DNA from: Gammaproteobacteria bacterium
GTDB lineage: Bacteria; Pseudomonadota; Gammaproteobacteria; Steroidobacterales; Woeseiaceae
DNA: 64,000 nt
NCBI GenBank assembly: GCA_029864095.1
Contig: JAOTUB010000006.1
Span: 1 to 64,000, forward strand
Direction of reading: 5' to 3'
In this document: piece by piece, positions 1 through 64,000 of the stretch
Layout of the letters: every line of letters starts with the position of its first letter
Numbering within the stretch: position 1 is the first letter of the stretch
Position numbers and translations under genes: made by a program
Notes under the pieces: generated by a model
The model's input: the letters and a program-made list of their open reading frames with translations, nothing else
Told to the model about the DNA's origin: nothing
Databases searched by the model: none

Positions 1-69
1 TGGTAGACTATTCCCCGGCTAGGGCAGTGCCCTTGTTGCCTCGCTTTGACGAGCAATCGGAGTAGAGTT

Positions 70-306
70 ATGACGCCCAAGAGGTATCCGTTGCCGAAAA
101 GATTCAACGCAGCATTATCCGAGAAAGCGTACGAGCAGTTACGAGCACTTAATGAGCAGTACCACTACGGGAATAACTACCTTCTAACGATCATCTTGGA
201 GAATTTCGAGTCGATCGCAGATCTCAATGCTGTCGAACAGATATTCTCGAAATTCGCAGATGAATATGGTGCTCCCGCGGCTGGCGGGATGAAAAGAAAA
301 ACCTGA
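70..306 (+). CDS. Small RHH-like hypothetical protein
   Basis: A 78-residue protein of unknown function. The ATG at 70 is preferred over an upstream in-frame TTG at 46 because GGAG lies seven bases before it. A basic N-terminus leads into a short strand-like segment (RFNAALSEKAYEQL) and two predicted helices. That arrangement recalls ribbon-helix-helix DNA-binding proteins of the CopG/Arc type, but no family signature is decisive. It stands alone at the window edge, so any partner gene to the left is not visible. Confidence 0.5.
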   Translation: MTPKRYPLPKRFNAALSEKAYEQLRALNEQYHYGNNYLLTIILENFESIADLNAVEQIFSKFADEYGAPAAGGMKRKT

Positions 307-667
307 TTGGCAGCAACTCGCAGCGCTACATTCAAGTTTCATCTTTCATCGCAGCGAAATTGTCTGGAGTTGGCCGAAAGCTGCCGATCAGATTGTCGAA
401 ATCACCCAGGTTTGAATGACCGTTATTGATAAAAGCGGACGTTTAGCCCAGGACTCTCGAAAGCGCGTCGCTGTGTGACAGCTTCGCACGCTACGGCAGG
501 GATTCGGCTAATATCGTCCTGAAGGGCCGCTGCTGATCCGAAGCAGACATCGCTTGCTATGTATATCTCCGAATTGATTCCGATTAAATACCGCGTCTAA
601 TTAGAAGTATTCATTATTGTGCTCAACGGTGGAAAGATAAAGCAGCCGTGGGCAAGGAGAGCAAGAC
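307..667. other. Intergenic stretch, no gene seen
   Basis: About 360 bases lie between the small RHH-like gene and the methyltransferase gene. I see no convincing open frame, RNA fold or repeat. Only the last bases are clearly functional: AAGGAG just before 668 is the ribosome binding site of the next gene. Confidence 0.5.
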
Positions 668-1219
668 ATGAATGTCCGGGAACGTGTGATCGATCTGATG
701 TACCGCACAGCGACCGGGACCAAAAAAAAGCGGACATTGCTCACGCCAGTTGGGGTAACGGTCTTTGGCCTTTTCACTGCGCTGTTTGTGTTTCTCGCGT
801 TGCTGTTAGATGCGGTGCTTGCGCTGCGATGGCCGATTCCAGACACCGTCAGCCTGCTAGTGTCGATTCCGATGATAGCTATCGGCATCGCTATGACTGC
901 CTGGTCCGTGTTTCATTTTCTGAGGGTCAACGGAACTCCGGTACCCTTTAATCCACCCCCGACGCTTGTTGAGAGTGGTCCTTATAAATACGCAAGAAAC
1001 CCGATGTTGACTGGCGTCTTTCTTCTCTTGTTCGGAATAGGCTTTGCCATCGGGTCACCGTCACTCGTGCTGATCTTCACTCCGCTGTATGTGCTGGCAA
1101 ACGTCTGGGAGCTCAAGAAAATTGAGGAACCTGAACTCATCAGGCGCTTGGGAGAACGCTACCTTTCGTACCGGAACAGGACGCCGATGTTTATCCCTGG
1201 ACCACGGTTGCGGAGGTAA
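668..1219 (+). CDS. Isoprenylcysteine carboxyl methyltransferase-like membrane protein
   Basis: A 183-residue integral membrane protein with about four hydrophobic segments. The C-terminal half carries the ICMT/phospholipid methyltransferase pattern: RNPMLTG at about residue 111, a hydrophobic pair, then an E-x-E-L..R-x-G-x-x-Y segment near the end. Family members methylate small molecules or prenylated or lipid substrates with S-adenosylmethionine at the membrane, and the substrate here is unknown. AAGGAG precedes the ATG. The gene stands alone and converges on the CPBP protease gene. Confidence 0.75.
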   Translation: MNVRERVIDLMYRTATGTKKKRTLLTPVGVTVFGLFTALFVFLALLLDAVLALRWPIPDTVSLLVSIPMIAIGIAMTAWSVFHFLRVNGTPVPFNPPPTLVESGPYKYARNPMLTGVFLLLFGIGFAIGSPSLVLIFTPLYVLANVWELKKIEEPELIRRLGERYLSYRNRTPMFIPGPRLRR

Positions 1220-1315
1220 CACGCGTGCCTGGTCGGCCATCGCGTTGATGGCCCTTCAGCTAGTTGACCAAAGGCGGCCAGTTTTTGGCGCCGCAAGGGA
1301 GGTCAAACCCAACAA

Positions 1316-2128
1316 TCAGCGACCCATCAAATCCTTATTCCGTACCAGCAAGAAAATAACAATCCCGATCACCGCAAATGAGAAGGCCGAATTCCAAACA
1401 ATTGTCTCGACCGAAGTAAGACCAAACGAAACGAATAACAATTGCCCACACGTAAAACTCACGTGCGTCAGCCAGCCCAAAACCAGACTGCTCGTCCGCG
1501 TATAGATCCAGATCGTGACGATCCGCAGCCCGACAATGCCAACGGACGTTGCCAAGAAATTCACAATGAACAGGTTGCCGTGAAAAGCGCCTGCTCCATA
1601 AATAGTGGCGGCCAGATGCCACATGGCGTGCAAGAACCCGAGGAGCAGCCCGACTTTCAGCGGGCTCAGCTTTTTCAGCATGACGGGTGTTGCGAATCCC
1701 GTCCAGCCAATTTCCTCCCACAGCGGGCTGAACAAAGCGCCGAAAGCCATGACACTCAATGACAATACCGGGGAGAAATTGGAAGAAAACAAGGAAAGCA
1801 CAAACAGGACGGCCAGCATTGTTGCCGGAAAGATTAGTAGCGCTTTGAGATACCAGTGCGGCGCGAATTTCCAGTATTTCAATTGCTGAAGCAGGATCTT
1901 GATGCCGTTGAGACCCTGGCTTTGGAATACCACGATAATGGCCGCGATCGTAGGCGCATGAACCATCGCCATCATAACCACCACGGCCCCTGCGGACATT
2001 TCATTGACCACGAGACCCGAGGGTGCACCCGCTACTAGCGCAACGATGATCGTCGCGACGATGGGCAGGGCATAGGCGATCACGAAGAACAGAGAAAGGG
2101 AGTTCTTCTTAAGATCCATGTCCTTCAT
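1316..2128 (-). CDS. CPBP family intramembrane metalloprotease
   Basis: A 270-residue protein with about seven to eight membrane helices. The signature of the CAAX protease/bacteriocin-processing (Abi) family is present. An EE pair with a following Arg-like context (LWEEIGWTGF) lies mid-protein, and FLHAMWH about 28 residues later supplies further metal ligands. Members cleave within the membrane or confer bacteriocin self-immunity; the substrate here cannot be told. An alternative ATG lies three codons downstream. There is no obvious operon partner. Confidence 0.8.
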   Translation of the reverse strand: MKDMDLKKNSLSLFFVIAYALPIVATIIVALVAGAPSGLVVNEMSAGAVVVMMAMVHAPTIAAIIVVFQSQGLNGIKILLQQLKYWKFAPHWYLKALLIFPATMLAVLFVLSLFSSNFSPVLSLSVMAFGALFSPLWEEIGWTGFATPVMLKKLSPLKVGLLLGFLHAMWHLAATIYGAGAFHGNLFIVNFLATSVGIVGLRIVTIWIYTRTSSLVLGWLTHVSFTCGQLLFVSFGLTSVETIVWNSAFSFAVIGIVIFLLVRNKDLMGR

Positions 2129-2417
2129 CGGCTTATATCCTGCGATCGATCCGGGAGCAGATAAGGATTATAAACGACATGCCGCAAGGGCAGCGCCGTC
2201 CGGATCCGCCCTCGTGGCGGAGTTTTATTTGTCCGCTGGTGGCCGTTAGCAGCTTGTCAGAATCTAGTATTTCTGATCATTTGAACGGCCGCTCTCGGGA
2301 GAAGCAGACATCCCGAAGGGATGCCGCTGGTCCCTAATCGACCAACGGGAGTGGCTCAGCATATCGATTCACGATTCCAGGTAAGCGTCCCCGCCGATAA
2401 TGAATGCCCCGAAGTTA
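2129..2417. other. Intergenic stretch, no gene seen
   Basis: Some 290 bases lie between the start of the CPBP protease gene and the end of the HxlR regulator gene. The part near 2129-2150 must hold the protease promoter. No conserved RNA, repeat or coding sequence was recognised. Confidence 0.45.
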
Positions 2418-3386
2418 TTAGCCTGCTTCGCGGTGCCTGAATTCTTTTTCATACGCAACGTCTGAGGCCACAAGCGGCTTCTCGCATTCGCTGCACACCA
2501 CTTCGCTGGCGAGTGGCCGGTCACAAGGTTTATGTTGCAGATTGAGCGGCGACTCGCCCTCGCGAATCAGCCATCGGTTTGTCCACTCATGGATTGTAAT
2601 CGTATGTGAGTAGAGATCTCTGCCCATCTCGGAAAGGTGATACTCGAAGCGCCGCGGCCTTCCCTGATACGGCACGCGAGCCAACACACCGATGTCCACG
2701 AGGAGTTTGAGGCGATCCGCAAGAATGTTCGTAGCGATGCCGATCGACGAGGCGATGTCGTCAAAGCGTTGCATCCCAAAGAATGCGGCCGCGACCACGA
2801 GCGATGTCCAGCGATCGCCCACAACATCGAGTATCGTAAACGCATGCCTGTCCGAGTCGTCGCCTGATTCCTGTTTCGGTTTTGAGCGACGCTGATATCG
2901 CGGCCGAACCTTCTGCGCGGACTGCGTAATCTTGCCCGACGAAAAGCGTACGTCATTCGGCACCACGACGACATGACAGTGGCCGCAACGTAGCCTCGGA
3001 TGCATGTCCTTGCCGCAGGTCTTGTGCGTCAATGTGGGGGGCAGGAAACGTCCCCTGCCCCATTTGGTCTCCCACTCCCAGCTCATGAGCAGGATCGGGT
3101 ACATGTCGAGGCCCTTCTCGGTCAGCCGGTATTCGTATCGTGTGGGTAAAGTCTGATAGCGGTGCCTGTACAGGATGTCATGTTCAACGAGCGATTTGAG
3201 CCGTGCCGAAAGCGTGCCGCGAGCGACGTCGTTACGCCGGCGAAACTCCTCGAACTGGCGCACACCGAGATAGATATCGCGGATAATCATGAACGACCAG
3301 CGATCGCCAATAACGGTCATGCCCTGTGCGACCTGACTGTTGAGTATCAGCTCCCGGTCGACGTTCGCTCTTGCCCGGCTGCTCAC
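2418..3386 (-). CDS. Tandem HxlR-type winged-helix regulator with two Cys clusters
   Basis: A 322-residue transcriptional regulator made of two HxlR (DUF24) winged-helix units in one chain, at about residues 10-110 and 178-272. Each contains the family pattern GDRW..(I/V) followed by a recognition region and YEY/FEYxL(T/S)E. Each unit is followed by the same cluster: H121-x2-C124-x9-C134-x2-C137 and H285-x2-C288-x9-C298-x2-C301. These look like duplicated zinc-ribbon or redox-sensing sites. A basic linker (about 160-175) joins the halves. HxlR proteins normally dimerise, so this one carries its dimer in one polypeptide. Its start overlaps the stop of the DUF1295 gene by four bases (ATGA), so both are expressed from the promoter near 4250. 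Confidence 0.85.
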   Translation of the reverse strand: MSSRARANVDRELILNSQVAQGMTVIGDRWSFMIIRDIYLGVRQFEEFRRRNDVARGTLSARLKSLVEHDILYRHRYQTLPTRYEYRLTEKGLDMYPILLMSWEWETKWGRGRFLPPTLTHKTCGKDMHPRLRCGHCHVVVVPNDVRFSSGKITQSAQKVRPRYQRRSKPKQESGDDSDRHAFTILDVVGDRWTSLVVAAAFFGMQRFDDIASSIGIATNILADRLKLLVDIGVLARVPYQGRPRRFEYHLSEMGRDLYSHTITIHEWTNRWLIREGESPLNLQHKPCDRPLASEVVCSECEKPLVASDVAYEKEFRHREAG

Positions 3387-4201
3387 GTCTCAGACTTTTT
3401 CTGTTTCGGCCACATCGGAATCAGTCCGCTGGTGCTTGCCATGTACGCCTCGTAGTCGGGCTTTTCACGCGCGAGTTTTTTGTCGAGCGTACGCTGGCCG
3501 GTCACGTTGACGACCAGATAGCTGTACAGGATAGGTCCGATCACCGTGAAAAAGCCGGCCGGATTGTCGCAAGCGATGAGGAACAGTCCCCACCAGACAC
3601 AAAGCTCGCCGAAATAGTTGGGATGGCGAGAGTACTGCCACAGACCGGTCTTCAGCACGGTGCCCTTGTTGGCCGGATCGGCACGAAAGCGCATGAGCTG
3701 ATAGTCGGCAACCGATTCGAAAATGAAACCGACGACCCACAGTGCTGTACCGAGCCAGGCAAGCCAGCCAAGCTCGACGGGTATCGCATATTGCAGTGCC
3801 ACCTGCACCGGCAGCGACGCCATCCAGATTACGACCCCTTGTAACAGAAACACCTTGCGCAAACTGAGCCAAATGAAACTTCTGTCGTCTTTCACCCAGC
3901 TTCGAAGCTTGGTGTAACGCGCGTCCTCGCCATGACCCCAGTTGCGTTTGATAAGGTGGGCCGTAATGCGCAGCGCCCAAAGGCCAACGAGTAACAACAA
4001 CAACTGCTTGCGTACCGGAACCCCCTCGCCCAGCACATAACTGACAGCCGTGATCGCAAATAAGATGACCGCGAAGAACATGTCGATGATGCTGACATCG
4101 CGTAGTGGAATGCTGACCAGCCACAAGACGACCACGGCACCGATAGCGACGGCAAAATTTGTCGCGAGCAGTATCAACAGCTCTTGCGTGACAAGTTCCA
4201 A
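3383..4201 (-). CDS. DUF1295 steroid-5-alpha-reductase-like membrane protein
   Basis: A 272-residue protein with about seven membrane helices. The C-terminal third carries the DUF1295/3-oxo-5-alpha-steroid 4-dehydrogenase pattern: GLWQYSRHPNYFGE, then WWG, and a final L-x-x-K-P-x-Y-x-x-Y segment. The family probably reduces double bonds of isoprenoid or sterol-like lipids with NADPH; the true substrate is unknown. The start is TTG at 4201; no usable ATG exists before residue 40. It is the first gene of a two-gene unit with the tandem HxlR regulator. It diverges from the nitronate monooxygenase gene, with the 26-bp shared element between them. Confidence 0.8.
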   Translation of the reverse strand: MELVTQELLILLATNFAVAIGAVVVLWLVSIPLRDVSIIDMFFAVILFAITAVSYVLGEGVPVRKQLLLLLVGLWALRITAHLIKRNWGHGEDARYTKLRSWVKDDRSFIWLSLRKVFLLQGVVIWMASLPVQVALQYAIPVELGWLAWLGTALWVVGFIFESVADYQLMRFRADPANKGTVLKTGLWQYSRHPNYFGELCVWWGLFLIACDNPAGFFTVIGPILYSYLVVNVTGQRTLDKKLAREKPDYEAYMASTSGLIPMWPKQKKSET

Positions 4202-4246
4202 GACGGCCCCATTGCATTGCCCGCGTTGATGCAGGCAAACAGTTTT

Positions 4247-4272
4247 GTTAGTCTAATAATGAAAGTCACTAT
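4247..4272. promoter_or_regulatory. Shared 26-bp operator-like element, copy 1
   Basis: The plus strand reads GTTAGTCTAATAA followed by TGAAAGTCACTAT. It matches two other copies (11069-11094 and 19329-19354) over the whole length, consensus GTNAGTCTAATW then RTRMAAGTNACTAY. It lies in the divergent promoter region of the DUF1295-HxlR unit and the nitronate monooxygenase gene. The ends form an imperfect inverted repeat (GTNAGT / AGTNAC), as expected for a dimeric or two-headed repressor. Confidence 0.7.
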
Positions 4273-4291
4273 CTGCAAGTCCGGAGTCTCG

Positions 4292-5263
4292 ATGCCAACA
4301 ACCGAATACAACGCACGCGCGCGTTTTGCCGAGATGCGCGCGTCTCTGCGCTTACCCGTCGTGGTCGCACCGATGTTTCTCGTGTCCGGCCCCGACATCG
4401 TCACGGCAGCGGCCCGCTCCGGCGTGATCGGATCGTTCCCTTCGACAAACGCTCGCTCGCTCGATACCTTCGAAGAGTGGCTCGAGCACATTACGGGCGA
4501 ACTCAAGCGCATGCGCGACCAGCAGGTTGCGGGCGCAACCGATGTCTGGGCGCAAAACCTCATCGTTCACAGCACTTACGACCGGCTCGACGCCGAGCTG
4601 GCCTTGCTGCAGAAGTATCAGCCGCCGATCGTCATCACAGCACTCGGCAGCCCGAAACGGGCGATCGAAGCCGTGCACGATTATGGCGGCCTCGTGATTG
4701 CCGACGTCAACAGCGTCGAGCTTGCTCGCAAAGCGGCTGCAGCCGGCGCCGACGGTCTCGCGCTCGTGTCTGCCGGCGCGGGCGGACACACCGGGCAAAT
4801 GGCCGGCTTCGCGTTTGTTCCGGCCGTGCGCGAGTTTTTCGATGGCATTTTAATTCTCGCCGGCGCTATCGGCGATGGCAGAGCGGTGCGTGCCGCCGAA
4901 ATTCTCGGCGCCGAATTGAGCTACATGGGCACACGCTTCATCGCCACTAAAGAGAGCATCGCGTTCGAGCCTTACAAGCAGATGGTCGTAGACTCCGATT
5001 TTTCAGATCTGATTCTGACCAATTCGTTCTCGGGAGCGCATGCCTATTACCTGCGACCGAGCATCGTTGCGGCCGGCCTGGATCCGGACAATCTGCCGAA
5101 GAAGGACGGTATGGACCTGACCGGCTCCGAGACCAAGGTCAAAGCGTGGAAGGACATCTGGTCGGCCGGACAGGGCATCGGCACCGTACACAAAGTCGAA
5201 CCGCTCGCTGATATCGTCGACAGAATCGATCAGGAGTATCGGGTGGCCCGGCAACTCCCCTGA
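4292..5263 (+). CDS. Nitronate monooxygenase / NPD-like FMN flavoprotein
   Basis: A 323-residue TIM-barrel flavoprotein of the 2-nitropropane dioxygenase-like family. Typical motifs are present: the APMFLVSGP N-terminal strand, GAGGHTGQ (phosphate/FMN loop, about residue 162), AGAIGDGRA (about 193) and MGTRFIATKES (about 212). The family oxidises alkyl nitronates, and some members act as enoyl reductases. The ATG at 4292 is chosen because it begins the conserved N-terminus and leaves the shared operator upstream; ATGs at 4259 and 4184 would run the coding region through that element. It is probably co-regulated with the lipid genes of this region. Confidence 0.85.
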   Translation: MPTTEYNARARFAEMRASLRLPVVVAPMFLVSGPDIVTAAARSGVIGSFPSTNARSLDTFEEWLEHITGELKRMRDQQVAGATDVWAQNLIVHSTYDRLDAELALLQKYQPPIVITALGSPKRAIEAVHDYGGLVIADVNSVELARKAAAAGADGLALVSAGAGGHTGQMAGFAFVPAVREFFDGILILAGAIGDGRAVRAAEILGAELSYMGTRFIATKESIAFEPYKQMVVDSDFSDLILTNSFSGAHAYYLRPSIVAAGLDPDNLPKKDGMDLTGSETKVKAWKDIWSAGQGIGTVHKVEPLADIVDRIDQEYRVARQLP

Positions 5264-5266
5264 CGA

Positions 5267-6145
5267 TCAATCGCCGTCTTGTGCGTCAAGACCGACGATA
5301 AATGCCTGAAAATTGCTGCCGGCACTATCGAAATCGAGATTCGCCTCTGCAGTTTGTAGTGTCTGCAACGCTTGACTGCAGCCTTCCGCTAGGGGCATCG
5401 CGCCCGTGGTCTGCATTCGCGCTCTTGCGACCCGGCCGCCTCCTGCAATCAGAATCTCGCCGCCGAATGCACAACTTGCGAGCCATGTGACCACAGGCGC
5501 GACGTGGTCGGGGTCGAGCCGCGAGTTGATACCGTCCGACAGATGCGCGGCCGTCATTTGCGTCGACGCGTAGGGTGCAATCGCATTGACCCAGACCTGT
5601 TTCGGTGCGCCCTCGAGATTTAGCGATCGCATCAATCCGATGACAGCGGCCTTGGATGCCGAGTAAGCAGGCAAGCCGAACTCGCCGAACAATCCGGCCG
5701 ATGACGTACTGACGATGATGTTGCCACCGTGTTGTTCGCACATGTGACGAAATATCGGATGAACGACATTGATCGTACCCACCAGGTTGATCTCGAGTAC
5801 CTCGCGCAAACTCTGTAGTGTTTGCTTGCGAAAACTCCTGTTCTCGATGATGCCGGCATTGGCGACGAGACAATCGATGCGACCAAAGTTCTCGAGTGCA
5901 CAAGCGAGCAAGCGATCGCCAGCTTCAGGATCCTCGACTGAACTGTACTCGGTCACCGCACTGCCGCCAGTTTTCGTAATCTCGTTGACGACACGATCCG
6001 CTGACGAAACCGCCTCCCCTTCGTGACGCCGGTTGTTGACGACAACGCTGGCACCGAGTTCGGCGAAGTGGAGTGCGTATGCCCGGCCGAGTCCTTTCCC
6101 GGCGCCCGTAATGGCGACGACTTTGCCGTCAAACGGACTGGACAT
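5267..6145 (-). CDS. SDR family NAD(P)-dependent oxidoreductase
   Basis: A 292-residue short-chain dehydrogenase. The cofactor motif TGAGKGLGRAYA lies near residue 14, NAG at about 93, and the catalytic pair Y-x3-K (AYSASKAA) at about 162. Closest in style are the SDRs related to peroxisomal multifunctional enzymes that oxidise 3-hydroxyacyl-CoAs. AGGAG precedes the ATG at 6145. The start lies inside the end of the acyl-CoA ligase gene (17-base overlap), so translation is coupled. It is the last gene of the operon and probably provides the hydroxyacyl dehydrogenase step of a side-chain degradation route. Confidence 0.85.
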   Translation of the reverse strand: MSSPFDGKVVAITGAGKGLGRAYALHFAELGASVVVNNRRHEGEAVSSADRVVNEITKTGGSAVTEYSSVEDPEAGDRLLACALENFGRIDCLVANAGIIENRSFRKQTLQSLREVLEINLVGTINVVHPIFRHMCEQHGGNIIVSTSSAGLFGEFGLPAYSASKAAVIGLMRSLNLEGAPKQVWVNAIAPYASTQMTAAHLSDGINSRLDPDHVAPVVTWLASCAFGGEILIAGGGRVARARMQTTGAMPLAEGCSQALQTLQTAEANLDFDSAGSNFQAFIVGLDAQDGD

Positions 6146-7628
6146 CGCTTTGCTCCTGTAAGGATTCAATGAACTCGGGCATGTCACGGCGCACGACCTT
6201 GCCCACAGCATTTCGCGGCAGGCTTTCTACAATGTGCAGCGCCTTGGGCGTCCGCACCGGGCCGAGTTCCTGCCTGACGGTTTGGAGAATGTCGGCGCCG
6301 GCGAACGCGCTGTTCGCATCCCGGACAACGACGGCTTCGATGCGTTCGCCCCAATAGGGGTCGCCGACGCTGTACACGCAACATTCGCGGATGCCAGGTA
6401 TCTTGGCAATGACGTTTTCGATCTCAGCCGGATACACGTTGAAGCCGCCCGTGATGATGACCTCGCTGGCTCGACCCGAGAGGGTCAGGTAGCCCGAAGC
6501 GTCGAGAAAACCCAGGTCACCCGTGCGCAGCCATCCGTCGCGCACTGTTGCATCGGTCAACTCCGGCTCATCGAGGTATCCCTGCATCACGATTGGCCCG
6601 GTCACCTCGATGTTGCCGATCGTACCGGCAGGCACCTCGACACCGGCATCGTCGACAACTCGCACGCGGCTGCTGCCGCAAGCTTTGCCGGCCGTGCCCA
6701 GCAAAGACGGGTCCCGCATCTCGCCTGTGCCGAGAGCAGAGATTGTCATCGGGGCCTCCGTCTGGCCGTACAGGCAGGAGATGCAAGGGCCAAACGCGCG
6801 CTGCGCCTCGACGATACGGTCCGGAGGCATCGGCGCGGCGCTGAAGGTCAGGTGGCGCAGTGCCGGGAACTGCCCCGGTGACAAACCAGGTTGCTGAAGC
6901 AATTTGTAGATCAGCGTCGGCGGCATGAACGCCACCGTCGTGTTGTCCCGCATCGCGGCAAGGATCGAACCTGACGAGCGATCGCGCGGGAATCGGTGCC
7001 GACCGCCAGCCACCAGAACCGGAAATACATAGTGAGACGAACCGTGAGTCAGTGGCGCTACCACGAGATTACAATCGTCGGGCCCGAACTCGAAGAAAAC
7101 CTGCATGTTCTCGATGACACCAAGCATGTTGCGGTGTGTTTGCACCACGCCTTTGGGCTCACCCGATGTTCCGCCGGTGAACTTGATCGCCGCGACGCTG
7201 TCAGGCGATGCATATGTCGGTTTGAACCGCGGCACCTCGATGCGCAGTTCGTCAAGCAATCGCGACCGGTCCGATTCGGGCGCATGTTCGACGGATTCCG
7301 GATCGACAAGTAGCAAATCCGGCTTGGCCTTCTGCGCTATGACTGAATTTAGCGAGCGTCCGTTTGCCGGATTGAGCGGTAGCCAGACAAAACCCGACAC
7401 CAGAATGGCGAGGTAGGCGACCAGATGCTGGGGATGATTCGCCGCGCAGAGCGCGATCCGGCTGCCCGGATCGGGCAACAGCCGTTGTAACGAAGCACCT
7501 GCCAATTCCACCCGCTGCATCAGCTCGGCGTAGGTAAGTGCCTCGTCACCGGTTTCCACCGCGACCGCGGCCGGATCGAGTGCCGCGCCCTCATAGAGGA
7601 GTTGCACGAGGCTGCCCGCGGTAGGCAT
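6129..7628 (-). CDS. AMP-dependent acyl-CoA synthetase/ligase
   Basis: A 499-residue adenylate-forming enzyme that would activate a carboxylic acid to its CoA thioester with ATP. Visible motifs are the P-loop FTGGTSGEPKG (about residue 150), YGQTEAP (about 288), the hinge region TGDLGFLDASGYLTLSGR (about 372-390) and the catalytic lysine in NAVGK (about 476). The substrate is unknown; the neighbours suggest an acid formed from an aldehyde, possibly branched, cyclic or terpenoid. It starts one base after the thiolase stop and overlaps the SDR start. Confidence 0.88.
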   Translation of the reverse strand: MPTAGSLVQLLYEGAALDPAAVAVETGDEALTYAELMQRVELAGASLQRLLPDPGSRIALCAANHPQHLVAYLAILVSGFVWLPLNPANGRSLNSVIAQKAKPDLLLVDPESVEHAPESDRSRLLDELRIEVPRFKPTYASPDSVAAIKFTGGTSGEPKGVVQTHRNMLGVIENMQVFFEFGPDDCNLVVAPLTHGSSHYVFPVLVAGGRHRFPRDRSSGSILAAMRDNTTVAFMPPTLIYKLLQQPGLSPGQFPALRHLTFSAAPMPPDRIVEAQRAFGPCISCLYGQTEAPMTISALGTGEMRDPSLLGTAGKACGSSRVRVVDDAGVEVPAGTIGNIEVTGPIVMQGYLDEPELTDATVRDGWLRTGDLGFLDASGYLTLSGRASEVIITGGFNVYPAEIENVIAKIPGIRECCVYSVGDPYWGERIEAVVVRDANSAFAGADILQTVRQELGPVRTPKALHIVESLPRNAVGKVVRRDMPEFIESLQEQSDVQSV

Positions 7629-7629
7629 A

Positions 7630-8868
7630 TCAGTGCGCCAGCACGGTTACGGCCGTCGCGGCTTCCTCGACTTCGTAGAAGCCGCCACCATTCTCGGCGA
7701 CCCCGATGCGTGCGCCAGGCACCTGCCGGTCGCCGGCCTCGCCGCGCAACTGGGTCACGAGCTCGAAGATCTGTGCAATACCGGTCGCACCGACCGGGTG
7801 CCCTTTGGACACGAGGCCACCAGATGGATTGACGGGCACCGGGCCGCCCAGGCTCGTGGCGCCCGATTCGCTGAAGGGGCCGCCGTCGCCTTGGGCACAC
7901 AGACCGAGATTTTCGATTTGCTGAATTTCGGCAAATGACGTTGCGTCGTGCACTTCGGCAACATCCACTTCGGCGCCCCTAATACCCGCCTGCGCGTAAG
8001 CCTGCCCTGCGGCACGGCGTCCGATGTGCTTCGCGTAGTCGCCAATCTCTCGCCGCGTGCCGCTGGCGAGGCTGAGCCCGCGAATTTCGATGGCACGCGA
8101 CCTGGCGAACAAACCGAGCGATGACTTGTTACACACGATGACCGCCGCGGCTCCGTCTGAAATCGGCGCACACATCGAGCGGGTAAACGGCCAGCATATC
8201 GGTTTGTCGGCTAGCACGTCGTCCACGCTCATATCGGTCTGGTACTGCGACAGCGGGTTCATGGTCGAGTGGTGATGGTTCTTGGCAGCGACTGCCGCAA
8301 GCTGGCGCACCGTCGTGCCGAAGCTTTTCATATGCTGGCGCGCAAATGCCGCGTAGACATCCATGAAGAAACTCCGCTCGGCAGTGTCTTCGACGTCATC
8401 CGGAATGACCTCGGGCGCGAGCCCGCGTATCCATAGCTCCGTTGCCTCAATCGCGTGTATGTCCGTGCCACCCTTGAAGGCGGCGAGCATGGCGTCGCGC
8501 TTTTCCGGGAAGAACATCTTCTCTGCGCCAACAACAAGTGCGATATCGGCCATACCCGCCTTTAAATACGCCACGGACTGCAGCAACGCCGTGCTGCCGC
8601 TCGCGCAGGCATTCTCGATATTGGCGATCGGAATACCGTCGAAACCCAGCGGTCGCAGCGCGATCTGACCACGCACGGTGTTCTGACCTTCAAGCATCGG
8701 CTGCCGTGTGTTCGAGAACCATGCTGCCTGAATCTGTTCGACGCTTGCGCCGGCATCACTCAATGCATTCGTGACTGCCTCTCGCGTCAGATCCTTGACA
8801 GACCGGTCCGGCATCTTGCCGAGTGGCGTCATGCCGACACCGACGACGAAAATACCGCTCCCGCTCAT
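7630..8868 (-). CDS. Thiolase family protein (SCP2/SCP-x type)
   Basis: A 412-residue thiolase. The nucleophilic cysteine lies in NACASGS at about residue 61, and the C-terminal His motif GHPVGATG at about 354. The C-terminal segment (ENGGGF) lacks the second cysteine of classical thiolases, as in the SCP-x/lipid-transfer subgroup that handles branched or sterol-like side chains. The ATG at 8868 is preferred because it overlaps the stop of the aldehyde dehydrogenase gene as ATGA; the longer frame to 8952 would intrude deeply into that gene. Confidence 0.87.
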   Translation of the reverse strand: MSGSGIFVVGVGMTPLGKMPDRSVKDLTREAVTNALSDAGASVEQIQAAWFSNTRQPMLEGQNTVRGQIALRPLGFDGIPIANIENACASGSTALLQSVAYLKAGMADIALVVGAEKMFFPEKRDAMLAAFKGGTDIHAIEATELWIRGLAPEVIPDDVEDTAERSFFMDVYAAFARQHMKSFGTTVRQLAAVAAKNHHHSTMNPLSQYQTDMSVDDVLADKPICWPFTRSMCAPISDGAAAVIVCNKSSLGLFARSRAIEIRGLSLASGTRREIGDYAKHIGRRAAGQAYAQAGIRGAEVDVAEVHDATSFAEIQQIENLGLCAQGDGGPFSESGATSLGGPVPVNPSGGLVSKGHPVGATGIAQIFELVTQLRGEAGDRQVPGARIGVAENGGGFYEVEEAATAVTVLAH

Positions 8869-10559
8869 GCCCTTGCGCCACCCCGCGTGGCGGGGAACTT
8901 CGTTTGCACGATACGAAAGCGACCGGCCACGAATGCGAGATCGGAAAGACAAGCATTGCCAGCCGGATTGAGTCCGGTCACATGAAAATCGGAGTACGCT
9001 GCCGAAAAATTGATTGGCATACCGATCAGATTGCAGGCGAGCGACGCGCCGGCCATGTGGTAAGCATTTTCGGCCCGCTCGAGAAATCGATCATCGGTCG
9101 AATACACGTGCGACGTTATCGCGCCGTGCTCACGCACATCCTCCGTCGCACGCTGCAAACCGTGGTCCGCATCATCACAGCGGATGACGAACGAAATCGG
9201 CCCGAAGTGCTCTTTCCCGTAAAGATCTTTGTCACTTGCGTCGACCTCAAGCATCAATGGCGTCGCGGTTCGCGCTTGATCGAACTCGGGATGCTGATAG
9301 CGACCCGACTGACGCAGAACATTTCCGACCGCAGCCGCGGCCACTGCGTCGATTGCTTTGTATATGTTCTCGTCGACAAGCGTGCCGCATAGATTTGCGG
9401 CCTGTTTCGGGTCTTCAACGAGCTTGTCGACGGCTGCGACCAGGCCGCGACATACGTCGTCGAACGACGCGTGTCCGGTCTCGGTATCGATGCCGTCGCG
9501 CGGTACAAAGATATTCTGCACGCTCGTGCACATCTGCGCAGACGCCTGGCACAACGAATGCGCGATGGCGTCACACATGCCCTGGAAATCATTGGTCGAT
9601 TCGACCACAACGGAATTGCAGCCGGCTGTCTCGGTGTAGACGAGCGCGTTCGGGCAATTGTCTTCGATCCACTTGCCGAATTGCGGGCCACCCGTGAAAT
9701 CGATGATCGCAGTATCGGGATGATGCAGCAGTTCGATCGTAATCGGATTCTCCCGCGTATCAGCTGCCATCGTGACAAGATTCGGATCGTGCCCGTGTCG
9801 CGCCAACACCTCGCGCATCGTACGGACGAACAGCGCCACCGGTAAGGTCGTCTTCGGATGCGGCTTGACGATTACGGGGTTGCCGGTCGCAAGACTCGCG
9901 AGTATTGCGGGATATCCGTTCCACTGCGGAAACGTGGCGCAGGTGATGACGACCGAGGTGCCGCGGGGCATCAGCCGATAACGCTTGTCGAGCCGGGTCT
10001 CGGCCGACGCGCCGAAGCGACGCTCCCAGCGCGCAGTCTCGGGCACATCCTTCATCGCTTTGTAGGCATAGGCCAGGGCCTCGAGTCCGCGATCCAACGC
10101 GTTGGCGCCGCAGCCCGCAAATGCCATGATGAAGCTTTGTCCGGCGGTATGCACGGTTGCGTGTGCGTTGACAAACAGCGATTCGGGTTTGCCTAACTGA
10201 TCAAGTATCTCGAGACACACGCCGACACGCTCGTCCGTCGGCAAGACACACCAGTAATGCTGCGCGTCTTTGGCCGACGCGAAAAGAACGTCGATTTCGA
10301 CCTGCGGATAGCTGATACCGAGCGACGTCTCGGCGAACGGTGACACTTCCTCGCCGACACGGCCGATCACCCCGGGGAGGTCCATATCGAACGGCTGGCC
10401 AAGCATTGCATCGAATTCGACTTTAGCTGCCGCCGGAATTTCCTTGCCGTGAACCTTGCTGCTGGGCGATTCGGCAAACGCCGTCCACGAGTAACGCTTC
10501 TCGCAAGCATCCATCGCTTTGTCGAGCTGCGCGCGATGCCGTTCAAATAGGTCGCTCAC
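8865..10559 (-). CDS. PaaN-type aldehyde dehydrogenase
   Basis: A 564-residue NAD(P)-dependent aldehyde dehydrogenase most like the stand-alone phenylacetic acid degradation protein PaaN. That branch has a long N-terminal extension before the ALDH fold. The catalytic cysteine is in SAQMCTSV (about residue 342) and the catalytic-region glutamate in YTETAG (about 309). The C-terminal part carries FGPISFVI and the GMPINFSAAYSD substrate region. No MaoC hydratase domain is fused, unlike PaaZ. No other paa gene is in the window, so the role is probably oxidation of another aldehyde ahead of the ligase and thiolase downstream. Confidence 0.82.
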   Translation of the reverse strand: MSDLFERHRAQLDKAMDACEKRYSWTAFAESPSSKVHGKEIPAAAKVEFDAMLGQPFDMDLPGVIGRVGEEVSPFAETSLGISYPQVEIDVLFASAKDAQHYWCVLPTDERVGVCLEILDQLGKPESLFVNAHATVHTAGQSFIMAFAGCGANALDRGLEALAYAYKAMKDVPETARWERRFGASAETRLDKRYRLMPRGTSVVITCATFPQWNGYPAILASLATGNPVIVKPHPKTTLPVALFVRTMREVLARHGHDPNLVTMAADTRENPITIELLHHPDTAIIDFTGGPQFGKWIEDNCPNALVYTETAGCNSVVVESTNDFQGMCDAIAHSLCQASAQMCTSVQNIFVPRDGIDTETGHASFDDVCRGLVAAVDKLVEDPKQAANLCGTLVDENIYKAIDAVAAAAVGNVLRQSGRYQHPEFDQARTATPLMLEVDASDKDLYGKEHFGPISFVIRCDDADHGLQRATEDVREHGAITSHVYSTDDRFLERAENAYHMAGASLACNLIGMPINFSAAYSDFHVTGLNPAGNACLSDLAFVAGRFRIVQTKFPATRGGARA

Positions 10560-10581
10560 AGTTGCTCCTCAATTTTTGCCG

Positions 10582-11055
10582 TCAGAGGATCATCGCTGTC
10601 GCAATACCGGTCGCGCACAGTTTGTCATCCGACGTGATGATCTTGCCATTCATCGTGCACTGGCGCCTGCCGCGATGATCGACGTGTCCGAAGACCCGCA
10701 AGGGTTCGCTGTCCAGCGTTACTGGCCGAAGAAATTTCGTGTGCAGGTCGATGATCGTATGTTGCTCTCCGGCATCGAGCATTGTCATGAGCGCACAGCC
10801 CATGACCGTGTCGAGTAACGACGCGAGCACACCGCCGTGCACCGTCACAAACAGATTCAAATGTTCAGAATCCGGCTTGTAACGAAGCATTACATCGCCG
10901 GTCTCGACCCGTTCAAGATCGTAATTGAGAAACTTCGCGATGCCGAAGCGCTCGTGCGCGTGCTTCTCGAAGTGGCGCATGCGTTCGAGGCCGGTTAGAT
11001 GTGCGAAATCCGTATTGTAGTTGGCGGTCAAAGCAGTGAATCTCGAATAGGCCAT
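10582..11055 (-). CDS. PaaI-family hotdog thioesterase
   Basis: A 157-residue hotdog-fold acyl-CoA thioesterase. The central segment (NLFVTVHGGVLASLLDTVMGCA) carries the HGG and the D-x-x-x-G typical of PaaI/YbgC-like enzymes. The ATG at 11055 begins the conserved region, and upstream codons would run into the shared operator element. It is the first gene of the minus-strand operon that continues into the PaaN-type dehydrogenase, 22 bases further on. It probably recycles CoA or removes dead-end acyl-CoAs. Confidence 0.82.
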   Translation of the reverse strand: MAYSRFTALTANYNTDFAHLTGLERMRHFEKHAHERFGIAKFLNYDLERVETGDVMLRYKPDSEHLNLFVTVHGGVLASLLDTVMGCALMTMLDAGEQHTIIDLHTKFLRPVTLDSEPLRVFGHVDHRGRRQCTMNGKIITSDDKLCATGIATAMIL

Positions 11056-11068
11056 GCAATGGCCCCGG

Positions 11069-11094
11069 GTAGTTACTTGTATAATTAGACTTAC
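11069..11094. promoter_or_regulatory. Shared 26-bp operator-like element, copy 2
   Basis: The minus strand reads GTAAGTCTAATTA then TACAAGTAACTAC, matching copies at 4247-4272 and 19329-19354. It sits in the short divergent region between the thioesterase operon (minus) and the hydrolase-hemerythrin-acyltransferase operon (plus). On the plus strand a TATAAT at 11080-11085 lies inside it, so a bound protein would cover the -10 box. Confidence 0.7.
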
Positions 11095-11104
11095 GCAAGA
11101 TATC

Positions 11105-12031
11105 ATGCGAATTCTGGAGTTCGCAAGCCAGGCAGAAACAACGATGCTGACCGATCTTTTCAAGCTTCAGATTGACATGCTCGGTGCCCGAGGAGAGCTG
11201 GCTGCAGGCATAGCCAGTAGCTGGCTGCTCAACAGAGTAACGCCAAACGGTGGCGGCAATCGGCCCGTTATCACGTTTCCCGGTTTTCTGGCGTCGGGTA
11301 ATTCCCTGCTGCGCCTCAATCGCTACCTGAATCGGCACGGATTCGCGGCCCAAAGCTGGGGTCTCGGCCGAAATCTCGGGCCGCAGGGAACAAGTTGGGG
11401 TAAACGGCTCGACACCCTCGTCCAGGAGGTTGGCATTACGATTCAGATGCTGGCGGACAAACACTCGGCGCCGGTTGCTCTTGTCGGTCAGAGTCTTGGC
11501 GGCGTTTACGCAAGAGAACTGGCGCTGCGCATGCCCGACGTCGTCGATCGCGTCATCATGCTCGGCTCGCCGACTTTTCATCCATACAAGACGACGGATC
11601 TCAATCGCATCATCAGCTTGTTCGGCTACTGGGTGAGCCGTCAGTCGCACGCCGAAATGGCGGGTCGCGCCGGACTCCTGCACTGGGATGCCGATCAACC
11701 GCCGATGCCATGCATATCAGTACACAGCCCGGCGGATGGGATTGTCGACGAGGCATCGGCTGTTATTCCACAGTACATCGTCAACCAGAGCGGAAACACT
11801 GCACCCCGGGAAAACCTCAGGGTTCTATCGTCGCACATCGGTATGTCTGTCAATCCTTGTGTGCTGCTCGCTATCGCCGACCGGCTGGTACAGGATCGCA
11901 ACGCGTGGCAGCCATTCGATCCGTATCGTTACTATCCAAAAAGCCTCAAATGGGCTGTCTCCCTGCTCTATCCGGCGCAGGAAACCAACGCGGGCACGGT
12001 CGACATCAGGGAACTCGCGGAGCCCGGGTGA
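11105..12031 (+). CDS. Alpha/beta hydrolase (lipase-like)
   Basis: A 308-residue alpha/beta hydrolase from the ATG at 11105; an ATG at 11144 is also possible. The nucleophile elbow is GQSLGG (about residue 146), an acid candidate is in SPADGIVD (about 224), and the catalytic His in SSHIGM (about 261). There is no signal peptide, so an intracellular esterase or lipase is likely. It is the first gene of the plus-strand operon; its stop overlaps the hemerythrin gene start (TGATG). Its place ahead of acyltransferase genes suggests turnover of stored or membrane glycerolipids. Confidence 0.82.
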   Translation: MRILEFASQAETTMLTDLFKLQIDMLGARGELAAGIASSWLLNRVTPNGGGNRPVITFPGFLASGNSLLRLNRYLNRHGFAAQSWGLGRNLGPQGTSWGKRLDTLVQEVGITIQMLADKHSAPVALVGQSLGGVYARELALRMPDVVDRVIMLGSPTFHPYKTTDLNRIISLFGYWVSRQSHAEMAGRAGLLHWDADQPPMPCISVHSPADGIVDEASAVIPQYIVNQSGNTAPRENLRVLSSHIGMSVNPCVLLAIADRLVQDRNAWQPFDPYRYYPKSLKWAVSLLYPAQETNAGTVDIRELAEPG

Positions 12032-12915
12032 TGACGATGCCTGCCATCGAATTCCCCAACGCGATCATTGCTCTTCGTGATGAGCATCGCTATATGGGCC
12101 TGCTGCTCACAACCCTGGAGGAACAGCTTGAGTCAGAAGAACTCTCGGCTCGGGAAGGCTATTTCCTGATGCAGGATATCGTGCGTTACATGCATGAATA
12201 CCCGGACACCGAGCATCACCCGACCGAAGACCTGATGTTCGAAAAACTCGTGCGGCGCAATCCTGCCAGGGAAATGGACGTAGCTCGCCTGCGGCGCGAG
12301 CACGTAATGCTCAGGGAAAACACGGCCGACATGCTTGAGTTGCTCGACAATGCGGCGAAGCGTCGCACGCCGAAAGCGATAAAGGCGCTGCGCGTCGCAT
12401 GCAGTGATTACATCGACAGGCTCAGACAGCACATGCAATTTGAGGAGGCCGAACTATTCCCAAGCGCAGTTCGCTGTCTCGCGCACAAGGACTGGCACGC
12501 AATCGATAGGCGCCTGGAATCCACACAGGACCCGCTGTTCGGGCCGACCGTGCAGCATGATTACCGGGTCCTGTATGAGTACTTTGCCAATCGCGCCGCG
12601 CAGGTGTCGCAGCAGATGACGCATTACGGGTTTCTGCAACTCGACAATATGATTCTCAGCGCGGATGCCGTCGAGGCAGGCATTGCCGAGATCTGGGAGA
12701 TGCTTCTGGGACATGCTGATTCGCTTGCACAGGAACTCAGGGTCGTTGCAAACAAGTCATTTGACGGCCGCAGCCTGATCTCGGCAATTACGGTACAGTC
12801 AGCGTATGCAGGTTTCGTTGGCAAGACAGCCTGCCAGGTCGGTAGCAAAGCCGCAAGAATCTACTATAAGACGCTAAGAGACGCGGTCGTATTTTTCTTC
12901 AAAGGCACGCAATGA
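12031..12915 (+). CDS. Hemerythrin HHE-domain protein with unknown C-terminal domain
   Basis: A 294-residue protein. The N-terminal 145 residues form a hemerythrin-like HHE domain, with ligand candidates in DEHRYM (about 19), HEYPDTEHH (about 51-57), REHVML (about 90) and HMQFEEAELFP (about 131-140). Such domains bind a di-iron centre that senses or reacts with O2, NO or peroxide. The C-terminal 150 residues are helical and not recognised. The gene shares one base with the hydrolase stop and four bases with the HAD-PlsC start, so it is tightly embedded in a lipid operon, an unusual location. Confidence 0.8.
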   Translation: MTMPAIEFPNAIIALRDEHRYMGLLLTTLEEQLESEELSAREGYFLMQDIVRYMHEYPDTEHHPTEDLMFEKLVRRNPAREMDVARLRREHVMLRENTADMLELLDNAAKRRTPKAIKALRVACSDYIDRLRQHMQFEEAELFPSAVRCLAHKDWHAIDRRLESTQDPLFGPTVQHDYRVLYEYFANRAAQVSQQMTHYGFLQLDNMILSADAVEAGIAEIWEMLLGHADSLAQELRVVANKSFDGRSLISAITVQSAYAGFVGKTACQVGSKAARIYYKTLRDAVVFFFKGTQ

Positions 12916-14369
12916 AACTCTACCCCTGCATTACTGCAGAAGTTGATCAGTCAAAAGGTGGCCGCAGTATTGCCGCATTCTTCGATTTCGACGGCACGCT
13001 GATTGCCGGTTACTCGGCCGCGTCGTTCATGCAGCGACGCATTTTGAGCGGCGGCATGCCGCCTCGCGAAGCGTTCGGACAGCTGATCGCGGCCTGGCAA
13101 TTCGGCATCAACAGGGCCGGCTTTGCGGATGTGCTGGTACAGTCGGCGGCAACTCTGCGCGGCATGTCCGACGCGATCTTCAGCGAGACGGCCAGGGAAG
13201 TCTACGAAAAGGACTTATCCGGCAATATCTATCCGGAGGCTCGCGCGCTCGTCGATGCCCACCGTGCCAAAGGACATACGGTCGTCATTGTGTCGTCGGC
13301 GACGCAGTACCAGGTACAGCACGTAGCGGCTGAATTGAGCATCGAGCACGTGCTTTGTACACGCCTCGAAGTCGAGAATGGAGCGTTAACCGGCGCGGTC
13401 GTCCCGCCAGTCTGTTATGGCGAAGGCAAGCTCGAAGCGGCACGGAGATTTGTCGAGGAGAGCGGCGTCAGCCTGGACCGGAGCTATTTTTATACCGACG
13501 GCCGCGAAGATATTCCGCTGCTCGAGGCCGTCGGCTTTCCAAGGCCAGTCAATCCTGACGACGCACTGGACAAAAAAGCGCGGCGCGAGGGCTGGCCGGT
13601 ACAGCGCTTTACCAGTCGCGGCCTGCCCAGCGTGACCGACATCGTGCGAACCGGCCTGGTTTACGGGGCACTCGTAGGGTCGTTTCTGAGCGGCCTGCCG
13701 GCGTATTTCCTCAACCAGTCGAAACGCGACCTCGTCAATGTCGCCATACCCACCTGGGGCGACTTCGGCAGCGCGGTCGCGGGACTCGACGTCGAAACCG
13801 TGGGGGAGGAGCACCTGTGGTCCAACCGGCCGGCCGTCTTCATCTTTAATCACCAGAGTTCAACAGACGCGCTGATCCTTTCGCGGCTGTTGCGCCGCGA
13901 TTTCGCGGGCGTCGCGAAAAAAGAGATGCAGTCGAACCCACTCCTCGGCACGATTCTGGGTGCGGTAGGTACCGTGTTTATCGATCGTAGCGACCATGAC
14001 AAGGCAATCGAGATATTGCAGCCTGCTGTCGACAGCCTCAAGCAGGGTACTTCGTTTGTGATCGCTCCCGAAGGACAGCGCGGTCGTGGTTACAAGCTGG
14101 GCCCGTTCAAGATGGGCGCATTTCACATCGCCATGCAGGCCGGTGTGCCCGTCGTGCCCATCGTGATCGCAAACTCGGCTGACTCGATGCCGAAGAGCGG
14201 CGTGATCATTCGGCCAGCGCGGATCAAGGTCAAGGTATTGCCACCAGTCAAGACCAACGACTGGACGAAAGCAACGATTCATCAGTACGTCGATGAAATC
14301 CGTCAGATGTTTCTCGAGGAACTCGGCCAGGCCAGCGATCAGGATACGCAGCTGCGGCGCGTCAAATAG
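12912..14369 (+). CDS. plsC: Bifunctional HAD-IB phosphatase / lysophosphatidate acyltransferase
   Basis: A 485-residue fusion. The N-terminal HAD-IB hydrolase starts with the DxDGT motif (FFDFDGTL, about residue 24), has VVIVSSAT near 122 and a DGREDIPLL motif near 198. The C-terminal PlsC-type acyltransferase has NHQSSTD (H-x4-D, about residue 315), APEGQRGRG (about 386) and VPVVPIVI (about 414). The same domain order is known in mycobacterial and some proteobacterial PlsC proteins. It would acylate lysophosphatidate to phosphatidate, and the HAD part could release diacylglycerol. It overlaps the hemerythrin gene by ATGA and is followed 17 bases later by the PlsB-like gene. Confidence 0.87.
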   Translation: MKLYPCITAEVDQSKGGRSIAAFFDFDGTLIAGYSAASFMQRRILSGGMPPREAFGQLIAAWQFGINRAGFADVLVQSAATLRGMSDAIFSETAREVYEKDLSGNIYPEARALVDAHRAKGHTVVIVSSATQYQVQHVAAELSIEHVLCTRLEVENGALTGAVVPPVCYGEGKLEAARRFVEESGVSLDRSYFYTDGREDIPLLEAVGFPRPVNPDDALDKKARREGWPVQRFTSRGLPSVTDIVRTGLVYGALVGSFLSGLPAYFLNQSKRDLVNVAIPTWGDFGSAVAGLDVETVGEEHLWSNRPAVFIFNHQSSTDALILSRLLRRDFAGVAKKEMQSNPLLGTILGAVGTVFIDRSDHDKAIEILQPAVDSLKQGTSFVIAPEGQRGRGYKLGPFKMGAFHIAMQAGVPVVPIVIANSADSMPKSGVIIRPARIKVKVLPPVKTNDWTKATIHQYVDEIRQMFLEELGQASDQDTQLRRVK

Positions 14370-14386
14370 TTGCGTCGAATCTTACG

Positions 14387-16141
14387 ATGCCACGCATACT
14401 CGACAACCCGAAGTTTCGCGGCGAACTCGCTGCTATTGCAAAAGCCACAGGACGGACGCTCGAGGAAGTTTCGTCAGAAGCGCGCGACAATCTCGAGGAG
14501 ATGCGCGGTGACCGTAAAGGCCTGGCGGTCAGCGCTTTCGCCTGGCTCAGCCGCTACGTGTGTCGTCGCGGTTATGATCCCGACTACTACCATGACACCA
14601 AAGAACTTGAATGGGTGCGAAGCCTCGCCGCAAAGAAATCCGTTGTGTACCTTGTAACACACAAGACGTATCTGGATTTCTTTGTCCTCTACGATTTCTT
14701 CTACCGCAACGGCATCGCGCCGCCGTATGTTTTCGGTGGCATCAACATGGCTTTCTCAGGGTTTGGCTTTTTCGCGCGACGTGCCGGCGGGATATTTATT
14801 CGCCGCACGTTTGCCGACAACCCTGTATACAAAGCTGTATTGCGCCGCTACATTCAGCATCTGATCGCAGAGGGGTGCTCGTTCAGCTGGGCGATCGAAG
14901 GCACGCGCTCACGCACCGGCAAGCTTGTCCAGCCCAAGCTCGGACTCCTGAAGTATGTGGCCGACGCAGCCCGGCCACTAGGGGATGACGCTGTCGCGTA
15001 CATTCCGGTGTCCGTTTCTTACGATCAGATTCCCGATGTCGCCGACATGTCTGCGCAGGAAGCTGGCGCGACGAAAGAACCGGAAAGTCTGAGCTGGTTC
15101 GTCAGTTACATTCGGCGACTCGGTAATCGCTTCGGCAACATCTACATTCGCTTCGGTGACGCTATCGCAATAGGCGACACGCCGGATGCACCCGACCTGA
15201 CCGCGTCGCAGCGACTCGTCGCTCCCGAAATAATCGGCGTGCGGAAGCTTGCGTTCGAAGTGTGTTATCACATCAACGAAGTCACGCCTGCGACGGTGAC
15301 GTCGCTAATCCTGATGTCCCTGCTTTGTCGCACGGCGGCCAAACCGGAACGCATAGGTGCCGATGTCTCGGCTTTGCACAACTACCTCGCGAAGCGTCAG
15401 TCATCATCGATTTTCGCATCGCCCAATCGGCTGATCGACGGCGATTTCGACGCGGCGTTGTCCACGCTGATCGCCAACGGCATCGTGCGGCAGGATCGGG
15501 ATGCCGACTATTGCAGCATCGTACCCGAGCGCTACCTTGTCGCCTTGTACTACAGCAACATGGCCGTGCACCACTTCGTCATCGCCGCATTCACCGAGCT
15601 CGGTTTGCTCAATGTCGCGCATGCCCGGTCGGGTACCGGCGAGCCCGCGTTCCGGGCCGAAGTCCAGCGGCTGAGGGACCTGTTCAAGTTCGAGTTCTTC
15701 TTCTCGCGCGCAGACTCTTTTCGCGAGCAGTTTATCGAAGAACTCAACTACCTTGACGCACCCTTGGATGCGATTGGTGCCGGGGACAGGGGCGCGGCTG
15801 AATCGCTGCTGCGCCGCCAGCCATTGCTTGTTGCCTACGGCGCGTTGTCTCCGTTCATCAATGCCTATCAGGTCGTCGCAAACTGCCTGTTACGGGATGG
15901 CGCTGACTCCGTCAACGACCACAACGCGTTCATCGCGAGCTGCCAGGCCGAGAGCCGTAAGACCGGTGCGGGTTACCCGGGTTTCGCGTCAAAAGCGCTG
16001 TTAACCAATGGCCTTAGCCTCGCGGAGAATCGCGGCTTGCTCGGCAGCGGTGACAACGTGGCCGAGCGACGCCAGGACTTCGCCAACGAACTGCATTTTA
16101 TCGCCGGGCAGCTCCACGAAATCCGCGGAATGACCGCCTAG
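14387..16141 (+). CDS. plsB: PlsB-like glycerol-3-phosphate acyltransferase
   Basis: A 584-residue acyltransferase whose four catalytic blocks follow the PlsB order. These are THKTYLD (H-x4-D, about residue 88), GGIFIRRTF (about 131), IEGTRSRTGK (about 168) and YIPVSVSYDQ (about 204). It is shorter than enterobacterial PlsB (about 800 residues) and resembles the shorter forms of lipid-storing bacteria. It would acylate glycerol-3-phosphate at sn-1. No clear ribosome binding site precedes the ATG. Its stop overlaps the stop of the convergent WS/DGAT gene in a CTAG. Confidence 0.83.
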   Translation: MPRILDNPKFRGELAAIAKATGRTLEEVSSEARDNLEEMRGDRKGLAVSAFAWLSRYVCRRGYDPDYYHDTKELEWVRSLAAKKSVVYLVTHKTYLDFFVLYDFFYRNGIAPPYVFGGINMAFSGFGFFARRAGGIFIRRTFADNPVYKAVLRRYIQHLIAEGCSFSWAIEGTRSRTGKLVQPKLGLLKYVADAARPLGDDAVAYIPVSVSYDQIPDVADMSAQEAGATKEPESLSWFVSYIRRLGNRFGNIYIRFGDAIAIGDTPDAPDLTASQRLVAPEIIGVRKLAFEVCYHINEVTPATVTSLILMSLLCRTAAKPERIGADVSALHNYLAKRQSSSIFASPNRLIDGDFDAALSTLIANGIVRQDRDADYCSIVPERYLVALYYSNMAVHHFVIAAFTELGLLNVAHARSGTGEPAFRAEVQRLRDLFKFEFFFSRADSFREQFIEELNYLDAPLDAIGAGDRGAAESLLRRQPLLVAYGALSPFINAYQVVANCLLRDGADSVNDHNAFIASCQAESRKTGAGYPGFASKALLTNGLSLAENRGLLGSGDNVAERRQDFANELHFIAGQLHEIRGMTA

Positions 16142-17661
16142 CCGGCTTTCTTGGACGCCGTCTTTTTCCTGGCTTTCTTGGACGCCGTTGTTTTCCTGGC
16201 TTTCTTGGGCGCCGTTGTTTTCCTGGCTTTGGGCTTTGCCTCGACGACTTTGTCGGCCGCCGCTTTCTTCAGGCTGCGAAACGACGAACTGGCGCAAGTC
16301 GACAAGTATTCGGGATCTGGCGTGATCTCACGGCAGCCCGTGAATGAAAGCACGATATCGCCGTTATAACTGATCGCCGTAATGATCAGACCCATCCCGT
16401 CCATAACCGGACCACAACCGGTTGTGCTGATCATTTTTGCACCATTGAAATACAGCGGCTGCTGTGCGCCCGGAACATTTGTAATCGTGCAATTACAAAA
16501 CCGCAAGCCCCGATGTCCGAGCCCGAGTCCGGTTATGAGGCGTCCGGCTAGCGCCTCCGTCGCGGCAGGAATATGACGCGTCAAATCCGTCATCTGCCGA
16601 GCGCCTATCGCGTTCTCGGTCTCTTTGGCACTTGCGGTCGCTTCGTGTACAGCGCGCAGCCGCGCCAACGGGTCTGCGATATCAGAATGAATCGGCACAA
16701 ACATCGTCGCAAGCACGTTGCCCGCGAGCTTCTCCTCTTCAGGCGCGCGAGTATTGATCGGCGCCATCGCGACCAGTGATTCAGCAGGCAGTTCGCCTTT
16801 GCTCTCGAGATACTTGCGCAGTGCCCCACCGCATATCGTGAGCACGACATCGTTTACGGTCGCACCGGGCACGGCTTTGCGTATGTCGCTGAGCTGCCTG
16901 AGCTTGAAGGTCACGCCTTCGAAGACCCGGTGCGGGGACACCTTACGGTTGAATCGCGTCTCCGGAACCTCGTTTGCCAGGCTGATGTCCGGCATTTCAC
17001 CTCGAAGAAGAGACTGGCTGATACCCGGCAGCGTTGCCGCCACGGCTTTGGTCAGTTGCAGCGGCGCGCGCACGTTGTTAACGGCCGCACGGGCCATCAG
17101 TCCGATCCAGGACGGCGGCCGTTCGGGCTGCCATGGCTTCGGCTTGGGATTGGGCTCGTGATGCGGCGTCGTGCTATGCAGTCCCGCCACGATCTCAATA
17201 CCCGTCGCGCCATCAATTGCTGCGTGATGGTATTTCGCGACGACAGCGAAGGCACCCTTCGGAATACCCTTGATGTTGTCGAGGCCCTCGACAATGTACA
17301 TCTCCCACGGCGGCCGGCTCAGATCCAGCCGGCGCGAGTGAATTCGGGCGACGAGAATACAAAGTTGGCGCCAGTCGCGCGGCTCGGGCAGCGCGATGTG
17401 GCGAACGTGGAATTCGAGATCGAACTGGTCGTCGTCTACCCAGTAGGGATAATCGATACTGAACGGCAACGACACGAGTTTTTGCCTGAAGATTGGCGAC
17501 GTGTGCAAACGACTTTCGATGTAGTTCAGTATGTCCTTGTGGCGCACCACGCCGTCGGGCGCCGTGCTCTGATCATAGATATACAGACCCGTAAGGTGCA
17601 GGTGTGCACCCTGGCTTTCAAGATAAAGAAACGACGCATCTTGTGCGTTTAGCTGTCTCAT
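16138..17661 (-). CDS. Wax ester synthase / diacylglycerol acyltransferase (WS/DGAT)
   Basis: A 507-residue acyl-CoA:alcohol/diacylglycerol acyltransferase. The catalytic HHxxxDG lies in YHHAAIDG at about residue 144, and NDVVLTICGGAL (about 270) is the second family motif. It would make wax esters or triacylglycerol from acyl-CoA. The last 45 residues are an added Lys/Ala/Thr-rich tail of repeated KARKTTASKK-like units, encoded by 27-bp DNA repeats at 16144-16224. The ATG at 17661 overlaps, as ATGA, the stop of a degenerate hydrolase fragment. The carotenoid oxygenase gene lies upstream on the same strand. Confidence 0.88.
   Translation of the reverse strand: MRQLNAQDASFLYLESQGAHLHLTGLYIYDQSTAPDGVVRHKDILNYIESRLHTSPIFRQKLVSLPFSIDYPYWVDDDQFDLEFHVRHIALPEPRDWRQLCILVARIHSRRLDLSRPPWEMYIVEGLDNIKGIPKGAFAVVAKYHHAAIDGATGIEIVAGLHSTTPHHEPNPKPKPWQPERPPSWIGLMARAAVNNVRAPLQLTKAVAATLPGISQSLLRGEMPDISLANEVPETRFNRKVSPHRVFEGVTFKLRQLSDIRKAVPGATVNDVVLTICGGALRKYLESKGELPAESLVAMAPINTRAPEEEKLAGNVLATMFVPIHSDIADPLARLRAVHEATASAKETENAIGARQMTDLTRHIPAATEALAGRLITGLGLGHRGLRFCNCTITNVPGAQQPLYFNGAKMISTTGCGPVMDGMGLIITAISYNGDIVLSFTGCREITPDPEYLSTCASSSFRSLKKAAADKVVEAKPKARKTTAPKKARKTTASKKARKKTASKKAG
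16144..16224. repeat. Three tandem 27-bp repeats encoding a basic tail
   Basis: Three head-to-tail 27-bp units (16144-16170, 16171-16197, 16198-16224), each starting GGCTTTCTTGG on the plus strand, differ at only a few positions. A fourth, partial unit follows. They encode the Lys-rich tail of the WS/DGAT protein on the minus strand and are in frame, so copy number can change without breaking the gene. Confidence 0.85.
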
Positions 17662-17820
17662 GCATTCACAACAATCTGGCTGGATTGGCCCGGCATTCCA
17701 TATTGCGCCTCGGAACAATGGCTCGCAATCATCTCGGCCATTATTGGCATCAGTTGTTCCGGAGGTACGTGGCCCATGCCTGGAATGACCTCAAGCCGCG
17801 CGTTGCGCTTGGGCGGCTCT
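17661..17820 (-). pseudogene. C-terminal remnant of an alpha/beta hydrolase
   Basis: In the frame that ends at 17658-17660, the minus strand encodes about 50 residues with RLEVIPGMGHVPPEQ and a closing amphipathic helix. This is the usual C-terminus of an alpha/beta hydrolase, with the catalytic His in GMGH. No start and no upstream hydrolase sequence exist; the carotenoid oxygenase C-terminus runs directly into it in another frame. Its stop overlaps the WS/DGAT start as ATGA. An intact hydrolase gene was therefore probably once coupled to WS/DGAT and has been mostly replaced. Confidence 0.5.
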
Positions 17821-19272
17821 GATGTCTTCACCATGAGCCCAGGTCGCATGCGTGCCGCTTGATATCCTGTGCGGCAAAATAATCCTTGCGACCGGGCCCG
17901 CCTCGATGTCTGTCGCATCGACGATGACACACTCGGAACGATCTTCGATAAGGTCCGATACGAAAGTTACGAGGTAGCCGTCATCCTCGCTCCTGGCATT
18001 CAGCCTCGGTGCAAAACCGGCCTCTGAGCCGTACCGCTCTTCACCGAAGCTCAAAGACCACGACGTGTCCGTTTCCAGGTCATGCTTTAGAAGACCCGTG
18101 AACAGGAACCAACCGGGCTTGGGCATAGCGCTATAGGCGTAACGATACGGTTGGCCGCCATGGCGCTGGTTAATGATGCCGAACTCGAGCGTTCGATCAT
18201 CGAGACGTTGTTCTCGGGTTTCCCCGGTCTTGAGGTTGAAGCGCCAGCGGTGCAGTCGGGCCCCCATCAGTTCCTGATCCAGGTAGGCCATCATGCGTTC
18301 GAATCCCGGTGGCGCATTCGGGTAGCTCGCCGGTTCCGGATGCTCCTGGAAATAACCGTCCAACACGACTTCATCGCCGTCCTCGTAGGCATTGATCCAA
18401 TGCAGGACGTATGTCGGTTCCGCCTCGAACCAGCGAATCGTGTCGGGCGCGCCGTACCTCGGAATGATACCGAAACGCGACGGTATCTCGGGGAAGAAGC
18501 GCACCGCGTGAACTCCGCGCTGGAGCGCTTCTGGATCCCAGAACAGCGGCAGATCATTGATGATCGTGTAGTTTTCGGTGAACGCAATGTCATGCGGCAA
18601 GCGCGGACCGGGCAGCTCAACCGGAATGTAGTGCTTGAGCTTGTTGTCCGGCCCGACAACGCCGTAGTGGTAGTACGGTGCGTGTTTGGAATAATTAAAG
18701 AAGATCAGATCGCCGGTGTTTTCTACCAGCCTCGTGTGCGCCGAAATGCCGTCGATCGGCACCCACGATTCGGTGCCGTATTGTTCCAGCGTGTACGGGT
18801 CGAGACGGTAGCCCTCGCCACACTGATAAAACGTCGACAAAATTCGGCCGGCGTGAACAATGACGTCGGTCGAAGAAGAGTCTTTCAACCACTCCTGCGC
18901 ACCCCAACCCGGCCGTGTCGAGCGCTTCGGATGCTCCATCAGCCCGGCCCAAAGCGAATGGCCTGCCTCTTGCTCCGCTTGAAATCCCTTCGTGCGTACG
19001 AAGCGGTTTCGGTACTCGGCCTTGCCGTCTACGATGCTGATCGCATGAATCATGCCATCACCATCGAACGGGTGATAACGCCCGATAGCCTCATGAATCT
19101 GGTTCTCGGTATTGCGGACGTAGACGCCGTCAATATCCCGCGGAATTTCACCGATCACGTCCATGTCGGTCGCGTTGTACTCCGAGTAGTTTGGTGTCCA
19201 CGCACCGCTTAGGTACGGATGGTCAAATTCTTTGACGGTTGATTGAATACGATTCACTAGTTCGATCGTCAT
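17791..19272 (-). CDS. Carotenoid oxygenase family (apocarotenoid/stilbene cleavage)
   Basis: A 493-residue non-heme iron dioxygenase of the RPE65/carotenoid cleavage/lignostilbene dioxygenase family. The four iron-ligand histidines can be placed in SAHTRL, LPHDIAFT, LHWINAYE and the C-terminal GTHATW, and the FDGDGMIH motif is near residue 70. The enzyme cleaves a conjugated double bond with O2, giving two aldehydes; the substrate could be an apocarotenoid or a stilbene. The ATG at 19272 has GAGGG upstream. After GTHATW the C-terminus runs about 15 residues into a hydrolase remnant. The shared operator element lies about 60-80 bases upstream. Confidence 0.88.
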   Translation of the reverse strand: MTIELVNRIQSTVKEFDHPYLSGAWTPNYSEYNATDMDVIGEIPRDIDGVYVRNTENQIHEAIGRYHPFDGDGMIHAISIVDGKAEYRNRFVRTKGFQAEQEAGHSLWAGLMEHPKRSTRPGWGAQEWLKDSSSTDVIVHAGRILSTFYQCGEGYRLDPYTLEQYGTESWVPIDGISAHTRLVENTGDLIFFNYSKHAPYYHYGVVGPDNKLKHYIPVELPGPRLPHDIAFTENYTIINDLPLFWDPEALQRGVHAVRFFPEIPSRFGIIPRYGAPDTIRWFEAEPTYVLHWINAYEDGDEVVLDGYFQEHPEPASYPNAPPGFERMMAYLDQELMGARLHRWRFNLKTGETREQRLDDRTLEFGIINQRHGGQPYRYAYSAMPKPGWFLFTGLLKHDLETDTSWSLSFGEERYGSEAGFAPRLNARSEDDGYLVTFVSDLIEDRSECVIVDATDIEAGPVARIILPHRISSGTHATWAHGEDIRAAQAQRAA

Positions 19273-19328
19273 GGTGCCCTCGTTGAATTGACTGCAATGG
19301 CGACTGCCCAGAGTCACGCCTAGACCTA

Positions 19329-19354
19329 GTCAGTCTAATAGTGAAAGTTACTAT
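19329..19354. promoter_or_regulatory. Shared 26-bp operator-like element, copy 3
   Basis: The plus strand reads GTCAGTCTAATAG then TGAAAGTTACTAT; it matches copy 1 at all but three or four positions and copy 2 in its conserved ends. It lies upstream of the carotenoid oxygenase gene on the minus strand. On that strand its ends read ATAGTNACTT and AGACTNAC. Confidence 0.7.
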
Positions 19355-19428
19355 TTACAAAAGTTACCAGCGTGGGGCGCGCTTGGCAAGTGAAGAAACA
19401 CCTGTCTACCAGCAGCATGGGAGTCAGG

Positions 19429-19917
19429 TCATTCTGCGCGGCGCTCGAGTGTCGTAACCACGAAATCGTAATCGTTCGCCTCGTCAGCGGCACACTCCTC
19501 GCTGCTGATCTCGCGCCAGTCTGCGCTGTCGAAATCCGGCAAGAAAACGTCACCGTCGATTTCCACTCGCACACGCGTCAGATAAATCCGCTCGGCTAGC
19601 GGCAGGAATTGCTGATAGATATGACCGCCGCCGATGATCATGATTTCTGTGGCATCCCCCGCAGCCGCGACGGCCGCGTCGATCGAGTGCACGACATCAC
19701 AGCCAGCGGCCTGATAATCGGCCTGTCGCGTGATGACGATATTCTGCCGCCCCGGCAACGGACGGCCGATCGATTCGAACGTCAGGCGCCCCATGACGAT
19801 CGGCTTGCCCGTAGTCAGGGCTTTGAATCGCTTGAGGTCGCTGGAAAGTCGCCACGGCAGTTTGCCCTCTGCGCCGATGACGTTGTTGATGGATGCCGCG
19901 ACAATCAGAGAGATCAT
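19429..19917 (-). CDS. folA: Dihydrofolate reductase
   Basis: A 162-residue dihydrofolate reductase, which reduces dihydrofolate to tetrahydrofolate with NADPH. The start (MISLIVAASINNVIG), the LPWRLSSDLKRFK active-site segment with D27-type acid, MGRLTFESIGRPLPGR and IIGGGHIYQQF are all in family order and length. It lies downstream of thyA on the same strand, the usual pairing because thymidylate synthase generates dihydrofolate. Confidence 0.96.
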   Translation of the reverse strand: MISLIVAASINNVIGAEGKLPWRLSSDLKRFKALTTGKPIVMGRLTFESIGRPLPGRQNIVITRQADYQAAGCDVVHSIDAAVAAAGDATEIMIIGGGHIYQQFLPLAERIYLTRVRVEIDGDVFLPDFDSADWREISSEECAADEANDYDFVVTTLERRAE

Positions 19918-19980
19918 TTGTGATTCGATTCGCCCGCATGTTTATCCCGCTTGGGGCAGCGAGCTCCAAGAGTTGCGTGG

Positions 19981-20775
19981 CTATACCGCAACAGCGGCGC
20001 GAATATGCGGATGCGACTCGTAGTTCAGAATCTCGAAATCGTCGAACTCGTAATCGAAAATAGTCGACGGTCGACGTTTGATCGCAAGACGAGGCAACGG
20101 CAGCGGTTTACGTCGCAGCTGCTCATCGGCTTGCTCGAGGTGGTTGCTGTAGAGATGGCAGTCACCGCCCGTCCACACGAAATCGCCCACCCCCAGATCA
20201 GCCTGTTGCGCCAGCATGTGCGTTAGCAGTGCGTACGAGGCGATGTTGAACGGGACGCCGAGGAAAATATCGCAGCTGCGTTGATAAAGTTGGCAAGAGA
20301 GTTTGCTGTCAGCAACCCAGAACTGGAACAGGCAGTGGCATGGCGGCAGGACCATGTGCTCGATTTCGGCAACGTTCCAGGCGCTCAGAATGATACGCCG
20401 GGAGTTGGGGTCTTCCCTGAGCTGCCGCATTATTTGTGCTATCTGATCGACGCTGCCGCCGTCCGGCGTCGGCCAGCTGCGCCATTGCACTCCATACACA
20501 GGACCGAGTTCACCATTCTCATCAGCCCACTCGTCCCAGATCGAAACACCGTTGTCCTTGAGGTACTTGATATTGCTTTCGCCGCGCAGGAACCACAGCA
20601 ATTCATGAATGATGGACCGTAAGTGCAATTTCTTCGTTGTGACAACCGGAAAACCAGCGCTCAGGTCGAAGCGCATCTGATGCCCGAACTTGCTGAGCGT
20701 GCCGGTGCCGGTTCTGTCTTCTTTTTTGACGCCGTGTTCGCGCACTTCGCGCATCAGCGACAGATATTGGTGCAT
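19981..20775 (-). CDS. thyA: Thymidylate synthase
   Basis: A 264-residue protein, the same length as E. coli ThyA. It makes dTMP from dUMP using methylenetetrahydrofolate. The catalytic cysteine sits in [12 protein letters not shown], with the phosphate-binding [13 protein letters not shown] segment before it and the [12 protein letters not shown] and HLYSNHLEQ dUMP-binding segments after. The ATG at 20775 follows the lgt stop by one base, so lgt and thyA are one transcript; folA follows 63 bases later. Confidence 0.97.
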
Positions 20776-20776
20776 A

Positions 20777-21565
20777 TCAGGCAGCTGCCTCCTTGTTTCT
20801 TGAGCGATACGCCATGGCCAGCATCGTAGCACCGATAATGATCATGGGCGCACTCAGAATCTGGCCCATCGTGACCCAGTCCGCCAGTAAATAGCCGATA
20901 TGCGCATCTGGCACACGGTAAAACTCGATGTAAAACCTGAAGATTCCGTACAACGTCAAAAAAAGCCCTGACACGGCCATGTACGGCCGCGGCCGCGACG
21001 AGAACCACCAGAGAACCGCAAACAGGACGAAACCCTCGAGCGCCGCCTCATAGAGCTGCGACGGATGCAGAACCTGGCCTTTGTACAACACGCCCCATGC
21101 CACTTCGGTTGGCTTGCCCCAGAGTTCGCCGTTGATGAAGTTGCCAATGCGGCCGAACCCGAGACCCAGCGGCACAAGCGGCCCTATGAAATCAGTAACT
21201 TGCCACATGGTCAGGCCGCGCTTGCGAGCGAACAGCCACATCGCCACGAGCACGCCGACGAGCCCGCCGTGGAACGACATGCCGCCTTCCCAAATCTTGA
21301 ACAAATAAAGCGGGTCTTCGAGAAATGTCGCCCAGTTGTATACGACGACAGAGCCAATGCGCCCGCCGACGATGACGCCAAGCATCGCGTTGAATATCAG
21401 ATCGTCGACCTGGTCTGCTTTAATCGGAGAATGCTTTACATGGCAGCGCCGCCTCGCCAACCACCAGGCAAACAGGAATCCGATGACGTACATCAATCCG
21501 TACCAACGGATCTTAAGAAATCCGATCTGAAAAATGATCGGATCGATCTCGGGGTAGACGATCAT
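20777..21565 (-). CDS. lgt: Prolipoprotein diacylglyceryl transferase
   Basis: A 262-residue inner-membrane enzyme with seven helices. It transfers diacylglycerol from phosphatidylglycerol to the lipobox cysteine of prolipoproteins. The Lgt signature is clear: the [10 protein letters not shown]-terminus with the essential Tyr, HGGLVG near residue 97, [13 protein letters not shown] near 135-147 and HPSQLYEA near 170. It is the first gene of the lgt-thyA-folA unit, an order common in gammaproteobacteria. Confidence 0.96.
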
Positions 21566-21607
21566 GAAATGCTTCGGTTTGGAACGGGACCTGTATCATA
21601 GCAAACC

Positions 21608-23659
21608 ATGAGCAATCGCCTCGCTAAAGAAACCAGCCCTTACCTGCTGCAACACGCCGATAATCCGGTCGACTGGTACCCGTGGGGCGACGAGGCGTTC
21701 GAGCTCGCGCGCGAAACCGGCAAACCGGTGCTGCTGTCGGTCGGTTACTCGGCTTGTCACTGGTGCCACGTTATGGCGCACGAGTCCTTCGAGGACGCTG
21801 CGACCGCCGAACTCATGAACCAGCTATTCGTCAACATCAAAGTCGACCGCGAAGAACGGCCGGATGTGGACAAGATCTACCAGACCGCGCACCAACTCTT
21901 GATGCAACGCGGCGGGGGCTGGCCACTGACGATGTTCCTCAGCGCCGAGGATCAGCGGCCATTTTTTGGCGGCACCTACTTTCCCAAAGACGCCCGCTAC
22001 GGCATGCCAAGCTTCACAGAATTACTCACTCAAGTGTCACGCTATTACGTGGAAAATAGCGACAGTATCCGCGAACAAGGCGCACGGCTCACAGATGTGC
22101 TGGATCAACTTGTTCCGCCCGCTGCCTCCCCCGCGCAACAGATGAATGCAACGCCGTTTGCCAAAGTTGCACAACAGCTCAGTCAGAATTTCGATCGCGA
22201 ATTTGGCGGGCATTGCGGTGCGCCCAAGTTTCCGCACCCGCAGACAATCGCGTGGCTGCTGCGGACCTGGCGTAAATCGGCGAACGATGCCGAACCTGAT
22301 GTCGACGCGTTGTTCATGGCCACGCTGACCCTGACACGCATGGCCGAGGGCGGCATCTACGATCACGTCGCCGGCGGATTTTGCCGTTACTCGGTCGACC
22401 GCTACTGGCAGATCCCGCATTTCGAGAAAATGCTATATGACAATGGCCCGCTGCTGGCCATCTACTCGCAGGCGTTTCTCGCGACAGGCGACACGCTGTT
22501 CGCTGACACTGCCAATCAGACGGCCGACTGGATGCTTGCCGACATGCGCTCGCCCCAGGGCAGTTTCTATTCGTCACGCGATGCCGATTCAGAGGGAGTA
22601 GAAGGCAAGTACTACGTCTGGACCCCTGATCAAGTCGCGGCGTTGCTCAGTTCTGATGACTACGCGATCGTCGCGCGGCGTTTCGGTCTCGATGCCGACG
22701 CGAACTTCGAAGGCAGCTGGCACTTGACCGTACGCGAGCCGATTGACGAAATCGCGAATGACCTCGGCCGGTCCGCCGATCAGGTCAAGGCAGCGATCGA
22801 TCGGGCCAAAGCGGCCCTGTTGGCAGAACGCGAATCGCGAGTGCCGCCGGGCCGTGATGACAAACAGCTGACGTCATGGAACGCGCTTGCGATTCGTGGC
22901 TTGACCATCGCCGGGCGTATTCTCGAGCGGGACGAACTCATCGATGCCGCTGTCGCGGCGTGCACGATGATTCACGACAAGCTCATGGTCGGTGGCCGAT
23001 TACTTGCAAGCTACAAGGATGGCGAAGCCAGGTTCCCGGCCTACCTCGACGACTATGCGTTTCTGATCGACGCGCTAATCGAGTTACTGCAGACGCGCTG
23101 GGATAGTGCGCAGCTCGAGTTCGCGGTGCAACTCGCGGAGACGCTGCTCACCCATTTCGAAGACCAGGACAACGGTGGTTTTTATTTCACGGCGGACGAC
23201 CATGAGGCGCTCATGCACCGGCCGAAACCGCTTGCTGATGAGGCCATGCCGTCCGGCAACGGGACAGCGGCTTTCGCCCTGCAGCGGCTCGGGCACCTCG
23301 TTGGTGAGCCCCGTTACCTGGAGGCCGCCGAAAGAGCGCTGCGAAGCGCGTGGCAGGCAATGGACGAGTATCCACATGGCCATGTGACGCTGCTGTCGGC
23401 CCTCGAGGAATTCCTGAATCCGCCCGAAATCATCGTGATTCGCGGCGCGGCAGCGGAAATCGAACGCTGGCGGGACTCGGCGGCCAGGCTCTATGCGCCA
23501 TCGCGACTCTTGTTCGCGATCGACGAGAAGCAGAAGGACCTGCCCGGACTTATCGCCGAGCGCGCGCCGGTTCCTGGCGAGACCGTCGCCTACCGGTGTG
23601 TCGGCACGCATTGCGAACTGCCGGTTACGACCTGGGAGGCGCTGGCCGCTAGCCTGTGA
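21608..23659 (+). CDS. DUF255 thioredoxin-domain protein (YyaL/SSP411 family)
   Basis: A 683-residue cytoplasmic protein. The N-terminal thioredoxin-like DUF255 domain begins [21 protein letters not shown] and holds the CHWCHVM motif at about residue 55. An alpha/alpha toroid domain like those of cellobiose epimerases or glycosidases follows. The family is widespread but its reaction is unestablished. It diverges from lgt with 42 bases between, and its end overlaps the convergent regulator gene by 11 bases. Confidence 0.88.
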
Positions 23660-25202
23660 GTACCGCCTCCCGAATCTCGTCGATTTTCGGTTTCAACTTC
23701 GGCTTTGGCGCCCCGAGACAATGTTTGTCGCGCGGACAGTTCGAGCTGCGCTGGCAGATAATCGTCGCGTCAGTTTCTGCGCCGTATGCGATCCAGCCGA
23801 TGTTGAGGATCTTGCTGATACTGATTAGCTGCTCCTTCGCTTCGGTCGGGATCCGGGCTGACCCGCCGCCTGCATTGCAGCTTGCTTCGATCATGTCTAT
23901 CGTCCGCATCGCGTCGATGGTCTGAGCGCTCAGCGCCGGCGCGAGATCGACCCCGGCGCACAGGACATGGGGATTGCCCGCCGCGTCTTTACTGCGAATC
24001 GACTGACAGCAATACAGGCGTTTGTCATCGCCGCTGCGCAAGATCGAGATCTGCGCCGCCGGTTGTGTCGATCGGGTATTCAGCATGCGAAAGACCGCCC
24101 AATGCTGGCACGGGTCGGACACCATCGTCATGTTTCCCCATGGCAAGGGAATACCGTTGCCGCGATATACCGCGCGCAGATTCCCCGGCGGATACGCATC
24201 AAAATAATGCCAGTGTGGATACGGTGAGACGCTCGACATGCGCCGCATTACAAGCGTTGTGGTCAAATCGATCGCGTCGCCAGAGTTGATCGCATACGCG
24301 TGTTTTGCAAGAAACTGCCGGAACGGCGTCTTCGGCGCAAGTAGCGCCGCGGCAAAATAGCTGCACTCAAAATCACGCCATGCATAGAGAATGTCTTTGG
24401 CGTCGATGTTTGCCGAGTCCGCGTCGTGACGGCGACCGCTGACCCTGCCACCGGATACCTGCGGTGCACGAGCACCGTCGCCTCCGTGCAGAACCATGTG
24501 CGCAACATGATTTGCAATGTCAAACTTGAGTCTTGCCGGCATCGCTTGGAGCGACCGGTTCAGATAAATCTTGTTCGGCGCATCGAAAAACGAGCGCACC
24601 AGCGTATTGAGTGGCCTGTCCGTGTCGCCACTGTCTTCGAATGAACTCTTATCGAACCACTCGATTTTCAAGCCCATGCGCTTCGCGATCTGCAGAATAT
24701 CGTGTTCGTGCAAGGGGAATTGTTTTTTGCCAACGCTCTCGGCCGCACGCTCGAGATCCGGAAAACGGTTCTTGCTTTCTTCCTGGTGCGCACGAATCAA
24801 AAGATGCGCGAACTGCCTGCCCGTGGTCCCGGTCTGCGCGAGCAGCTCCGGAATGGCGAGCTGCAGAAGTTTTTGCGAAAACAGGAAGCCGGGCTCGAGC
24901 GGCATGCCGCTGACCGCCGCGTCCGGTGCCGTATCGATGACCTCCTCGTCCAGTGATTCATCAAAAAACCACTCCGGTGTCTTCTGAAAGATATCGGCAA
25001 CGATTTGCAGCAGCCGTTCTGATGGAACGCGCTTGCCGTTTTCGATCATCGACAGATACGAAACCGAGGGCGCCGCCTCAGCATCAACCTGGATGCAGCG
25101 AACCGACAAATCCTCGAGCGTGAGGTTATTGCGCTTGCGTAAGCCCTTGATTTTGGAACCCAGAAAGTGGGCTTTGCGCCTCAGGCCCTGTTGTAATGCC
25201 AT
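23649..25202 (-). CDS. ScfR/RamB-like short-chain fatty acyl-CoA regulator
   Basis: A 517-residue regulator. Residues about 15-75 form an XRE helix-turn-helix ([23 protein letters not shown]), followed by an IrrE/ImmA-like middle region, then a DUF2083-type C-terminal domain rich in cysteines. RamB in Corynebacterium and related regulators of this family control glyoxylate-cycle and acetate/propionate genes through acyl-CoA sensing. Here it is divergent from isocitrate lyase, which agrees with that role. Two TGTGAAATT boxes occupy the intergenic space. Confidence 0.85.
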
Positions 25203-25212
25203 TTTGACACCT

Positions 25213-25257
25213 TTGTGAAATTAACACTGTCAAATTTTTCCTGTGAAATTTTATCAC
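25213..25257. promoter_or_regulatory. Two TGTGAAATT boxes between scfR-like and aceA genes
   Basis: TGTGAAATT occurs at about 25214-25222 and again at 25242-25250, 28 bases apart. The second copy continues into a 17-base imperfect palindrome, TGTGA-N7-TCACA. Both lie between the divergent regulator and isocitrate lyase genes. They are good candidates for the regulator's own binding sites, giving autoregulation and control of aceA. Confidence 0.5.
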
Positions 25258-25304
25258 ATTGCTGCGTAGTATAGCGCGTAGACCACTCTACCGGGCAGGA
25301 AAGC

Positions 25305-26588
25305 ATGATGACACGAGAGGAACAGATCAAACGGCTTGAATCCGAATGGGCAGACAGCCCACGCTGGAAAGGCATTACGCGCAGTTATAGCGCCGAAGAT
25401 GTCGTCAAACTGCGCGGCTCCGTTCAGATCGAACACACACTGGCCCGTCTCGGCAGCGAGAAATTCTGGCGTCTGGTTAATCAGGAAGAACCGGTCTGCG
25501 GACTCGGTGCGCTGACCGGCAACCAGGCCATTCAGGATGTCCAGGCAGGACTCAAGGCCATCTACTGCTCGGGCTGGCAGGTTGCAGGCGACGGCAACAG
25601 CGCCGGCGAGATGTACCCTGATCAAAGCCTCTACCCCGTCGACTCAGTGCCGAAGATGGTCGAGCGCATCAACAACGCGCTGATACGCACCGACGAGATT
25701 TATGCGCTGAACGGTGACGACAGCATCGACTGGTTCCCACCGATTATTGCCGACGCCGAAGCCGGCTTCGGCGGCAACCTGAACGCGTTCGAACTTATGA
25801 AGAGCATGATTCGTGCGGGCGCGGCCGGGGTACATTTCGAAGACCAGCTGTCTTCGGCCAAGAAATGCGGCCACATGGGCGGCAAAGTTCTCGTACCGAC
25901 CCACGAGGCGGTCGCAAAGCTCAACGCAGCCAGACTGGCGGCCGACGTATGCGGCGTGCCTACCGTCCTGCTTGCCCGCACAGATGCCGATGCAGCCAAC
26001 CTGATCACGTCGGACTCGGACGATCGCGACCATCGATTCATTACCGGTGAGCGCACGCCTGAAGGTTTCTATCGCACGAACGCCGGACTCGATCAAGCGA
26101 TCGCGCGCGGCCTTGCGTATGCGCCGTATGCCGATCTGCTCTGGTGCGAGACATCGAAGCCGGATCTCGATCAGGCGCGTCGCTTCGCAGAAGCAATCCA
26201 TGCGGTGTTTCCGGGCAAACTGCTCGCCTACAACTGCTCGCCGTCGTTCAACTGGAAGGCGAATCTCGATGACGACACGATGAAGACCTTCCGCGAGGAA
26301 CTCGGCAAGATGGGTTTCAAGTTCCAGTTCATCACCTTGGCCGGATGGCACGCACTAAACTCGAGCATGTTCAATCTCGCGCGCGCATACAGGCAAGATG
26401 GCATGTACGCCTACTCGCAGTTGCAGCAGCAAGAGTTTGCAGATGAGAAACACGGTTTTCGCGCTGCCAAGCACCAGTCGTTTGTCGGTGCCGGTTACTT
26501 CGACGCCGTACAGAACGCGATTATGCACGGACTTTCCTCGACGACTGCACTGCACGGCAGTACCGAGGAGGAGCAGTTTGTCGCCTAG
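25305..26588 (+). CDS. aceA: Isocitrate lyase
   Basis: A 427-residue isocitrate lyase, which splits isocitrate to glyoxylate and succinate in the glyoxylate bypass. The catalytic loop [10 protein letters not shown] lies near residue 186. Family segments such as [23 protein letters not shown] (Mg2+ binding), [18 protein letters not shown] and [11 protein letters not shown] are in order. AGGAA lies about six bases before the ATG at 25305. It diverges from a RamB-like regulator gene and is followed by a gene for a malate-synthase-G-like domain. Confidence 0.96.
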
Positions 26589-26624
26589 CTCCAATCAGCG
26601 CCAGCCGTTGGCGGGGGAATTGAC

Positions 26625-27035
26625 ATGCATTCATTGAGTCTTGACCGGATGTCCGGGGTTGCCCATTACGCAACGAGCTTGCTGGACGACGTGATTCCGC
26701 TGCGGGACGCGAGTCACGCCGACGTCGTCAGATATTCCGTGGAAATCCCGATGCGCTACGCAGAATGTTTCGGCGTGTTGAATTGCGGGCGCAAAATACC
26801 TCTTGTTGATAACCGACAGTTCGTCGGCTGGTCATGCCACGATGCCAAGCGCTCGCTCCTGTTCCGTAACGAGGAAGTGCACGTTGAGATTCACGTTGAC
26901 CCGGACGATCCCAGTAGCTGTAGTCAACCTGGATTCGTACGCGACATCATCCTTCAGCCCAGGGACCGCGAAATAACGGGCGCGCAACCGCGGCGAAAGT
27001 TCATTGCCGTCGATGGCAGTCTGATCGTACTGTAG
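26625..27035 (+). CDS. Stand-alone malate synthase G beta-domain-like protein
   Basis: A 136-residue protein 37 bases after aceA, with a GGGGGA ribosome binding site. Residues about 12-115 resemble the N-terminal/beta-domain part of malate synthase G. These are a segment like 'YA..LLDD..PL..ASHADVV.Y.V', then 'L.D..QFVG', then a 'LLFRN..VHVEI..D' segment that in GlcB precedes the TIM barrel. The barrel with the catalytic Arg and Asp is absent, so it cannot be an active malate synthase. It may be the relic of a lost glcB or a domain with its own role. No intact malate synthase gene is in the window. Confidence 0.55.
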   Translation: MHSLSLDRMSGVAHYATSLLDDVIPLRDASHADVVRYSVEIPMRYAECFGVLNCGRKIPLVDNRQFVGWSCHDAKRSLLFRNEEVHVEIHVDPDDPSSCSQPGFVRDIILQPRDREITGAQPRRKFIAVDGSLIVL

Positions 27036-27066
27036 GAGCCTGCCTCGAAAGACCCGCTACAGCGCA

Positions 27067-28071
27067 TCAATGGGCGGTAAGCGCCAGGCCCGTGGCCGGC
27101 ATGACTGTTGCGGCATTCTGACCCGCAAACAACACCGGTAATGACTGAATTTTCATTCCCACATTGCGTACGACCGCGAAGTGCAGGTGTGGCCCACTCG
27201 AAAAGCCCGTATTGCCGGAATCGGCAATGTATTGACCGCGCACGACCCGATCACCGGGTTTGACGCGAATCGAGTTCGTATTCAGGTGCGCATAGATCGC
27301 GTAGGTACCATCGTCGTGCAAGATGCGCACGACGTTCGCAGACGGCGCGTCCCGTATCGGATCCAGACCACCGCGAAAATTGTTACTCGCTACGTCGAAC
27401 ACGATTCCGCCGCGTGCCGCGAAAATATCCGTGCCGATTGGCATCGCGATATCGATGGCATGGTAACTATCCGCGGTAGTGTGCGTCGCGATCTCGGGGT
27501 ACGCCTGCGTCACGGGATAATTGGTTGAGATTGCAAATGGCACACGATACGCGACCGCCGGTCGGTGCAGCGAATCAGGGCTGCCGGCCAAATAGTGAAA
27601 GCGGTACTCGATTGACGGCGCAGGACCGTCCTCGAGTAAGTCGAGGCTGATCAACTGCAGATCACTTCGCGCAGGCACGATCCACCGCAACTCGGAATCG
27701 GAACTCGGAAACTGAAGTCCGCGAATGCTCTCGATGTCGAGCGCGAGCTCCACGGGCGCATAGAACCGGTTGTGTGCGGTCAACTGCACACTCCGTCCAT
27801 TGAACCCGTGCGTCACGGAAATACCAACGTCCGCCTTGCCTTTGTTCAGTGTGCGTACCTCCGCGACGCTGCTGTCAACTGGCGGTCGGTCAGAATAAAT
27901 CCACTCGCCGTCGGGGCCACGATACTTGTACAGCGCCTGCGAGTGTGCCATCCCACCGACAAACAACAATAGCGACAGCGCGATCAACAGCGCAGGTCGC
28001 CCCGTATTCGACAAACGATCAGGAACCGATCCGCGACCGCTGCCAGCCACTTTCTGTTCTTCTAATTTCAT
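27067..28071 (-). CDS. M23 family metallopeptidase with DUF4124-like N-terminus
   Basis: A 334-residue exported protein. A hydrophobic signal segment (about residues 28-45) is followed by a DUF4124-like stretch (ALYKYRGPDGEWIYSDRPP). The M23/LytM domain is at about 185-305, with zinc ligands in YHAIDIAMP (H-x3-D) and GPHLHF. It probably cuts peptidoglycan cross-links or helps an amidase. The ATG at 28071 lies inside the end of the upstream protease gene (53-base overlap). A TTG just after that stop is the alternative start, so the N-terminus is uncertain. Confidence 0.82.
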   Translation of the reverse strand: MKLEEQKVAGSGRGSVPDRLSNTGRPALLIALSLLLFVGGMAHSQALYKYRGPDGEWIYSDRPPVDSSVAEVRTLNKGKADVGISVTHGFNGRSVQLTAHNRFYAPVELALDIESIRGLQFPSSDSELRWIVPARSDLQLISLDLLEDGPAPSIEYRFHYLAGSPDSLHRPAVAYRVPFAISTNYPVTQAYPEIATHTTADSYHAIDIAMPIGTDIFAARGGIVFDVASNNFRGGLDPIRDAPSANVVRILHDDGTYAIYAHLNTNSIRVKPGDRVVRGQYIADSGNTGFSSGPHLHFAVVRNVGMKIQSLPVLFAGQNAATVMPATGLALTAH

Positions 28072-30817
28072 ATGCCGGCCAGTACTGGTTATCCAGTTTT
28101 AGAGTTATTACCTCGACCGCGCCATTCCACGTCACGGTCTTGAGTCTTACAGATGTCTGATCGTCTTTGCCCGCCACCGCAGCGACGAATGCCTCAAGGT
28201 CTGGGGTAGGCGTTTCGTCGACTTCGACAACTCGGCGTCCCGCCCACAAACCGTAGCGCGTCGCCGGAGATCCGTAGCTGAAAAATGCAACGTAGACACC
28301 ATATGGATCAATGCCACGCTGCGCCGCCATTGCGCGATGCGGGTCCTGCAGCAGCGCACCAGCCCAGGACACGGCCCGATCAATGCCGCGTCCGTCCAAT
28401 GAGGACGTCTCGATCTGCAGGTCTTTAGCCTCGCCGCTGCGCCACACGGTGACCATAACCTGTGGTTTTTGAACCGCTTTTTCGATTTCGCGAAACGACG
28501 TGACGACGTTGCCATCCACGGCAAGCACCATGTCGCCGTTGCGCAGCTTTCGGGACGCATCGGTTCCGGCTACAACTCGCGTCACGCTGAGCGCGCGGCG
28601 ATTAACCGGATTGTTGGCCTCGAGCCGCTGTAACCAGTCTTCATTCACGCCCATGTTGCGTGCCGCAAATAACGGCGCATAAACAAATTCGGCCTCTAAC
28701 GAATAGAATGGCCGCCCCTCGCGCACGATGTCGACAAACTCCATGACAAGATCCGCGCCGATGCCACTGTTCAGTTGCGCAGTGTCGCCACCTGACTGGA
28801 TCGCAAAGCTCGACCACATCGCGGTAACCCTGCCGCGCCTGTCGACGAGAACACCGTCGAAATCTGTCGGCGCGTTGACCAGACTGATGCCTTCAATGTT
28901 TGAATCTCGAAAACGCAGTGTCCGCGACAGCGGCATCGTCAGCGGGCCTACCGAAGATACCGTGCTCTCCTGATGGACGAGCTGATGGTCGCCCTTTATG
29001 CCAACAACCCAGAGTTTGTCACCCGGCCGCAGTTCTGTCTTGTTGAATGTCGCCGCTTCGACCGCCGTGTCGTTTATCGTCGCAGGATCGTATGAGACGA
29101 TCGCGAGATTATGCAGCGGGTGAAGTTGTTCGATCTCGGCCTTTACCTCCAGCGATCCTGCGAACGTGACCGTTACGTCACCGATCGCGACGGGCACAGT
29201 ATTGCGATCAACTACGACCAGGCCGCGCTCTTTGTCGACGATCAAACCCGTGCCGTAGTAATGCCTGTCTGCAACACCGGATACCGTGTAAGGCAGATCG
29301 AAAGTCACAACGACCAGCGATGGCGCGATCGCACGTACTCGCGGATCGTCATACTCCTTTAGCTGGGTGTGGCCGACTTTTGGTGGCGATGGCTCGGGCC
29401 CCGGCCCGAGTTCGCGACACGGCCAGATGCCGGTTGCATCGTCGCGCGAACAGCGCCGTACCGGAAACCAGACGCGGTCCATCTCGAACGAGCGCACGAT
29501 GCTGTTCTGCGGATTGTCCATCGTGACGTATCGAACCTGTTCCCTGTCGCCATCCGCAAGACCATTCAATGCTTCCTCGAGGTCATCGATGCTCTCGATC
29601 GGCTTGCTACCAAACTCCGTGATAACAGCGCCACGCGGGATTGCAGATTTCGACAACAGGTAGCCCGGATTCGCCACGTAAACGCCGGTCGCGGAACGAT
29701 TGTAGTGGCGGGCCTGCTGATAAGAGAGATTGTTGACGATGGCATCGCCAAATTCCAGAAATTCATTTGGCGTGATCGAATGCAGGTCAGTCACGAGAAC
29801 CGTATTGGTAATGCTCTTGCCGCCCCGCTCAACTTCTATCTCGATGTCCTGATTGACCGCGTCGTCGAGAATTGCAGCGAGCGGCACAAATTCCGTTACC
29901 AGTTCGCCGTTGATGCGCAGAAGAATGTCCCCCGGCGCCAACTTTCCGGCCGCGGGTGAATCAGGAATGACCTGCGCTACGGTCAACATTCCCGTCTGCT
30001 CAGGAAACAGCGACCGGGCTGTGCGTTCCGAGTTATCGGTAAGACCCAGGCGCTTGAGTTCGTCAAAGGCTTTGCGCTCGAACATTGTCTGCAGAGTTCC
30101 CCGCGTGACCTTTGCGCCCTGCTGAATCAAGTTCAGCGCGCGATGGATACGATCCAGCGGCAAGAAAAAACTGCTTGCAGCAGAATTGTTGGCGCCGGCG
30201 TTTAGAGCAACAACTTCGCCATCGATATTGATGACAGGCGATCCTGACGAACCACCCGAGGTGCCGGACGCCGCCTGCAGGTAGAAGGTATTAAAGTCGT
30301 TGTATTTACCGCGACCATAATCAGGCGCCTGGCGATCCAGCCGGGCTATCGTGCCCGCAAGAATAGAAAGTTGCTCACCGGCATCGTTACCAACGACACG
30401 GATTTCGCGACCGATACCGGCACCGTCCGGCGCGAGCGGCAATTCTGCAGGCTCGATGTAATGCAGCGCTGCCGGATCGTAGCGGAAAAACCCGAAGTCG
30501 TGCACAGGATCGCGGTAGACAGGCGTCAGGCGCACTTCCTCATTATTGCGAAATATGGCTTCGGCAACGACGGGGCCCGGCGTCACGACATGTCGATTGG
30601 TCAAAATAAGGCCCCGCTTCGCATCCACGACGAAGCCGGTCGCTTGACTCGACGAATTCCATTCCGTGTCAAACGCCCGCGTGCTGTCGACACGAATCGA
30701 GACAACCCCCGACGAAATGCGTTCCAGCGTATTGGTCCAGGCTGTGTCTTCGGCAGCCATCGCCGTAAGCGCAAGCAGAAGCCCTGCCAGCGCAGCCAGA
30801 AATCGTCCGTGAGTCAT
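28019..30817 (-). CDS. Nma111-like double-protease PDZ protein (DegP/HtrA superfamily)
   Basis: A 932-residue exported protein resembling yeast Nma111 in architecture. It has a signal peptide (about 1-22), an S1C trypsin-like domain, PDZ domains, a second protease-like domain (about 480-690) and further PDZ repeats. The first domain has the full triad: TNRHVV, HDFGFF and GTSGGSSGSPV. In the second, the His position reads DRN and the Ser region is DFDGVLVD, so it is catalytically dead. It probably degrades or chaperones envelope proteins. The ATG at 30817 (with AGG upstream) is preferred to the TTG at 30832. Its end overlaps the M23 peptidase gene. Confidence 0.85.
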   Translation of the reverse strand: MTHGRFLAALAGLLLALTAMAAEDTAWTNTLERISSGVVSIRVDSTRAFDTEWNSSSQATGFVVDAKRGLILTNRHVVTPGPVVAEAIFRNNEEVRLTPVYRDPVHDFGFFRYDPAALHYIEPAELPLAPDGAGIGREIRVVGNDAGEQLSILAGTIARLDRQAPDYGRGKYNDFNTFYLQAASGTSGGSSGSPVINIDGEVVALNAGANNSAASSFFLPLDRIHRALNLIQQGAKVTRGTLQTMFERKAFDELKRLGLTDNSERTARSLFPEQTGMLTVAQVIPDSPAAGKLAPGDILLRINGELVTEFVPLAAILDDAVNQDIEIEVERGGKSITNTVLVTDLHSITPNEFLEFGDAIVNNLSYQQARHYNRSATGVYVANPGYLLSKSAIPRGAVITEFGSKPIESIDDLEEALNGLADGDREQVRYVTMDNPQNSIVRSFEMDRVWFPVRRCSRDDATGIWPCRELGPGPEPSPPKVGHTQLKEYDDPRVRAIAPSLVVVTFDLPYTVSGVADRHYYGTGLIVDKERGLVVVDRNTVPVAIGDVTVTFAGSLEVKAEIEQLHPLHNLAIVSYDPATINDTAVEAATFNKTELRPGDKLWVVGIKGDHQLVHQESTVSSVGPLTMPLSRTLRFRDSNIEGISLVNAPTDFDGVLVDRRGRVTAMWSSFAIQSGGDTAQLNSGIGADLVMEFVDIVREGRPFYSLEAEFVYAPLFAARNMGVNEDWLQRLEANNPVNRRALSVTRVVAGTDASRKLRNGDMVLAVDGNVVTSFREIEKAVQKPQVMVTVWRSGEAKDLQIETSSLDGRGIDRAVSWAGALLQDPHRAMAAQRGIDPYGVYVAFFSYGSPATRYGLWAGRRVVEVDETPTPDLEAFVAAVAGKDDQTSVRLKTVTWNGAVEVITLKLDNQYWPAYEIRRTESGWQRSRIGS

Positions 30818-30970
30818 AGGTAACCTGTTCAATTGTCCAATTTATATTGTTATCTGGACTAGGCTTGAGCCCTGCGGTTCCCTATTTGAACAGATTATTC
30901 GGCTCTGGAGGAGCCCGCCATGCGGCCGACCCGGCTTTCGCCAGCATAGCGGACGCCAAGATCGTTGCAA

Positions 30971-32440
30971 TCAGGCGTCTTCAGGCCGGTATTTGAGATC
31001 CAGCTGGCGTGCGGCTTTGACATCGTCCAGCCGCCGTACCGGCATTTTGTAAGGTGCTTCCTTGAAGCTCGTGCCGTTCTCCCTGGCCTCACGCGCGATT
31101 TCGACCATCGCGGCAACGAAATTGTCCAGCGTTTCCTTGCTTTCCGTCTCGGTCGGTTCGATCAGCAGACATTCAGGGACCAGCAGCGGAAAGTACGTCG
31201 TCGGTGCATGATAGTTGCGATCGAGGAGTGCCTTAGCGACGTCCATCGCCGTCAGCTGCAGCTCTTTGGCCTCGTGTTTCAACGTAATTATGAATTCATG
31301 GCTTGCGCGTCTATTTGGATAGGCAAGCTCAAATCCGGCATCGCGCAGTCTCGCCTGCAGATAATTCGCATTCAGCGTCGCGTATTCGGCAATGCGTCGC
31401 ATGCCGTCGCGCCCGACCATGCGCATGTATACATAGGCGCGCAGCAGTACGCCAGCATTGCCCATGAACCCGGACAGCCGGCCAATAGACTGCGGCATGT
31501 CGTGTTCCGTCAGCCAGTCGTATATCGTCTTGCCATCCGCTTCTTTTGCGGTGACGATCGGGATCGGCATATACGGCAGTAGCCGCTCGCCAACACCGAT
31601 AGCGCCGGAGCCGGGGCCGCCACCACCGTGCGGCGTCGAGAAGGTCTTGTGCAGATTCATGTGGATCACGTCAAAACCCATATCGCCGGGGCGCACCTTG
31701 CCGCAGATTGCGTTGAGATTGGCACCGTCATAGTAAAGCAGTCCGCCTGCGCCTCTTACGATGCGTTCGACCGTGATGATGTCGCGCTCGAACACACCCA
31801 ACGTCGAGGGGTTCGTCAGCATGATACCGGCCGTCTTTGGACCGACGACGGCTTTCAGGGCCGCCTGGTCGATGTCGCCTTCGCCGTTTGTCGGCACTTC
31901 ACGCACGACACAGCCGCACATTGTGGCCGTCGCGGGATTCGTGCCGTGCGCGGCATCGGGAACGATAATTTCGTCGCGTTCGCTCTCCCCGTGCGCCACA
32001 TGATATGCGCGTATCATCGCGACGCCGGATAATTCACCTTGCGCTCCGGCCATCGGCGTCAGCGATACGCCGACCATCCCGGTTACCGCTTTGAGCATCT
32101 CCTGCAGTTCATACATGCACTGCAAAAAACCCTGGCCGTGGCTGACCGGCCCCAGCGGGTGCCGGCCGGCAAATCCGGGCAACAACGCGAGCGAGTTGCA
32201 CGCCCTGGGGTTGTATTTCATCGTGCACGAACCCAACGGATAAAAATTCGTATCGATCGAGAAGTTCTTCTGCGACAAGCGTGTGTAGTGACGCACGACC
32301 TGCAGTTCGGATGCCTCGGGCAGACGCGGCCGATCCTGTCGCAGCAGGTGCTCGGGCCAGTCCACATCAGCCATGGCAGCCGGCGCTTGGGCAAATGCTC
32401 TGCGACCCTGGCGTGATTTTTCAAAAATCAAAGTACTCAT
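30971..32440 (-). CDS. gcvPB: Glycine dehydrogenase (decarboxylating) subunit 2
   Basis: A 489-residue PLP enzyme subunit, the C-terminal half of the P protein. The cofactor lysine is in [17 protein letters not shown], and the [14 protein letters not shown] and AHGTNPATA segments are typical. With GcvPA it decarboxylates glycine and passes the aminomethyl group to GcvH. Enterobacteria have one fused GcvP; here the split form is used. The last gene of the gcv operon, it starts seven bases after tpx. Confidence 0.95.
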
Positions 32441-32446
32441 ATTTGC

Positions 32447-32965
32447 TCAGTCCTCATCAGCCTTTATGCCCAGCGCGCGCAAAGCGGAGCCGTAATTCGG
32501 CTCGGTCGTGATGTCCTCAATATGCTCGTGATGCACGACCGTGTTGTTCTCGTCCATAACGACCACGGCACGTGCGAACATGCCGGCCAATGGGCCGTCG
32601 ACAATTTGCACTCCGTAGTTCTCGCCAAACCCTGCGTGGCGGATCGCGGACAGGCCGATTACGCCATCCAGTTTGTGCTCAGCAAGAAAACGCTTATGCG
32701 CGAACGGGAGATCATAGGAAATCATCAACATTGCGACATCATCTGCCAGCCGGGCGCGCCGGTTGAACTCGATAACAGACTTTGCGCACACGTCCGTATC
32801 GATGCTCACGAAGATATTCATGACTTTGCGCATACCGGTCCAGTTTGCAAGCGACACGTTCTGCAGCTTCGTATTAACAAGCGACACATCCGGCGCATGA
32901 GAGCCAACCGCGGGCAGTTCACCCGCTGTCCTGTACGTACCACCTTCAAATTTGATGATTGCCAT
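32447..32965 (-). CDS. tpx: Thiol peroxidase, single-cysteine variant
   Basis: A 172-residue Tpx-type peroxiredoxin that reduces hydroperoxides. The peroxidatic Cys60 is in DTDVCAKSV, and DLPFAHKRF, IRHAGFGENYGV and DGPLAGMFARAVVVMDE match the family. The resolving cysteine of E. coli Tpx (Cys95) is Leu94 here and the third family cysteine is also absent, leaving one cysteine in the whole protein. It sits between gcvPA and gcvPB with seven bases on each side, so it is under glycine riboswitch control. Confidence 0.92.
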   Translation of the reverse strand: MAIIKFEGGTYRTAGELPAVGSHAPDVSLVNTKLQNVSLANWTGMRKVMNIFVSIDTDVCAKSVIEFNRRARLADDVAMLMISYDLPFAHKRFLAEHKLDGVIGLSAIRHAGFGENYGVQIVDGPLAGMFARAVVVMDENNTVVHHEHIEDITTEPNYGSALRALGIKADED

Positions 32966-32972
32966 ATCGTTT

Positions 32973-34343
32973 TCAGGCGGAACGCCTGGTCTCCTTCGCA
33001 AAAATATGTGCCATGGCAGCAACGTACGCGTCGATGTCCGCATCCATTTTTGTTTCGGTTGCGCAGACCAGTACCGCGTTGTCCAGCTCGGGCATGCTCG
33101 CGGCCAGATCGTAGCCACCCAGAATATCCTGCGCGGCCAGCGCCTCGAGCACAGGCGCCACAGGCCGGTCGAAGCGCAGTGCGGCCTCATGGAAGTGTGG
33201 GCCGTCGAACAGCCGCTCGATGCCGTCAATCGCGGTCAGCCCCGCGACCAGCCGCGTTGTGTTCTGCTGCGAGCGCAGCGCGACTTTTCGCAGTCCGTCA
33301 TACCCCAGCAACGACATGTAGATCGTCGCCGCGGTCACCATAAGGCCCTGATTGGTACAGATGTTCGACGTCGCTTTCGTGCGCCGAATATGTTGTTCCC
33401 GTGCCTGCAAGGTCAACGTAAAGCCTGTCTCATCGTTCAGGTCCGTGGTCCGACCGACGATGCGCCCCGGCATCTGCCGCACCTGTTGTTGCTTGCAGGT
33501 CATGAACCCGAAGTACGGACCGCCCGATGACAGCGGTATACCCAGCGGTTGGCCTTCACCGATGGCGATATCGGCGCCTTTTTCGCCCCAGTGTCCGGGC
33601 GCCTTGAGCAGCGCCAGCGACGTCGGGTTTACGACAGCGATAACGAACGCGCCACACGCGTGCGCCCAGTCGGTCAGCCGATCGGCCTCCTCCAGCGTGC
33701 CGAGGAACGACGGCTGCTGAATTACAACGGCGACGGGCGCCTCGTCGTCGTCCAGTGTTGCGGTGGCGTTGCCGGTTGCTCTGTCCATCGGCAATCGGTC
33801 GAACGTGATTCCCTGACTGCCCGCAATCGCCAGCGCGACCTGTTCGTATCTCGGGTTGACGCCCGGTGCGAGCAGAATCCGGCCCGATTTGTTCTTGCGA
33901 TTACCGCGCACCGCCATGAGTGCAGCCTCGGCTAGACCGGATGCGCCGTCATAAAGCGATGCATTGCTGACATCGAGCCCGGTAAGCTCGGTAATCATCG
34001 TCTGATACTCGTAAATCGTCTGCAGCGTGCCCTGGCTTGCCTCGGCCTGATATGGCGTATACGCACTGTAGAACTCACCGCGCGTCGCGACATCCCATAC
34101 CGCTTGCGGAACATGGTGCTCGTAGGCCCCTGCGCCAATGAAACATTGCGGCGCACCGTCCTGGGCGGCACGCCGGTGCATCAGGCGCGTGATCTCCATT
34201 TCACTGAGGCCCACCGGCACGTTGTCCAGTGAATCGATAATAAGATTTGCAGGGATCTCGTCGAATAGCGCGTCCAGATCGGGCGCCCCAATCGTCTTGA
34301 GCATCTCTTCGGTATCTTCTTTGGTATGCGGTATGAAAGGCAT
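32973..34343 (-). CDS. gcvPA: Glycine dehydrogenase (decarboxylating) subunit 1
   Basis: A 456-residue subunit, the N-terminal half of the P protein, starting [15 protein letters not shown] as is usual for the split form. [24 protein letters not shown] and [18 protein letters not shown] are conserved family segments. It follows gcvH by eight bases and precedes tpx by seven. It functions only as a complex with GcvPB. Confidence 0.95.
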
Positions 34344-34351
34344 TTTCCTGC

Positions 34352-34747
34352 TCAGGCGTCTTCTTCATCTAAAAGGGTCTGATAGGCGACCGGGGTCAGC
34401 AAGGCACCTTCGTCGATATCGCCGCTTGGCTGCAGCTTGACGATCCAGCCATCACCGTATGGATCGGCGTTGATTCTTTCGGGATCGTCAGCGAGGTCTT
34501 CATTAACGGCCACGACGATGCCGTCGATCGGTGCGTAGACGTCGGATGCAGCCTTGACCGACTCGACGACGGCCATATCACCACCGCTCTCGACGTCCTG
34601 CCCAAGTTCCGGCAGTTCGACATAAACGAGGTCACCGAGGGCAGCCTGTGCGTGATCCGTTACGCCGATTGTGACGTTGCCGTCATCTTCGCGGCGCAGC
34701 CATTCATGTTCGCTCGTGTACAACAAGTCTCCCGGTAATTCACTCAT
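34352..34747 (-). CDS. gcvH: Glycine cleavage system H protein
   Basis: A 131-residue lipoyl carrier. Lys65 in [12 protein letters not shown] is the lipoylation site, and the start [15 protein letters not shown] is typical. It shuttles the aminomethyl group from P to T protein. The ATG at 34747 gives good spacing from GGGAG; another ATG six bases upstream is too close to it. It lies between gcvT and gcvPA. Confidence 0.95.
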
Positions 34748-34794
34748 TGTCATTTTCTCCCTTGCCCAGGTCGTCCTGGTCAGTCTCGGTGGCT

Positions 34795-35886
34795 TCAAAC
34801 GTCGATTCGTATTTGTCCATTGCGTACGAACGGCGTCTTCACAATCCGTACGTTCAGCAATTTTCCACGCACTTCGACCTTGGCGCGGTCGTAATCTCCA
34901 GCGGGCAGGCGCGCAAGTGCGATCGATCGCCCGATCGTTGGCGAAAAACCACCGCTCGTGATCTCACCGTCGCCGACACCATCGACAACGACTCGCTGAT
35001 GATTTCTGAGAACGCCCTTATCCTCAAGCAGCAGGCCGACGAAACGCCGCCGTGTTGCGTCCGCCCGCAGCTTTTCGAGCGAACCGCGACCAATAAAGTC
35101 ACGCTCATCCGGATCCCAAGCGACAGTCCACCCAAGCCCTGCCTCGAGCGGCGAGATGGTCTCGTCCATATCGGACCCGTAGAGGTTCATCGCGGCTTCG
35201 AGGCGCAGCGTGTCCCGGGCACCAAGTCCAGCGGGGGCAACCCCGCCAGCAACGAGGCGATCCCAAACCGAAGGCGCACGCATGGCCGGCAGCAGAATTT
35301 CCCAGCCGTCTTCGCCCGTATAACCTGTTCGCGCAACGAAGAGGTCGCCCGCTTCCATACCGGTAAACAACTCGAGATCGAGCGCCTGCTCGCGCCATTC
35401 GGCATCGACACATGGCGCCGCAATCTCGCGCGCCTTCGGCCCCTGTACGGCAAGCATCGCGAGTTCTGCACGCTCAATGACCTTCACATCGTAACTTTCG
35501 GCATGCCTGCGAATCCACGCGAGATCCTTGTCGCGAGTCGCGGCGTTGACCACCATGCGAAACCAGCTGTCATGCATGAAGTAGACGATCAGGTCATCGA
35601 TGACGCCGCCGTCCTCATTTAACATACAGGTGTAGAGCGCCTTACCGGAATCCTTGAGCTTGGCGACGTCGTTTGCCAGCAGATGGCGCAGGAGGTCGCG
35701 CACCCGGCCGCCTTTGAGGTCCACGATCGTCATGTGTGACACATCAAATAGTCCCGCGTTGGTCCGGACCGCGTGGTGTTCTTCTTTTTGCGAGCCGTAG
35801 TGCAGTGGCATATCCCAGCCACCGAAATCGACGATACGCGCGCCGGCCTCGACATGCTTGCCGTACAAAGGCGTTTTCAATCCCAT
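34795..35886 (-). CDS. gcvT: Aminomethyltransferase (glycine cleavage T protein)
   Basis: A 363-residue T protein, close to E. coli length. It releases ammonia from the aminomethyl-lipoyl arm and forms methylenetetrahydrofolate. FDVSHMTIVDLKG, the ARTGYTGEDGWEI segment, LGARDTLRLEAAMNLYG and GGFSPTIGRSIALA are in family order. AAAGGAAAG precedes the ATG at 35886. It is the first gene of the gcvT-H-PA-tpx-PB operon, behind a glycine riboswitch and its terminator. Confidence 0.95.
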   Translation of the reverse strand: MGLKTPLYGKHVEAGARIVDFGGWDMPLHYGSQKEEHHAVRTNAGLFDVSHMTIVDLKGGRVRDLLRHLLANDVAKLKDSGKALYTCMLNEDGGVIDDLIVYFMHDSWFRMVVNAATRDKDLAWIRRHAESYDVKVIERAELAMLAVQGPKAREIAAPCVDAEWREQALDLELFTGMEAGDLFVARTGYTGEDGWEILLPAMRAPSVWDRLVAGGVAPAGLGARDTLRLEAAMNLYGSDMDETISPLEAGLGWTVAWDPDERDFIGRGSLEKLRADATRRRFVGLLLEDKGVLRNHQRVVVDGVGDGEITSGGFSPTIGRSIALARLPAGDYDRAKVEVRGKLLNVRIVKTPFVRNGQIRIDV

Positions 35887-35907
35887 ATTCTTTCCTTTGA
35901 GCCATGA

Positions 35908-35943
35908 ACAAAAGGGGCGACAGATCCCTAGATCTGTCGCCCC
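35908..35943 (-). terminator. Riboswitch-linked intrinsic terminator
   Basis: A 13-bp perfect stem (GGGGCGACAGATC with its complement at 35931-35943, loop at 35927-35930) is followed on the minus strand by TTTTGT. It lies directly after the second glycine aptamer and before gcvT. Glycine binding would be expected to prevent this stem and let transcription continue. Confidence 0.88.
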
Positions 35944-36112
35944 TCTGTCCTTAAAAACCTGAGAGATCAATAGCTTCGGCTACTTACCCCTTCGGTGGGC
36001 CGCGTCTCGGGCCGCTCTCCAGAGCCAATCAGCGGTCACAGTCCTTCTGCCTGAGCGTTTCCGGGCGAGTTGCGCCTTCGGCGCCCCGTACAACTGTCGG
36101 GGTCTCTTCTGT
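35944..36112 (-). ncRNA. Tandem glycine riboswitch
   Basis: The minus strand holds two glycine aptamers in series. The first (about 36110-36035) has GCGCCGAAGGCGCAAC, then GCTCAGGCAGAAGGAC. The second (about 36030-35944) has CTCTGGAGAGC, CCACCGAAGGGGTAAGTAGCC, CTCTCAGGT and GGACAGAG, with CTCTG/CAGAG as closing stem. These are the hallmark conserved segments of the family. It controls the downstream gcv operon, most likely switching it on with glycine. The 3' aptamer abuts the terminator. Confidence 0.92.
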
Positions 36113-36186
36113 GCACGCTATGGATTGGTGCGCGCAATCATAGCCAATGCGGGTGCCGGTTGCCAGCGGCACGGCGGAAAGTGACA

Positions 36187-37983
36187 ATGCGTGTCTTTCG
36201 ACGTCCGGAGAATTGCGTGCAGAAGACCCAGTCGATTCTATGCATCGTGTTCCTCAGCCTTGCACAAATCTCGATTTCGGCGCCCGTTGATGACTTCAAT
36301 AACCTCCTCGATGAAGTCTGGGAGTGGCGCCTTGCCGAATTCCCTATGTTCGCGTCCCAGCTCGGCGACCGCCGCTACAACGATCGCTGGAGTGACGAGA
36401 GCCTCGAGGCGGTCGCGCGCCGGCAGCGGCAGACGCGAGAGTTTTTGCAACGCGTCTACGCGATTGACCGGTCCGAACTGGACGACGAAAACCAGCTCAA
36501 CTATGAGCTGTTTCGCCGTTTACTACAGGACTCCGTCGATTCGTTCGCTTTCAATGACCATCTGCTGCCGTTCAGTCAGCGCGGCGGCGTGCAGAATCTC
36601 GACAACAACACAAACAGCCTGAGCTTTGCGACGGTCAAGGACTATGAAGATTGGCTCGCGCGCATGGGCAAGATCGACGTCGTCATTGAGCAGGTGATTG
36701 ACCGCGCGGAGAGAGGTCGCAAATCCGGCGTGATGTCGCCGCGGATTCTCATGCAACGTATTCCCGATCAGATTGCGGTCCAGCTCGTCGATGATCCCGA
36801 AGCGAGTCCCTTCAATAAGGTTTTCACCGAAATGCCGGACTCGATTTCGGATGACGATCGGAAGCGGCTCAGGACACTCGCGCGTGACACGATCTCGAAG
36901 ACCGTGTTACCGGCGTACCGCAAGCTGGACAGGTATTTCTCGGGCACCTACCTGCCTGCCAGCCGCGAGAGTATCGGCCTATCCGAATTGCCCAGTGGCA
37001 ACGAATGGTATGAATACCTGGCACGCCAGTTCACGACGACGCAGATGTCGCCCGATGAGATTCATCGCCTCGGCCTCGATGAAGTGCGCCGCATCCGTGA
37101 CGAGATGCAAGAGATCATTGATGAACTCGGCTTTGGCGGCAGCTTTTCGGACTTTCTCACATTCCTGCGCAGCGATCCGCAATTCTATTTTGACAATCCG
37201 GACGACCTGTATGAAGCGTACCTCGCAACGAGCAAACGTATCGACCCGGAACTCGTGCGGCTCTTCGGCAAGCTGCCGCGCATGCCGTACGGCGTGAAAC
37301 CGATTCCTGACTCGATCGCGCCGGACACAACGACGGCGTACTACTCACGCCCTGCCGCCGACGGCAGTCGTGCCGGCACGTACTGGGTCAATCTCTACAA
37401 ACCCGAAGTACGGCCAAAATACGAGATCGAAGTGCTGTCGGTACACGAGGCAATGCCCGGCCATCATCTGCAAATTGCGCTGCAACAGGAGCTTGGCGAC
37501 ATGCCAAACTTCAGGCGCTTCACGGGTTTTACGGCATTTGTCGAGGGCTGGGGTCTTTACAGCGAAGGCCTCGGCCGCGAACTTGGCCTGTACACAGACC
37601 TTTATTCGAAGTTCGGGGCGCTGACCTATGAAATGTGGCGTGCCGTTCGGCTGGTTGTCGACACGGGCATTCATTACAGAGGCTGGACGCGGCAACAGGC
37701 GATCGATTTTTTCAAAGACAACGCGGCAAAGACCGAGCTCGACATCATTAACGAGATCGACCGCTACATTGGCATGCCAGGACAGGCGCTCGCCTACAAG
37801 ATCGGTCAGCTGAAGATGAAAGCAATCCGGACGCGTGCCGAACTCGCACTCGGGGATGACTTTGACGTCCGCGCATTTCATGACGAGCTGCTCGGCGGCG
37901 GCGCACTGCCGCTAGACATCCTCGAGCAGCGCATGGACGCCTGGCTCGAAACACAGCTTCAGGAGCGCCGCGCCTCCCACTGA
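36187..37983 (+). CDS. DUF885 family exported metallopeptidase-like protein
   Basis: A 598-residue protein with a signal peptide ending near residue 34 (SLAQISISA). The DUF885 core holds the zinc-site motif HEAMPGHHLQ (about residue 420) and the FVEGWGLYSEGLG segment 30 residues on. Members are predicted periplasmic peptidases. The ATG at 36187 is chosen with GGAAAG upstream and a proper signal peptide. The open frame extends further 5', but only through the divergent glycine riboswitch. Confidence 0.88.
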   Translation: MRVFRRPENCVQKTQSILCIVFLSLAQISISAPVDDFNNLLDEVWEWRLAEFPMFASQLGDRRYNDRWSDESLEAVARRQRQTREFLQRVYAIDRSELDDENQLNYELFRRLLQDSVDSFAFNDHLLPFSQRGGVQNLDNNTNSLSFATVKDYEDWLARMGKIDVVIEQVIDRAERGRKSGVMSPRILMQRIPDQIAVQLVDDPEASPFNKVFTEMPDSISDDDRKRLRTLARDTISKTVLPAYRKLDRYFSGTYLPASRESIGLSELPSGNEWYEYLARQFTTTQMSPDEIHRLGLDEVRRIRDEMQEIIDELGFGGSFSDFLTFLRSDPQFYFDNPDDLYEAYLATSKRIDPELVRLFGKLPRMPYGVKPIPDSIAPDTTTAYYSRPAADGSRAGTYWVNLYKPEVRPKYEIEVLSVHEAMPGHHLQIALQQELGDMPNFRRFTGFTAFVEGWGLYSEGLGRELGLYTDLYSKFGALTYEMWRAVRLVVDTGIHYRGWTRQQAIDFFKDNAAKTELDIINEIDRYIGMPGQALAYKIGQLKMKAIRTRAELALGDDFDVRAFHDELLGGGALPLDILEQRMDAWLETQLQERRASH

Positions 37984-38022
37984 TCGATCGCATGCAGCGG
38001 CCCGACAGGGCAATAGTGCTCT

Positions 38023-38310
38023 TTGGTTGGTAGACCTGCCAGCCGCGAATACAGGTAATGGCCGCAGTTCGTTTTGTGCAGTCGCGCTCTGGGCTTCAGT
38101 CAGGACGAGGTTCGCCGTTTGACCGACGTCGCTCACCGGTCTCGACCGGCTTGTGCCGAAGTGCACGATTTGGTGCAAGAACATGTCGATAACGTGCAAA
38201 AGCGTGTCAGTGAACTGCTGCGAATGGTCAAAGCACTCGAGCGACTAAAAGAAAAGTGCCAAAACGGTACGCTGCTTGATTGTCCTGCGATCGATGAACT
38301 GATGGCGTAA
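38023..38310 (+). pseudogene. Decayed MerR-family metalloregulator
   Basis: From about 38074 to 38310 the frame encodes the C-terminal effector half of a CadR/CueR-like MerR protein. ALGFSQDEVRRL is followed by a long coiled helix, and the ends carry Cys residues in PACAEV and GTLLDCPAID. Upstream in the same frame the remains of the helix-turn-helix region can be read (GRPASREYR), but a TAA at 38056 interrupts it, a TAG at 38014 closes the frame and no start exists. It is therefore a pseudogene, or at best a truncated protein from the TTG at 38074. Confidence 0.65.
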
Positions 38311-38352
38311 TACACTTCACGACTCCATCGGGTCTGTAGTTGCGTTCGGTTC

Positions 38353-39333
38353 TTATGTGTCAAACGGCATCGATGTCTGCCGTTCGGCCGCAAACTCGCG
38401 GCGTGCGATGCGCGCCCGTTCGACCGGCTTTGCATCGGGTTTGTGGATCTCGTCAATACGCGCGATTCGATTCGCGAGACCGACGCAGTTTGCAATCTGA
38501 ATGTTGAGCCCGGGCCGTGCGTTCATCTCGAGAATGAGTGGGCCTAGATCACGATCGATCACCATGTCCACGCCAAGGTAACCAAGACCGGTCACCTCGT
38601 AGCCGCGCGCCGCCGATTGCAGGATGAAATCCCACTCCGGAATCCTGAGCCCTGCGATCAGCGCCCCCGTATCGGGGTGCTCGTCCACGATGTCGTTGTC
38701 CAGCACGCCAGTCAGCGTTTCTCCAAGATTCATGTCGACGCCGGCGCCGACCGCACCCTGGTGCAGGTTTGCCTTACCATCCGATTCGCGCGTCGGCAGG
38801 CGCACCATCGCCATCGCCGGGTAACCGCGATAGACGATGATACGAATGTCCGGTACACCCTGATAACTGACCGCGGAGAAAATCGGATCAAAGCGCACGC
38901 AATATTCGATCAGTGCCTTGTCCGGATACCCACCAAGGCTGTACTGGCCACCGACGATGTTGGAAATATGGTGTTTGATCTCGGCTTCCGAGACCAGCGC
39001 GCCAGTCGCCAGGCGAAATGTGTTTCGTTTGCGCTGACTTCGGGCCGTAACAACAACGATGCCGTCGCCACCGCTTCCGTGCGCAGGCTTGATAACAAAA
39101 CTGTCGCGCTCGGCAACGATCGCAGCAAATTCCTTGGCTTCGCCCTGATTCCTGATTATGCCGTACAATTCAGGCACGGCCATGCCGGCTTTCAGCGCAA
39201 GTTCCTTGGTCAACACTTTATCGTCAACACGCGGGTACAAGCGCCGTGGATTGAGCCGCATGATCAACTCGCAATTGCGCTCGTTGAGGCCGAGCACGCC
39301 TGCCTCGCGCAGCTTTTGTGCGATTGCAAACAT
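38353..39333 (-). CDS. RimK-like ATP-grasp ligase (alpha-L-glutamate ligase-like)
   Basis: A 326-residue ATP-grasp protein of the 'alpha-L-glutamate ligase-like' group. VIKPAHGSGGDGIVV (about 90) is the ATP-binding loop, and EMNARPGLNIQIAN near the C-terminus carries the Mg2+-binding Glu and Asn. It would add amino acids to an unknown acceptor. The start overlaps the stop of the 7TM transglutaminase-like gene (TGATG), so the two are translated together, an association widespread in gammaproteobacteria. Confidence 0.85.
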   Translation of the reverse strand: MFAIAQKLREAGVLGLNERNCELIMRLNPRRLYPRVDDKVLTKELALKAGMAVPELYGIIRNQGEAKEFAAIVAERDSFVIKPAHGSGGDGIVVVTARSQRKRNTFRLATGALVSEAEIKHHISNIVGGQYSLGGYPDKALIEYCVRFDPIFSAVSYQGVPDIRIIVYRGYPAMAMVRLPTRESDGKANLHQGAVGAGVDMNLGETLTGVLDNDIVDEHPDTGALIAGLRIPEWDFILQSAARGYEVTGLGYLGVDMVIDRDLGPLILEMNARPGLNIQIANCVGLANRIARIDEIHKPDAKPVERARIARREFAAERQTSMPFDT

Positions 39334-40853
39334 CAGCGGCCGACCAGCACTTTGAAGCGACGGAGTTCGAGCAGTCGGTATCCCGTATAACGTCCGGCGA
39401 GAAGCACGCATGCCAGCACGACGAGCAGTAGTTCCGGAAACGTGAAGATCAAATGCTCGAGCCACTGCAGACCCATAAACACATAGGCCGCAATTGCCAC
39501 GACCAGGCTGCCCAAACCGGCACGCATGGCGTCCACGGCACCACGCTCTTCCCAGACAACTGACATGCGCTCAATCGTCATTGCGATAATAACCATCGGG
39601 AACAGTGCGACCGACAGCCCGGTTTCCATACCCAGCTGGTGTGACATCAGGCTGATCATGAGCATCAGAATCACTACGACGATCAGCACGGCGGTCAGCC
39701 GGGGCACAAGCAAAAGCCGGAGCCGTTCGAGCAGGAAGCGAATGCTCAGGCCAAGCGCGACCAGCACGGTAAATAGAATGATTCCCCAAATTAGCTTGGT
39801 CTCGCGGAACGCCAATGCAATTAACACAGGCATGAACGTGCCGAACGCGTCGATGCCAACCATGTTACGCAGCGCGACCATGACCAGCGCGCCGATTGGG
39901 ATCATCAGCAGCACGCTGTATACGGCTTGCGTCTGAATGGGCAGGCTGTAAAGCGAAAAGTCGATGGCCCTGGTGCCATGTTGCGCGGCCCGCGTCTCGG
40001 CAATCGTTACCGTGTCGAGGTGGTTTTCCTGTGCGGCAAAACTCACCTGGACATTACTACCTCCCTCGACGCTGACTAGCGGCTCGTTGCCGCGCCACCA
40101 GATCAGAAACCGTTCGGGCAGGTCTTCCTCGCCCGTTATCGGATTGAAGTAGCGCCAACGATCACCATCATGAACTTCGAGCCAGGCGATCGACTCGGCG
40201 TTTCTTTGCCGCCCCTGCAATTGCAGGCCGTGCACCATACGTGCCGGAATTCGCGCAGACGCGAGAATTGTCGTAATGCTTTCGACAAACTCTGAGCGCG
40301 TGCCGGCGTCGGATAGCAGCAGTTCGACATTCGTGCCTGGCGATGGATCGTTCATGCGGCGCAGCAGTTCGGAAGTGAACGATGCCGGATCGGCGGAATG
40401 CTCCTTCACGTCCGCAACAATGACATCGACTGCTGTCTTGAACGGTTCATTGATTACGGGCGACGGCGGAAATGGTGGCGTCGTATCCAATTGATCGAAG
40501 CCGGGATCCTCGTAGACGGAAATGCGGTAGTAGATCGTTTGCGCGCCGTCGGCGCGTCGAATGGCCCATTGCGCCTCGCGACCGCCGCTACCGTAATTAA
40601 GGCTGAAGCCGTAACCGCGCGAGACCGAGTTTTCGTTGAGCATACGAAAGCCCGGAGTCAGCGTCGGAATTAGCAGATTGACCTTGATCGAACCGGGTCC
40701 GCTGTCGAAGCTTATCGCCGCTTCGACGGTCCAGACCGGCGTTTGCTGATTCTTGCTGAGTGGAAATCCCAGCATCTGCCATTTATAGCCGAACACAGAC
40801 AAGCCGACGATCGCCAGAAACGCAGCCAGCCCGAACACATATTGCTGCTTCAT
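39333..40853 (-). CDS. Inactive transglutaminase-like protein with 7 TM helices
   Basis: A 506-residue membrane protein. A signal anchor (about 5-22) and a periplasmic transglutaminase-like region (about 150-255) come first, the latter without a catalytic cysteine at the expected place (LASARIPARMVHG). Seven hydrophobic helices make up the C-terminal 190 residues. This domain order is the known partner of RimK-like ATP-grasp enzymes. The aspartic/zinc protease that often completes the trio is not adjacent. Function unknown; an envelope peptide-modification role is inferred. Confidence 0.83.
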   Translation of the reverse strand: MKQQYVFGLAAFLAIVGLSVFGYKWQMLGFPLSKNQQTPVWTVEAAISFDSGPGSIKVNLLIPTLTPGFRMLNENSVSRGYGFSLNYGSGGREAQWAIRRADGAQTIYYRISVYEDPGFDQLDTTPPFPPSPVINEPFKTAVDVIVADVKEHSADPASFTSELLRRMNDPSPGTNVELLLSDAGTRSEFVESITTILASARIPARMVHGLQLQGRQRNAESIAWLEVHDGDRWRYFNPITGEEDLPERFLIWWRGNEPLVSVEGGSNVQVSFAAQENHLDTVTIAETRAAQHGTRAIDFSLYSLPIQTQAVYSVLLMIPIGALVMVALRNMVGIDAFGTFMPVLIALAFRETKLIWGIILFTVLVALGLSIRFLLERLRLLLVPRLTAVLIVVVILMLMISLMSHQLGMETGLSVALFPMVIIAMTIERMSVVWEERGAVDAMRAGLGSLVVAIAAYVFMGLQWLEHLIFTFPELLLVVLACVLLAGRYTGYRLLELRRFKVLVGR

Positions 40854-40886
40854 CGGCCTATCCGCCGTGGCCCAACACTGAACCTG

Positions 40887-42101
40887 TCAATTTCGGCTTA
40901 ATGAGCCCCCCAATGCCACCTTAACTGCATGGTCTCTTATCGGCCCACTGACGTTAAAAAGGCGCATACCGATTGCGCGCAATTCGCGGACCAGCGCCGA
41001 GTCTGTCGCAAACAGGCGGTTGAGGCCAGTCATAAGGTGCAGCATCGCTGCGTTTTCGCCCCTGCGGGCACGCTCGTAGCGCCGTAATACGGGCCTGTCG
41101 CCCGGAGTTTCCCCGTTGCCGATCGCATTAACGATAACGTCGGCGAGCACCGCCGCGTCCTGCAAGCCGAGATTGGCACCTTGTCCCGCCAACGGATGCA
41201 CGGCGTGGGCGGCGTCGCCGATTAACGCCACGCCCGGCAGTACGTAGTGTTCTGCGTGCCGCGCGCACAGGGGGAATGTGCCGCGCGGGCCTGCGACCGT
41301 CAGATTACCCAGCACATAGTCGGACGCCCCACTCAGCATGTGGCCAAGTTGCTCATCGCTGGCGTGCATTGCGCGGTCAGCTGTGGTTTCGCGCGTGGAC
41401 CAGACAACCGAAATTCGGCCGTCACTGAGCGGCAGCATGCCGAGCGGACCATCCTGGAGAAACCGTTGCCAAGCTGTATGGCGGTGCGGGTTTTCCGGTC
41501 TCAAGTGTGTGACGAATGCGTTTTGACCATAGGGAAACTCGGCTGCCGCGATAGCAACGCTCTCGCGCACGAATGAGCGCACGCCGTCAGCCCCAATCAC
41601 AAGATCGGTGTCGAGTGTCTCACCGCCTGCCAGTTCAATACGATAGCGCTGACCGTTCTTTTGCAGCGAGATCATGGGCGTATCGAAGACGAGTTCAACG
41701 TTGGCATCATCAAGCACGTTGAGAATTGCATGCTGCACGAGTACGTTTTCGACGATAAAGCCAAGCTGCGGCATCGCGAACTCTGCCGCATCGAAACGCA
41801 ACGTCGTGGCGCCGTCGGCGCTGCCCGCTTCATCCCAGACCCGCATGCATTCGTAAGCGCACGCGCGCGTGTTTTTGACATGGTCCCAAGCCCCGATCGA
41901 ACGCAGCAGCTCGGCTGATCCTGTCGCAAGTGCCGAAACACGCAACGCGGTATCGTCATCGCTGCGGTGGCGTGGCCTTGCCATCGCGTCGACAATCGTC
42001 AGCTGCAGCTTGTCACTGTAGCGACTTCGCGCCAGCAGCGCGGCGACGGTCAGCCCAGTGACGCCGGCACCGGCGATCACTATTCGATACGGCTTGCTCA
42101 A
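40887..42101 (-). CDS. ubiI: UbiI/VisC-type FAD-dependent ubiquinone hydroxylase
   Basis: A 404-residue flavoprotein monooxygenase. The Rossmann motif is GAGVTGLTVAALLAR (about 11), DLVIGADGVRS lies near 168, and GDAAHAVHPLAGQGANLG near 292 binds FAD. Segments such as TALRVSALATGS, YECMRVWD and GFIVEN match E. coli UbiI more than UbiH, and the position after ubiH is the same as in E. coli. It probably hydroxylates ring C5 in ubiquinone synthesis. It overlaps ubiH by four bases. Confidence 0.8.
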   Translation of the reverse strand: MSKPYRIVIAGAGVTGLTVAALLARSRYSDKLQLTIVDAMARPRHRSDDDTALRVSALATGSAELLRSIGAWDHVKNTRACAYECMRVWDEAGSADGATTLRFDAAEFAMPQLGFIVENVLVQHAILNVLDDANVELVFDTPMISLQKNGQRYRIELAGGETLDTDLVIGADGVRSFVRESVAIAAAEFPYGQNAFVTHLRPENPHRHTAWQRFLQDGPLGMLPLSDGRISVVWSTRETTADRAMHASDEQLGHMLSGASDYVLGNLTVAGPRGTFPLCARHAEHYVLPGVALIGDAAHAVHPLAGQGANLGLQDAAVLADVIVNAIGNGETPGDRPVLRRYERARRGENAAMLHLMTGLNRLFATDSALVRELRAIGMRLFNVSGPIRDHAVKVALGGSLSRN

Positions 42102-43345
42102 GACAAGGGAACTCCGCGCGACAGCCGCGGCAGCCGGCCTGCGAGTCCCATCGTGTGCTTTGCAAACAACGAGCGCATGCCGGGTATCAGATCGAAGCCG
42201 AGCATGCCGATATTACGCAGCGCGCGTACGGGCCCTCGCGTATCGCCGAACAGACGCACGAGGCCATCCGTAAAGCCGACCAGTTTCTTCTGATCACCGC
42301 GGCGCCAATTCGAATATCGCTCGAGCACCAATTCGCTACCGATGTCTGCATCTGCGCCAGCGTCACGCCGGGCATCCGCAATGCAGTCGCACAGCGACGC
42401 GACATCCCGCAATCCCAGATTGAATCCTTGCGCTGCCACCGGATGCAGGCCGTGGGCGGCGTTGCCCACGAGAACGGCCCGCTGTGCGGTCAGGCGCATG
42501 GCTTTGCTCAGCAAGAGCGGATACGCAGCCCGCTTGCCTACTTTCGAGAACTCGCCGAGACGATTGCCAAAGGCATGTTGCAGCTCTTTCAGAAATGACT
42601 CGTCGTCGAGCGCCAGAACGCGGTCAGCATTTTGTTCTGAGACTGTCCAGACGAAGCCGGCACGGTCGTCAGCTACTGGCAACAGGGCCAGCGGCCCTTG
42701 CGGCGTAAAGCGTTCGTAGGCGACGTTCTGCAAAGGTTTTTCGGGTAGCAGGTTGCCAATTACCGCGCGCTGACCGTATTCGATCTGTGTTGCCGCAATA
42801 CCAAGCATGGTCCGCACTTGAGAGTTCGCCCCGTCAGCTGCGACGAGCAGATCACAACTCAGTTCGCGCGACTGATCGTCGCCCTCTTCGACCGTGACAG
42901 TCGCACTGCCGGGCGCGGGACCGGTGGCGACAATTCGCGCCGGACAAAGTACGTCGAGCGACTCGACCTTGCCGAGCGCAGTCTGCAGCACGCCACCGAG
43001 CACGCGATTGATGACGACGTAGCCCAGCGCCTCGACACCCTGTTCGTCGGCGTCGATATGCGAAAAACCAAAGCGCCCCTGGTCCGAAACATGTATATGC
43101 AGAATGGGTGTCGCAGCCGCAACGATGTCATCCCACAAGCCCATCGCCTGAAACATGCGCTGCGAGCTCCTCGACAACGCCGTTGAACGATCATCAAAAC
43201 TCGGCTGAGTCTCGGCCGCGCGCGGCACCGGCTCGATGATTGCGACTCGAAGACCGAGCGGAGCCAACCCGAGGGCGAGGCTGGAGCCGACCATACCGCC
43301 GCCGGCGATGACGATGTCATAGTGATTGTCGCGTTGTGCGTTCAC
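42098..43345 (-). CDS. ubiH: 2-polyprenyl-6-methoxyphenol hydroxylase UbiH
   Basis: A 415-residue flavoprotein monooxygenase of ubiquinone synthesis. IAGGGMVGSSLALGLA is the FAD dinucleotide motif, FDDRSTALSRSSQRM follows, DLLVAADGANS lies near 166, and GNAAHGLHPVAAQGFNLGL near 290 closes the site. The order pepP-ubiH-ubiI is that of E. coli. Start and stop overlap both neighbours by four bases, showing a translationally coupled operon. Confidence 0.88.
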   Translation of the reverse strand: MNAQRDNHYDIVIAGGGMVGSSLALGLAPLGLRVAIIEPVPRAAETQPSFDDRSTALSRSSQRMFQAMGLWDDIVAAATPILHIHVSDQGRFGFSHIDADEQGVEALGYVVINRVLGGVLQTALGKVESLDVLCPARIVATGPAPGSATVTVEEGDDQSRELSCDLLVAADGANSQVRTMLGIAATQIEYGQRAVIGNLLPEKPLQNVAYERFTPQGPLALLPVADDRAGFVWTVSEQNADRVLALDDESFLKELQHAFGNRLGEFSKVGKRAAYPLLLSKAMRLTAQRAVLVGNAAHGLHPVAAQGFNLGLRDVASLCDCIADARRDAGADADIGSELVLERYSNWRRGDQKKLVGFTDGLVRLFGDTRGPVRALRNIGMLGFDLIPGMRSLFAKHTMGLAGRLPRLSRGVPLS

Positions 43346-44649
43346 GGTGAGTGCTGCATCAAAGCTTCGATTTGCTCCGGGTCTTTGACCAGCCCCTTGG
43401 TCAGTACGTCGGGTCCGTTGCTTGTTACCGCAACGTCATCTTCGATGCGCACTCCGATATTGCGCCAACGGGCCGGGATTTTACGGCTTGCCGCAATGTA
43501 GATCCCGGGTTCAACGGTCGTAACCATGCCGGGTTCCAGCAGCCGCCATTCGTCGCCGACCTTATAGTCGCCGACGTCGTGCACATCCATGCCAATCCAA
43601 TGGCCGGTGCGGTGCATGTAAAACTCGCGATATGCACCGTCCTTGATTAGTTTGGGCAGCGTACCTTTGAGCAAGCCGATTTTTCGTAGCCCCTTGGTGA
43701 TCACCTTCACGGCAGCATCGTGCGGTTCGTTCCAGTGATTGCCTTTGCGGGTCTTGTCAATCGCGGCAAGCTGCGCTTCAAGCACGATTTCGTACACAGC
43801 GCGTTGCTCGGCGCTGAACCTGCCACTGACAGGAAAGGTCCGCGTGATGTCCGAGGCGTAGTAGTCGAGTTCGCAGCCGGCGTCAATCAGCAGAAGCTCG
43901 CCCTCTTCGAGCCGCGCGGAATTCGCGACATAATGCAAGGTGCAGGCGTTGGCGCCGGCGGCAACGATCGGGTTGTAGGAATAACGCGCGTCGTGCTTGC
44001 GAAACTCGTGAATAAACTCGGCTTCGACTTCGAATTCGAGAAGTCCCGGGCGAACCATCTGCATCGCGCGGGTATGTGCGTTGACCGCGACCTTTGCAGA
44101 CTTTCGCATCGCCGAAATTTCCCCGCGACTCTTATACAGGCGCATGTCGTGCAGCAAATGGTCGAGCGCGACAAATTCCTGCGGCGTGTGCACTCCGCGA
44201 TTGCCGCCCGAACGCAGGGAATTTACCCAGTCCGCTATTCTCGCGTCGAAATCCGGGTACAGACCCATCGTGTAGTACACACGATCACACGACTCCATGA
44301 TGCCGGGCAGGATGTCGTCGATATCGTCGATCGGAAATGCGTCATCCGCGCCGTGGTGTTCCATCACGCCATCCGGCCCCATGCGCGTGCCGTCCCAGAG
44401 TTCCCTTTCGGGATCGCGTTCACGACAGAACATCAGGTACTCGCCGTTCTCTCTGCCCGGCGCCAGCACCGCGACGGACTTCGGCTCGGCGAAGCCAGTC
44501 AGATAGTAAAAGTCGCTGTCTTGCCGAAATCGGTATTCGACGTCGCGGCTGCGCGTTCTGACCGGGGCGGAAGGCAAAATCGCGATTCCTCCCGATCCGA
44601 CCATATGCATCAAGCTTTTGCGACGCCGCGCAAATTCCTTGCTATTCAA
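43342..44649 (-). CDS. pepP: Xaa-Pro aminopeptidase P
   Basis: A 435-residue aminopeptidase P, which removes N-terminal residues next to proline. The di-manganese ligands are visible: DAGCEL and SDITRTF (two Asp), HRTGHWIGMDVHD (His), TTVEPGIY (Glu) and VRIEDD (Glu). The N-terminal domain begins FARRRKSLMHMV as in E. coli PepP. It overlaps ygfB and ubiH by four bases each. Confidence 0.93.
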   Translation of the reverse strand: MNSKEFARRRKSLMHMVGSGGIAILPSAPVRTRSRDVEYRFRQDSDFYYLTGFAEPKSVAVLAPGRENGEYLMFCRERDPERELWDGTRMGPDGVMEHHGADDAFPIDDIDDILPGIMESCDRVYYTMGLYPDFDARIADWVNSLRSGGNRGVHTPQEFVALDHLLHDMRLYKSRGEISAMRKSAKVAVNAHTRAMQMVRPGLLEFEVEAEFIHEFRKHDARYSYNPIVAAGANACTLHYVANSARLEEGELLLIDAGCELDYYASDITRTFPVSGRFSAEQRAVYEIVLEAQLAAIDKTRKGNHWNEPHDAAVKVITKGLRKIGLLKGTLPKLIKDGAYREFYMHRTGHWIGMDVHDVGDYKVGDEWRLLEPGMVTTVEPGIYIAASRKIPARWRNIGVRIEDDVAVTSNGPDVLTKGLVKDPEQIEALMQHSP

Positions 44650-45245
44650 TGCAGAACCTCCGGTTCGCCATCGACAATATCGTTACCCTCGGGCTTCGCT
44701 CTGAACTCCACAAGCTCTTCGTAGGTTAGCTGCGCGGCCACGCGCAGGTACTCGACAAGTTCGGCGTATGCCTCTTCAATGCTTTCATCATCGCTGTCAT
44801 CTTCCACGGACGCGCGCGTAATCTGCAGCATGTCCCTGATAATATCCGCCAGCGGCTCGGCCGATAGCCGTTCTTTGAGGGCGTCGCCGTGCACGCTCGA
44901 CACCAGGCCATGCAGAAATCCCTCACACCAGCGCGCTAGTGCGGTGGCCCGCAGCGTGCTGCTGTCGTCATCGTCGGGTAACAAAGGCTCGAATTCGGAC
45001 TGCCTGTCTGACAATTGTCGATAGGTCGATTCGAACAATGTACTGAGCATCACCTCGCATCCGCTGCGCTTGGGATCAGTGGCATCAGTACCCTCCAGAA
45101 CCTGAGACAGCCAGTCAAATCCGCCCTGAGTCCCGGCGATCGCCAGGCGGCCCGACAGCAGTCCGTGCGTCTGCGCCGCATCCCAGTTGGAGCCACAGCG
45201 CCTGAGCGCCGCTTCAAGTTCATCGTAGTGGACAGTCTGCCCCAT
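44646..45245 (-). CDS. UPF0149 (YgfB/YecA-like) family protein
   Basis: A 199-residue acidic helical protein of the UPF0149 family, counterpart of E. coli YgfB, which precedes pepP there too. Features are the HGLLSGRLA segment near residue 23, WCEGFLHGL at about 106 and the DDSIEEAYAELVEYLRVAAQLTYEEL C-terminal region. Its biochemical role is not settled. It is the first gene of the ygfB-pepP-ubiH-ubiI operon and diverges from the TIGR02449/zapA genes. Confidence 0.87.
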   Translation of the reverse strand: MGQTVHYDELEAALRRCGSNWDAAQTHGLLSGRLAIAGTQGGFDWLSQVLEGTDATDPKRSGCEVMLSTLFESTYRQLSDRQSEFEPLLPDDDDSSTLRATALARWCEGFLHGLVSSVHGDALKERLSAEPLADIIRDMLQITRASVEDDSDDESIEEAYAELVEYLRVAAQLTYEELVEFRAKPEGNDIVDGEPEVLH

Positions 45246-45371
45246 TCGCCATGAGTCTGAGAGTTATAAAATCGGTCCAATGATCCCACGGAACGCGGGC
45301 GCAGGCCATGCTGCCAGGGGTCGGCGCGCATTTTCATTGATTCTGCCGGAACGCGTGTCTATATTGCCCAT

Positions 45372-45602
45372 ATGGCGAACGACCTAAATTTGACCTTTGA
45401 GCACGAGTTAAAACGACTCGAAAAGCGCGTTGATGCACTCGTTAAAGTATGCGATCAACTGCAGGACGAGAACAAATCGCTCAAACAGCGCCAGGATGTG
45501 TTGACCGCGGAACGCGCCAATCTACTACAAAAAAACGAACAGGTACGAGCCCGCGTCGAAGCAATGATTGGCAGGCTCAAAGCGATGGAGCAAGGATCCT
45601 GA
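45372..45602 (+). CDS. TIGR02449-type small coiled-coil protein
   Basis: A 76-residue protein that is almost entirely a coiled coil (heptads from LKRLEKRVDAL to VEAMIGRLKAME). It matches the small family found next to zapA in gammaproteobacteria and resembles ZapB in form. A role in cell division is inferred from its place, three bases before zapA. It diverges from ygfB. Confidence 0.85.
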   Translation: MANDLNLTFEHELKRLEKRVDALVKVCDQLQDENKSLKQRQDVLTAERANLLQKNEQVRARVEAMIGRLKAMEQGS

Positions 45603-45604
45603 AT

Positions 45605-45919
45605 ATGACGACATCCCAAGCACAAGTCAGTGTCAGAATACTCGACAAGGAATACAAGGTTGCGTGCCCGGCAGACGAGCGTACCGACCTGCTCGATTCG
45701 GCAGAAGTTCTTAATTCAAAAATGCTGGAGATTCGAGACAGCGGCAGAGTGGTAGGCCTCGACCGGATTGCGGTAATGGCCGCTCTGAATATGGCAAACG
45801 ATTTGTTGCATGCCCAGGCTCGCGACCGCCTGCTCGAGGGCGACCTGAGTAGTCGGCTAAAGATTATTTCCGAGCGCGTCGAGAGCGTGTTGGGCGAGTC
45901 TCAACAACTGGATCTCTGA
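45605..45919 (+). CDS. zapA: Cell division protein ZapA
   Basis: A 104-residue ZapA that bundles FtsZ filaments. Residues about 5-45 form the ZapA head (VRILDKEYKVACPADERTDLLDSAEVLNSKM), then IAVMAALNMANDLL and a C-terminal coiled coil. The ATG at 45605 is chosen; the frame is open further 5' only through the preceding gene. The 6S RNA gene follows, as in E. coli. Confidence 0.93.
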   Translation: MTTSQAQVSVRILDKEYKVACPADERTDLLDSAEVLNSKMLEIRDSGRVVGLDRIAVMAALNMANDLLHAQARDRLLEGDLSSRLKIISERVESVLGESQQLDL

Positions 45920-45943
45920 CGTGTCGGGGTAGTAATACGATAT

Positions 45944-46135
45944 GGCGCCTCCTGCAGTGTTCGATACCGACCCGGAAACCTTTCGACCCTAAATCTTTAC
46001 CTCGGGGTTGTGCACTGTTGGTAGCATTTGAGCAGGGCCGTTTGTGCGGTAAGCCTGTTGCTACTGCGGCTAACCCCACCTGTTGCTCCGGTTCGAGAGC
46101 GACGGTTTGTAACGGCACAGGCGGGAGGCGCTTTT
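45944..46135 (+). ncRNA. ssrS: 6S RNA
   Basis: About 190 nt between zapA and fau, the conserved site of ssrS. The ends pair: GCGCCTCC at 45945-45952 with GGAGGCGC at 46124-46131, extended by TGCAGTG/CACAGGC. The interior can form the long irregular hairpin with a central bubble that mimics an open promoter for sigma70 RNA polymerase. No open frame is plausible here. Exact ends and the product-RNA start were not determined. Confidence 0.8.
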
Positions 46136-46709
46136 GACTTACACCAGCAATTCTCAATCGGGCTTGCGCCAATCGGCAATCGATGCGCGGCGCTCGTTGA
46201 GCGATGGCTACCGTAACAGGGCCTCCTCAAGAATCTGCAAACGTGTCATTCACTCGCACGAATTCGTGTCTTGCAAGTCCGTCGCCTGTTACTTGCCTAG
46301 CTATGACGAAGTCGACACGACAACCATTATCGAGCGCGCATGGCGCGCAAAAAAGCGCGTTTTTGCGCCCGTAATCGATTCCGGCGCCAAAATGATTTTT
46401 CGACAACTCGCTCCCGACACTGTGCTGACCAGGAATTTCTTCGGCCTCTGGGAGCCGGTTTCCGGACCTGTCATCGCGGCTAACCGCTGTGACCTCGTCA
46501 TCACACCGGTTGTCGTATTCGACGACGACGGTAATCGAATCGGCATGGGCAGCGGTTACTTCGATCGCTGTTTTCAGTTTTTGAAACGGCGGCGTCGATG
46601 GCGCCGACCGAAGTTGGTTGGCCTCGCGTTTGACTGCCAAAGAGTCGAGAAAATCGCCCCAAACCCTTGGGATATACCGGTTTATCAGGTAATTACCGAA
46701 AGTGGCTAG
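46134..46709 (+). CDS. fau: 5-formyltetrahydrofolate cyclo-ligase
   Basis: A 191-residue enzyme that converts 5-formyltetrahydrofolate to methenyltetrahydrofolate with ATP. RQSAIDARRSLS, YLPSYDEVDT and the C-terminal GMGSGYFDRCFQF segment are family marks. The start is TTG at 46134, with GGAGG at 46124-46128; no suitable ATG exists. That GGAGG is the 3' strand of the 6S RNA closing stem, so RNA processing or folding could affect translation. The gene follows ssrS as ygfA does in E. coli. Confidence 0.87.
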   Translation: MTYTSNSQSGLRQSAIDARRSLSDGYRNRASSRICKRVIHSHEFVSCKSVACYLPSYDEVDTTTIIERAWRAKKRVFAPVIDSGAKMIFRQLAPDTVLTRNFFGLWEPVSGPVIAANRCDLVITPVVVFDDDGNRIGMGSGYFDRCFQFLKRRRRWRRPKLVGLAFDCQRVEKIAPNPWDIPVYQVITESG

Positions 46710-47033
46710 GCGTTTTTTCTGTCGCTGTTCTCCGACACTTACACGAATGCAATGGCCTTTCTCCGCGTTGCGCGCATCGATACCAAATAAGGAAGGTCGC
46801 ATTCTGGTTCGTAAAATCTCTCCGGCTTAGCGCCGGTTTTTTTTTGCCGCAGACTGGTCTGGACAACACGCGATTGCGTTTGCCGAATATTCCTTCCCGT
46901 GACACGAAACTATTGCTGCCGAATTGAGACTTGAATCACGTTTTGGAAACCGTTAACCACGTCACTTAACTTGCTGGATTTTTTGGATTTGTTGTATATA
47001 CTCAACGCCGGGTACCCGACACGGAGAAAACGT
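46710..47033. other. Intergenic region between fau and the basic-protein gene
   Basis: It holds a terminator for the fau transcript (46822-46845). Near its right end there is a probable promoter for the Lys/Arg-rich protein (TTGCTG at 46971, TATATA at 46995, spacing 18). The rest shows nothing recognisable. Confidence 0.55.
46822..46845 (+). terminator. Intrinsic terminator after fau
   Basis: A CCGGC/GCCGG stem with loop TTAGC is followed by nine consecutive T residues. It would end the zapA-ssrS-fau transcript about 110 bases after fau. Confidence 0.8.
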
Positions 47034-47435
47034 ATGGCTACTAAGAAGAAGTCTAGGAAAAAATCTTCTAAGCGTAAGGTCGCGAAGAAGCGTAAGGTAA
47101 CGACGAAGAAAGCTGCGCCTAAGAGGCGGACAGCCAAGCGCAAGACGAAGAAAAAGGCAAAACGTAAGGTCGCTAAGCGGAAGACCAAAAAGAAAACCAA
47201 GAAAAAGGCTAAACGGAAAGTAGCCAAACGCAAGACCAAAAAGAAAGCCAAGAAAAAAGCCAAGCGTAAAACGAAACGCAAAGCCAAGAAAAAGGCCAAG
47301 CGTAAAGTAGCTAAGCGCAAGACCAAGAAGAAAGCCAAGAAAAAGGCTAAGCGGAAGGTCGCCAAGCGCAAGACGAAACGTAAAGCTACGAAGCGGAAAG
47401 CCAAGAGAAAGACTTCCCGCAGGACGAAACGCTAG
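47034..47435 (+). CDS. Histone H1-like Lys/Arg-rich protein
   Basis: A 133-residue protein in which roughly 88 residues are Lys or Arg (hand count); the rest are mostly Ala, Thr and Val. After a short start (ATKKKSRKKSSKRK) it is made of repeats of the type KAKRKVAKRKTKKKAKK. It has no acidic or aromatic residue and no domain. By composition it belongs with bacterial H1-like tails (AlgP, HctB) that condense DNA or bind RNA. GGAG precedes the ATG at 47034, the promoter is at 46971-47000 and a strong terminator follows, so it is transcribed alone. Confidence 0.8.
   Translation: MATKKKSRKKSSKRKVAKKRKVTTKKAAPKRRTAKRKTKKKAKRKVAKRKTKKKTKKKAKRKVAKRKTKKKAKKKAKRKTKRKAKKKAKRKVAKRKTKKKAKKKAKRKVAKRKTKRKATKRKAKRKTSRRTKR
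47034..47435. repeat. Degenerate tandem repeats in the basic-protein gene
   Basis: The gene is built from imperfect repeats of about 60-66 bp, each containing AAGCG(T/C)AAGGTCGC and AAGACCAA(G/A)AAGAA. They are in frame and prone to copy-number change. The array is coding, not CRISPR: there are no spacers. Confidence 0.7.
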
Positions 47436-47475
47436 GCTTTAAGCTGCTAGGAAGATTGGTTTTCTTCCAAGCCAA

Positions 47476-47508
47476 CACAAAGTGCCCGCTTATGCGGGCA
47501 CTTTTGTG
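47476..47508 (+). terminator. Intrinsic terminator after the basic-protein gene
   Basis: A long stem (CACAAAGTGCCCGC against GCGGGCACTTTTGTG, loop TTAT) includes a T run on its 3' side. Being near-symmetrical it could work in both directions. Confidence 0.85.
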
Positions 47509-47560
47509 TGGGCTACGTCGTCATTTGCGACCCTAATTCGTTATACTCTTGGCGCCAGAC

Positions 47561-48220
47561 ATGGACTCTTCTGAGAAAAAACGCAACGCCGCTGAGGCCT
47601 CGCTCAAATTTATCGAGCCGGGCACGGTGCTGGGCATTGGCACTGGCTCTACGGTCAATGCGTTGATCGAAATGCTGCCGGACGTGCGCGAGCGGATCGA
47701 CAAAGTCGTCTCCAGCTCCAAAGCATCGACGGAACTGCTCCAGCAGCAGGGCTTCGAAGTTTCGACACTGAACGAGGCGGGCGATCTGGATCTTTACATC
47801 GACGGCGCCGACGAAGTCACAAAGCGGCTGCATCTGATCAAGGGTGGTGGCGGTGCGCTGACACGAGAAAAGGTTCTGGCCGGTGCTGCAAGACGATTTG
47901 TCTGCATCGTGGATGAGAGCAAGTTTGTCGGCATACTTGGGTCGTTCCCGTTGCCGATAGAAGTACTGCCGATGGCGCAGGCATTCGTTGTGCGCAAACT
48001 CATCAAGCTACGTGCACAACCGATCTGGCGGGAAGGATTCGTCACCGACAACGGCAATCATATTCTCGATGTCCACGGCCTGACTATCAGCAACCCGCTC
48101 GAGATGGAGGCGCGCCTCAATCAGATTCCGGGCATCCTGACCGTTGGAATATTTGCACAGAGGCCGGCCGACATCCTCCTGATTGCAGATGACACGGGCG
48201 TCAGGGAGTTGCGAGCCTGA
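47561..48220 (+). CDS. rpiA: Ribose-5-phosphate isomerase A
   Basis: A 219-residue isomerase, identical in length to E. coli RpiA, which interconverts ribose-5-phosphate and ribulose-5-phosphate. GIGTGSTV, SSKAST, DLYIDGADEV, KGGGGALTREKV and VTDNGNHILDV are the active-site loops. The ATG at 47561 is chosen; a TTG at 47549 is the alternative. There is no ribosome binding site, and a TATACT box ends only 13 bases before the ATG, so the mRNA leader must be very short. Confidence 0.95.
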   Translation: MDSSEKKRNAAEASLKFIEPGTVLGIGTGSTVNALIEMLPDVRERIDKVVSSSKASTELLQQQGFEVSTLNEAGDLDLYIDGADEVTKRLHLIKGGGGALTREKVLAGAARRFVCIVDESKFVGILGSFPLPIEVLPMAQAFVVRKLIKLRAQPIWREGFVTDNGNHILDVHGLTISNPLEMEARLNQIPGILTVGIFAQRPADILLIADDTGVRELRA

Positions 48221-48241
48221 CCGCCGCACGCGGACCGACCC

Positions 48242-48427
48242 TTGCAATTCCTCTATTTCACGCTCGTCGCCGCACTTTTGTATCTGGCCTCGAACTGGAT
48301 TTTAGAGCGTATTGAAATCGCCGCCGGCAAACGTTTCCACAACCGCTCCCTGCTGTTTTTCGGCATCCTACTCACCCTCGCCGTGGTCAGCTTCAGCCTG
48401 ATTCGCACGTATACGGGAAATCACTGA
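48242..48427 (+). CDS. Small two-helix membrane protein
   Basis: A 61-residue protein from a TTG start with two hydrophobic helices separated by a short charged stretch (LERIEIAAGKRFHNRS). The pattern looks like a conserved small inner-membrane protein, but no family name can be given. It follows rpiA by 21 bases and ends 63 bases before the oxidase-like operon; it may belong to either transcript. No good ribosome binding site is seen. Confidence 0.55.
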   Translation: MQFLYFTLVAALLYLASNWILERIEIAAGKRFHNRSLLFFGILLTLAVVSFSLIRTYTGNH

Positions 48428-48489
48428 TTTACCAGCGATTTTGTATTGGTTAGAATATTTCGGTGTGTACGTCCAAACGGGGGCGAAAA

Positions 48490-48675
48490 ATGACTGAGAA
48501 CAATAAGCCCGACGACGCAATATCGTCGAACCCCTCTGACCAGGAACAAATACCTTTGATGCAACGGGTCCTCGATAACCCGTTTCTGCTCCTGGTCCTC
48601 GGCATCGCTGTTCCCGCGGTGTTCTATCTCATCTGGGGCATTATCGAGATAACCCAGATCCCGATCGCGGATTAA
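48490..48675 (+). CDS. Small membrane subunit at head of the heme-copper operon
   Basis: A 61-residue protein with an acidic soluble N-terminus and one membrane helix (PFLLLVLGIAVPAVFYLIWGI). GGGGG precedes the ATG at 48490. It lies 13 bases before the CuA subunit gene, so a small accessory subunit of the enzyme (like subunit IIa/IV of other heme-copper enzymes) is the natural reading. There is no sequence family to confirm this. Confidence 0.65.
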   Translation: MTENNKPDDAISSNPSDQEQIPLMQRVLDNPFLLLVLGIAVPAVFYLIWGIIEITQIPIAD

Positions 48676-48688
48676 GGGAGAAGCAACC

Positions 48689-49222
48689 ATGGCTATCACA
48701 CCTCCGAGTGAACGGATTTGGTGGCGGCAACCTATTGCGAAGATCGAACTGGTCTGGATTATCATTGCCTTTACCTGGGGTCTGATCATGTTCTTCATGA
48801 TGATCTACTGGCATGGCGCCGGAGAGCAAAACCTTTCCAATGAGGCCTACCAGATCAAGCCGCAGGTATTCGCCCAGCATGCTCAGGACATGATCGATGA
48901 GCATCAGGTCAGGGACGAAAGTGGCTTCCCTGTTGTCCATCCACCGGCTGGTAGCGATGTCTATCTGATTGCCCGGTTGTGGCAGTGGTGGCCAATTCTG
49001 GAACTCGAAAAGGACCAGAGCTACCGGCTGCACCTGTCCTCGATGGACTGGCAACACGGTTTCTCGCTGCAGCCCGTCAATATCAACGTGCAGGTGCATC
49101 CCGGTTACGAGATGGTCGTAACGATCAAGCCCGACCGGGCTGGCGAGTATGGGGTTGTGTGTAACGAATTTTGCGGGATCGGCCACCACATGATGGTTGG
49201 CAAGATCTACGTCGTCGAGTAG
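48689..49222 (+). CDS. CuA-containing subunit II of an sNOR-like heme-copper enzyme
   Basis: A 177-residue membrane-anchored subunit. One helix (about 20-40) is followed by a periplasmic cupredoxin domain. The CuA ligands are complete: His123 in WQHGF, then C158-x3-C162-x3-H166-x2-M169. It accepts electrons, normally from cytochrome c, and passes them to subunit I. The single helix and short length are as in ba3-type oxidases and in the NorS subunit of sNOR. It is 12 bases before the subunit I gene. Confidence 0.88.
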   Translation: MAITPPSERIWWRQPIAKIELVWIIIAFTWGLIMFFMMIYWHGAGEQNLSNEAYQIKPQVFAQHAQDMIDEHQVRDESGFPVVHPPAGSDVYLIARLWQWWPILELEKDQSYRLHLSSMDWQHGFSLQPVNINVQVHPGYEMVVTIKPDRAGEYGVVCNEFCGIGHHMMVGKIYVVE

Positions 49223-49234
49223 GGGGCCGCCACG

Positions 49235-50929
49235 ATGTCCAGTTTAGTAGATTACCGAACCTGCCCGACGACCGGCCTCAGAGTCGATCGATCGGCAGAA
49301 AAACTCATCAAAGCAAACGCCGTTGCCGCCGTAGTGTTCCTCGCTATTGGCGGATTGTTCGGCTTGCTGGTTGCGCTGACCCGCTGGCCGGCCGTGCATT
49401 TCCTCCCGGCAGATATGTTTTACCTGGCGCTGACGGCCCACGGTCTGGATGTGCTCCTCGTCTGGATTATCTTTTTCGAGATGGCTGTGCTGTATTTCGC
49501 CTCCGCGATCTTGCTGAATTCCAGACTGGCAGCACCAAAAGTCGCCTGGACCGGATTCGGGCTGATGTTGGTAGGCGCGTTAATCACGAATGTCGCGGTG
49601 TTGCAGGGCCAGTCGAGCGTCATGTTCACGTCGTATGTGCCAATGATGGCCGAACCTCCATTCTATTTAGGTTTGATATTGTTCGCGGTGGGGGCCCTGT
49701 TAGGCTGCGGTGTCTTCTTCGGCACCCTCGTCATCGCGAAACGGGACAAGACCTACGACGGATCAATCCCTCTTGTAACTTTTGGTGCCCTGACGGCCGC
49801 GATTATCGCCGTGTTCACGATCGCATCCGGCGCCATCATCCTGATACCGACACTACTCTGGTCGCTGGGGCTCGTCAGCCATATCGATCCGCTTATCTAC
49901 AAAACCGTCTGGTGGGCAATGGGACACTCCTCGCAACAGATCAACGTCTCGGCGCATGTCGCGGTCTGGTACGCGATCGCCGCGATGGTGTTTGGTGCCA
50001 AACCACTGTCGGAGAAAGTCAGCCGCACAGCCTTTCTGATGTACATCCTGTTCCTGCAGCTCGCGAGTGCGCACCACATGCTCGTCGAGCCGGGTTTCAG
50101 CTCGGAATGGAAGATTTTCAATACGAGTTACGCGATGTATCTGGCCGTGCTTGGCAGTATGATTCACGGCATGACCGTGCCGGGTTCGATCGAGGCAGCA
50201 CAGAGAGCGCGCGGGCTGACGAAAGGCTTGTTCGAGTGGCTGCGTAAGGCACCGTGGGGCAATCCGGCGTTCGCCGGCATGTTCATGTCGCTCGTGTTCT
50301 TCGGCTTCATTGGCGGCATCTCCGGCGTCGTCATGGGCACCGAGCAGATCAATCTGATTATGCACAACACGCTATACGTGCCAGGTCATTTCCACGGCAC
50401 GGTCGTTGCCGGGACGACGCTTGCGTTCATGGCGATTACCTACATTCTCGTGCCGCTGATCTTTCGCCGCGAACTCGTAATGAGAAAACTCGCGACGTGG
50501 CAGCCGTACGTATTTGGCATTGGCGTCGCAGGTATTTCAGTGTTCATGATGGGCGCCGGAACGCTTGGCGTCGCCCGACGACACTGGGACATGACATTCG
50601 CGGATGCGCTATTGCCATTCGACTATCCGGCCGCCGCCTACCTGATGATGGGACTCAACGGCATTTTCGCCGTTATGGCAGCGCTCGGTGGCCTGATGTA
50701 CGTCGTAATCGTCGTAGGTTCCGTGTTCTTCGGCAAGAAACTTGCGGAAGACGAAAAGCCATCATATCCGGAGGTTCCGCCGGCGTCCGCTGCAGTCAGT
50801 CACTACGGCAGTTCCGAAACTCTGAGAATTCCCGGAACCGCATTCCTCGTCGGAATCTTCTTCACTGCGTTTGTGCTTTACTACTTCGTAAACTGGAAGT
50901 ATTTGTCCGAGATCTGGCCATTAAGCTAG
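49235..50929 (+). CDS. Heme-copper subunit I lacking the active-site Tyr: probable NO reductase (NorY/sNOR-like)
   Basis: A 564-residue protein with about 13-14 membrane helices. All metal ligands are present: His69 and His387 for the low-spin heme, His385 for the high-spin heme (PGHFHG), and His231 plus His280-His281 at the second metal. In A- and B-family oxygen reductases the first of these is followed at +4 by a cross-linked tyrosine (HPxVY). Here the run is H231-S-S-Q-Q, so Gln235 takes that place. The cbb3-type tyrosine near residue 260 is also missing by hand alignment. Loss of the Tyr is typical of NO-reducing members such as sNOR. A quinol or oxygen reductase role is less likely but not excluded. 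Confidence 0.82.
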   Translation: MSSLVDYRTCPTTGLRVDRSAEKLIKANAVAAVVFLAIGGLFGLLVALTRWPAVHFLPADMFYLALTAHGLDVLLVWIIFFEMAVLYFASAILLNSRLAAPKVAWTGFGLMLVGALITNVAVLQGQSSVMFTSYVPMMAEPPFYLGLILFAVGALLGCGVFFGTLVIAKRDKTYDGSIPLVTFGALTAAIIAVFTIASGAIILIPTLLWSLGLVSHIDPLIYKTVWWAMGHSSQQINVSAHVAVWYAIAAMVFGAKPLSEKVSRTAFLMYILFLQLASAHHMLVEPGFSSEWKIFNTSYAMYLAVLGSMIHGMTVPGSIEAAQRARGLTKGLFEWLRKAPWGNPAFAGMFMSLVFFGFIGGISGVVMGTEQINLIMHNTLYVPGHFHGTVVAGTTLAFMAITYILVPLIFRRELVMRKLATWQPYVFGIGVAGISVFMMGAGTLGVARRHWDMTFADALLPFDYPAAAYLMMGLNGIFAVMAALGGLMYVVIVVGSVFFGKKLAEDEKPSYPEVPPASAAVSHYGSSETLRIPGTAFLVGIFFTAFVLYYFVNWKYLSEIWPLS

Positions 50930-50946
50930 CGGGAAAGCGGACGACA

Positions 50947-51729
50947 ATGCGTGCCACAGCCGTTTGCGGCGTTCTCATCCTTGTCGGGATGGCTGCGCCG
51001 GCCGCGGCGCAGCAAGACTACGACCGGGACGCCGCCCTGGCCATCAGTCAGAGCGCGATCGGTCGGACAATCGGTGACCACACTTTTCGGGACGTCGATG
51101 GTCAATCATTTTCCCTACTGGCGCTCCGCGACAAGCCGCTGGTTGTCAGCCTCATCTACACGAGTTGTCACCACGTGTGTCCTCTGATCACGGCCAACAT
51201 CGAGAAGAACGTCGACATCGCCCATGAGGCCCTTGGCGCAGACGCATTTTCGGTCGTTTCTATCGGTTTTGACTGGCAGGTGGACACGCCAGATCGAATG
51301 CGCATGTATGCCGCTGCCAAGGGCATAGACACGCCTGGCTGGCACTTTCTGAGCGGGGACGAAGCGTCCGTCGCAGCAATCAGCGAGGATGTCGGGTTTC
51401 AGTATTTCCGAACTGCCAAGGGCTTCGACCATTTGTCGCAAACGACCGTCATCGACGCAGACGGTAAGGTCTACCGCCAAATCTATGGCCAGGACTTCGG
51501 CGCGCAAGCATTCGTCGAGCCCCTCAAGGAGCTGGTATTCGATACGCCGCGCGAGGCCGGCATCGTTGACCACTGGCTGGACACGTTCAAATTGTTTTGC
51601 ACGGTCTATGATCCGAATACTGGCCGTTACCAGTTCGACTACTCGATATTCATGACCATATTGGTCGGCGTGCTATGCCTCGGCGCTATACTGGCGTTTA
51701 TCGTGTACGAGTGGCGGCACGCAAAATGA
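50947..51729 (+). CDS. SCO1/SenC copper chaperone
   Basis: A 260-residue exported thioredoxin-fold protein with a signal peptide (about 1-21) and a C-terminal membrane helix (about 230-252). The copper ligands Cys74 and Cys78 (SCHHVCP) and His162 (FDHL) are present. SCO proteins load CuA or CuB, which suits the neighbouring CuA subunit. The order subunit II-subunit I-SenC is that of norSY-senC clusters of nitrifiers. The ATG at 50947 is chosen for the signal peptide; it starts 17 bases after subunit I. Confidence 0.9.
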   Translation: MRATAVCGVLILVGMAAPAAAQQDYDRDAALAISQSAIGRTIGDHTFRDVDGQSFSLLALRDKPLVVSLIYTSCHHVCPLITANIEKNVDIAHEALGADAFSVVSIGFDWQVDTPDRMRMYAAAKGIDTPGWHFLSGDEASVAAISEDVGFQYFRTAKGFDHLSQTTVIDADGKVYRQIYGQDFGAQAFVEPLKELVFDTPREAGIVDHWLDTFKLFCTVYDPNTGRYQFDYSIFMTILVGVLCLGAILAFIVYEWRHAK

Positions 51730-51739
51730 CCGACTTTTT

Positions 51740-53287
51740 ATGGCGTTTTTGAAACGCTCTCTCCGAATTCTGTATGCGCGCGCCGAAGCAGTCTTTGACT
51801 GGACTTTCGGGCAGCGCGCCAATCCACTCACCCATTTGGGGTCACTCGGCTGGTTCTTCTTCTGGATTGTCACGGCCAGCGGCATTTATCTTTACCTGTT
51901 CTTCGACACCGGAATAATCGATGCGTACGCATCCGTCGAGTACATCACCAACGATCAGTGGTACGCGGCGGGCGTCATGCGCAGCCTGCACCGCTATGCG
52001 TCGGACGCGCTCGTCATCGTGGTCTTTTTGCACATACTGCGCGAGTTCTCGCTCGATCGCCTGCGTGGCAAGCGCTTCTTCGCCTGGCTGACGGGCGTCC
52101 CTCTGCTCTGGTTTATCTATATCTGTGGCATCACAGGATATTGGTTGGTTTGGGACAAACTGGCACAATACATCGCGGTCGCGACATCCGAGTGGCTCGA
52201 TACGCTGCCGTTCTTCGGTGAACCGATTGCGAACAACTTCCTGAATAGCTCGACGCTCGGCGGCCGCTTTTTCACACTGATGGTCTTCATGCACATCTTC
52301 GCGCCGCTGTTCATGCTGTTCCTGATGTGGTTACACATCCAGCGGCACGCCCGGGCTCGGGTCAATCCGCCCAGACCATTAGCCATCGGCACGGCTATTA
52401 CGCTGGTCGTCTTGTCGCTCGTCTATCCCGCCGTCAGCCAGGGCCCGGCCAATCTCGATGTTGTGCCCGCGACCGTCAACCTCGACTGGTATTATCTCGC
52501 CGCCTATCCGCTACTCGATGTTATACCCGGTGGACGCCTTTGGCTGATACTGGTCGCAGGATCGATTCTCTTGTCGCTGATGCCGTGGATTCCGCCGGCG
52601 AAACCGCGACCGGCTGCCGTCGTCAGTCTCGACAACTGCAACGGCTGTGGCCGCTGCTTCGACGATTGCCCATTCAGCGCCATCACGATGGGCCCTCGCA
52701 GCGATGGTCTTGCATACGCCACCGAGGCCGTCGTCGACGTCGACAACTGCGTGAGTTGTGGAATCTGTGCGGGTGCCTGCCCCACCGCGACGCCATTCCG
52801 TCGCGCAACCGCGATCGTGCCGGGCATTGAACTGCCCGACCACTCTATTGCACAGCTGCGTGAGCGGACGTTGCAGGCGTCGGCGAGCTTCGACAACGTG
52901 CCGCGAGTCCTGGTCTACGCATGCGACCACTCCGGCACCGAGGGCGCGGGTGGCGAGAACACGCGGCTCATCAATATGCCGTGCGTCGCGATGCTGCCAC
53001 CGGCTTTTGTGGACTTCGTCCTCTCCCGTGGCCTGGCAGACGGAGTAATGCTCGCGGGCTGCGCCGAGGGAGACTGCTACTACCGTCTGGGCGACCGTTG
53101 GACCCAAGAGCGCGTTGCAGGCACACGAGACCCGTACCTACGCAAACGGGTAGACCGCGACCGTCTGATCCTCAGTTGGCTGCCATCGGGCAGCAAGCGC
53201 CGGCGCACAAGTGCGCTGGCAGAATTCACGGCTTCGCTCGAAAAACTGCCGGCGAAAACGACGAGCAGGAGAGCGGACCGTGCATAA
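51740..53287 (+). CDS. Cytochrome b-ferredoxin-FlpD/MvhD triple fusion
   Basis: A 515-residue fusion. Residues 1-210 are a cytochrome b/b6-type four-helix unit with two bis-His heme sites (H84/H185, H98/H199). One or two further helices run to about 285. Residues 295-350 hold two [4Fe-4S] clusters: C300, C303, C306, C310 and C337, C340, C343, C347. Residues about 388-480 are an FlpD/MvhD-like iron-sulfur domain with C395, C415, C441 and C446 (the GCAEGDCYY motif). FlpD domains normally pass electrons into heterodisulfide reductases. The fusion should connect the quinone pool with a cytoplasmic carrier. It sits 10 bases after the SCO gene. Confidence 0.85.
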   Translation: MAFLKRSLRILYARAEAVFDWTFGQRANPLTHLGSLGWFFFWIVTASGIYLYLFFDTGIIDAYASVEYITNDQWYAAGVMRSLHRYASDALVIVVFLHILREFSLDRLRGKRFFAWLTGVPLLWFIYICGITGYWLVWDKLAQYIAVATSEWLDTLPFFGEPIANNFLNSSTLGGRFFTLMVFMHIFAPLFMLFLMWLHIQRHARARVNPPRPLAIGTAITLVVLSLVYPAVSQGPANLDVVPATVNLDWYYLAAYPLLDVIPGGRLWLILVAGSILLSLMPWIPPAKPRPAAVVSLDNCNGCGRCFDDCPFSAITMGPRSDGLAYATEAVVDVDNCVSCGICAGACPTATPFRRATAIVPGIELPDHSIAQLRERTLQASASFDNVPRVLVYACDHSGTEGAGGENTRLINMPCVAMLPPAFVDFVLSRGLADGVMLAGCAEGDCYYRLGDRWTQERVAGTRDPYLRKRVDRDRLILSWLPSGSKRRRTSALAEFTASLEKLPAKTTSRRADRA

Positions 53288-53783
53288 TGTAGTGCGCTTC
53301 GTTTTGCAGACAACCGCCTATGCGGCATTCGCATTCGCCATCGGCTACCTGTCGTTCTGGCCGCGCTACGAATACGCGTCGCCGGCGTCGGCCACGATCA
53401 AGCTCTCTCTGAGCCACGCAACAGAGCGTGTCCAGCCCTGCGTGCAGCTCACCCCCCAGCAAATTGCCGAGCTGGCGCCGAATATGCGGCGCTCGCAGTC
53501 CTGTGAGCGCAAGCGCCGTCCACTGTTGCTCGAGCTTGAGCTTGATGGCGATGTCGTGATTGAGCTGCAGGCCGCTCCTTCGGGACTCTGGGGAGACGGG
53601 CCTGCATCAGTCTACGAACGTTTCGATCTGGTTCCCGGCACGCATACGATCACCGTGCGGATGCGTGACTCAGCGCAAGTTGATACTTGGGACTACACTC
53701 ATACAGAGGATGTCACGCTCGAAGCGGGACGCTACCTGACAATTACATTCAGAGCCGAAAACGGAGGCTTCAGAATTCGATGA
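53280..53783 (+). CDS. Anchored periplasmic protein of unknown function
   Basis: A 167-residue protein from a GTG at 53280, with AGGAG upstream and an eight-base overlap with the fusion gene. An N-terminal membrane helix (about residues 8-25) precedes a domain of mainly beta-strands with two cysteines (about 49 and 70). It ends in strands typical of an Ig-like fold (VPGTHTITVRM ... LTITFRAENG). No family was recognised. Its coupling on both sides (ATGA with the hemerythrin gene) argues for a role in the same system. Confidence 0.7.
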   Translation: MHNVVRFVLQTTAYAAFAFAIGYLSFWPRYEYASPASATIKLSLSHATERVQPCVQLTPQQIAELAPNMRRSQSCERKRRPLLLELELDGDVVIELQAAPSGLWGDGPASVYERFDLVPGTHTITVRMRDSAQVDTWDYTHTEDVTLEAGRYLTITFRAENGGFRIR

Positions 53784-54175
53784 GCCGTTTGCAATGGAGA
53801 GATGAATTCAAGGTCGGCATTACCGAGGTCGACCACGAACACCGTGAACTGATCGGACTAATCAACGAACTCCATGAAGCCATACAGCAAAGCGTCGACC
53901 CCGATCAGATCCTCGAGTCGCTGGGCGAGATCTATGCACAGATCTCGGCGCATTTCGCACTTGAGGAAAAAATGATGCGCAAGATAAGGTATCCGGCCTA
54001 CAAGGCACACAAGGATGATCACGAAACGCTGCTGGATGACCTGCGTGACATTATGGACGATGTGGAAGACGACGGCGTTCTTAACGAAACGCAGTTGATG
54101 AGTGATCTCAATCGCTGGTTCAGCGACCACTTTCGAACGCACGACGCCAAATTGCATCAGTCCGGGCACGGATAG
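53780..54175 (+). CDS. Bacteriohemerythrin
   Basis: A 131-residue single-domain bacteriohemerythrin. The di-iron ligands are in place: VDHEH (about 20-23), HFALEEKMM (about 57-61), HKDDH (about 76-80) and HFRTHDAKL (about 118-123). It binds O2 reversibly, and NO at the di-iron site in some members. The start overlaps the preceding stop as ATGA, making it the last gene of the sNOR-like operon. Delivery or scavenging of O2 or NO for the operon's enzyme is inferred. Confidence 0.88.
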   Translation: MSRLQWRDEFKVGITEVDHEHRELIGLINELHEAIQQSVDPDQILESLGEIYAQISAHFALEEKMMRKIRYPAYKAHKDDHETLLDDLRDIMDDVEDDGVLNETQLMSDLNRWFSDHFRTHDAKLHQSGHG

Positions 54176-54214
54176 CCGAATGGAAATCTCTGTGAGCCTT
54201 GCCGAGCACGACTA

Positions 54215-54588
54215 GTGGTCGGGACATTCCGGCCGACGATCGTTGTCTTGTTAATCGTCTGGATTCACCTCGAGATCTCTCCCAGAAAAGCCACACGGGC
54301 AGCCGCACGAAAACTCGCGCCGGTTCCTGACGGATTTGTTCTGGGAGACACCCATTTCAAATTTTTGCCCGATGGAATCCAGGCAACTGGTAAGAACCAT
54401 AGCGCCAGATCTTCCTGGGCGGCGGTGATTGATTTCGTCGATCACTGGAACTACATCTGTATTAGCCTGGATACTACCATTGCTATCAATCTGCCAAATC
54501 GGTGCTTCGACTCTGCCGGGGATACGGACGAATTTCTTCCGCGCGTGCGGCAGCTTTGGGGCGGAACCCTGAGTAGAGATTGGGAATG
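54215..54588 (+). pseudogene. YcxB-like protein remnant
   Basis: The frame from a GTG at 54215 shows one hydrophobic helix, then a domain with the YcxB-like pattern (GDTHFKFLPDGIQ, W-A-A-V-I-D-F, AINLPNRCF, LPRVRQLWG). Family members have two helices in front, and only one is left here. The frame has no stop after the domain and runs through the hairpin and the antisense of the tRNA gene to 54736. It looks truncated at both ends, so a remnant is more likely than a working gene. Confidence 0.45.
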
Positions 54589-54642
54589 CCCCAGCCACAC
54601 CAAAGCGGGCCCCGTGTGGGACCCGCTTTGGTGTGGCTGGGG
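54589..54642. repeat. Perfect 21-bp inverted repeat covering the tRNA 3' end
   Basis: The arm at 54589-54609 is the exact reverse complement of 54622-54642; the 12-base loop can add three more pairs. The right arm contains the last nine bases of the tRNA-Gln gene including CCA. On the minus strand it would form a very stable hairpin straight after, and partly within, the tRNA. There is no T run, so it is not a standard terminator. Confidence 0.9.
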
Positions 54643-54707
54643 GACCAGGATTCGAACCTGGGTTGGCGGAGTCAGAGTCCGCAGTCCTACCGCTAGACGA
54701 TCCCCCA
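54634..54707 (-). tRNA. tRNA-Gln (anticodon CUG)
   Basis: A 74-nt tRNA on the minus strand. The acceptor stem is TGGGGGA/TCCCCCA with encoded GCCA end. The D-arm reads GTCTAGCGGTAGGAC, the anticodon stem is GCGGA/TCCGC with loop CTCTGAC (anticodon CTG), and the T-arm contains GGTTCGAATCC. It lies 25 bases downstream of rpsI on the same strand, so co-transcription with rplM-rpsI is likely. Confidence 0.95.
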
Positions 54708-54732
54708 AGACGGGCGGAATCGCAGCTCGAGC

Positions 54733-55125
54733 CTAGCGCTTCGAGTACTGCGTTGCGCGGCGTGCTTTGCGAAGACCAACCTTCTTACGCTCAACCTCGC
54801 GAGCATCGCGCGTCACGAATCCGGCTTTACGCAGCGTGGGGCGCAGTGATTCATCATACTGCATCAGCGCGCGTGTCAATCCGTGGCGGATCGCACCGGC
54901 CTGGCCGGTCGTGCCGCCGCCCTTGACCGTCACTTTGACGTCAAAGGTATCGGTCATCTGCATGAGTTCCAGCGGCTGCCTGACGATCATCTGCGCCGTC
55001 TTGCGGCCAAAGAATACGTCGAGGGGCCGGTTGTTGACCGTTATCCCACCATTGCCGGGCCTAAGATAAACACGGGCTGTCGACGTTTTGCGACGGCCGG
55101 TTCCGTAATACTGTGTGTCACTCAT
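54733..55125 (-). CDS. rpsI: 30S ribosomal protein S9
   Basis: A 130-residue S9, the same length as in E. coli. [21 protein letters not shown] opens it, [19 protein letters not shown] lies mid-protein, and the C-terminus ends RRATQYSKR, the tail that reaches the P-site tRNA. Its start codon overlaps the rplM stop by one base. Confidence 0.97.
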
Positions 55126-55559
55126 TATGCATTCACTTCAAGTGGGATCGGCTGCTGTGCAGCGTGATCGTGTTCGGGACCTTTGAATACTCTCAGCTTG
55201 GAGAACATCTGGCGGCCCAGGGGTCCGCGCGGCAGCATACCTTTGACGGCGCTCTGCAATGCCCGCTCCGGCGCCTCATCGAGCAGCTTTTCGAGCGATA
55301 TCGATTTCAGGTTGCCAATATAGCCCGTATAGCGGTGATACATCTTGTTTTTCAGCTTGTTGCCGGTCACGCGGATTTTCTCGGCGTTGACAACGACGAT
55401 GTAGTCACCCGTATCCACGTGCGGCGTGTACTCGGGTTTGTGCTTGCCACGCAGGCGGTGTGCGATCTCGGTCGACAGACGACCCAGGGTCTTGCCCGTA
55501 GCATCGACCACGAACCAGTCGCGGCGAACCTCTGCAGGCTTTGCAGAAAACGTCTTCAT
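55125..55559 (-). CDS. rplM: 50S ribosomal protein L13
   Basis: A 144-residue L13. [49 protein letters not shown], the YRYTGY-like segment and [13 protein letters not shown] are all standard. It is the first gene of the rplM-rpsI operon; tRNA-Gln follows on the same strand. Confidence 0.97.
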
Positions 55560-55683
55560 TATCTTATTTCCGTCAGGAATTCAGTTGCTTCGGCCCTGCG
55601 AGCTGGCGCAGCGCGGAAAGGCGCGAAATTCTACTTGACAGGCCCGCCCAATGCAAACTGTGACAGCGTTTTCGGGCAAAAGA

Positions 55684-55705
55684 AAGCGCCCGGGAACGGG
55701 CGCTT
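55684..55705 (-). terminator. Intrinsic terminator after the DUF481 gene
   Basis: AAGCGCCCG pairs with CGGGCGCTT around loop GGAA, followed on the minus strand by TTCTTTTG. It ends the DUF481 transcript and separates it from rplM-rpsI. A T-rich side on the plus strand makes it possibly bidirectional. Confidence 0.8.
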
Positions 55706-55748
55706 CTTTAATAATTAATTCAATTACTTAGGAATACATCGGCGCCGC

Positions 55749-56471
55749 TCAGAAGGTATATTCGAGCGACAAGGCCGTGAACGTATCGGTCTTTTCGGTC
55801 AATGGCGGCACATCCGAGTTGTTTTTGACCGTGTACGAGGCCGCGAGTGCCAGATTGCCGACCAGCTTGGCAGACAGCCGGGTGATCGACTCGAGGTAGG
55901 TGTTTTCCTGACCAGCCTCCACGAGGACGCGCTGCTGAAAACTCGACGTCTCGCTCAGCTGCCACGTGTAATCCACCGCGCCACGAGCAATCGTCTCACT
56001 CTCTTCGGTGCCGTCGGCAAGATCTGATTGCCGGGCACCGCCACCGATTTCGGCGTTGAGCTTGTGCCTGTCCGTGTCGATCAGCCGGCGTCCGTAGCCG
56101 ACGGTCTGCGAAAACTGGGTGTCATAACCGCTGAAGCGGTCCTTGCGCCAGTTCAGCTGCCCGAAAAGGTAGTTGCTTTCGGAGAAGCTGCGTTCACTCT
56201 TCCACGCTGCCTCGTAGGCCTCAGCGGTCGTAGCGTCGTCCTGAGTCGCAAAGATCGCCGCCGCTCCGAACAGGTGTTTCCACTCGCTGGCCGAATAGCT
56301 GATTTCAAAACCCGAATTGAGATTCGAATTCTCGGTATTGCCGGAGGTTGCCAGGTACCCCAGCGTTGCCTTGCCGGCCCACGGGCTCTCCTCCGCTTCC
56401 TCGTCCTCGGCTGCAAACAAAGGTGTTGCAAGCACCAGCAGGCCGATGACGTATAGGTTGCGCATTTTCAT
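55749..56471 (-). CDS. DUF481 outer-membrane beta-barrel protein
   Basis: A 240-residue exported protein with a signal peptide ending after LFAAED (about residue 20). The DUF481 barrel has alternating strands such as [23 protein letters not shown] (written here only in part in the family pattern), [22 protein letters not shown] and a C-terminal aromatic (SLEYTF), as outer-membrane barrels need. The E. coli relative YdiY is acid-induced. The ATG at 56471 has GGAG seven bases before it. It diverges from coq7. Confidence 0.85.
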
Positions 56472-56547
56472 TTTCAAGCTCCATCTTTTGCGGGCCGCGG
56501 AGTATACCGTCGGTACGCCGCTGATTGCTATTGTTATAATCCCGTTC

Positions 56548-57192
56548 ATGCAAAGCCGGAATCTGACACCACTCGATCGTCTGCTCGCCGGTGCCAATCA
56601 TGCGCTTCGCACCATCGCAACCCCTGCCGGCCGACCCTCACGTAAGAACCCTGCGGCGGAAATCTCCGAGAGCGAGCTCAGCGACGAGCAGAAGTCTCAT
56701 GCTGCCGGTCTCATGCGAGTGAATCATGCTGGCGAGATCGCGGCGCAGGGTCTTTATCAGGGCCACGCTGCGGTTGCGCGGGACGCTGCCACAGAGCAGC
56801 AGATGCAACTTGCCGCCGATGAGGAGTTCGACCACCTTGCCTGGTGCGAGCAACGACTGGCAGAGCTTGATGCCGAACCAAGTCGGCTCAGTCCGCTCTG
56901 GTACGTGGGCGCGTTTGCCATCGGCGCCGCTAGCGGCATACTCGGCGACCGCTGGAGCCTTGGTTTTATTGCGGAGACTGAGCGACAGGTGTGTGCGCAT
57001 CTCGACAGTCATCTCGATCGACTGCCTGCTCACGACTCGAAAAGCCGCGCAATCGTCCAACAGATGCGAGACGAAGAGCAGGAACACGGCGAAAATGCGA
57101 TCGCTGCCGGCGCGGCACAATTGCCAGACCCCATACAGCGACTCATGCAACTTACTGCCAAAGTGATGACGAAAACGGCCTATCGGCTATGA
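56548..57192 (+). CDS. coq7: Coq7-type demethoxyubiquinone hydroxylase
   Basis: A 214-residue di-iron hydroxylase of ubiquinone synthesis that replaces UbiF in many bacteria. The ligands are visible as [22 protein letters not shown] (E-x2-H) and EEQEHGENA (E-x2-H). The C-terminal half includes a membrane-facing hydrophobic stretch. A TATAAT box ends seven bases before the ATG at 56548 with no ribosome binding site, so a leaderless mRNA is likely. The further-5' open frame lies over the divergent DUF481 gene. Confidence 0.92.
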
Positions 57193-57274
57193 AATCAATA
57201 GAAACACGCACTTAGCTTGCCCTTCCGCGCGAACTGTATTAAAAGAGGGGCGCACCAGCGTTGAGGACCAACCT

Positions 57275-57928
57275 ATGCAGACTACAGCGAAGACCCTGAG
57301 TGATGTACCGGCGATTAATCGATTCCTGAGTTACTGCCGCGTGCGGACTGTCCCTTCCAAGACTGTAATGATCCACGCGGGTGATTTACCGGACGTTCTG
57401 TATTACATCGTCGACGGTTCGGTGGAAGTCATGATCGAAGACGAAGACGGCAACGAAATGGTGCTGGCATACCTGAATAAAGGCCAGTTCTTCGGCGAAA
57501 TGGGGCTCTTCTACGAGCAACCGACCCGCAGTGCCTGGGTCCGGACGCGCACCGAGTGTGAAATCGCCGAGATGACCTATCCTCGCTTTCGGCAGATTGC
57601 AAGCGAGAGTCCGGGTCTGGTCTTCGAACTGGCGACTCAACTGGCGACTCGACTTGATCGCACGAACCGCAAGCTCGGCGACCTTGCCTTCGTCGACGTA
57701 ACCGGCCGCGTTGCGCACGCAATCATGGATCTCTGTAACGAGCCCGATGCGATGACACATCCGGATGGGATGCAGATCAAGGTCAGTCGGCAGGAACTCA
57801 GTCGCCTTGTTGGCTGCTCGCGCGAAATGGCCGGCAGGGTCCTCAAGGTGCTCGAGGAGCAGGGGCTCGTCACCGCAAGCGGCAAGACGATCGTTGTCTA
57901 CGGCGCAAGACCCAACCGCAAACTTTGA
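57275..57928 (+). CDS. crp: cAMP receptor protein (Crp/Vfr)
   Basis: A 217-residue global regulator. The N-terminal cyclic-nucleotide domain has GQFFGEMGLFYEQPTRSAWVRTRTECEI, in which GEMGL, R and S contact cAMP as in CRP. The C-terminal winged helix has VSRQELSRLVGCSREMAGRVLKVLEEQGL, with recognition residues RE..R as in CRP/Vfr. GAGGA precedes the ATG. It faces the convergent rpe gene. Confidence 0.92.
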   Translation: MQTTAKTLSDVPAINRFLSYCRVRTVPSKTVMIHAGDLPDVLYYIVDGSVEVMIEDEDGNEMVLAYLNKGQFFGEMGLFYEQPTRSAWVRTRTECEIAEMTYPRFRQIASESPGLVFELATQLATRLDRTNRKLGDLAFVDVTGRVAHAIMDLCNEPDAMTHPDGMQIKVSRQELSRLVGCSREMAGRVLKVLEEQGLVTASGKTIVVYGARPNRKL

Positions 57929-57965
57929 ATTATCGCCCGCAGGGCGGGCCCTTACAGGCCGGCTC

Positions 57966-58634
57966 TCACGAAGCTTTGTCTATTGCCGCTTTCATCGCGG
58001 CAATTGTCGCGACGTAATCATCGCTGCCAAAAATCGCAGATCCTGCAACAAACGTGTCGGCCCCGGCCGCAGCGATCTCGCCAATATTACTGACCTTGAC
58101 ACCGCCATCGATCTCCAGACGGATCGCGCGCCCGCTGTCATCGATGATGCCCCTCACCTCACGCAGTTTATCGAGTGCCGACGGGATGAACTCCTGCCCA
58201 CCGAAGCCCGGGTTGACCGACATGATCAACACCATGTCGACTTTGTCGATTACGTGATTCAGGCACGCAAGCGGTGTTGCGGGGTTGAAAACGAGCCCTG
58301 CCTTGCAGCCCTGTTCGCGAATCAGGGCGAGTGAACGATCAATGTGCCGGCTCGCCTCAGGGTGGAACGTAATGTAATTGGCGCCGGCCTTCGCAAAATC
58401 CGGGATGATCCGATCGACGGGTTCGACCATCAGGTGCACGTCGATCGGCGCCTCAATGCCATGCGTGCGCAATGCCTCGCAGATCAGCGGGCCGATGGTC
58501 AGGTTTGGCACGAAGTGATTATCCATAACATCGAAATGAACGATATCTGCACCAGCTTCCAGCACCGCGTCGACGTCGTCGCCCAGGCGCGCAAAATCGG
58601 CCGAGAGAATTGAAGGTGCAATAAGTGGTGTCAC
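57966..58634 (-). CDS. rpe: Ribulose-phosphate 3-epimerase
   Basis: A 222-residue TIM-barrel epimerase of the pentose phosphate pathway. [48 protein letters not shown] and [11 protein letters not shown] carry the metal and acid/base residues. The start is GTG at 58634, with AGGAAGG at good distance, and matches the family N-terminus. The open frame continues upstream but without family sequence. Confidence 0.95.
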
Positions 58635-58743
58635 GATGTCCTTCCTCTTGGGTCTGGATGACCTTGTGTCGCGGCGCAAATGCATCTGCTGGAGTGGCGG
58701 TTTGATGTCAAATGTACCTGAGGCCGTCGCATAGCGACAGGGG

Positions 58744-59538
58744 TCATCGAATCGACCGTCGTGCTTTGAGCATTTCGTAAGCGCTGCGTATCTCACGCGT
58801 GCGCTTCTCGGCTTGGGCAATGACCTCAGCTTCCGGATTGCTGGACGCTATTTTGTCAGGATGACTCTTGTTCATCGCCCGCCGGTACGCCTTCTTGATC
58901 TGGTCATTGCTGGCTGACTCATCGACACCGAGCGCCCGGTACGCCTGCTTGATACGCCGCGTATCCGCATCGCCGGCAGGCGAGCGCCGGAATCCTTTTT
59001 GTGCCCGGATCATCGCTTCGAGTTGGGCCAGATCGACACGACCGACATCCAGCTCGGTACAGACGGTCCAGATTACTGCGCGCTCTTTCTGGTGCAGACG
59101 ATCCTTCGCCATCGCCACTTCGAGCAGCAGGCGAACAAATAAAATGCGCAGATCGGCGCGGCGTGCGGCCGCGCGTCGCAACTGGCGAACGGTTTGCACG
59201 AGCGGGAATGCTGCGCGTTTGCCGTCATCGAACCAGTTGATGGCGTTGCGCACTTTCCCCGGACCGAGTCCGAGGCGATGCATCACCGTGCGCGCCGCGC
59301 GAATTTCCTCCTCGTCGACGCGGCCGTCCAGCTTCGCAATATGGCCCATCGTCTGGAACAGAGGTCTCAGGTATTCATCGGGCAGACGGCCGCTTGGGGT
59401 GCCCTGCTTCTCGAAACTGCGGTATCGCTGCGCGAAGCCGCGATCAAACTGATGCCCGAGAATCAGGCCGAGGACTACGAACCAGGGCTTAAGGGTCAGC
59501 AGGCCCGCCAATGTGCCGATTATTTTACCCCAGTACAA
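58744..59538 (-). CDS. djlA: DnaJ-like membrane co-chaperone DjlA
   Basis: A 264-residue type III J-protein. An N-terminal membrane helix begins YWGKIIG as in E. coli DjlA, which supports the TTG start at 59538. A TerB-like central domain lies at about 50-165. The C-terminal J-domain (about 200-264) has the HPD motif in KSHPDK. It stimulates DnaK at the inner membrane. The purC gene diverges from it. Confidence 0.93.
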
Positions 59539-59667
59539 TCCGGAATCTCATCATGAGTCGTGGGCCAATCCTAACGTCTGTGCGCCACGTTTCCTATGGC
59601 AGCGCTTGCCTCGCCCATGCTGAACAGCGATCATCCCGTGGTCCCGCAACCGGAGAGCACCGCCAAG

Positions 59668-60564
59668 ATGAATTCCGCCGACGCACTGTTTGAGTCGCAG
59701 CTGCCCGGCCTGCCGCTGATTGGACGCGGCAAAGTCCGGGACATCTACGGTGTAGACGATGATCATCTGTTGATCGTGACGACAGATCGTCTTTCGGCCT
59801 ACGACGTCGTGCTGCCTGATCCGATGCCGATGAAAGGCTACGTGCTGACACAGATTTCGCTGTTCTGGTTTCGGATGATGGCTGATCTGGTCGACAATCA
59901 GCTGACTGGATTGACCATAGACGATGTCGTGACCGATCCCGGCGCCGCCAAAGAGCTGCGAGACCGCGCCCTTGTCGTCAAACGGCTCAAACCTCTGCCG
60001 ATTGAGGCGGTCGTGCGCGGCTACCTGATCGGCTCAGGCTGGCGCGACTACCGCGAGACCGGGAAGGTCTGCGGCATCGATCTGCCACGTGGCCTCAAAC
60101 AAGCCGAGAGGCTGCCGCAAACCCTTTTTACACCAGCCAGCAAAGCAGCGGCTGGCGGTCACGACGAGAACATCAGCTTCGATGCCGTTGTCGATTTGAT
60201 AGGCGACAAGCTCGCGTACCGGGTTCGCGACCTGTCGATCGCCATATACGAACGCGCCGCAGAATACGCGCTTGGGCGAGGCATTATCATCGCGGATACG
60301 AAATTCGAATTTGGTGTCGACGGCGAGGGTCGTCTTTATCTGATCGATGAGGTATTGACTCCCGACTCATCGCGTTTCTGGCCGGTCGACGGCTATCGCA
60401 CCGGTATCAGCCCGCCAAGCTTCGACAAGCAATTCGTGCGAGACTACCTGGATACGCTCGATTGGGACAAGACGGCGCCCGGTCCGGCACTTCCAGCAGA
60501 TGTGCTGCATCAGACCAGCGAAAAGTATCAGGAGGCCTACGCCCGTCTGACGGGCGCTGCCTAG
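59668..60564 (+). CDS. purC: SAICAR synthase (PurC)
   Basis: A 298-residue phosphoribosylaminoimidazole-succinocarboxamide synthase of purine synthesis. [29 protein letters not shown] is the ATP-binding start (shown in part: GKVRDIY, DRLSAYD), then [13 protein letters not shown] and [10 protein letters not shown]. The ATG at 59668 matches the family N-terminus. An in-frame ATG at 59596 would add 24 residues of low likelihood. It is followed ten bases later by the YihY gene. Confidence 0.94.
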
Positions 60565-60574
60565 ACACGCACCC

Positions 60575-61891
60575 ATGATCCCGACGCTTCGCACCAAGGT
60601 CAACGACATTGTCTGGGGATTCAAGCTGGAACAGCGCGGCATGCCCGGTCGTGTACTCGCCGTCATTCTGCGCTATCTGTACGGACTGATTCGTGACATG
60701 TTCTCGGGGCAGTTGTCGTTGCGCGCCATGAGCCTCGTTTACACGACCCTGCTGGCGATCGTACCGCTGATAGCCTTCAGCTTCTCGGTACTGCAGGGCT
60801 TCGGTGTGCATAACCGGCTCGAACCGCTGCTGTTTGAATTGCTCTCGCCATTAGGCGATCAGGGTGCCGAAATCACCAGGCAAATCATCGATCTTGTCGA
60901 CGGCGTGCGCGGCGGTGTGCTCGGCGGCATCAGTCTGGCGTTCTTTATCTACACCGCCATATCCATGGTTCAAAAGGTCGAGGAGAGCTTTAACTACGTC
61001 TGGTATGTCGCGAAGTCTCGCAGTCTGGCGCGACGCCTGACTGAATACATGATTGTGCTGTTGATTGGTCCGGTCGTGATCGTCATCGCTCTCGGTATGA
61101 TTGCCTCATTACGCAGCAACACGCTCGTGCAGCTGTTCCTGACAAGCAAAGCTATTGGCCCGTTACTCGTCGTGACCAACAAGCTGACGCCGTACGTGCT
61201 CGTGACTGCGGTCTTTACGTTCCTTTACATGTACATGCCTAATACGCGGGTACGCTTCAAATCGGCACTCGTCGGTGGTATTGCCGGCGGTTTCATCTGG
61301 GCAAGTATCAGCGTTATCTTCGCCACGTTTGTTTTGTACTCAACGCGTACGCAATTGATCTACTCTGGTTTTGCCGTCGCAATCATCACGTTGATCTGGC
61401 TGTATCTGAACTGGCTGGTTCTGTTGATTGGTGCCCAGCTCGCTTATTACTTCCAGAATCCTGCGTTCTTGCGCATTGGACGCCGCGAGCCACGCTTGTC
61501 GAATGCCATGCGCGAGCGGCTTGCGCTCAACGTCATGCTCCTTGTCGGCCGTGCGTTTCGTGACCCAGACAGCTCCATCACGGTTGACGAGATCAGCGAC
61601 AAGCTGCGCATGCCCTCTATTGCACTGGCGCCGGTCGTTGCTGCGCTGGAAGACGGTGGCCTTCTCGCTACAACGGAAAAAGAAGATCTCTTACCGGGCA
61701 AAGACATGGCAACCATTCGGCTGGACGATATTCTGTCTGTCGTCCGCGTACACGGCGAAACCGGTTCCTATAGAGACCCGAAATGGTCGAGCACGATCGA
61801 TGCGCTCGGCAAAGACCTGGATGATGCAGTGCTCGCAACCGTAGGCACCCGAACGCTGGTAGATTTGTTAGAGCCGGCAGCAGTGGAATAA
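60575..61891 (+). CDS. YihY/BrkB family inner-membrane protein
   Basis: A 438-residue membrane protein with six helices in the first 290 residues. AMSLVYTTLLAIVPLIAFSFSVLQGFG and YMYMPNTRVRFKSALVGGIAGGFIWA-type segments identify the YihY (UPF0761) family (only key parts given). The C-terminal 140 residues are soluble and winged-helix-like. Function is not established; the family was once wrongly called ribonuclease BN. It lies between purC and the phosphate transporter gene. Confidence 0.88.
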   Translation: MIPTLRTKVNDIVWGFKLEQRGMPGRVLAVILRYLYGLIRDMFSGQLSLRAMSLVYTTLLAIVPLIAFSFSVLQGFGVHNRLEPLLFELLSPLGDQGAEITRQIIDLVDGVRGGVLGGISLAFFIYTAISMVQKVEESFNYVWYVAKSRSLARRLTEYMIVLLIGPVVIVIALGMIASLRSNTLVQLFLTSKAIGPLLVVTNKLTPYVLVTAVFTFLYMYMPNTRVRFKSALVGGIAGGFIWASISVIFATFVLYSTRTQLIYSGFAVAIITLIWLYLNWLVLLIGAQLAYYFQNPAFLRIGRREPRLSNAMRERLALNVMLLVGRAFRDPDSSITVDEISDKLRMPSIALAPVVAALEDGGLLATTEKEDLLPGKDMATIRLDDILSVVRVHGETGSYRDPKWSSTIDALGKDLDDAVLATVGTRTLVDLLEPAAVE

Positions 61892-61893
61892 CA

Positions 61894-63603
61894 GTGGATA
61901 ACGGCACGATGGATCTTTGGCCGATGCTCATTGGCCTGCTCGGCGGTCTGGCGATGTTTTTGTTCGGCCTCGACCAACTCACGGACATGCTCAAGGCTAC
62001 CGCCGGCGCGCGCATGCGCGACGGGCTTGCCCGCATCACGAACAATCGATTCAAAGGCGTGCTGGCGGGCGCATTTGCGACAGCCGTCATACAGTCGTCA
62101 TCGGTGACCACGGTGCTTGTCGTCGGCTTCGTCTCGGCCGGGCTGATGACGCTGCATCAGTCCATTGGTGTCATTATGGGCGCCAGCATCGGCACGACAG
62201 TGACGGCGCAGATCATCGCGTTCAAAGTCACGCAGTATGCGCTCGTGGCGGTCATCATCGGCTTCACGATGCAGTTCTTTTTTCAGAGCCGCCGGGTGAA
62301 GCGTTACGGCATGATGGTGCTGGGCCTTGGGCTCGTGTTTTACGGTATGAACATGATGGGCGATGCGACGCGGCCGTTGCGCAGCTATCAACCATTCATC
62401 GAATTGCTCGCGCAACTGGATAATCCTGCGTTGACGATACTGTTGAGCGCCGGCTTTACAGCCTTGATTCAAAGCTCGTCTGCGACTACGGGCGTAATTA
62501 TCGTCCTGGGCAGCCAGGGCCTGATTTCGCTGGAGCAGGGTGTCGCGCTGGTTCTCGGCGCCAACATCGGCACCTGCGTGACGGCGCTGCTGGCAGCGAT
62601 CGGCAAGCAACAGCAAGGTGCGCGACCGGCGCTTGTACACGTGCTGTTCAATGTCGCAGGTGTTCTCATTTGGTTCAGCTTCATCGAAGAACTGGCGCAA
62701 TTCTCGCGCTGGCTGTCACCAACAGCGGCAGGACTCTCGGGAGCGGAGCGACTCGCTGCCGAAATGCCGCGGCAAATCGCTAACGCGCACACGATCTTCA
62801 ACGTCAGCAACACGCTGATATTCATCTGGTTTACCGGCTCACTAGCCTGGCTTGTGACCAGGCTCCTCCCCGAAAAACGGCCAACGGTAGCAGGCGAAAT
62901 CGAGCCACGATTCCTGAACCTCGCATTGCTCGAGACTCCATCACTGGCATTGGACGCCGCGCGCATGGAGATCGTCAGAATGGCGGGGCACGTCTTGCCG
63001 ATGGTCCGTCAGGCGGGTCCCGCGGTGATTAACGGATCGCTGGAGGATCTCCGCCACATTCACAAACTCGACCACGAGATCGATGTTTTGCACCGAGCCA
63101 TCGTGAAGTTCCTTGGCAAGGTATCGCGCGAGGGGCTGATTCTCGGAGAGTCGGAAGCAATGCAGAATTATCTGAGTATCGCCACGCTATACGAGAGCAT
63201 TGGCGACGTCGTCGAGACCGGCCTGGTCCATGTCGGCAAGCAACGCATCAAGCGCGATGTTCTGATCAGCACGGATACGCAGAAGATCATCAACGAACTG
63301 GCCGACAGAGTAGTTTGGGCTTTGGAAACCGCAACTGAGGCGGTTGATCGCGGTGACGAATCGTTGGCGCAAAAAGTTGTCGACGCCAAGGATGAGGTTA
63401 ATCAAATCGCGGATCAGATCAGCAGTCGGCTTGTCGAGCGGCTGATTGCTGAAGACCCGCACCGGACATCAACCTATCGCGTGGAGAGTCAGCTGATCGA
63501 GCACTATCAACGAATATTCTACTTCACTAAGCGAATCGCCAAGCTGGTTGCCGCAGAGGATGTGCTTGAAGCAAAGCAGCTGCCCGCGGCTGCCACCAGC
63601 TAG
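61894..63603 (+). CDS. Na/Pi cotransporter family protein with PhoU-like domain
   Basis: A 569-residue protein. Two Na/Pi-cotransport repeats carry the QSSSVTTVLVVGF and QSSSATTGVIIVLG signatures (about residues 70 and 190), in about eight to nine helices. A helical PhoU-like domain fills the last 200 residues. It moves phosphate with sodium, possibly outward. The start is a GTG at 61894, two bases after the preceding stop; an ATG at 61909 is the alternative. Its stop overlaps the convergent pmbA stop in CTAG. Confidence 0.9.
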   Translation: MDNGTMDLWPMLIGLLGGLAMFLFGLDQLTDMLKATAGARMRDGLARITNNRFKGVLAGAFATAVIQSSSVTTVLVVGFVSAGLMTLHQSIGVIMGASIGTTVTAQIIAFKVTQYALVAVIIGFTMQFFFQSRRVKRYGMMVLGLGLVFYGMNMMGDATRPLRSYQPFIELLAQLDNPALTILLSAGFTALIQSSSATTGVIIVLGSQGLISLEQGVALVLGANIGTCVTALLAAIGKQQQGARPALVHVLFNVAGVLIWFSFIEELAQFSRWLSPTAAGLSGAERLAAEMPRQIANAHTIFNVSNTLIFIWFTGSLAWLVTRLLPEKRPTVAGEIEPRFLNLALLETPSLALDAARMEIVRMAGHVLPMVRQAGPAVINGSLEDLRHIHKLDHEIDVLHRAIVKFLGKVSREGLILGESEAMQNYLSIATLYESIGDVVETGLVHVGKQRIKRDVLISTDTQKIINELADRVVWALETATEAVDRGDESLAQKVVDAKDEVNQIADQISSRLVERLIAEDPHRTSTYRVESQLIEHYQRIFYFTKRIAKLVAAEDVLEAKQLPAAATS

Positions 63604-64000
63604 CTGCCGGCTATCGTCATTTCCTCGACGAGCAGGGAACCGCAGCGTATGCCGCCGCGCACGTCCTGATCGCTGCCGATGGCCGCGATACGCGGGTACA
63701 GATCGCGAAGGTTACCGGCGATCGTTATCTCGTGCACCGGATATCGAATCTCGCCGTTTTCCACCCACTGCCCGACGACACCGCGCGAATAGTCCCCGGT
63801 CACTGGATTTACGCCCTGCCCGATCAGTTCTTCCACGATGAGGCCTGTGCCCATCATGGCAATCAGTGAGGCGAGATCGCCAGCATTGCCAGGCACGATC
63901 AGATTCTGCGCGCCACCCGCATTAGCCGTTGTTTGCATGCCCAACCTGCGCGCCGAATAACTACTAAGCACGTAGCCTTGCAGGACGCCGTCGGACACGA
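63600..64000 (-). CDS. pmbA: Metalloprotease PmbA/TldE, C-terminal part
   Basis: Only the last 133 or so codons are inside the window; the rest lies beyond its right edge. SYSARRLGMQTTANAGG, MGTGLIVEELIGQG, VTGDYSRGVVGQWVENGEIRYPV (partial) and ITIAGNLRDLY match the PmbA/TldE C-terminus closely. With TldD it forms the protease that trims modified peptides and antitoxins. Confidence 0.93.
   Translation of the reverse strand, partial: VSDGVLQGYVLSSYSARRLGMQTTANAGGAQNLIVPGNAGDLASLIAMMGTGLIVEELIGQGVNPVTGDYSRGVVGQWVENGEIRYPVHEITIAGNLRDLYPRIAAIGSDQDVRGGIRCGSLLVEEMTIAGS

Follow-up and report, generated by a model that had tools for sequence, protein, structure and literature searches.

Organisation of the operon

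The window, by which we mean the whole stretch of DNA analysed (64,000 nucleotides of contig JAOTUB010000006.1, from a gammaproteobacterium of the Woeseiaceae), carries seven tightly packed genes on the + strand between positions 48490 and 54175, all of which proved, on an open reading frame check, to be open and without internal stops. Neighbouring genes are separated by 10-17 bases, except at the final two junctions, where the frames overlap by 8 and then by 4 bases. The first gene (48490..48675) codes for a small one-helix subunit of 61 aa that has no match in Pfam or NCBIfam. It is followed by subunit II, a CuA cupredoxin protein with an N-terminal membrane anchor (48689..49222; Pfam COX2, 3e-5; NCBIfam CoxB, 2.9e-12, which is below the family cut-off), and, directly downstream, by a heme-copper subunit I (49235..50929; Pfam COX1, 2.8e-63) with the motif GHSSQQ. 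Next come a SCO/SenC copper chaperone (50947..51729; Pfam SCO1-SenC, 5.5e-15), a single chain that combines a di-heme cytochrome b, two [4Fe-4S] motifs and an FlpD/MvhD domain (51740..53287; Pfam Cytochrome_B, 1.1e-19, and FlpD, 6.5e-15), an anchored protein with one helix and a beta-sandwich domain, read from a GTG start (53280..53783), and a bacteriohemerythrin (53780..54175; Pfam Hemerythrin, 2.8e-14; NCBIfam bact_hemeryth, 103 bits, over cut-off). Because the Pfam matches to COX1, SCO1-SenC, Cytochrome_B, FlpD and Hemerythrin are significant, the operon is not a product of chance; relatives from the same order repeat its genes in register.

The sequence-only reading had described a CuA subunit with complete ligands, a SCO/SenC gene directly after subunit I, and four additional genes (small subunit, cytochrome b-Fe-S fusion, anchored protein and hemerythrin). 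All of these are borne out: the six CuA ligands (H123, C158, E160, C162, H166 and M169) can be read from the sequence, the Pfam match places SCO/SenC where it was said to be, and the additional genes are all open frames. A homologue of the small subunit is found in 37 of 40 loci from the order, as well as in loci L105-L107; among the three without it, L051 is cut inside subunit I, and L052 and L053 hold Tyr-bearing B-family enzymes. Its position is that of the small peptides beside CuA and subunit I genes in Thermus, Thermomicrobium and Defluviimonas loci. A SCO gene adjoining a ba3-a1 enzyme is already described in a passage of PMC6431628. Scanning of upstream regions across loci for FNR-like palindromes gave a single match, at L067, and none in the window itself.

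Phylogenetic placement of subunit I

All heme and CuB histidines of subunit I (H69, H231, H280, H281, H385 and H387) are present in our alignment, and the cross-linking Tyr found at H+4 in B-family oxygen reductases is absent, Gln235 standing in its place. The alignment column agrees with what had been claimed for this residue: it holds Tyr in 7/7 B-family and 5/5 A-family rows, and Gln in all 19 eNOR-like rows of the tree. Across loci, a motif survey script found HxxQQ in 138/141, leaving three unread, one of which (L051) has HSSQQ. Y246, a tyrosine of the B-family enzymes that may bear on a conserved proton channel, recurs in 19/19 eNOR-like rows, as judged by alignment positions.

In the subunit I tree, the window protein lies inside an eNOR-like clade (support 98/95) that includes Thermus and Thermomicrobium rows; seven Tyr-bearing B-family rows and two AOB NorY rows fall outside it. 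The tree proposed earlier as a check on nitric oxide (NO) reduction thus separates the protein from Tyr-bearing oxygen reductases, as expected, but also from the NorY (sNOR) rows. There is a warning in this tree of long branches meeting, and both NorY rows sit beside the A-family, at odds with the B-type label given to that enzyme in PMC6967387; where NorY belongs is therefore uncertain, but that it lies outside the 98/95 clade is not in doubt. Gln is the character that delimits this clade, and the case for eNOR is built on that residue, the CuA subunit, the gene neighbourhood and criteria from the literature. In the parts of PMC8756737 drawn on here, Gln is the eNOR criterion, and Proteobacteria are named among the hosts. 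On these sequence characters we assign the window protein to the eNOR type.

Association with NirS

NirS is present in the window's genome, and NirK (TIGR02376) gave no match there and one match over cut-off among 73 genus genomes. Three COX1 proteins exceed the cut-off in the window's genome, one A-family, one cbb3 and one eNOR-type, and this profile search yielded no second heme-copper NO-reductase candidate. Of 63 genus genomes, 26 carry both eNOR and NirS and 22 carry neither (p=3.3e-5, a value that, like our other co-occurrence p-values, overstates independence because the genomes are related). This table combines two search listings, with eNOR scored at E <= 1e-20, fragments included, and NirS at E < 1e-60; it leaves out ten genus genomes absent from the eNOR listing, and scores G214, where a 48-residue NirS fragment lies at a contig end, as without NirS. 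In nine genus genomes, the distance between nirS and the enzyme gene is about 4-6 kb, and a relative on a Thermus plasmid (46% identity, HGAQQ) is about 3.5 kb from nirS.

The mismatches in the genus table comprise five eNOR-positive genomes without clear NirS and ten NirS genomes without eNOR. The NosZ profile PF18764 matched neither any genome nor the control, and we draw no conclusion from it about N2O reduction.

A cytochrome b fusion that tracks the enzyme

In the fusion protein encoded downstream of SCO, two heme ligand pairs (H84/H98 and H185/H199) are invariant across 27 aligned sequences, including that from the window. The AlphaFold2 model (pLDDT 79.7) matches a cytochrome b fold over residues 13-288 (Z 22.4), and an LDWYYL stretch recalls the PEWY of the quinol site. 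Among 398 genomes of the phylum, 30 carry both the fusion and eNOR, one eNOR only, four the fusion only and 363 neither, where G522 (68% identity over 84 residues) is scored as eNOR and the low-identity G617, G630, G406, G582, G358 and G387 are not. In G364, the single eNOR genome without the fusion, the contig stops 2.6 kb past the enzyme. The two co-occur even when their genes are unlinked. At the Thermus and Thermomicrobium enzyme loci, no fusion was found within the stretch retrieved.

This distribution suggests that the fusion may be an electron-input module dedicated to eNOR, which would take electrons from a donor in the cytoplasm and hand them to the quinone pool or straight to the enzyme. 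A CuA enzyme linked to cytochrome c needs no cytoplasmic donor, and the fusion might then serve assembly. The polyferredoxin CcoG is such an assembly reductase for cbb3, and a comparable role for the fusion, for instance in the reduction of copper or of heme precursors as the enzyme matures, instead of electron donation in turnover, is possible if on balance unlikely. The fusion does lie among assembly genes (SCO and, among the matches listed, often ctaB), and its co-occurrence with the enzyme when unlinked would fit as well. However, the di-heme cytochrome b part, in which all four His ligands are invariant and a PEWY-like stretch occurs, argues against it, and the second cytochrome b with an NAD(P)H-type reductase, present in many operons among the matches listed, fits electron input better.

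Accessory genes in related operons

We surveyed accessory genes in the best 80 of 570 confirmed relatives, those closest to the betaproteobacterium-like locus L111, so that percentages describe that sample; a gene counted as part of the operon if it lay no more than 9 kb downstream of subunit I and shared its strand. Among the matches listed, genes for heme O synthase (ctaB), for a heme-copper paralogue lacking CuB ligands, and for a second cytochrome b joined in one protein to a 2Fe-2S/FAD/NAD reductase are further components of many related operons, the last either beside the FlpD fusion or replacing it. Cultivable examples are Castellaniella defragrans DSM 12141 (L176), which has the core genes, the CuB-less paralogue and the 2Fe-2S/FAD reductase, and Acidovorax sp. 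210-6 (L170), which has the FlpD fusion as well. Elsewhere in the locus we counted ctaB in 8 cases, the paralogue in 8, SCO in 6, and the fusion, the reductase and the anchored protein once each. The idea that the accessory set is peculiar to the window's genome was rejected, as the set is widespread and modular. In an eNOR operon, this set is the element that may be new. The CuB-less paralogue should not bind CuB. No assigned role for it was found in the literature searched, NCBIfam gave no family for two such proteins, and a plasmid search with one of them returned no match.

In the anchored protein, His46, Cys54 and Cys75 are nearly invariant (29-row alignment). Its AlphaFold2 model has a pLDDT of 94.4, and a fold search returned only common beta-sandwich matches, with no Foldseek E under 0.001 and best VIA Z values of 8.8 (8jl4, titled 'membrane proteins') and 8.7 (human HGSNAT). 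Since these are only common beta-sandwiches, we read no function from them. The hemerythrin keeps H21, H58, E62, H77, H81, H117 and D122 invariant in a 15-row alignment, and these we take to be the expected di-iron ligands.

Probable nitric oxide reduction and its alternatives

Taken together, the operon probably encodes an eNOR-type nitric oxide reductase with accessory proteins. For NO reduction itself the earlier claim stands as the best reading, on the Gln clade, published eNOR activity and the NirS link; its filing under sNOR falls, given Asn and a different clade there. Reduced cytochrome c would deliver electrons to CuA in subunit II, from which they would pass to the low-spin heme (H69/H387) and on to the high-spin heme (H385) and CuB (H231, H280 and H281). 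This active site, with Gln235 for the cross-linking Tyr, would convert 2 NO to N2O. Copper would be loaded by SCO, and the hemerythrin would bind O2 or NO near the enzyme.

Could the protein instead be a B-family oxygen reductase that has lost its cross-link Tyr and mainly reduces O2 at low oxygen? Among proteins of solved structure, it is closest in sequence to cytochrome c oxidases, the Thermus ba3-type included, O2 reduction is argued for the AOB enzyme in a passage of PMC6967387, the hemerythrin could deliver O2, and heme O synthase is found in many related operons among the matches listed. We nevertheless consider this improbable: Gln replaces Tyr throughout the clade, the enzyme is linked to NirS, eNOR is reported to reduce NO (in a passage of PMC8879329), and A-family and cbb3 oxidases are already in the genome. 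That it is a true nitrifier-type sNOR (NorSY) is very hard to credit, for, while it shares with sNOR a CuA gene that immediately precedes subunit I, a SCO gene that follows and the loss of Tyr, and the AOB enzyme is called B-type in a passage of PMC6967387, AOB NorY carries Asn (GHVVIN / GHVFIN) outside the window's clade, AOB orf1 differs, the window protein has no match at 1e-6 in any of eight AMO-bearing genomes (two of which carry norS-norY-senC-orf1-like clusters; this search had no positive control of its own, but the same query matched in genus and phylum genomes), and Table A4 of PMC8756737, as far as drawn on here, gives N for sNOR and Q for eNOR.

Returning to the eNOR reading, a broader proposal, which we put forward tentatively and regard as rather doubtful, is that eNOR of Pseudomonadota belongs to a larger respiratory module, in which the fusion, joined in many lineages by the CuB-less paralogue and the cytochrome b-2Fe-2S-FAD/NAD reductase, would supply NO reduction with electrons drawn from NAD(P)H or from a low-potential donor in the cytoplasm, possibly conserving energy and without need of bc1. 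The near one-to-one partnership of eNOR and fusion in the genomes examined provides an additional gene by which to recognise the enzyme, and makes it a testable matter from where NO reduction draws its electrons and whether it can conserve energy. According to a passage of PMC8756737, annotation frequently labels eNOR genes as cytochrome oxidases, as is also seen for relatives here; consequently, producers of N2O, the product of NO reduction and a greenhouse gas, can be missed in genome surveys.

Comparison with known systems

The closest counterpart is eNOR (ba3-a1), which in passages of the literature was renamed once it had been reported to reduce NO with electrons from cytochrome c (PMC8879329) and is listed as biochemically characterised (PMC11388526). 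It shares with the window operon Gln for Tyr, six His, a CuA subunit directly upstream, an operon SCO, proteobacterial hosts and annotation as an oxidase, a likeness drawn through published descriptions, no named eNOR sequence having been compared directly. The fusion, the anchored protein and the hemerythrin are not mentioned with eNOR in the literature passages searched, which did not cover the main eNOR paper. The sNOR of ammonia oxidisers has in common a CuA subunit II, a Tyr-less heme-copper subunit I and SenC, but differs in having Asn, a subunit I about 70 residues shorter and, in the norS-norY-senC-orf1 order, a different, multi-helix membrane protein after SenC where the window has the cytochrome b fusion. 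In bNOR / qCuANOR of Bacillus azotoformans, a small peptide, CuA subunit, subunit I and SenC are likewise found, but with Asn in the Tyr place, according to a passage of PMC3475470. Thermus thermophilus ba3 is akin in sequence (PDB 1ehk/1xme, E about 1e-45), but the alignment has HPIVY, with Tyr, where the window has HSSQQ.

For the fusion, a passage of PMC8756737 (Table A3) gives RME88945.1 as one ORF with C1 cytochrome, cytochrome b6, ferredoxin-like and FlpD domains. The cytochrome b core is common to cytochrome b6/bc1 proteins, and the ferredoxin and FlpD tail resembles HdrA2 and is common to HdrA2/MvhD (FlpD) proteins; in the window, by contrast, both belong to a single polypeptide whose occurrence follows that of an NO reductase.

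Operon parts and ligands

All seven reading frames claimed in the sequence-only reading for 48490-54175 are present there on the + strand, spaced by gaps of 10-17 bases plus two short overlaps. Pfam and NCBIfam assign subunit I to COX1, the CuA subunit to the COX2 type, and two further products to SCO1/SenC and bacteriohemerythrin; the fifth gene codes for a fusion of cytochrome b, 4Fe-4S motifs and an FlpD domain, and neither the small subunit nor the anchored protein has a family match in either database. The full set of CuA ligands can be read from subunit II, and subunit I keeps the six superfamily histidines with Q235 in the tyrosine column, both as had been proposed; in our alignment this column is Tyr in 7/7 B-family and 5/5 A-family sequences. 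The best PDB matches of subunit I are cytochrome c oxidase subunits I, including Thermus ba3 (E ~1e-45). Between the operon and tRNA-Gln lies a strong hairpin (54589-54642; 21 + 3 predicted base pairs, -54.5 kcal/mol), perhaps a two-way terminator.

Phylogeny and class of subunit I

The sequence-only reading had labelled the enzyme sNOR-like, after the NorSY type of nitrifying bacteria, and had called for a heme-copper subunit I tree. In our tree of 48 proteins, the window's protein falls in a Gln-bearing clade of 19 sequences (98/95), apart from the Tyr-bearing B-family sequences; sister to it is a clade of CuB-less paralogs, with the Tyr-bearing B-family next out. For comparison with nitrifiers, an AMO search across 399 genomes of the order of genome G661 gave 12 matches, of which the eight with one genus code (g90) were taken; the window's protein found no match in these eight at 1e-6, in a search without an internal positive control. 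Two of the eight (loci L247 and L248) carry, in order, a CuA gene, a subunit I of 492/494 residues, a SenC gene and a multi-helix orf1, an arrangement named norSY-senC-orf1 (PMC4940428). Both NorY sequences group next to the A-family on a long branch, at an exact place that is unsure, the program warning of meeting long branches. Their motif (GHVVIN/GHVFIN) has Asn at the Tyr place, and this residue and the multi-helix orf1 distinguish these clusters from the window, with its Q235. Since Asn marks sNOR and Gln marks eNOR in Table A4 of PMC8756737, and both NorY sequences lie outside the window's clade, the sNOR label has to be abandoned.

The ba3-a1 type, for which an SCO gene in the operon and the absent Tyr were already described (PMC6431628), is reported to reduce NO with cytochrome c and to have been renamed eNOR (PMC8879329); defined by the Gln, eNOR was found in Alpha-, Beta-, Gamma- and Deltaproteobacteria (PMC8756737). 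Judged by its sequence, and in a tree without any named eNOR, the window enzyme is best classified as eNOR, of which it would be a new member.

Accessory genes across eNOR loci

The survey of neighbouring genes covered 109 distinct eNOR loci, each with 7 kb or more of downstream sequence, in a sample that drew on the best 80 of at least 570 relatives and is biased toward betaproteobacteria. In this biased sample the operon includes SCO and the anchored protein at 103/109 loci each, the cytochrome b-FlpD fusion at 97, heme O synthase at 64, a CuB-less heme-copper paralog at 63, a cytochrome b-2Fe-2S/FAD/NAD reductase fusion at 59 and hemerythrin at 28. The most frequent set (heme O synthase, SCO, fusion, anchored protein, paralog and reductase) accounts for 40/109 loci, and the window's set (SCO, fusion, anchored protein and hemerythrin) ranks second with 17/109. 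The heme O synthase gene hints that the enzyme of such operons has heme of the o or a type; the gene is absent from the window's own operon. An annotated Defluviimonas plasmid holds the whole set with cyoE, its subunit I being labelled a cbb3-type oxidase. One relative has a Crp/Fnr-family regulator gene directly upstream of the operon (L065:5882-6601); none was seen directly upstream of the window operon.

The earlier statement that the accessory set was not recognised as described stands in that the searchable literature yielded no description, and gives way in that a similar fusion ORF has one incidental mention (Table A3, PMC8756737). We see in the operon an extended form with accessory modules that we did not find described in the literature searched; because this did not cover the main eNOR paper, part of the picture may already be known.

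The CuB-less subunit I paralog (~470 aa) lies in or beside many eNOR operons (L048:4426-5832, L045:11445-12851 and L111:3127-4482, among others). It keeps the histidines aligning with H69, H231, H385 and H387, lacks both the second and the third CuB histidine in 8/8 sequences, and forms its own clade on a long branch of the 48-protein tree; NCBIfam has no name for the two paralogs searched. The reductase, with cytochrome b, 2Fe-2S ferredoxin, FAD and NAD domains (L048:5840-7753, by Pfam; L170:15973-17952; L176:13520-15559), occurs either alongside the FlpD fusion or replacing it.

The cytochrome b-Fe-S-FlpD fusion

We searched 398 genomes spread over the window's phylum with a profile of the fusion (A5), which hit 34 of them, and with the eNOR protein, for which 31 were counted: 30 have both, one eNOR only and four the fusion only (p 1e-39, a value that overstates independence, the families being related). 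G522 (68% identity, 84 residues) was counted as eNOR, and the low-identity G617, G630, G406, G582, G358 and G387 were excluded. By family code, eNOR occurs in 12 and the fusion in 11 of those 12. Fusion and eNOR lie on separate contigs in several genomes (G329, G340, G344 and G368), so the link is more than operon membership. Thermus and Thermomicrobium loci, from other phyla, have the enzyme without the fusion within the stretch examined.

The 27 aligned sequences, the window's among them, all keep the four heme His, the eight ferredoxin Cys and the four FlpD Cys, and residues 13-288 of the predicted model match a cytochrome b fold (Z 22.4, 254 aligned, rmsd 3.4). Two adjacent FlpD-type cytochrome b fusions occur at L129 (G496) and L130 (G431), and in G522 and G573; the eNOR-like protein of L129 and L130 has the motif STQQ.

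Proposed mechanism

The analysis establishes the parts, their ligands, the clade and the co-occurrences; the electron path is inferred from these. Electrons would pass from cytochrome c through CuA and the low-spin heme to the heme/CuB site, where 2 NO would be converted to N2O. FlpD domains dock to HdrA-type flavoproteins, and the fusion may connect a cytoplasmic donor with quinone or the enzyme by electron transfer. A second cytochrome b with an NAD(P)H-type reductase is present in many operons, which favours, short of proof, electron input over an assembly role. The hemerythrin might offer protection from O2 or retain NO.

Nitric oxide context and known systems

The window's genome (3.83 Mb, 95.8% complete) encodes three COX1 proteins, which are A-family, cbb3 and the eNOR-type subunit I, and thus no cNOR or qNOR was seen among them. 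Of the 63 genus genomes covered by both searches, 26 have eNOR and NirS, five eNOR only, 10 NirS only and 22 neither (Fisher p 3.3e-5); in nine genus genomes the distance from nirS to the subunit I gene is ~4-6 kb. A Thermus thermophilus plasmid carries a relative (46% identical, HGAQQ) ~3.5 kb from nirS. A Thermus plasmid eNOR-like subunit I (L107:6983-8668) reads GHFK, versus GHFH/AHFH in the other sequences of the clade, so that Lys seems to replace a low-spin heme ligand. A figure legend (PMC3235269) places a heme-copper subunit I inside a Thermus scotoductus denitrification cluster, along with hemerythrin proteins and an Rrf2 regulator. The window's genome itself encodes a NirS of 722 aa (C159; L075:2200-4365) in which two c-type heme motifs, CAACH and CAGCH, precede the d1 domain; it resembles the C1-C2-NirS layout reported for Chloroflexi (PMC8756737).
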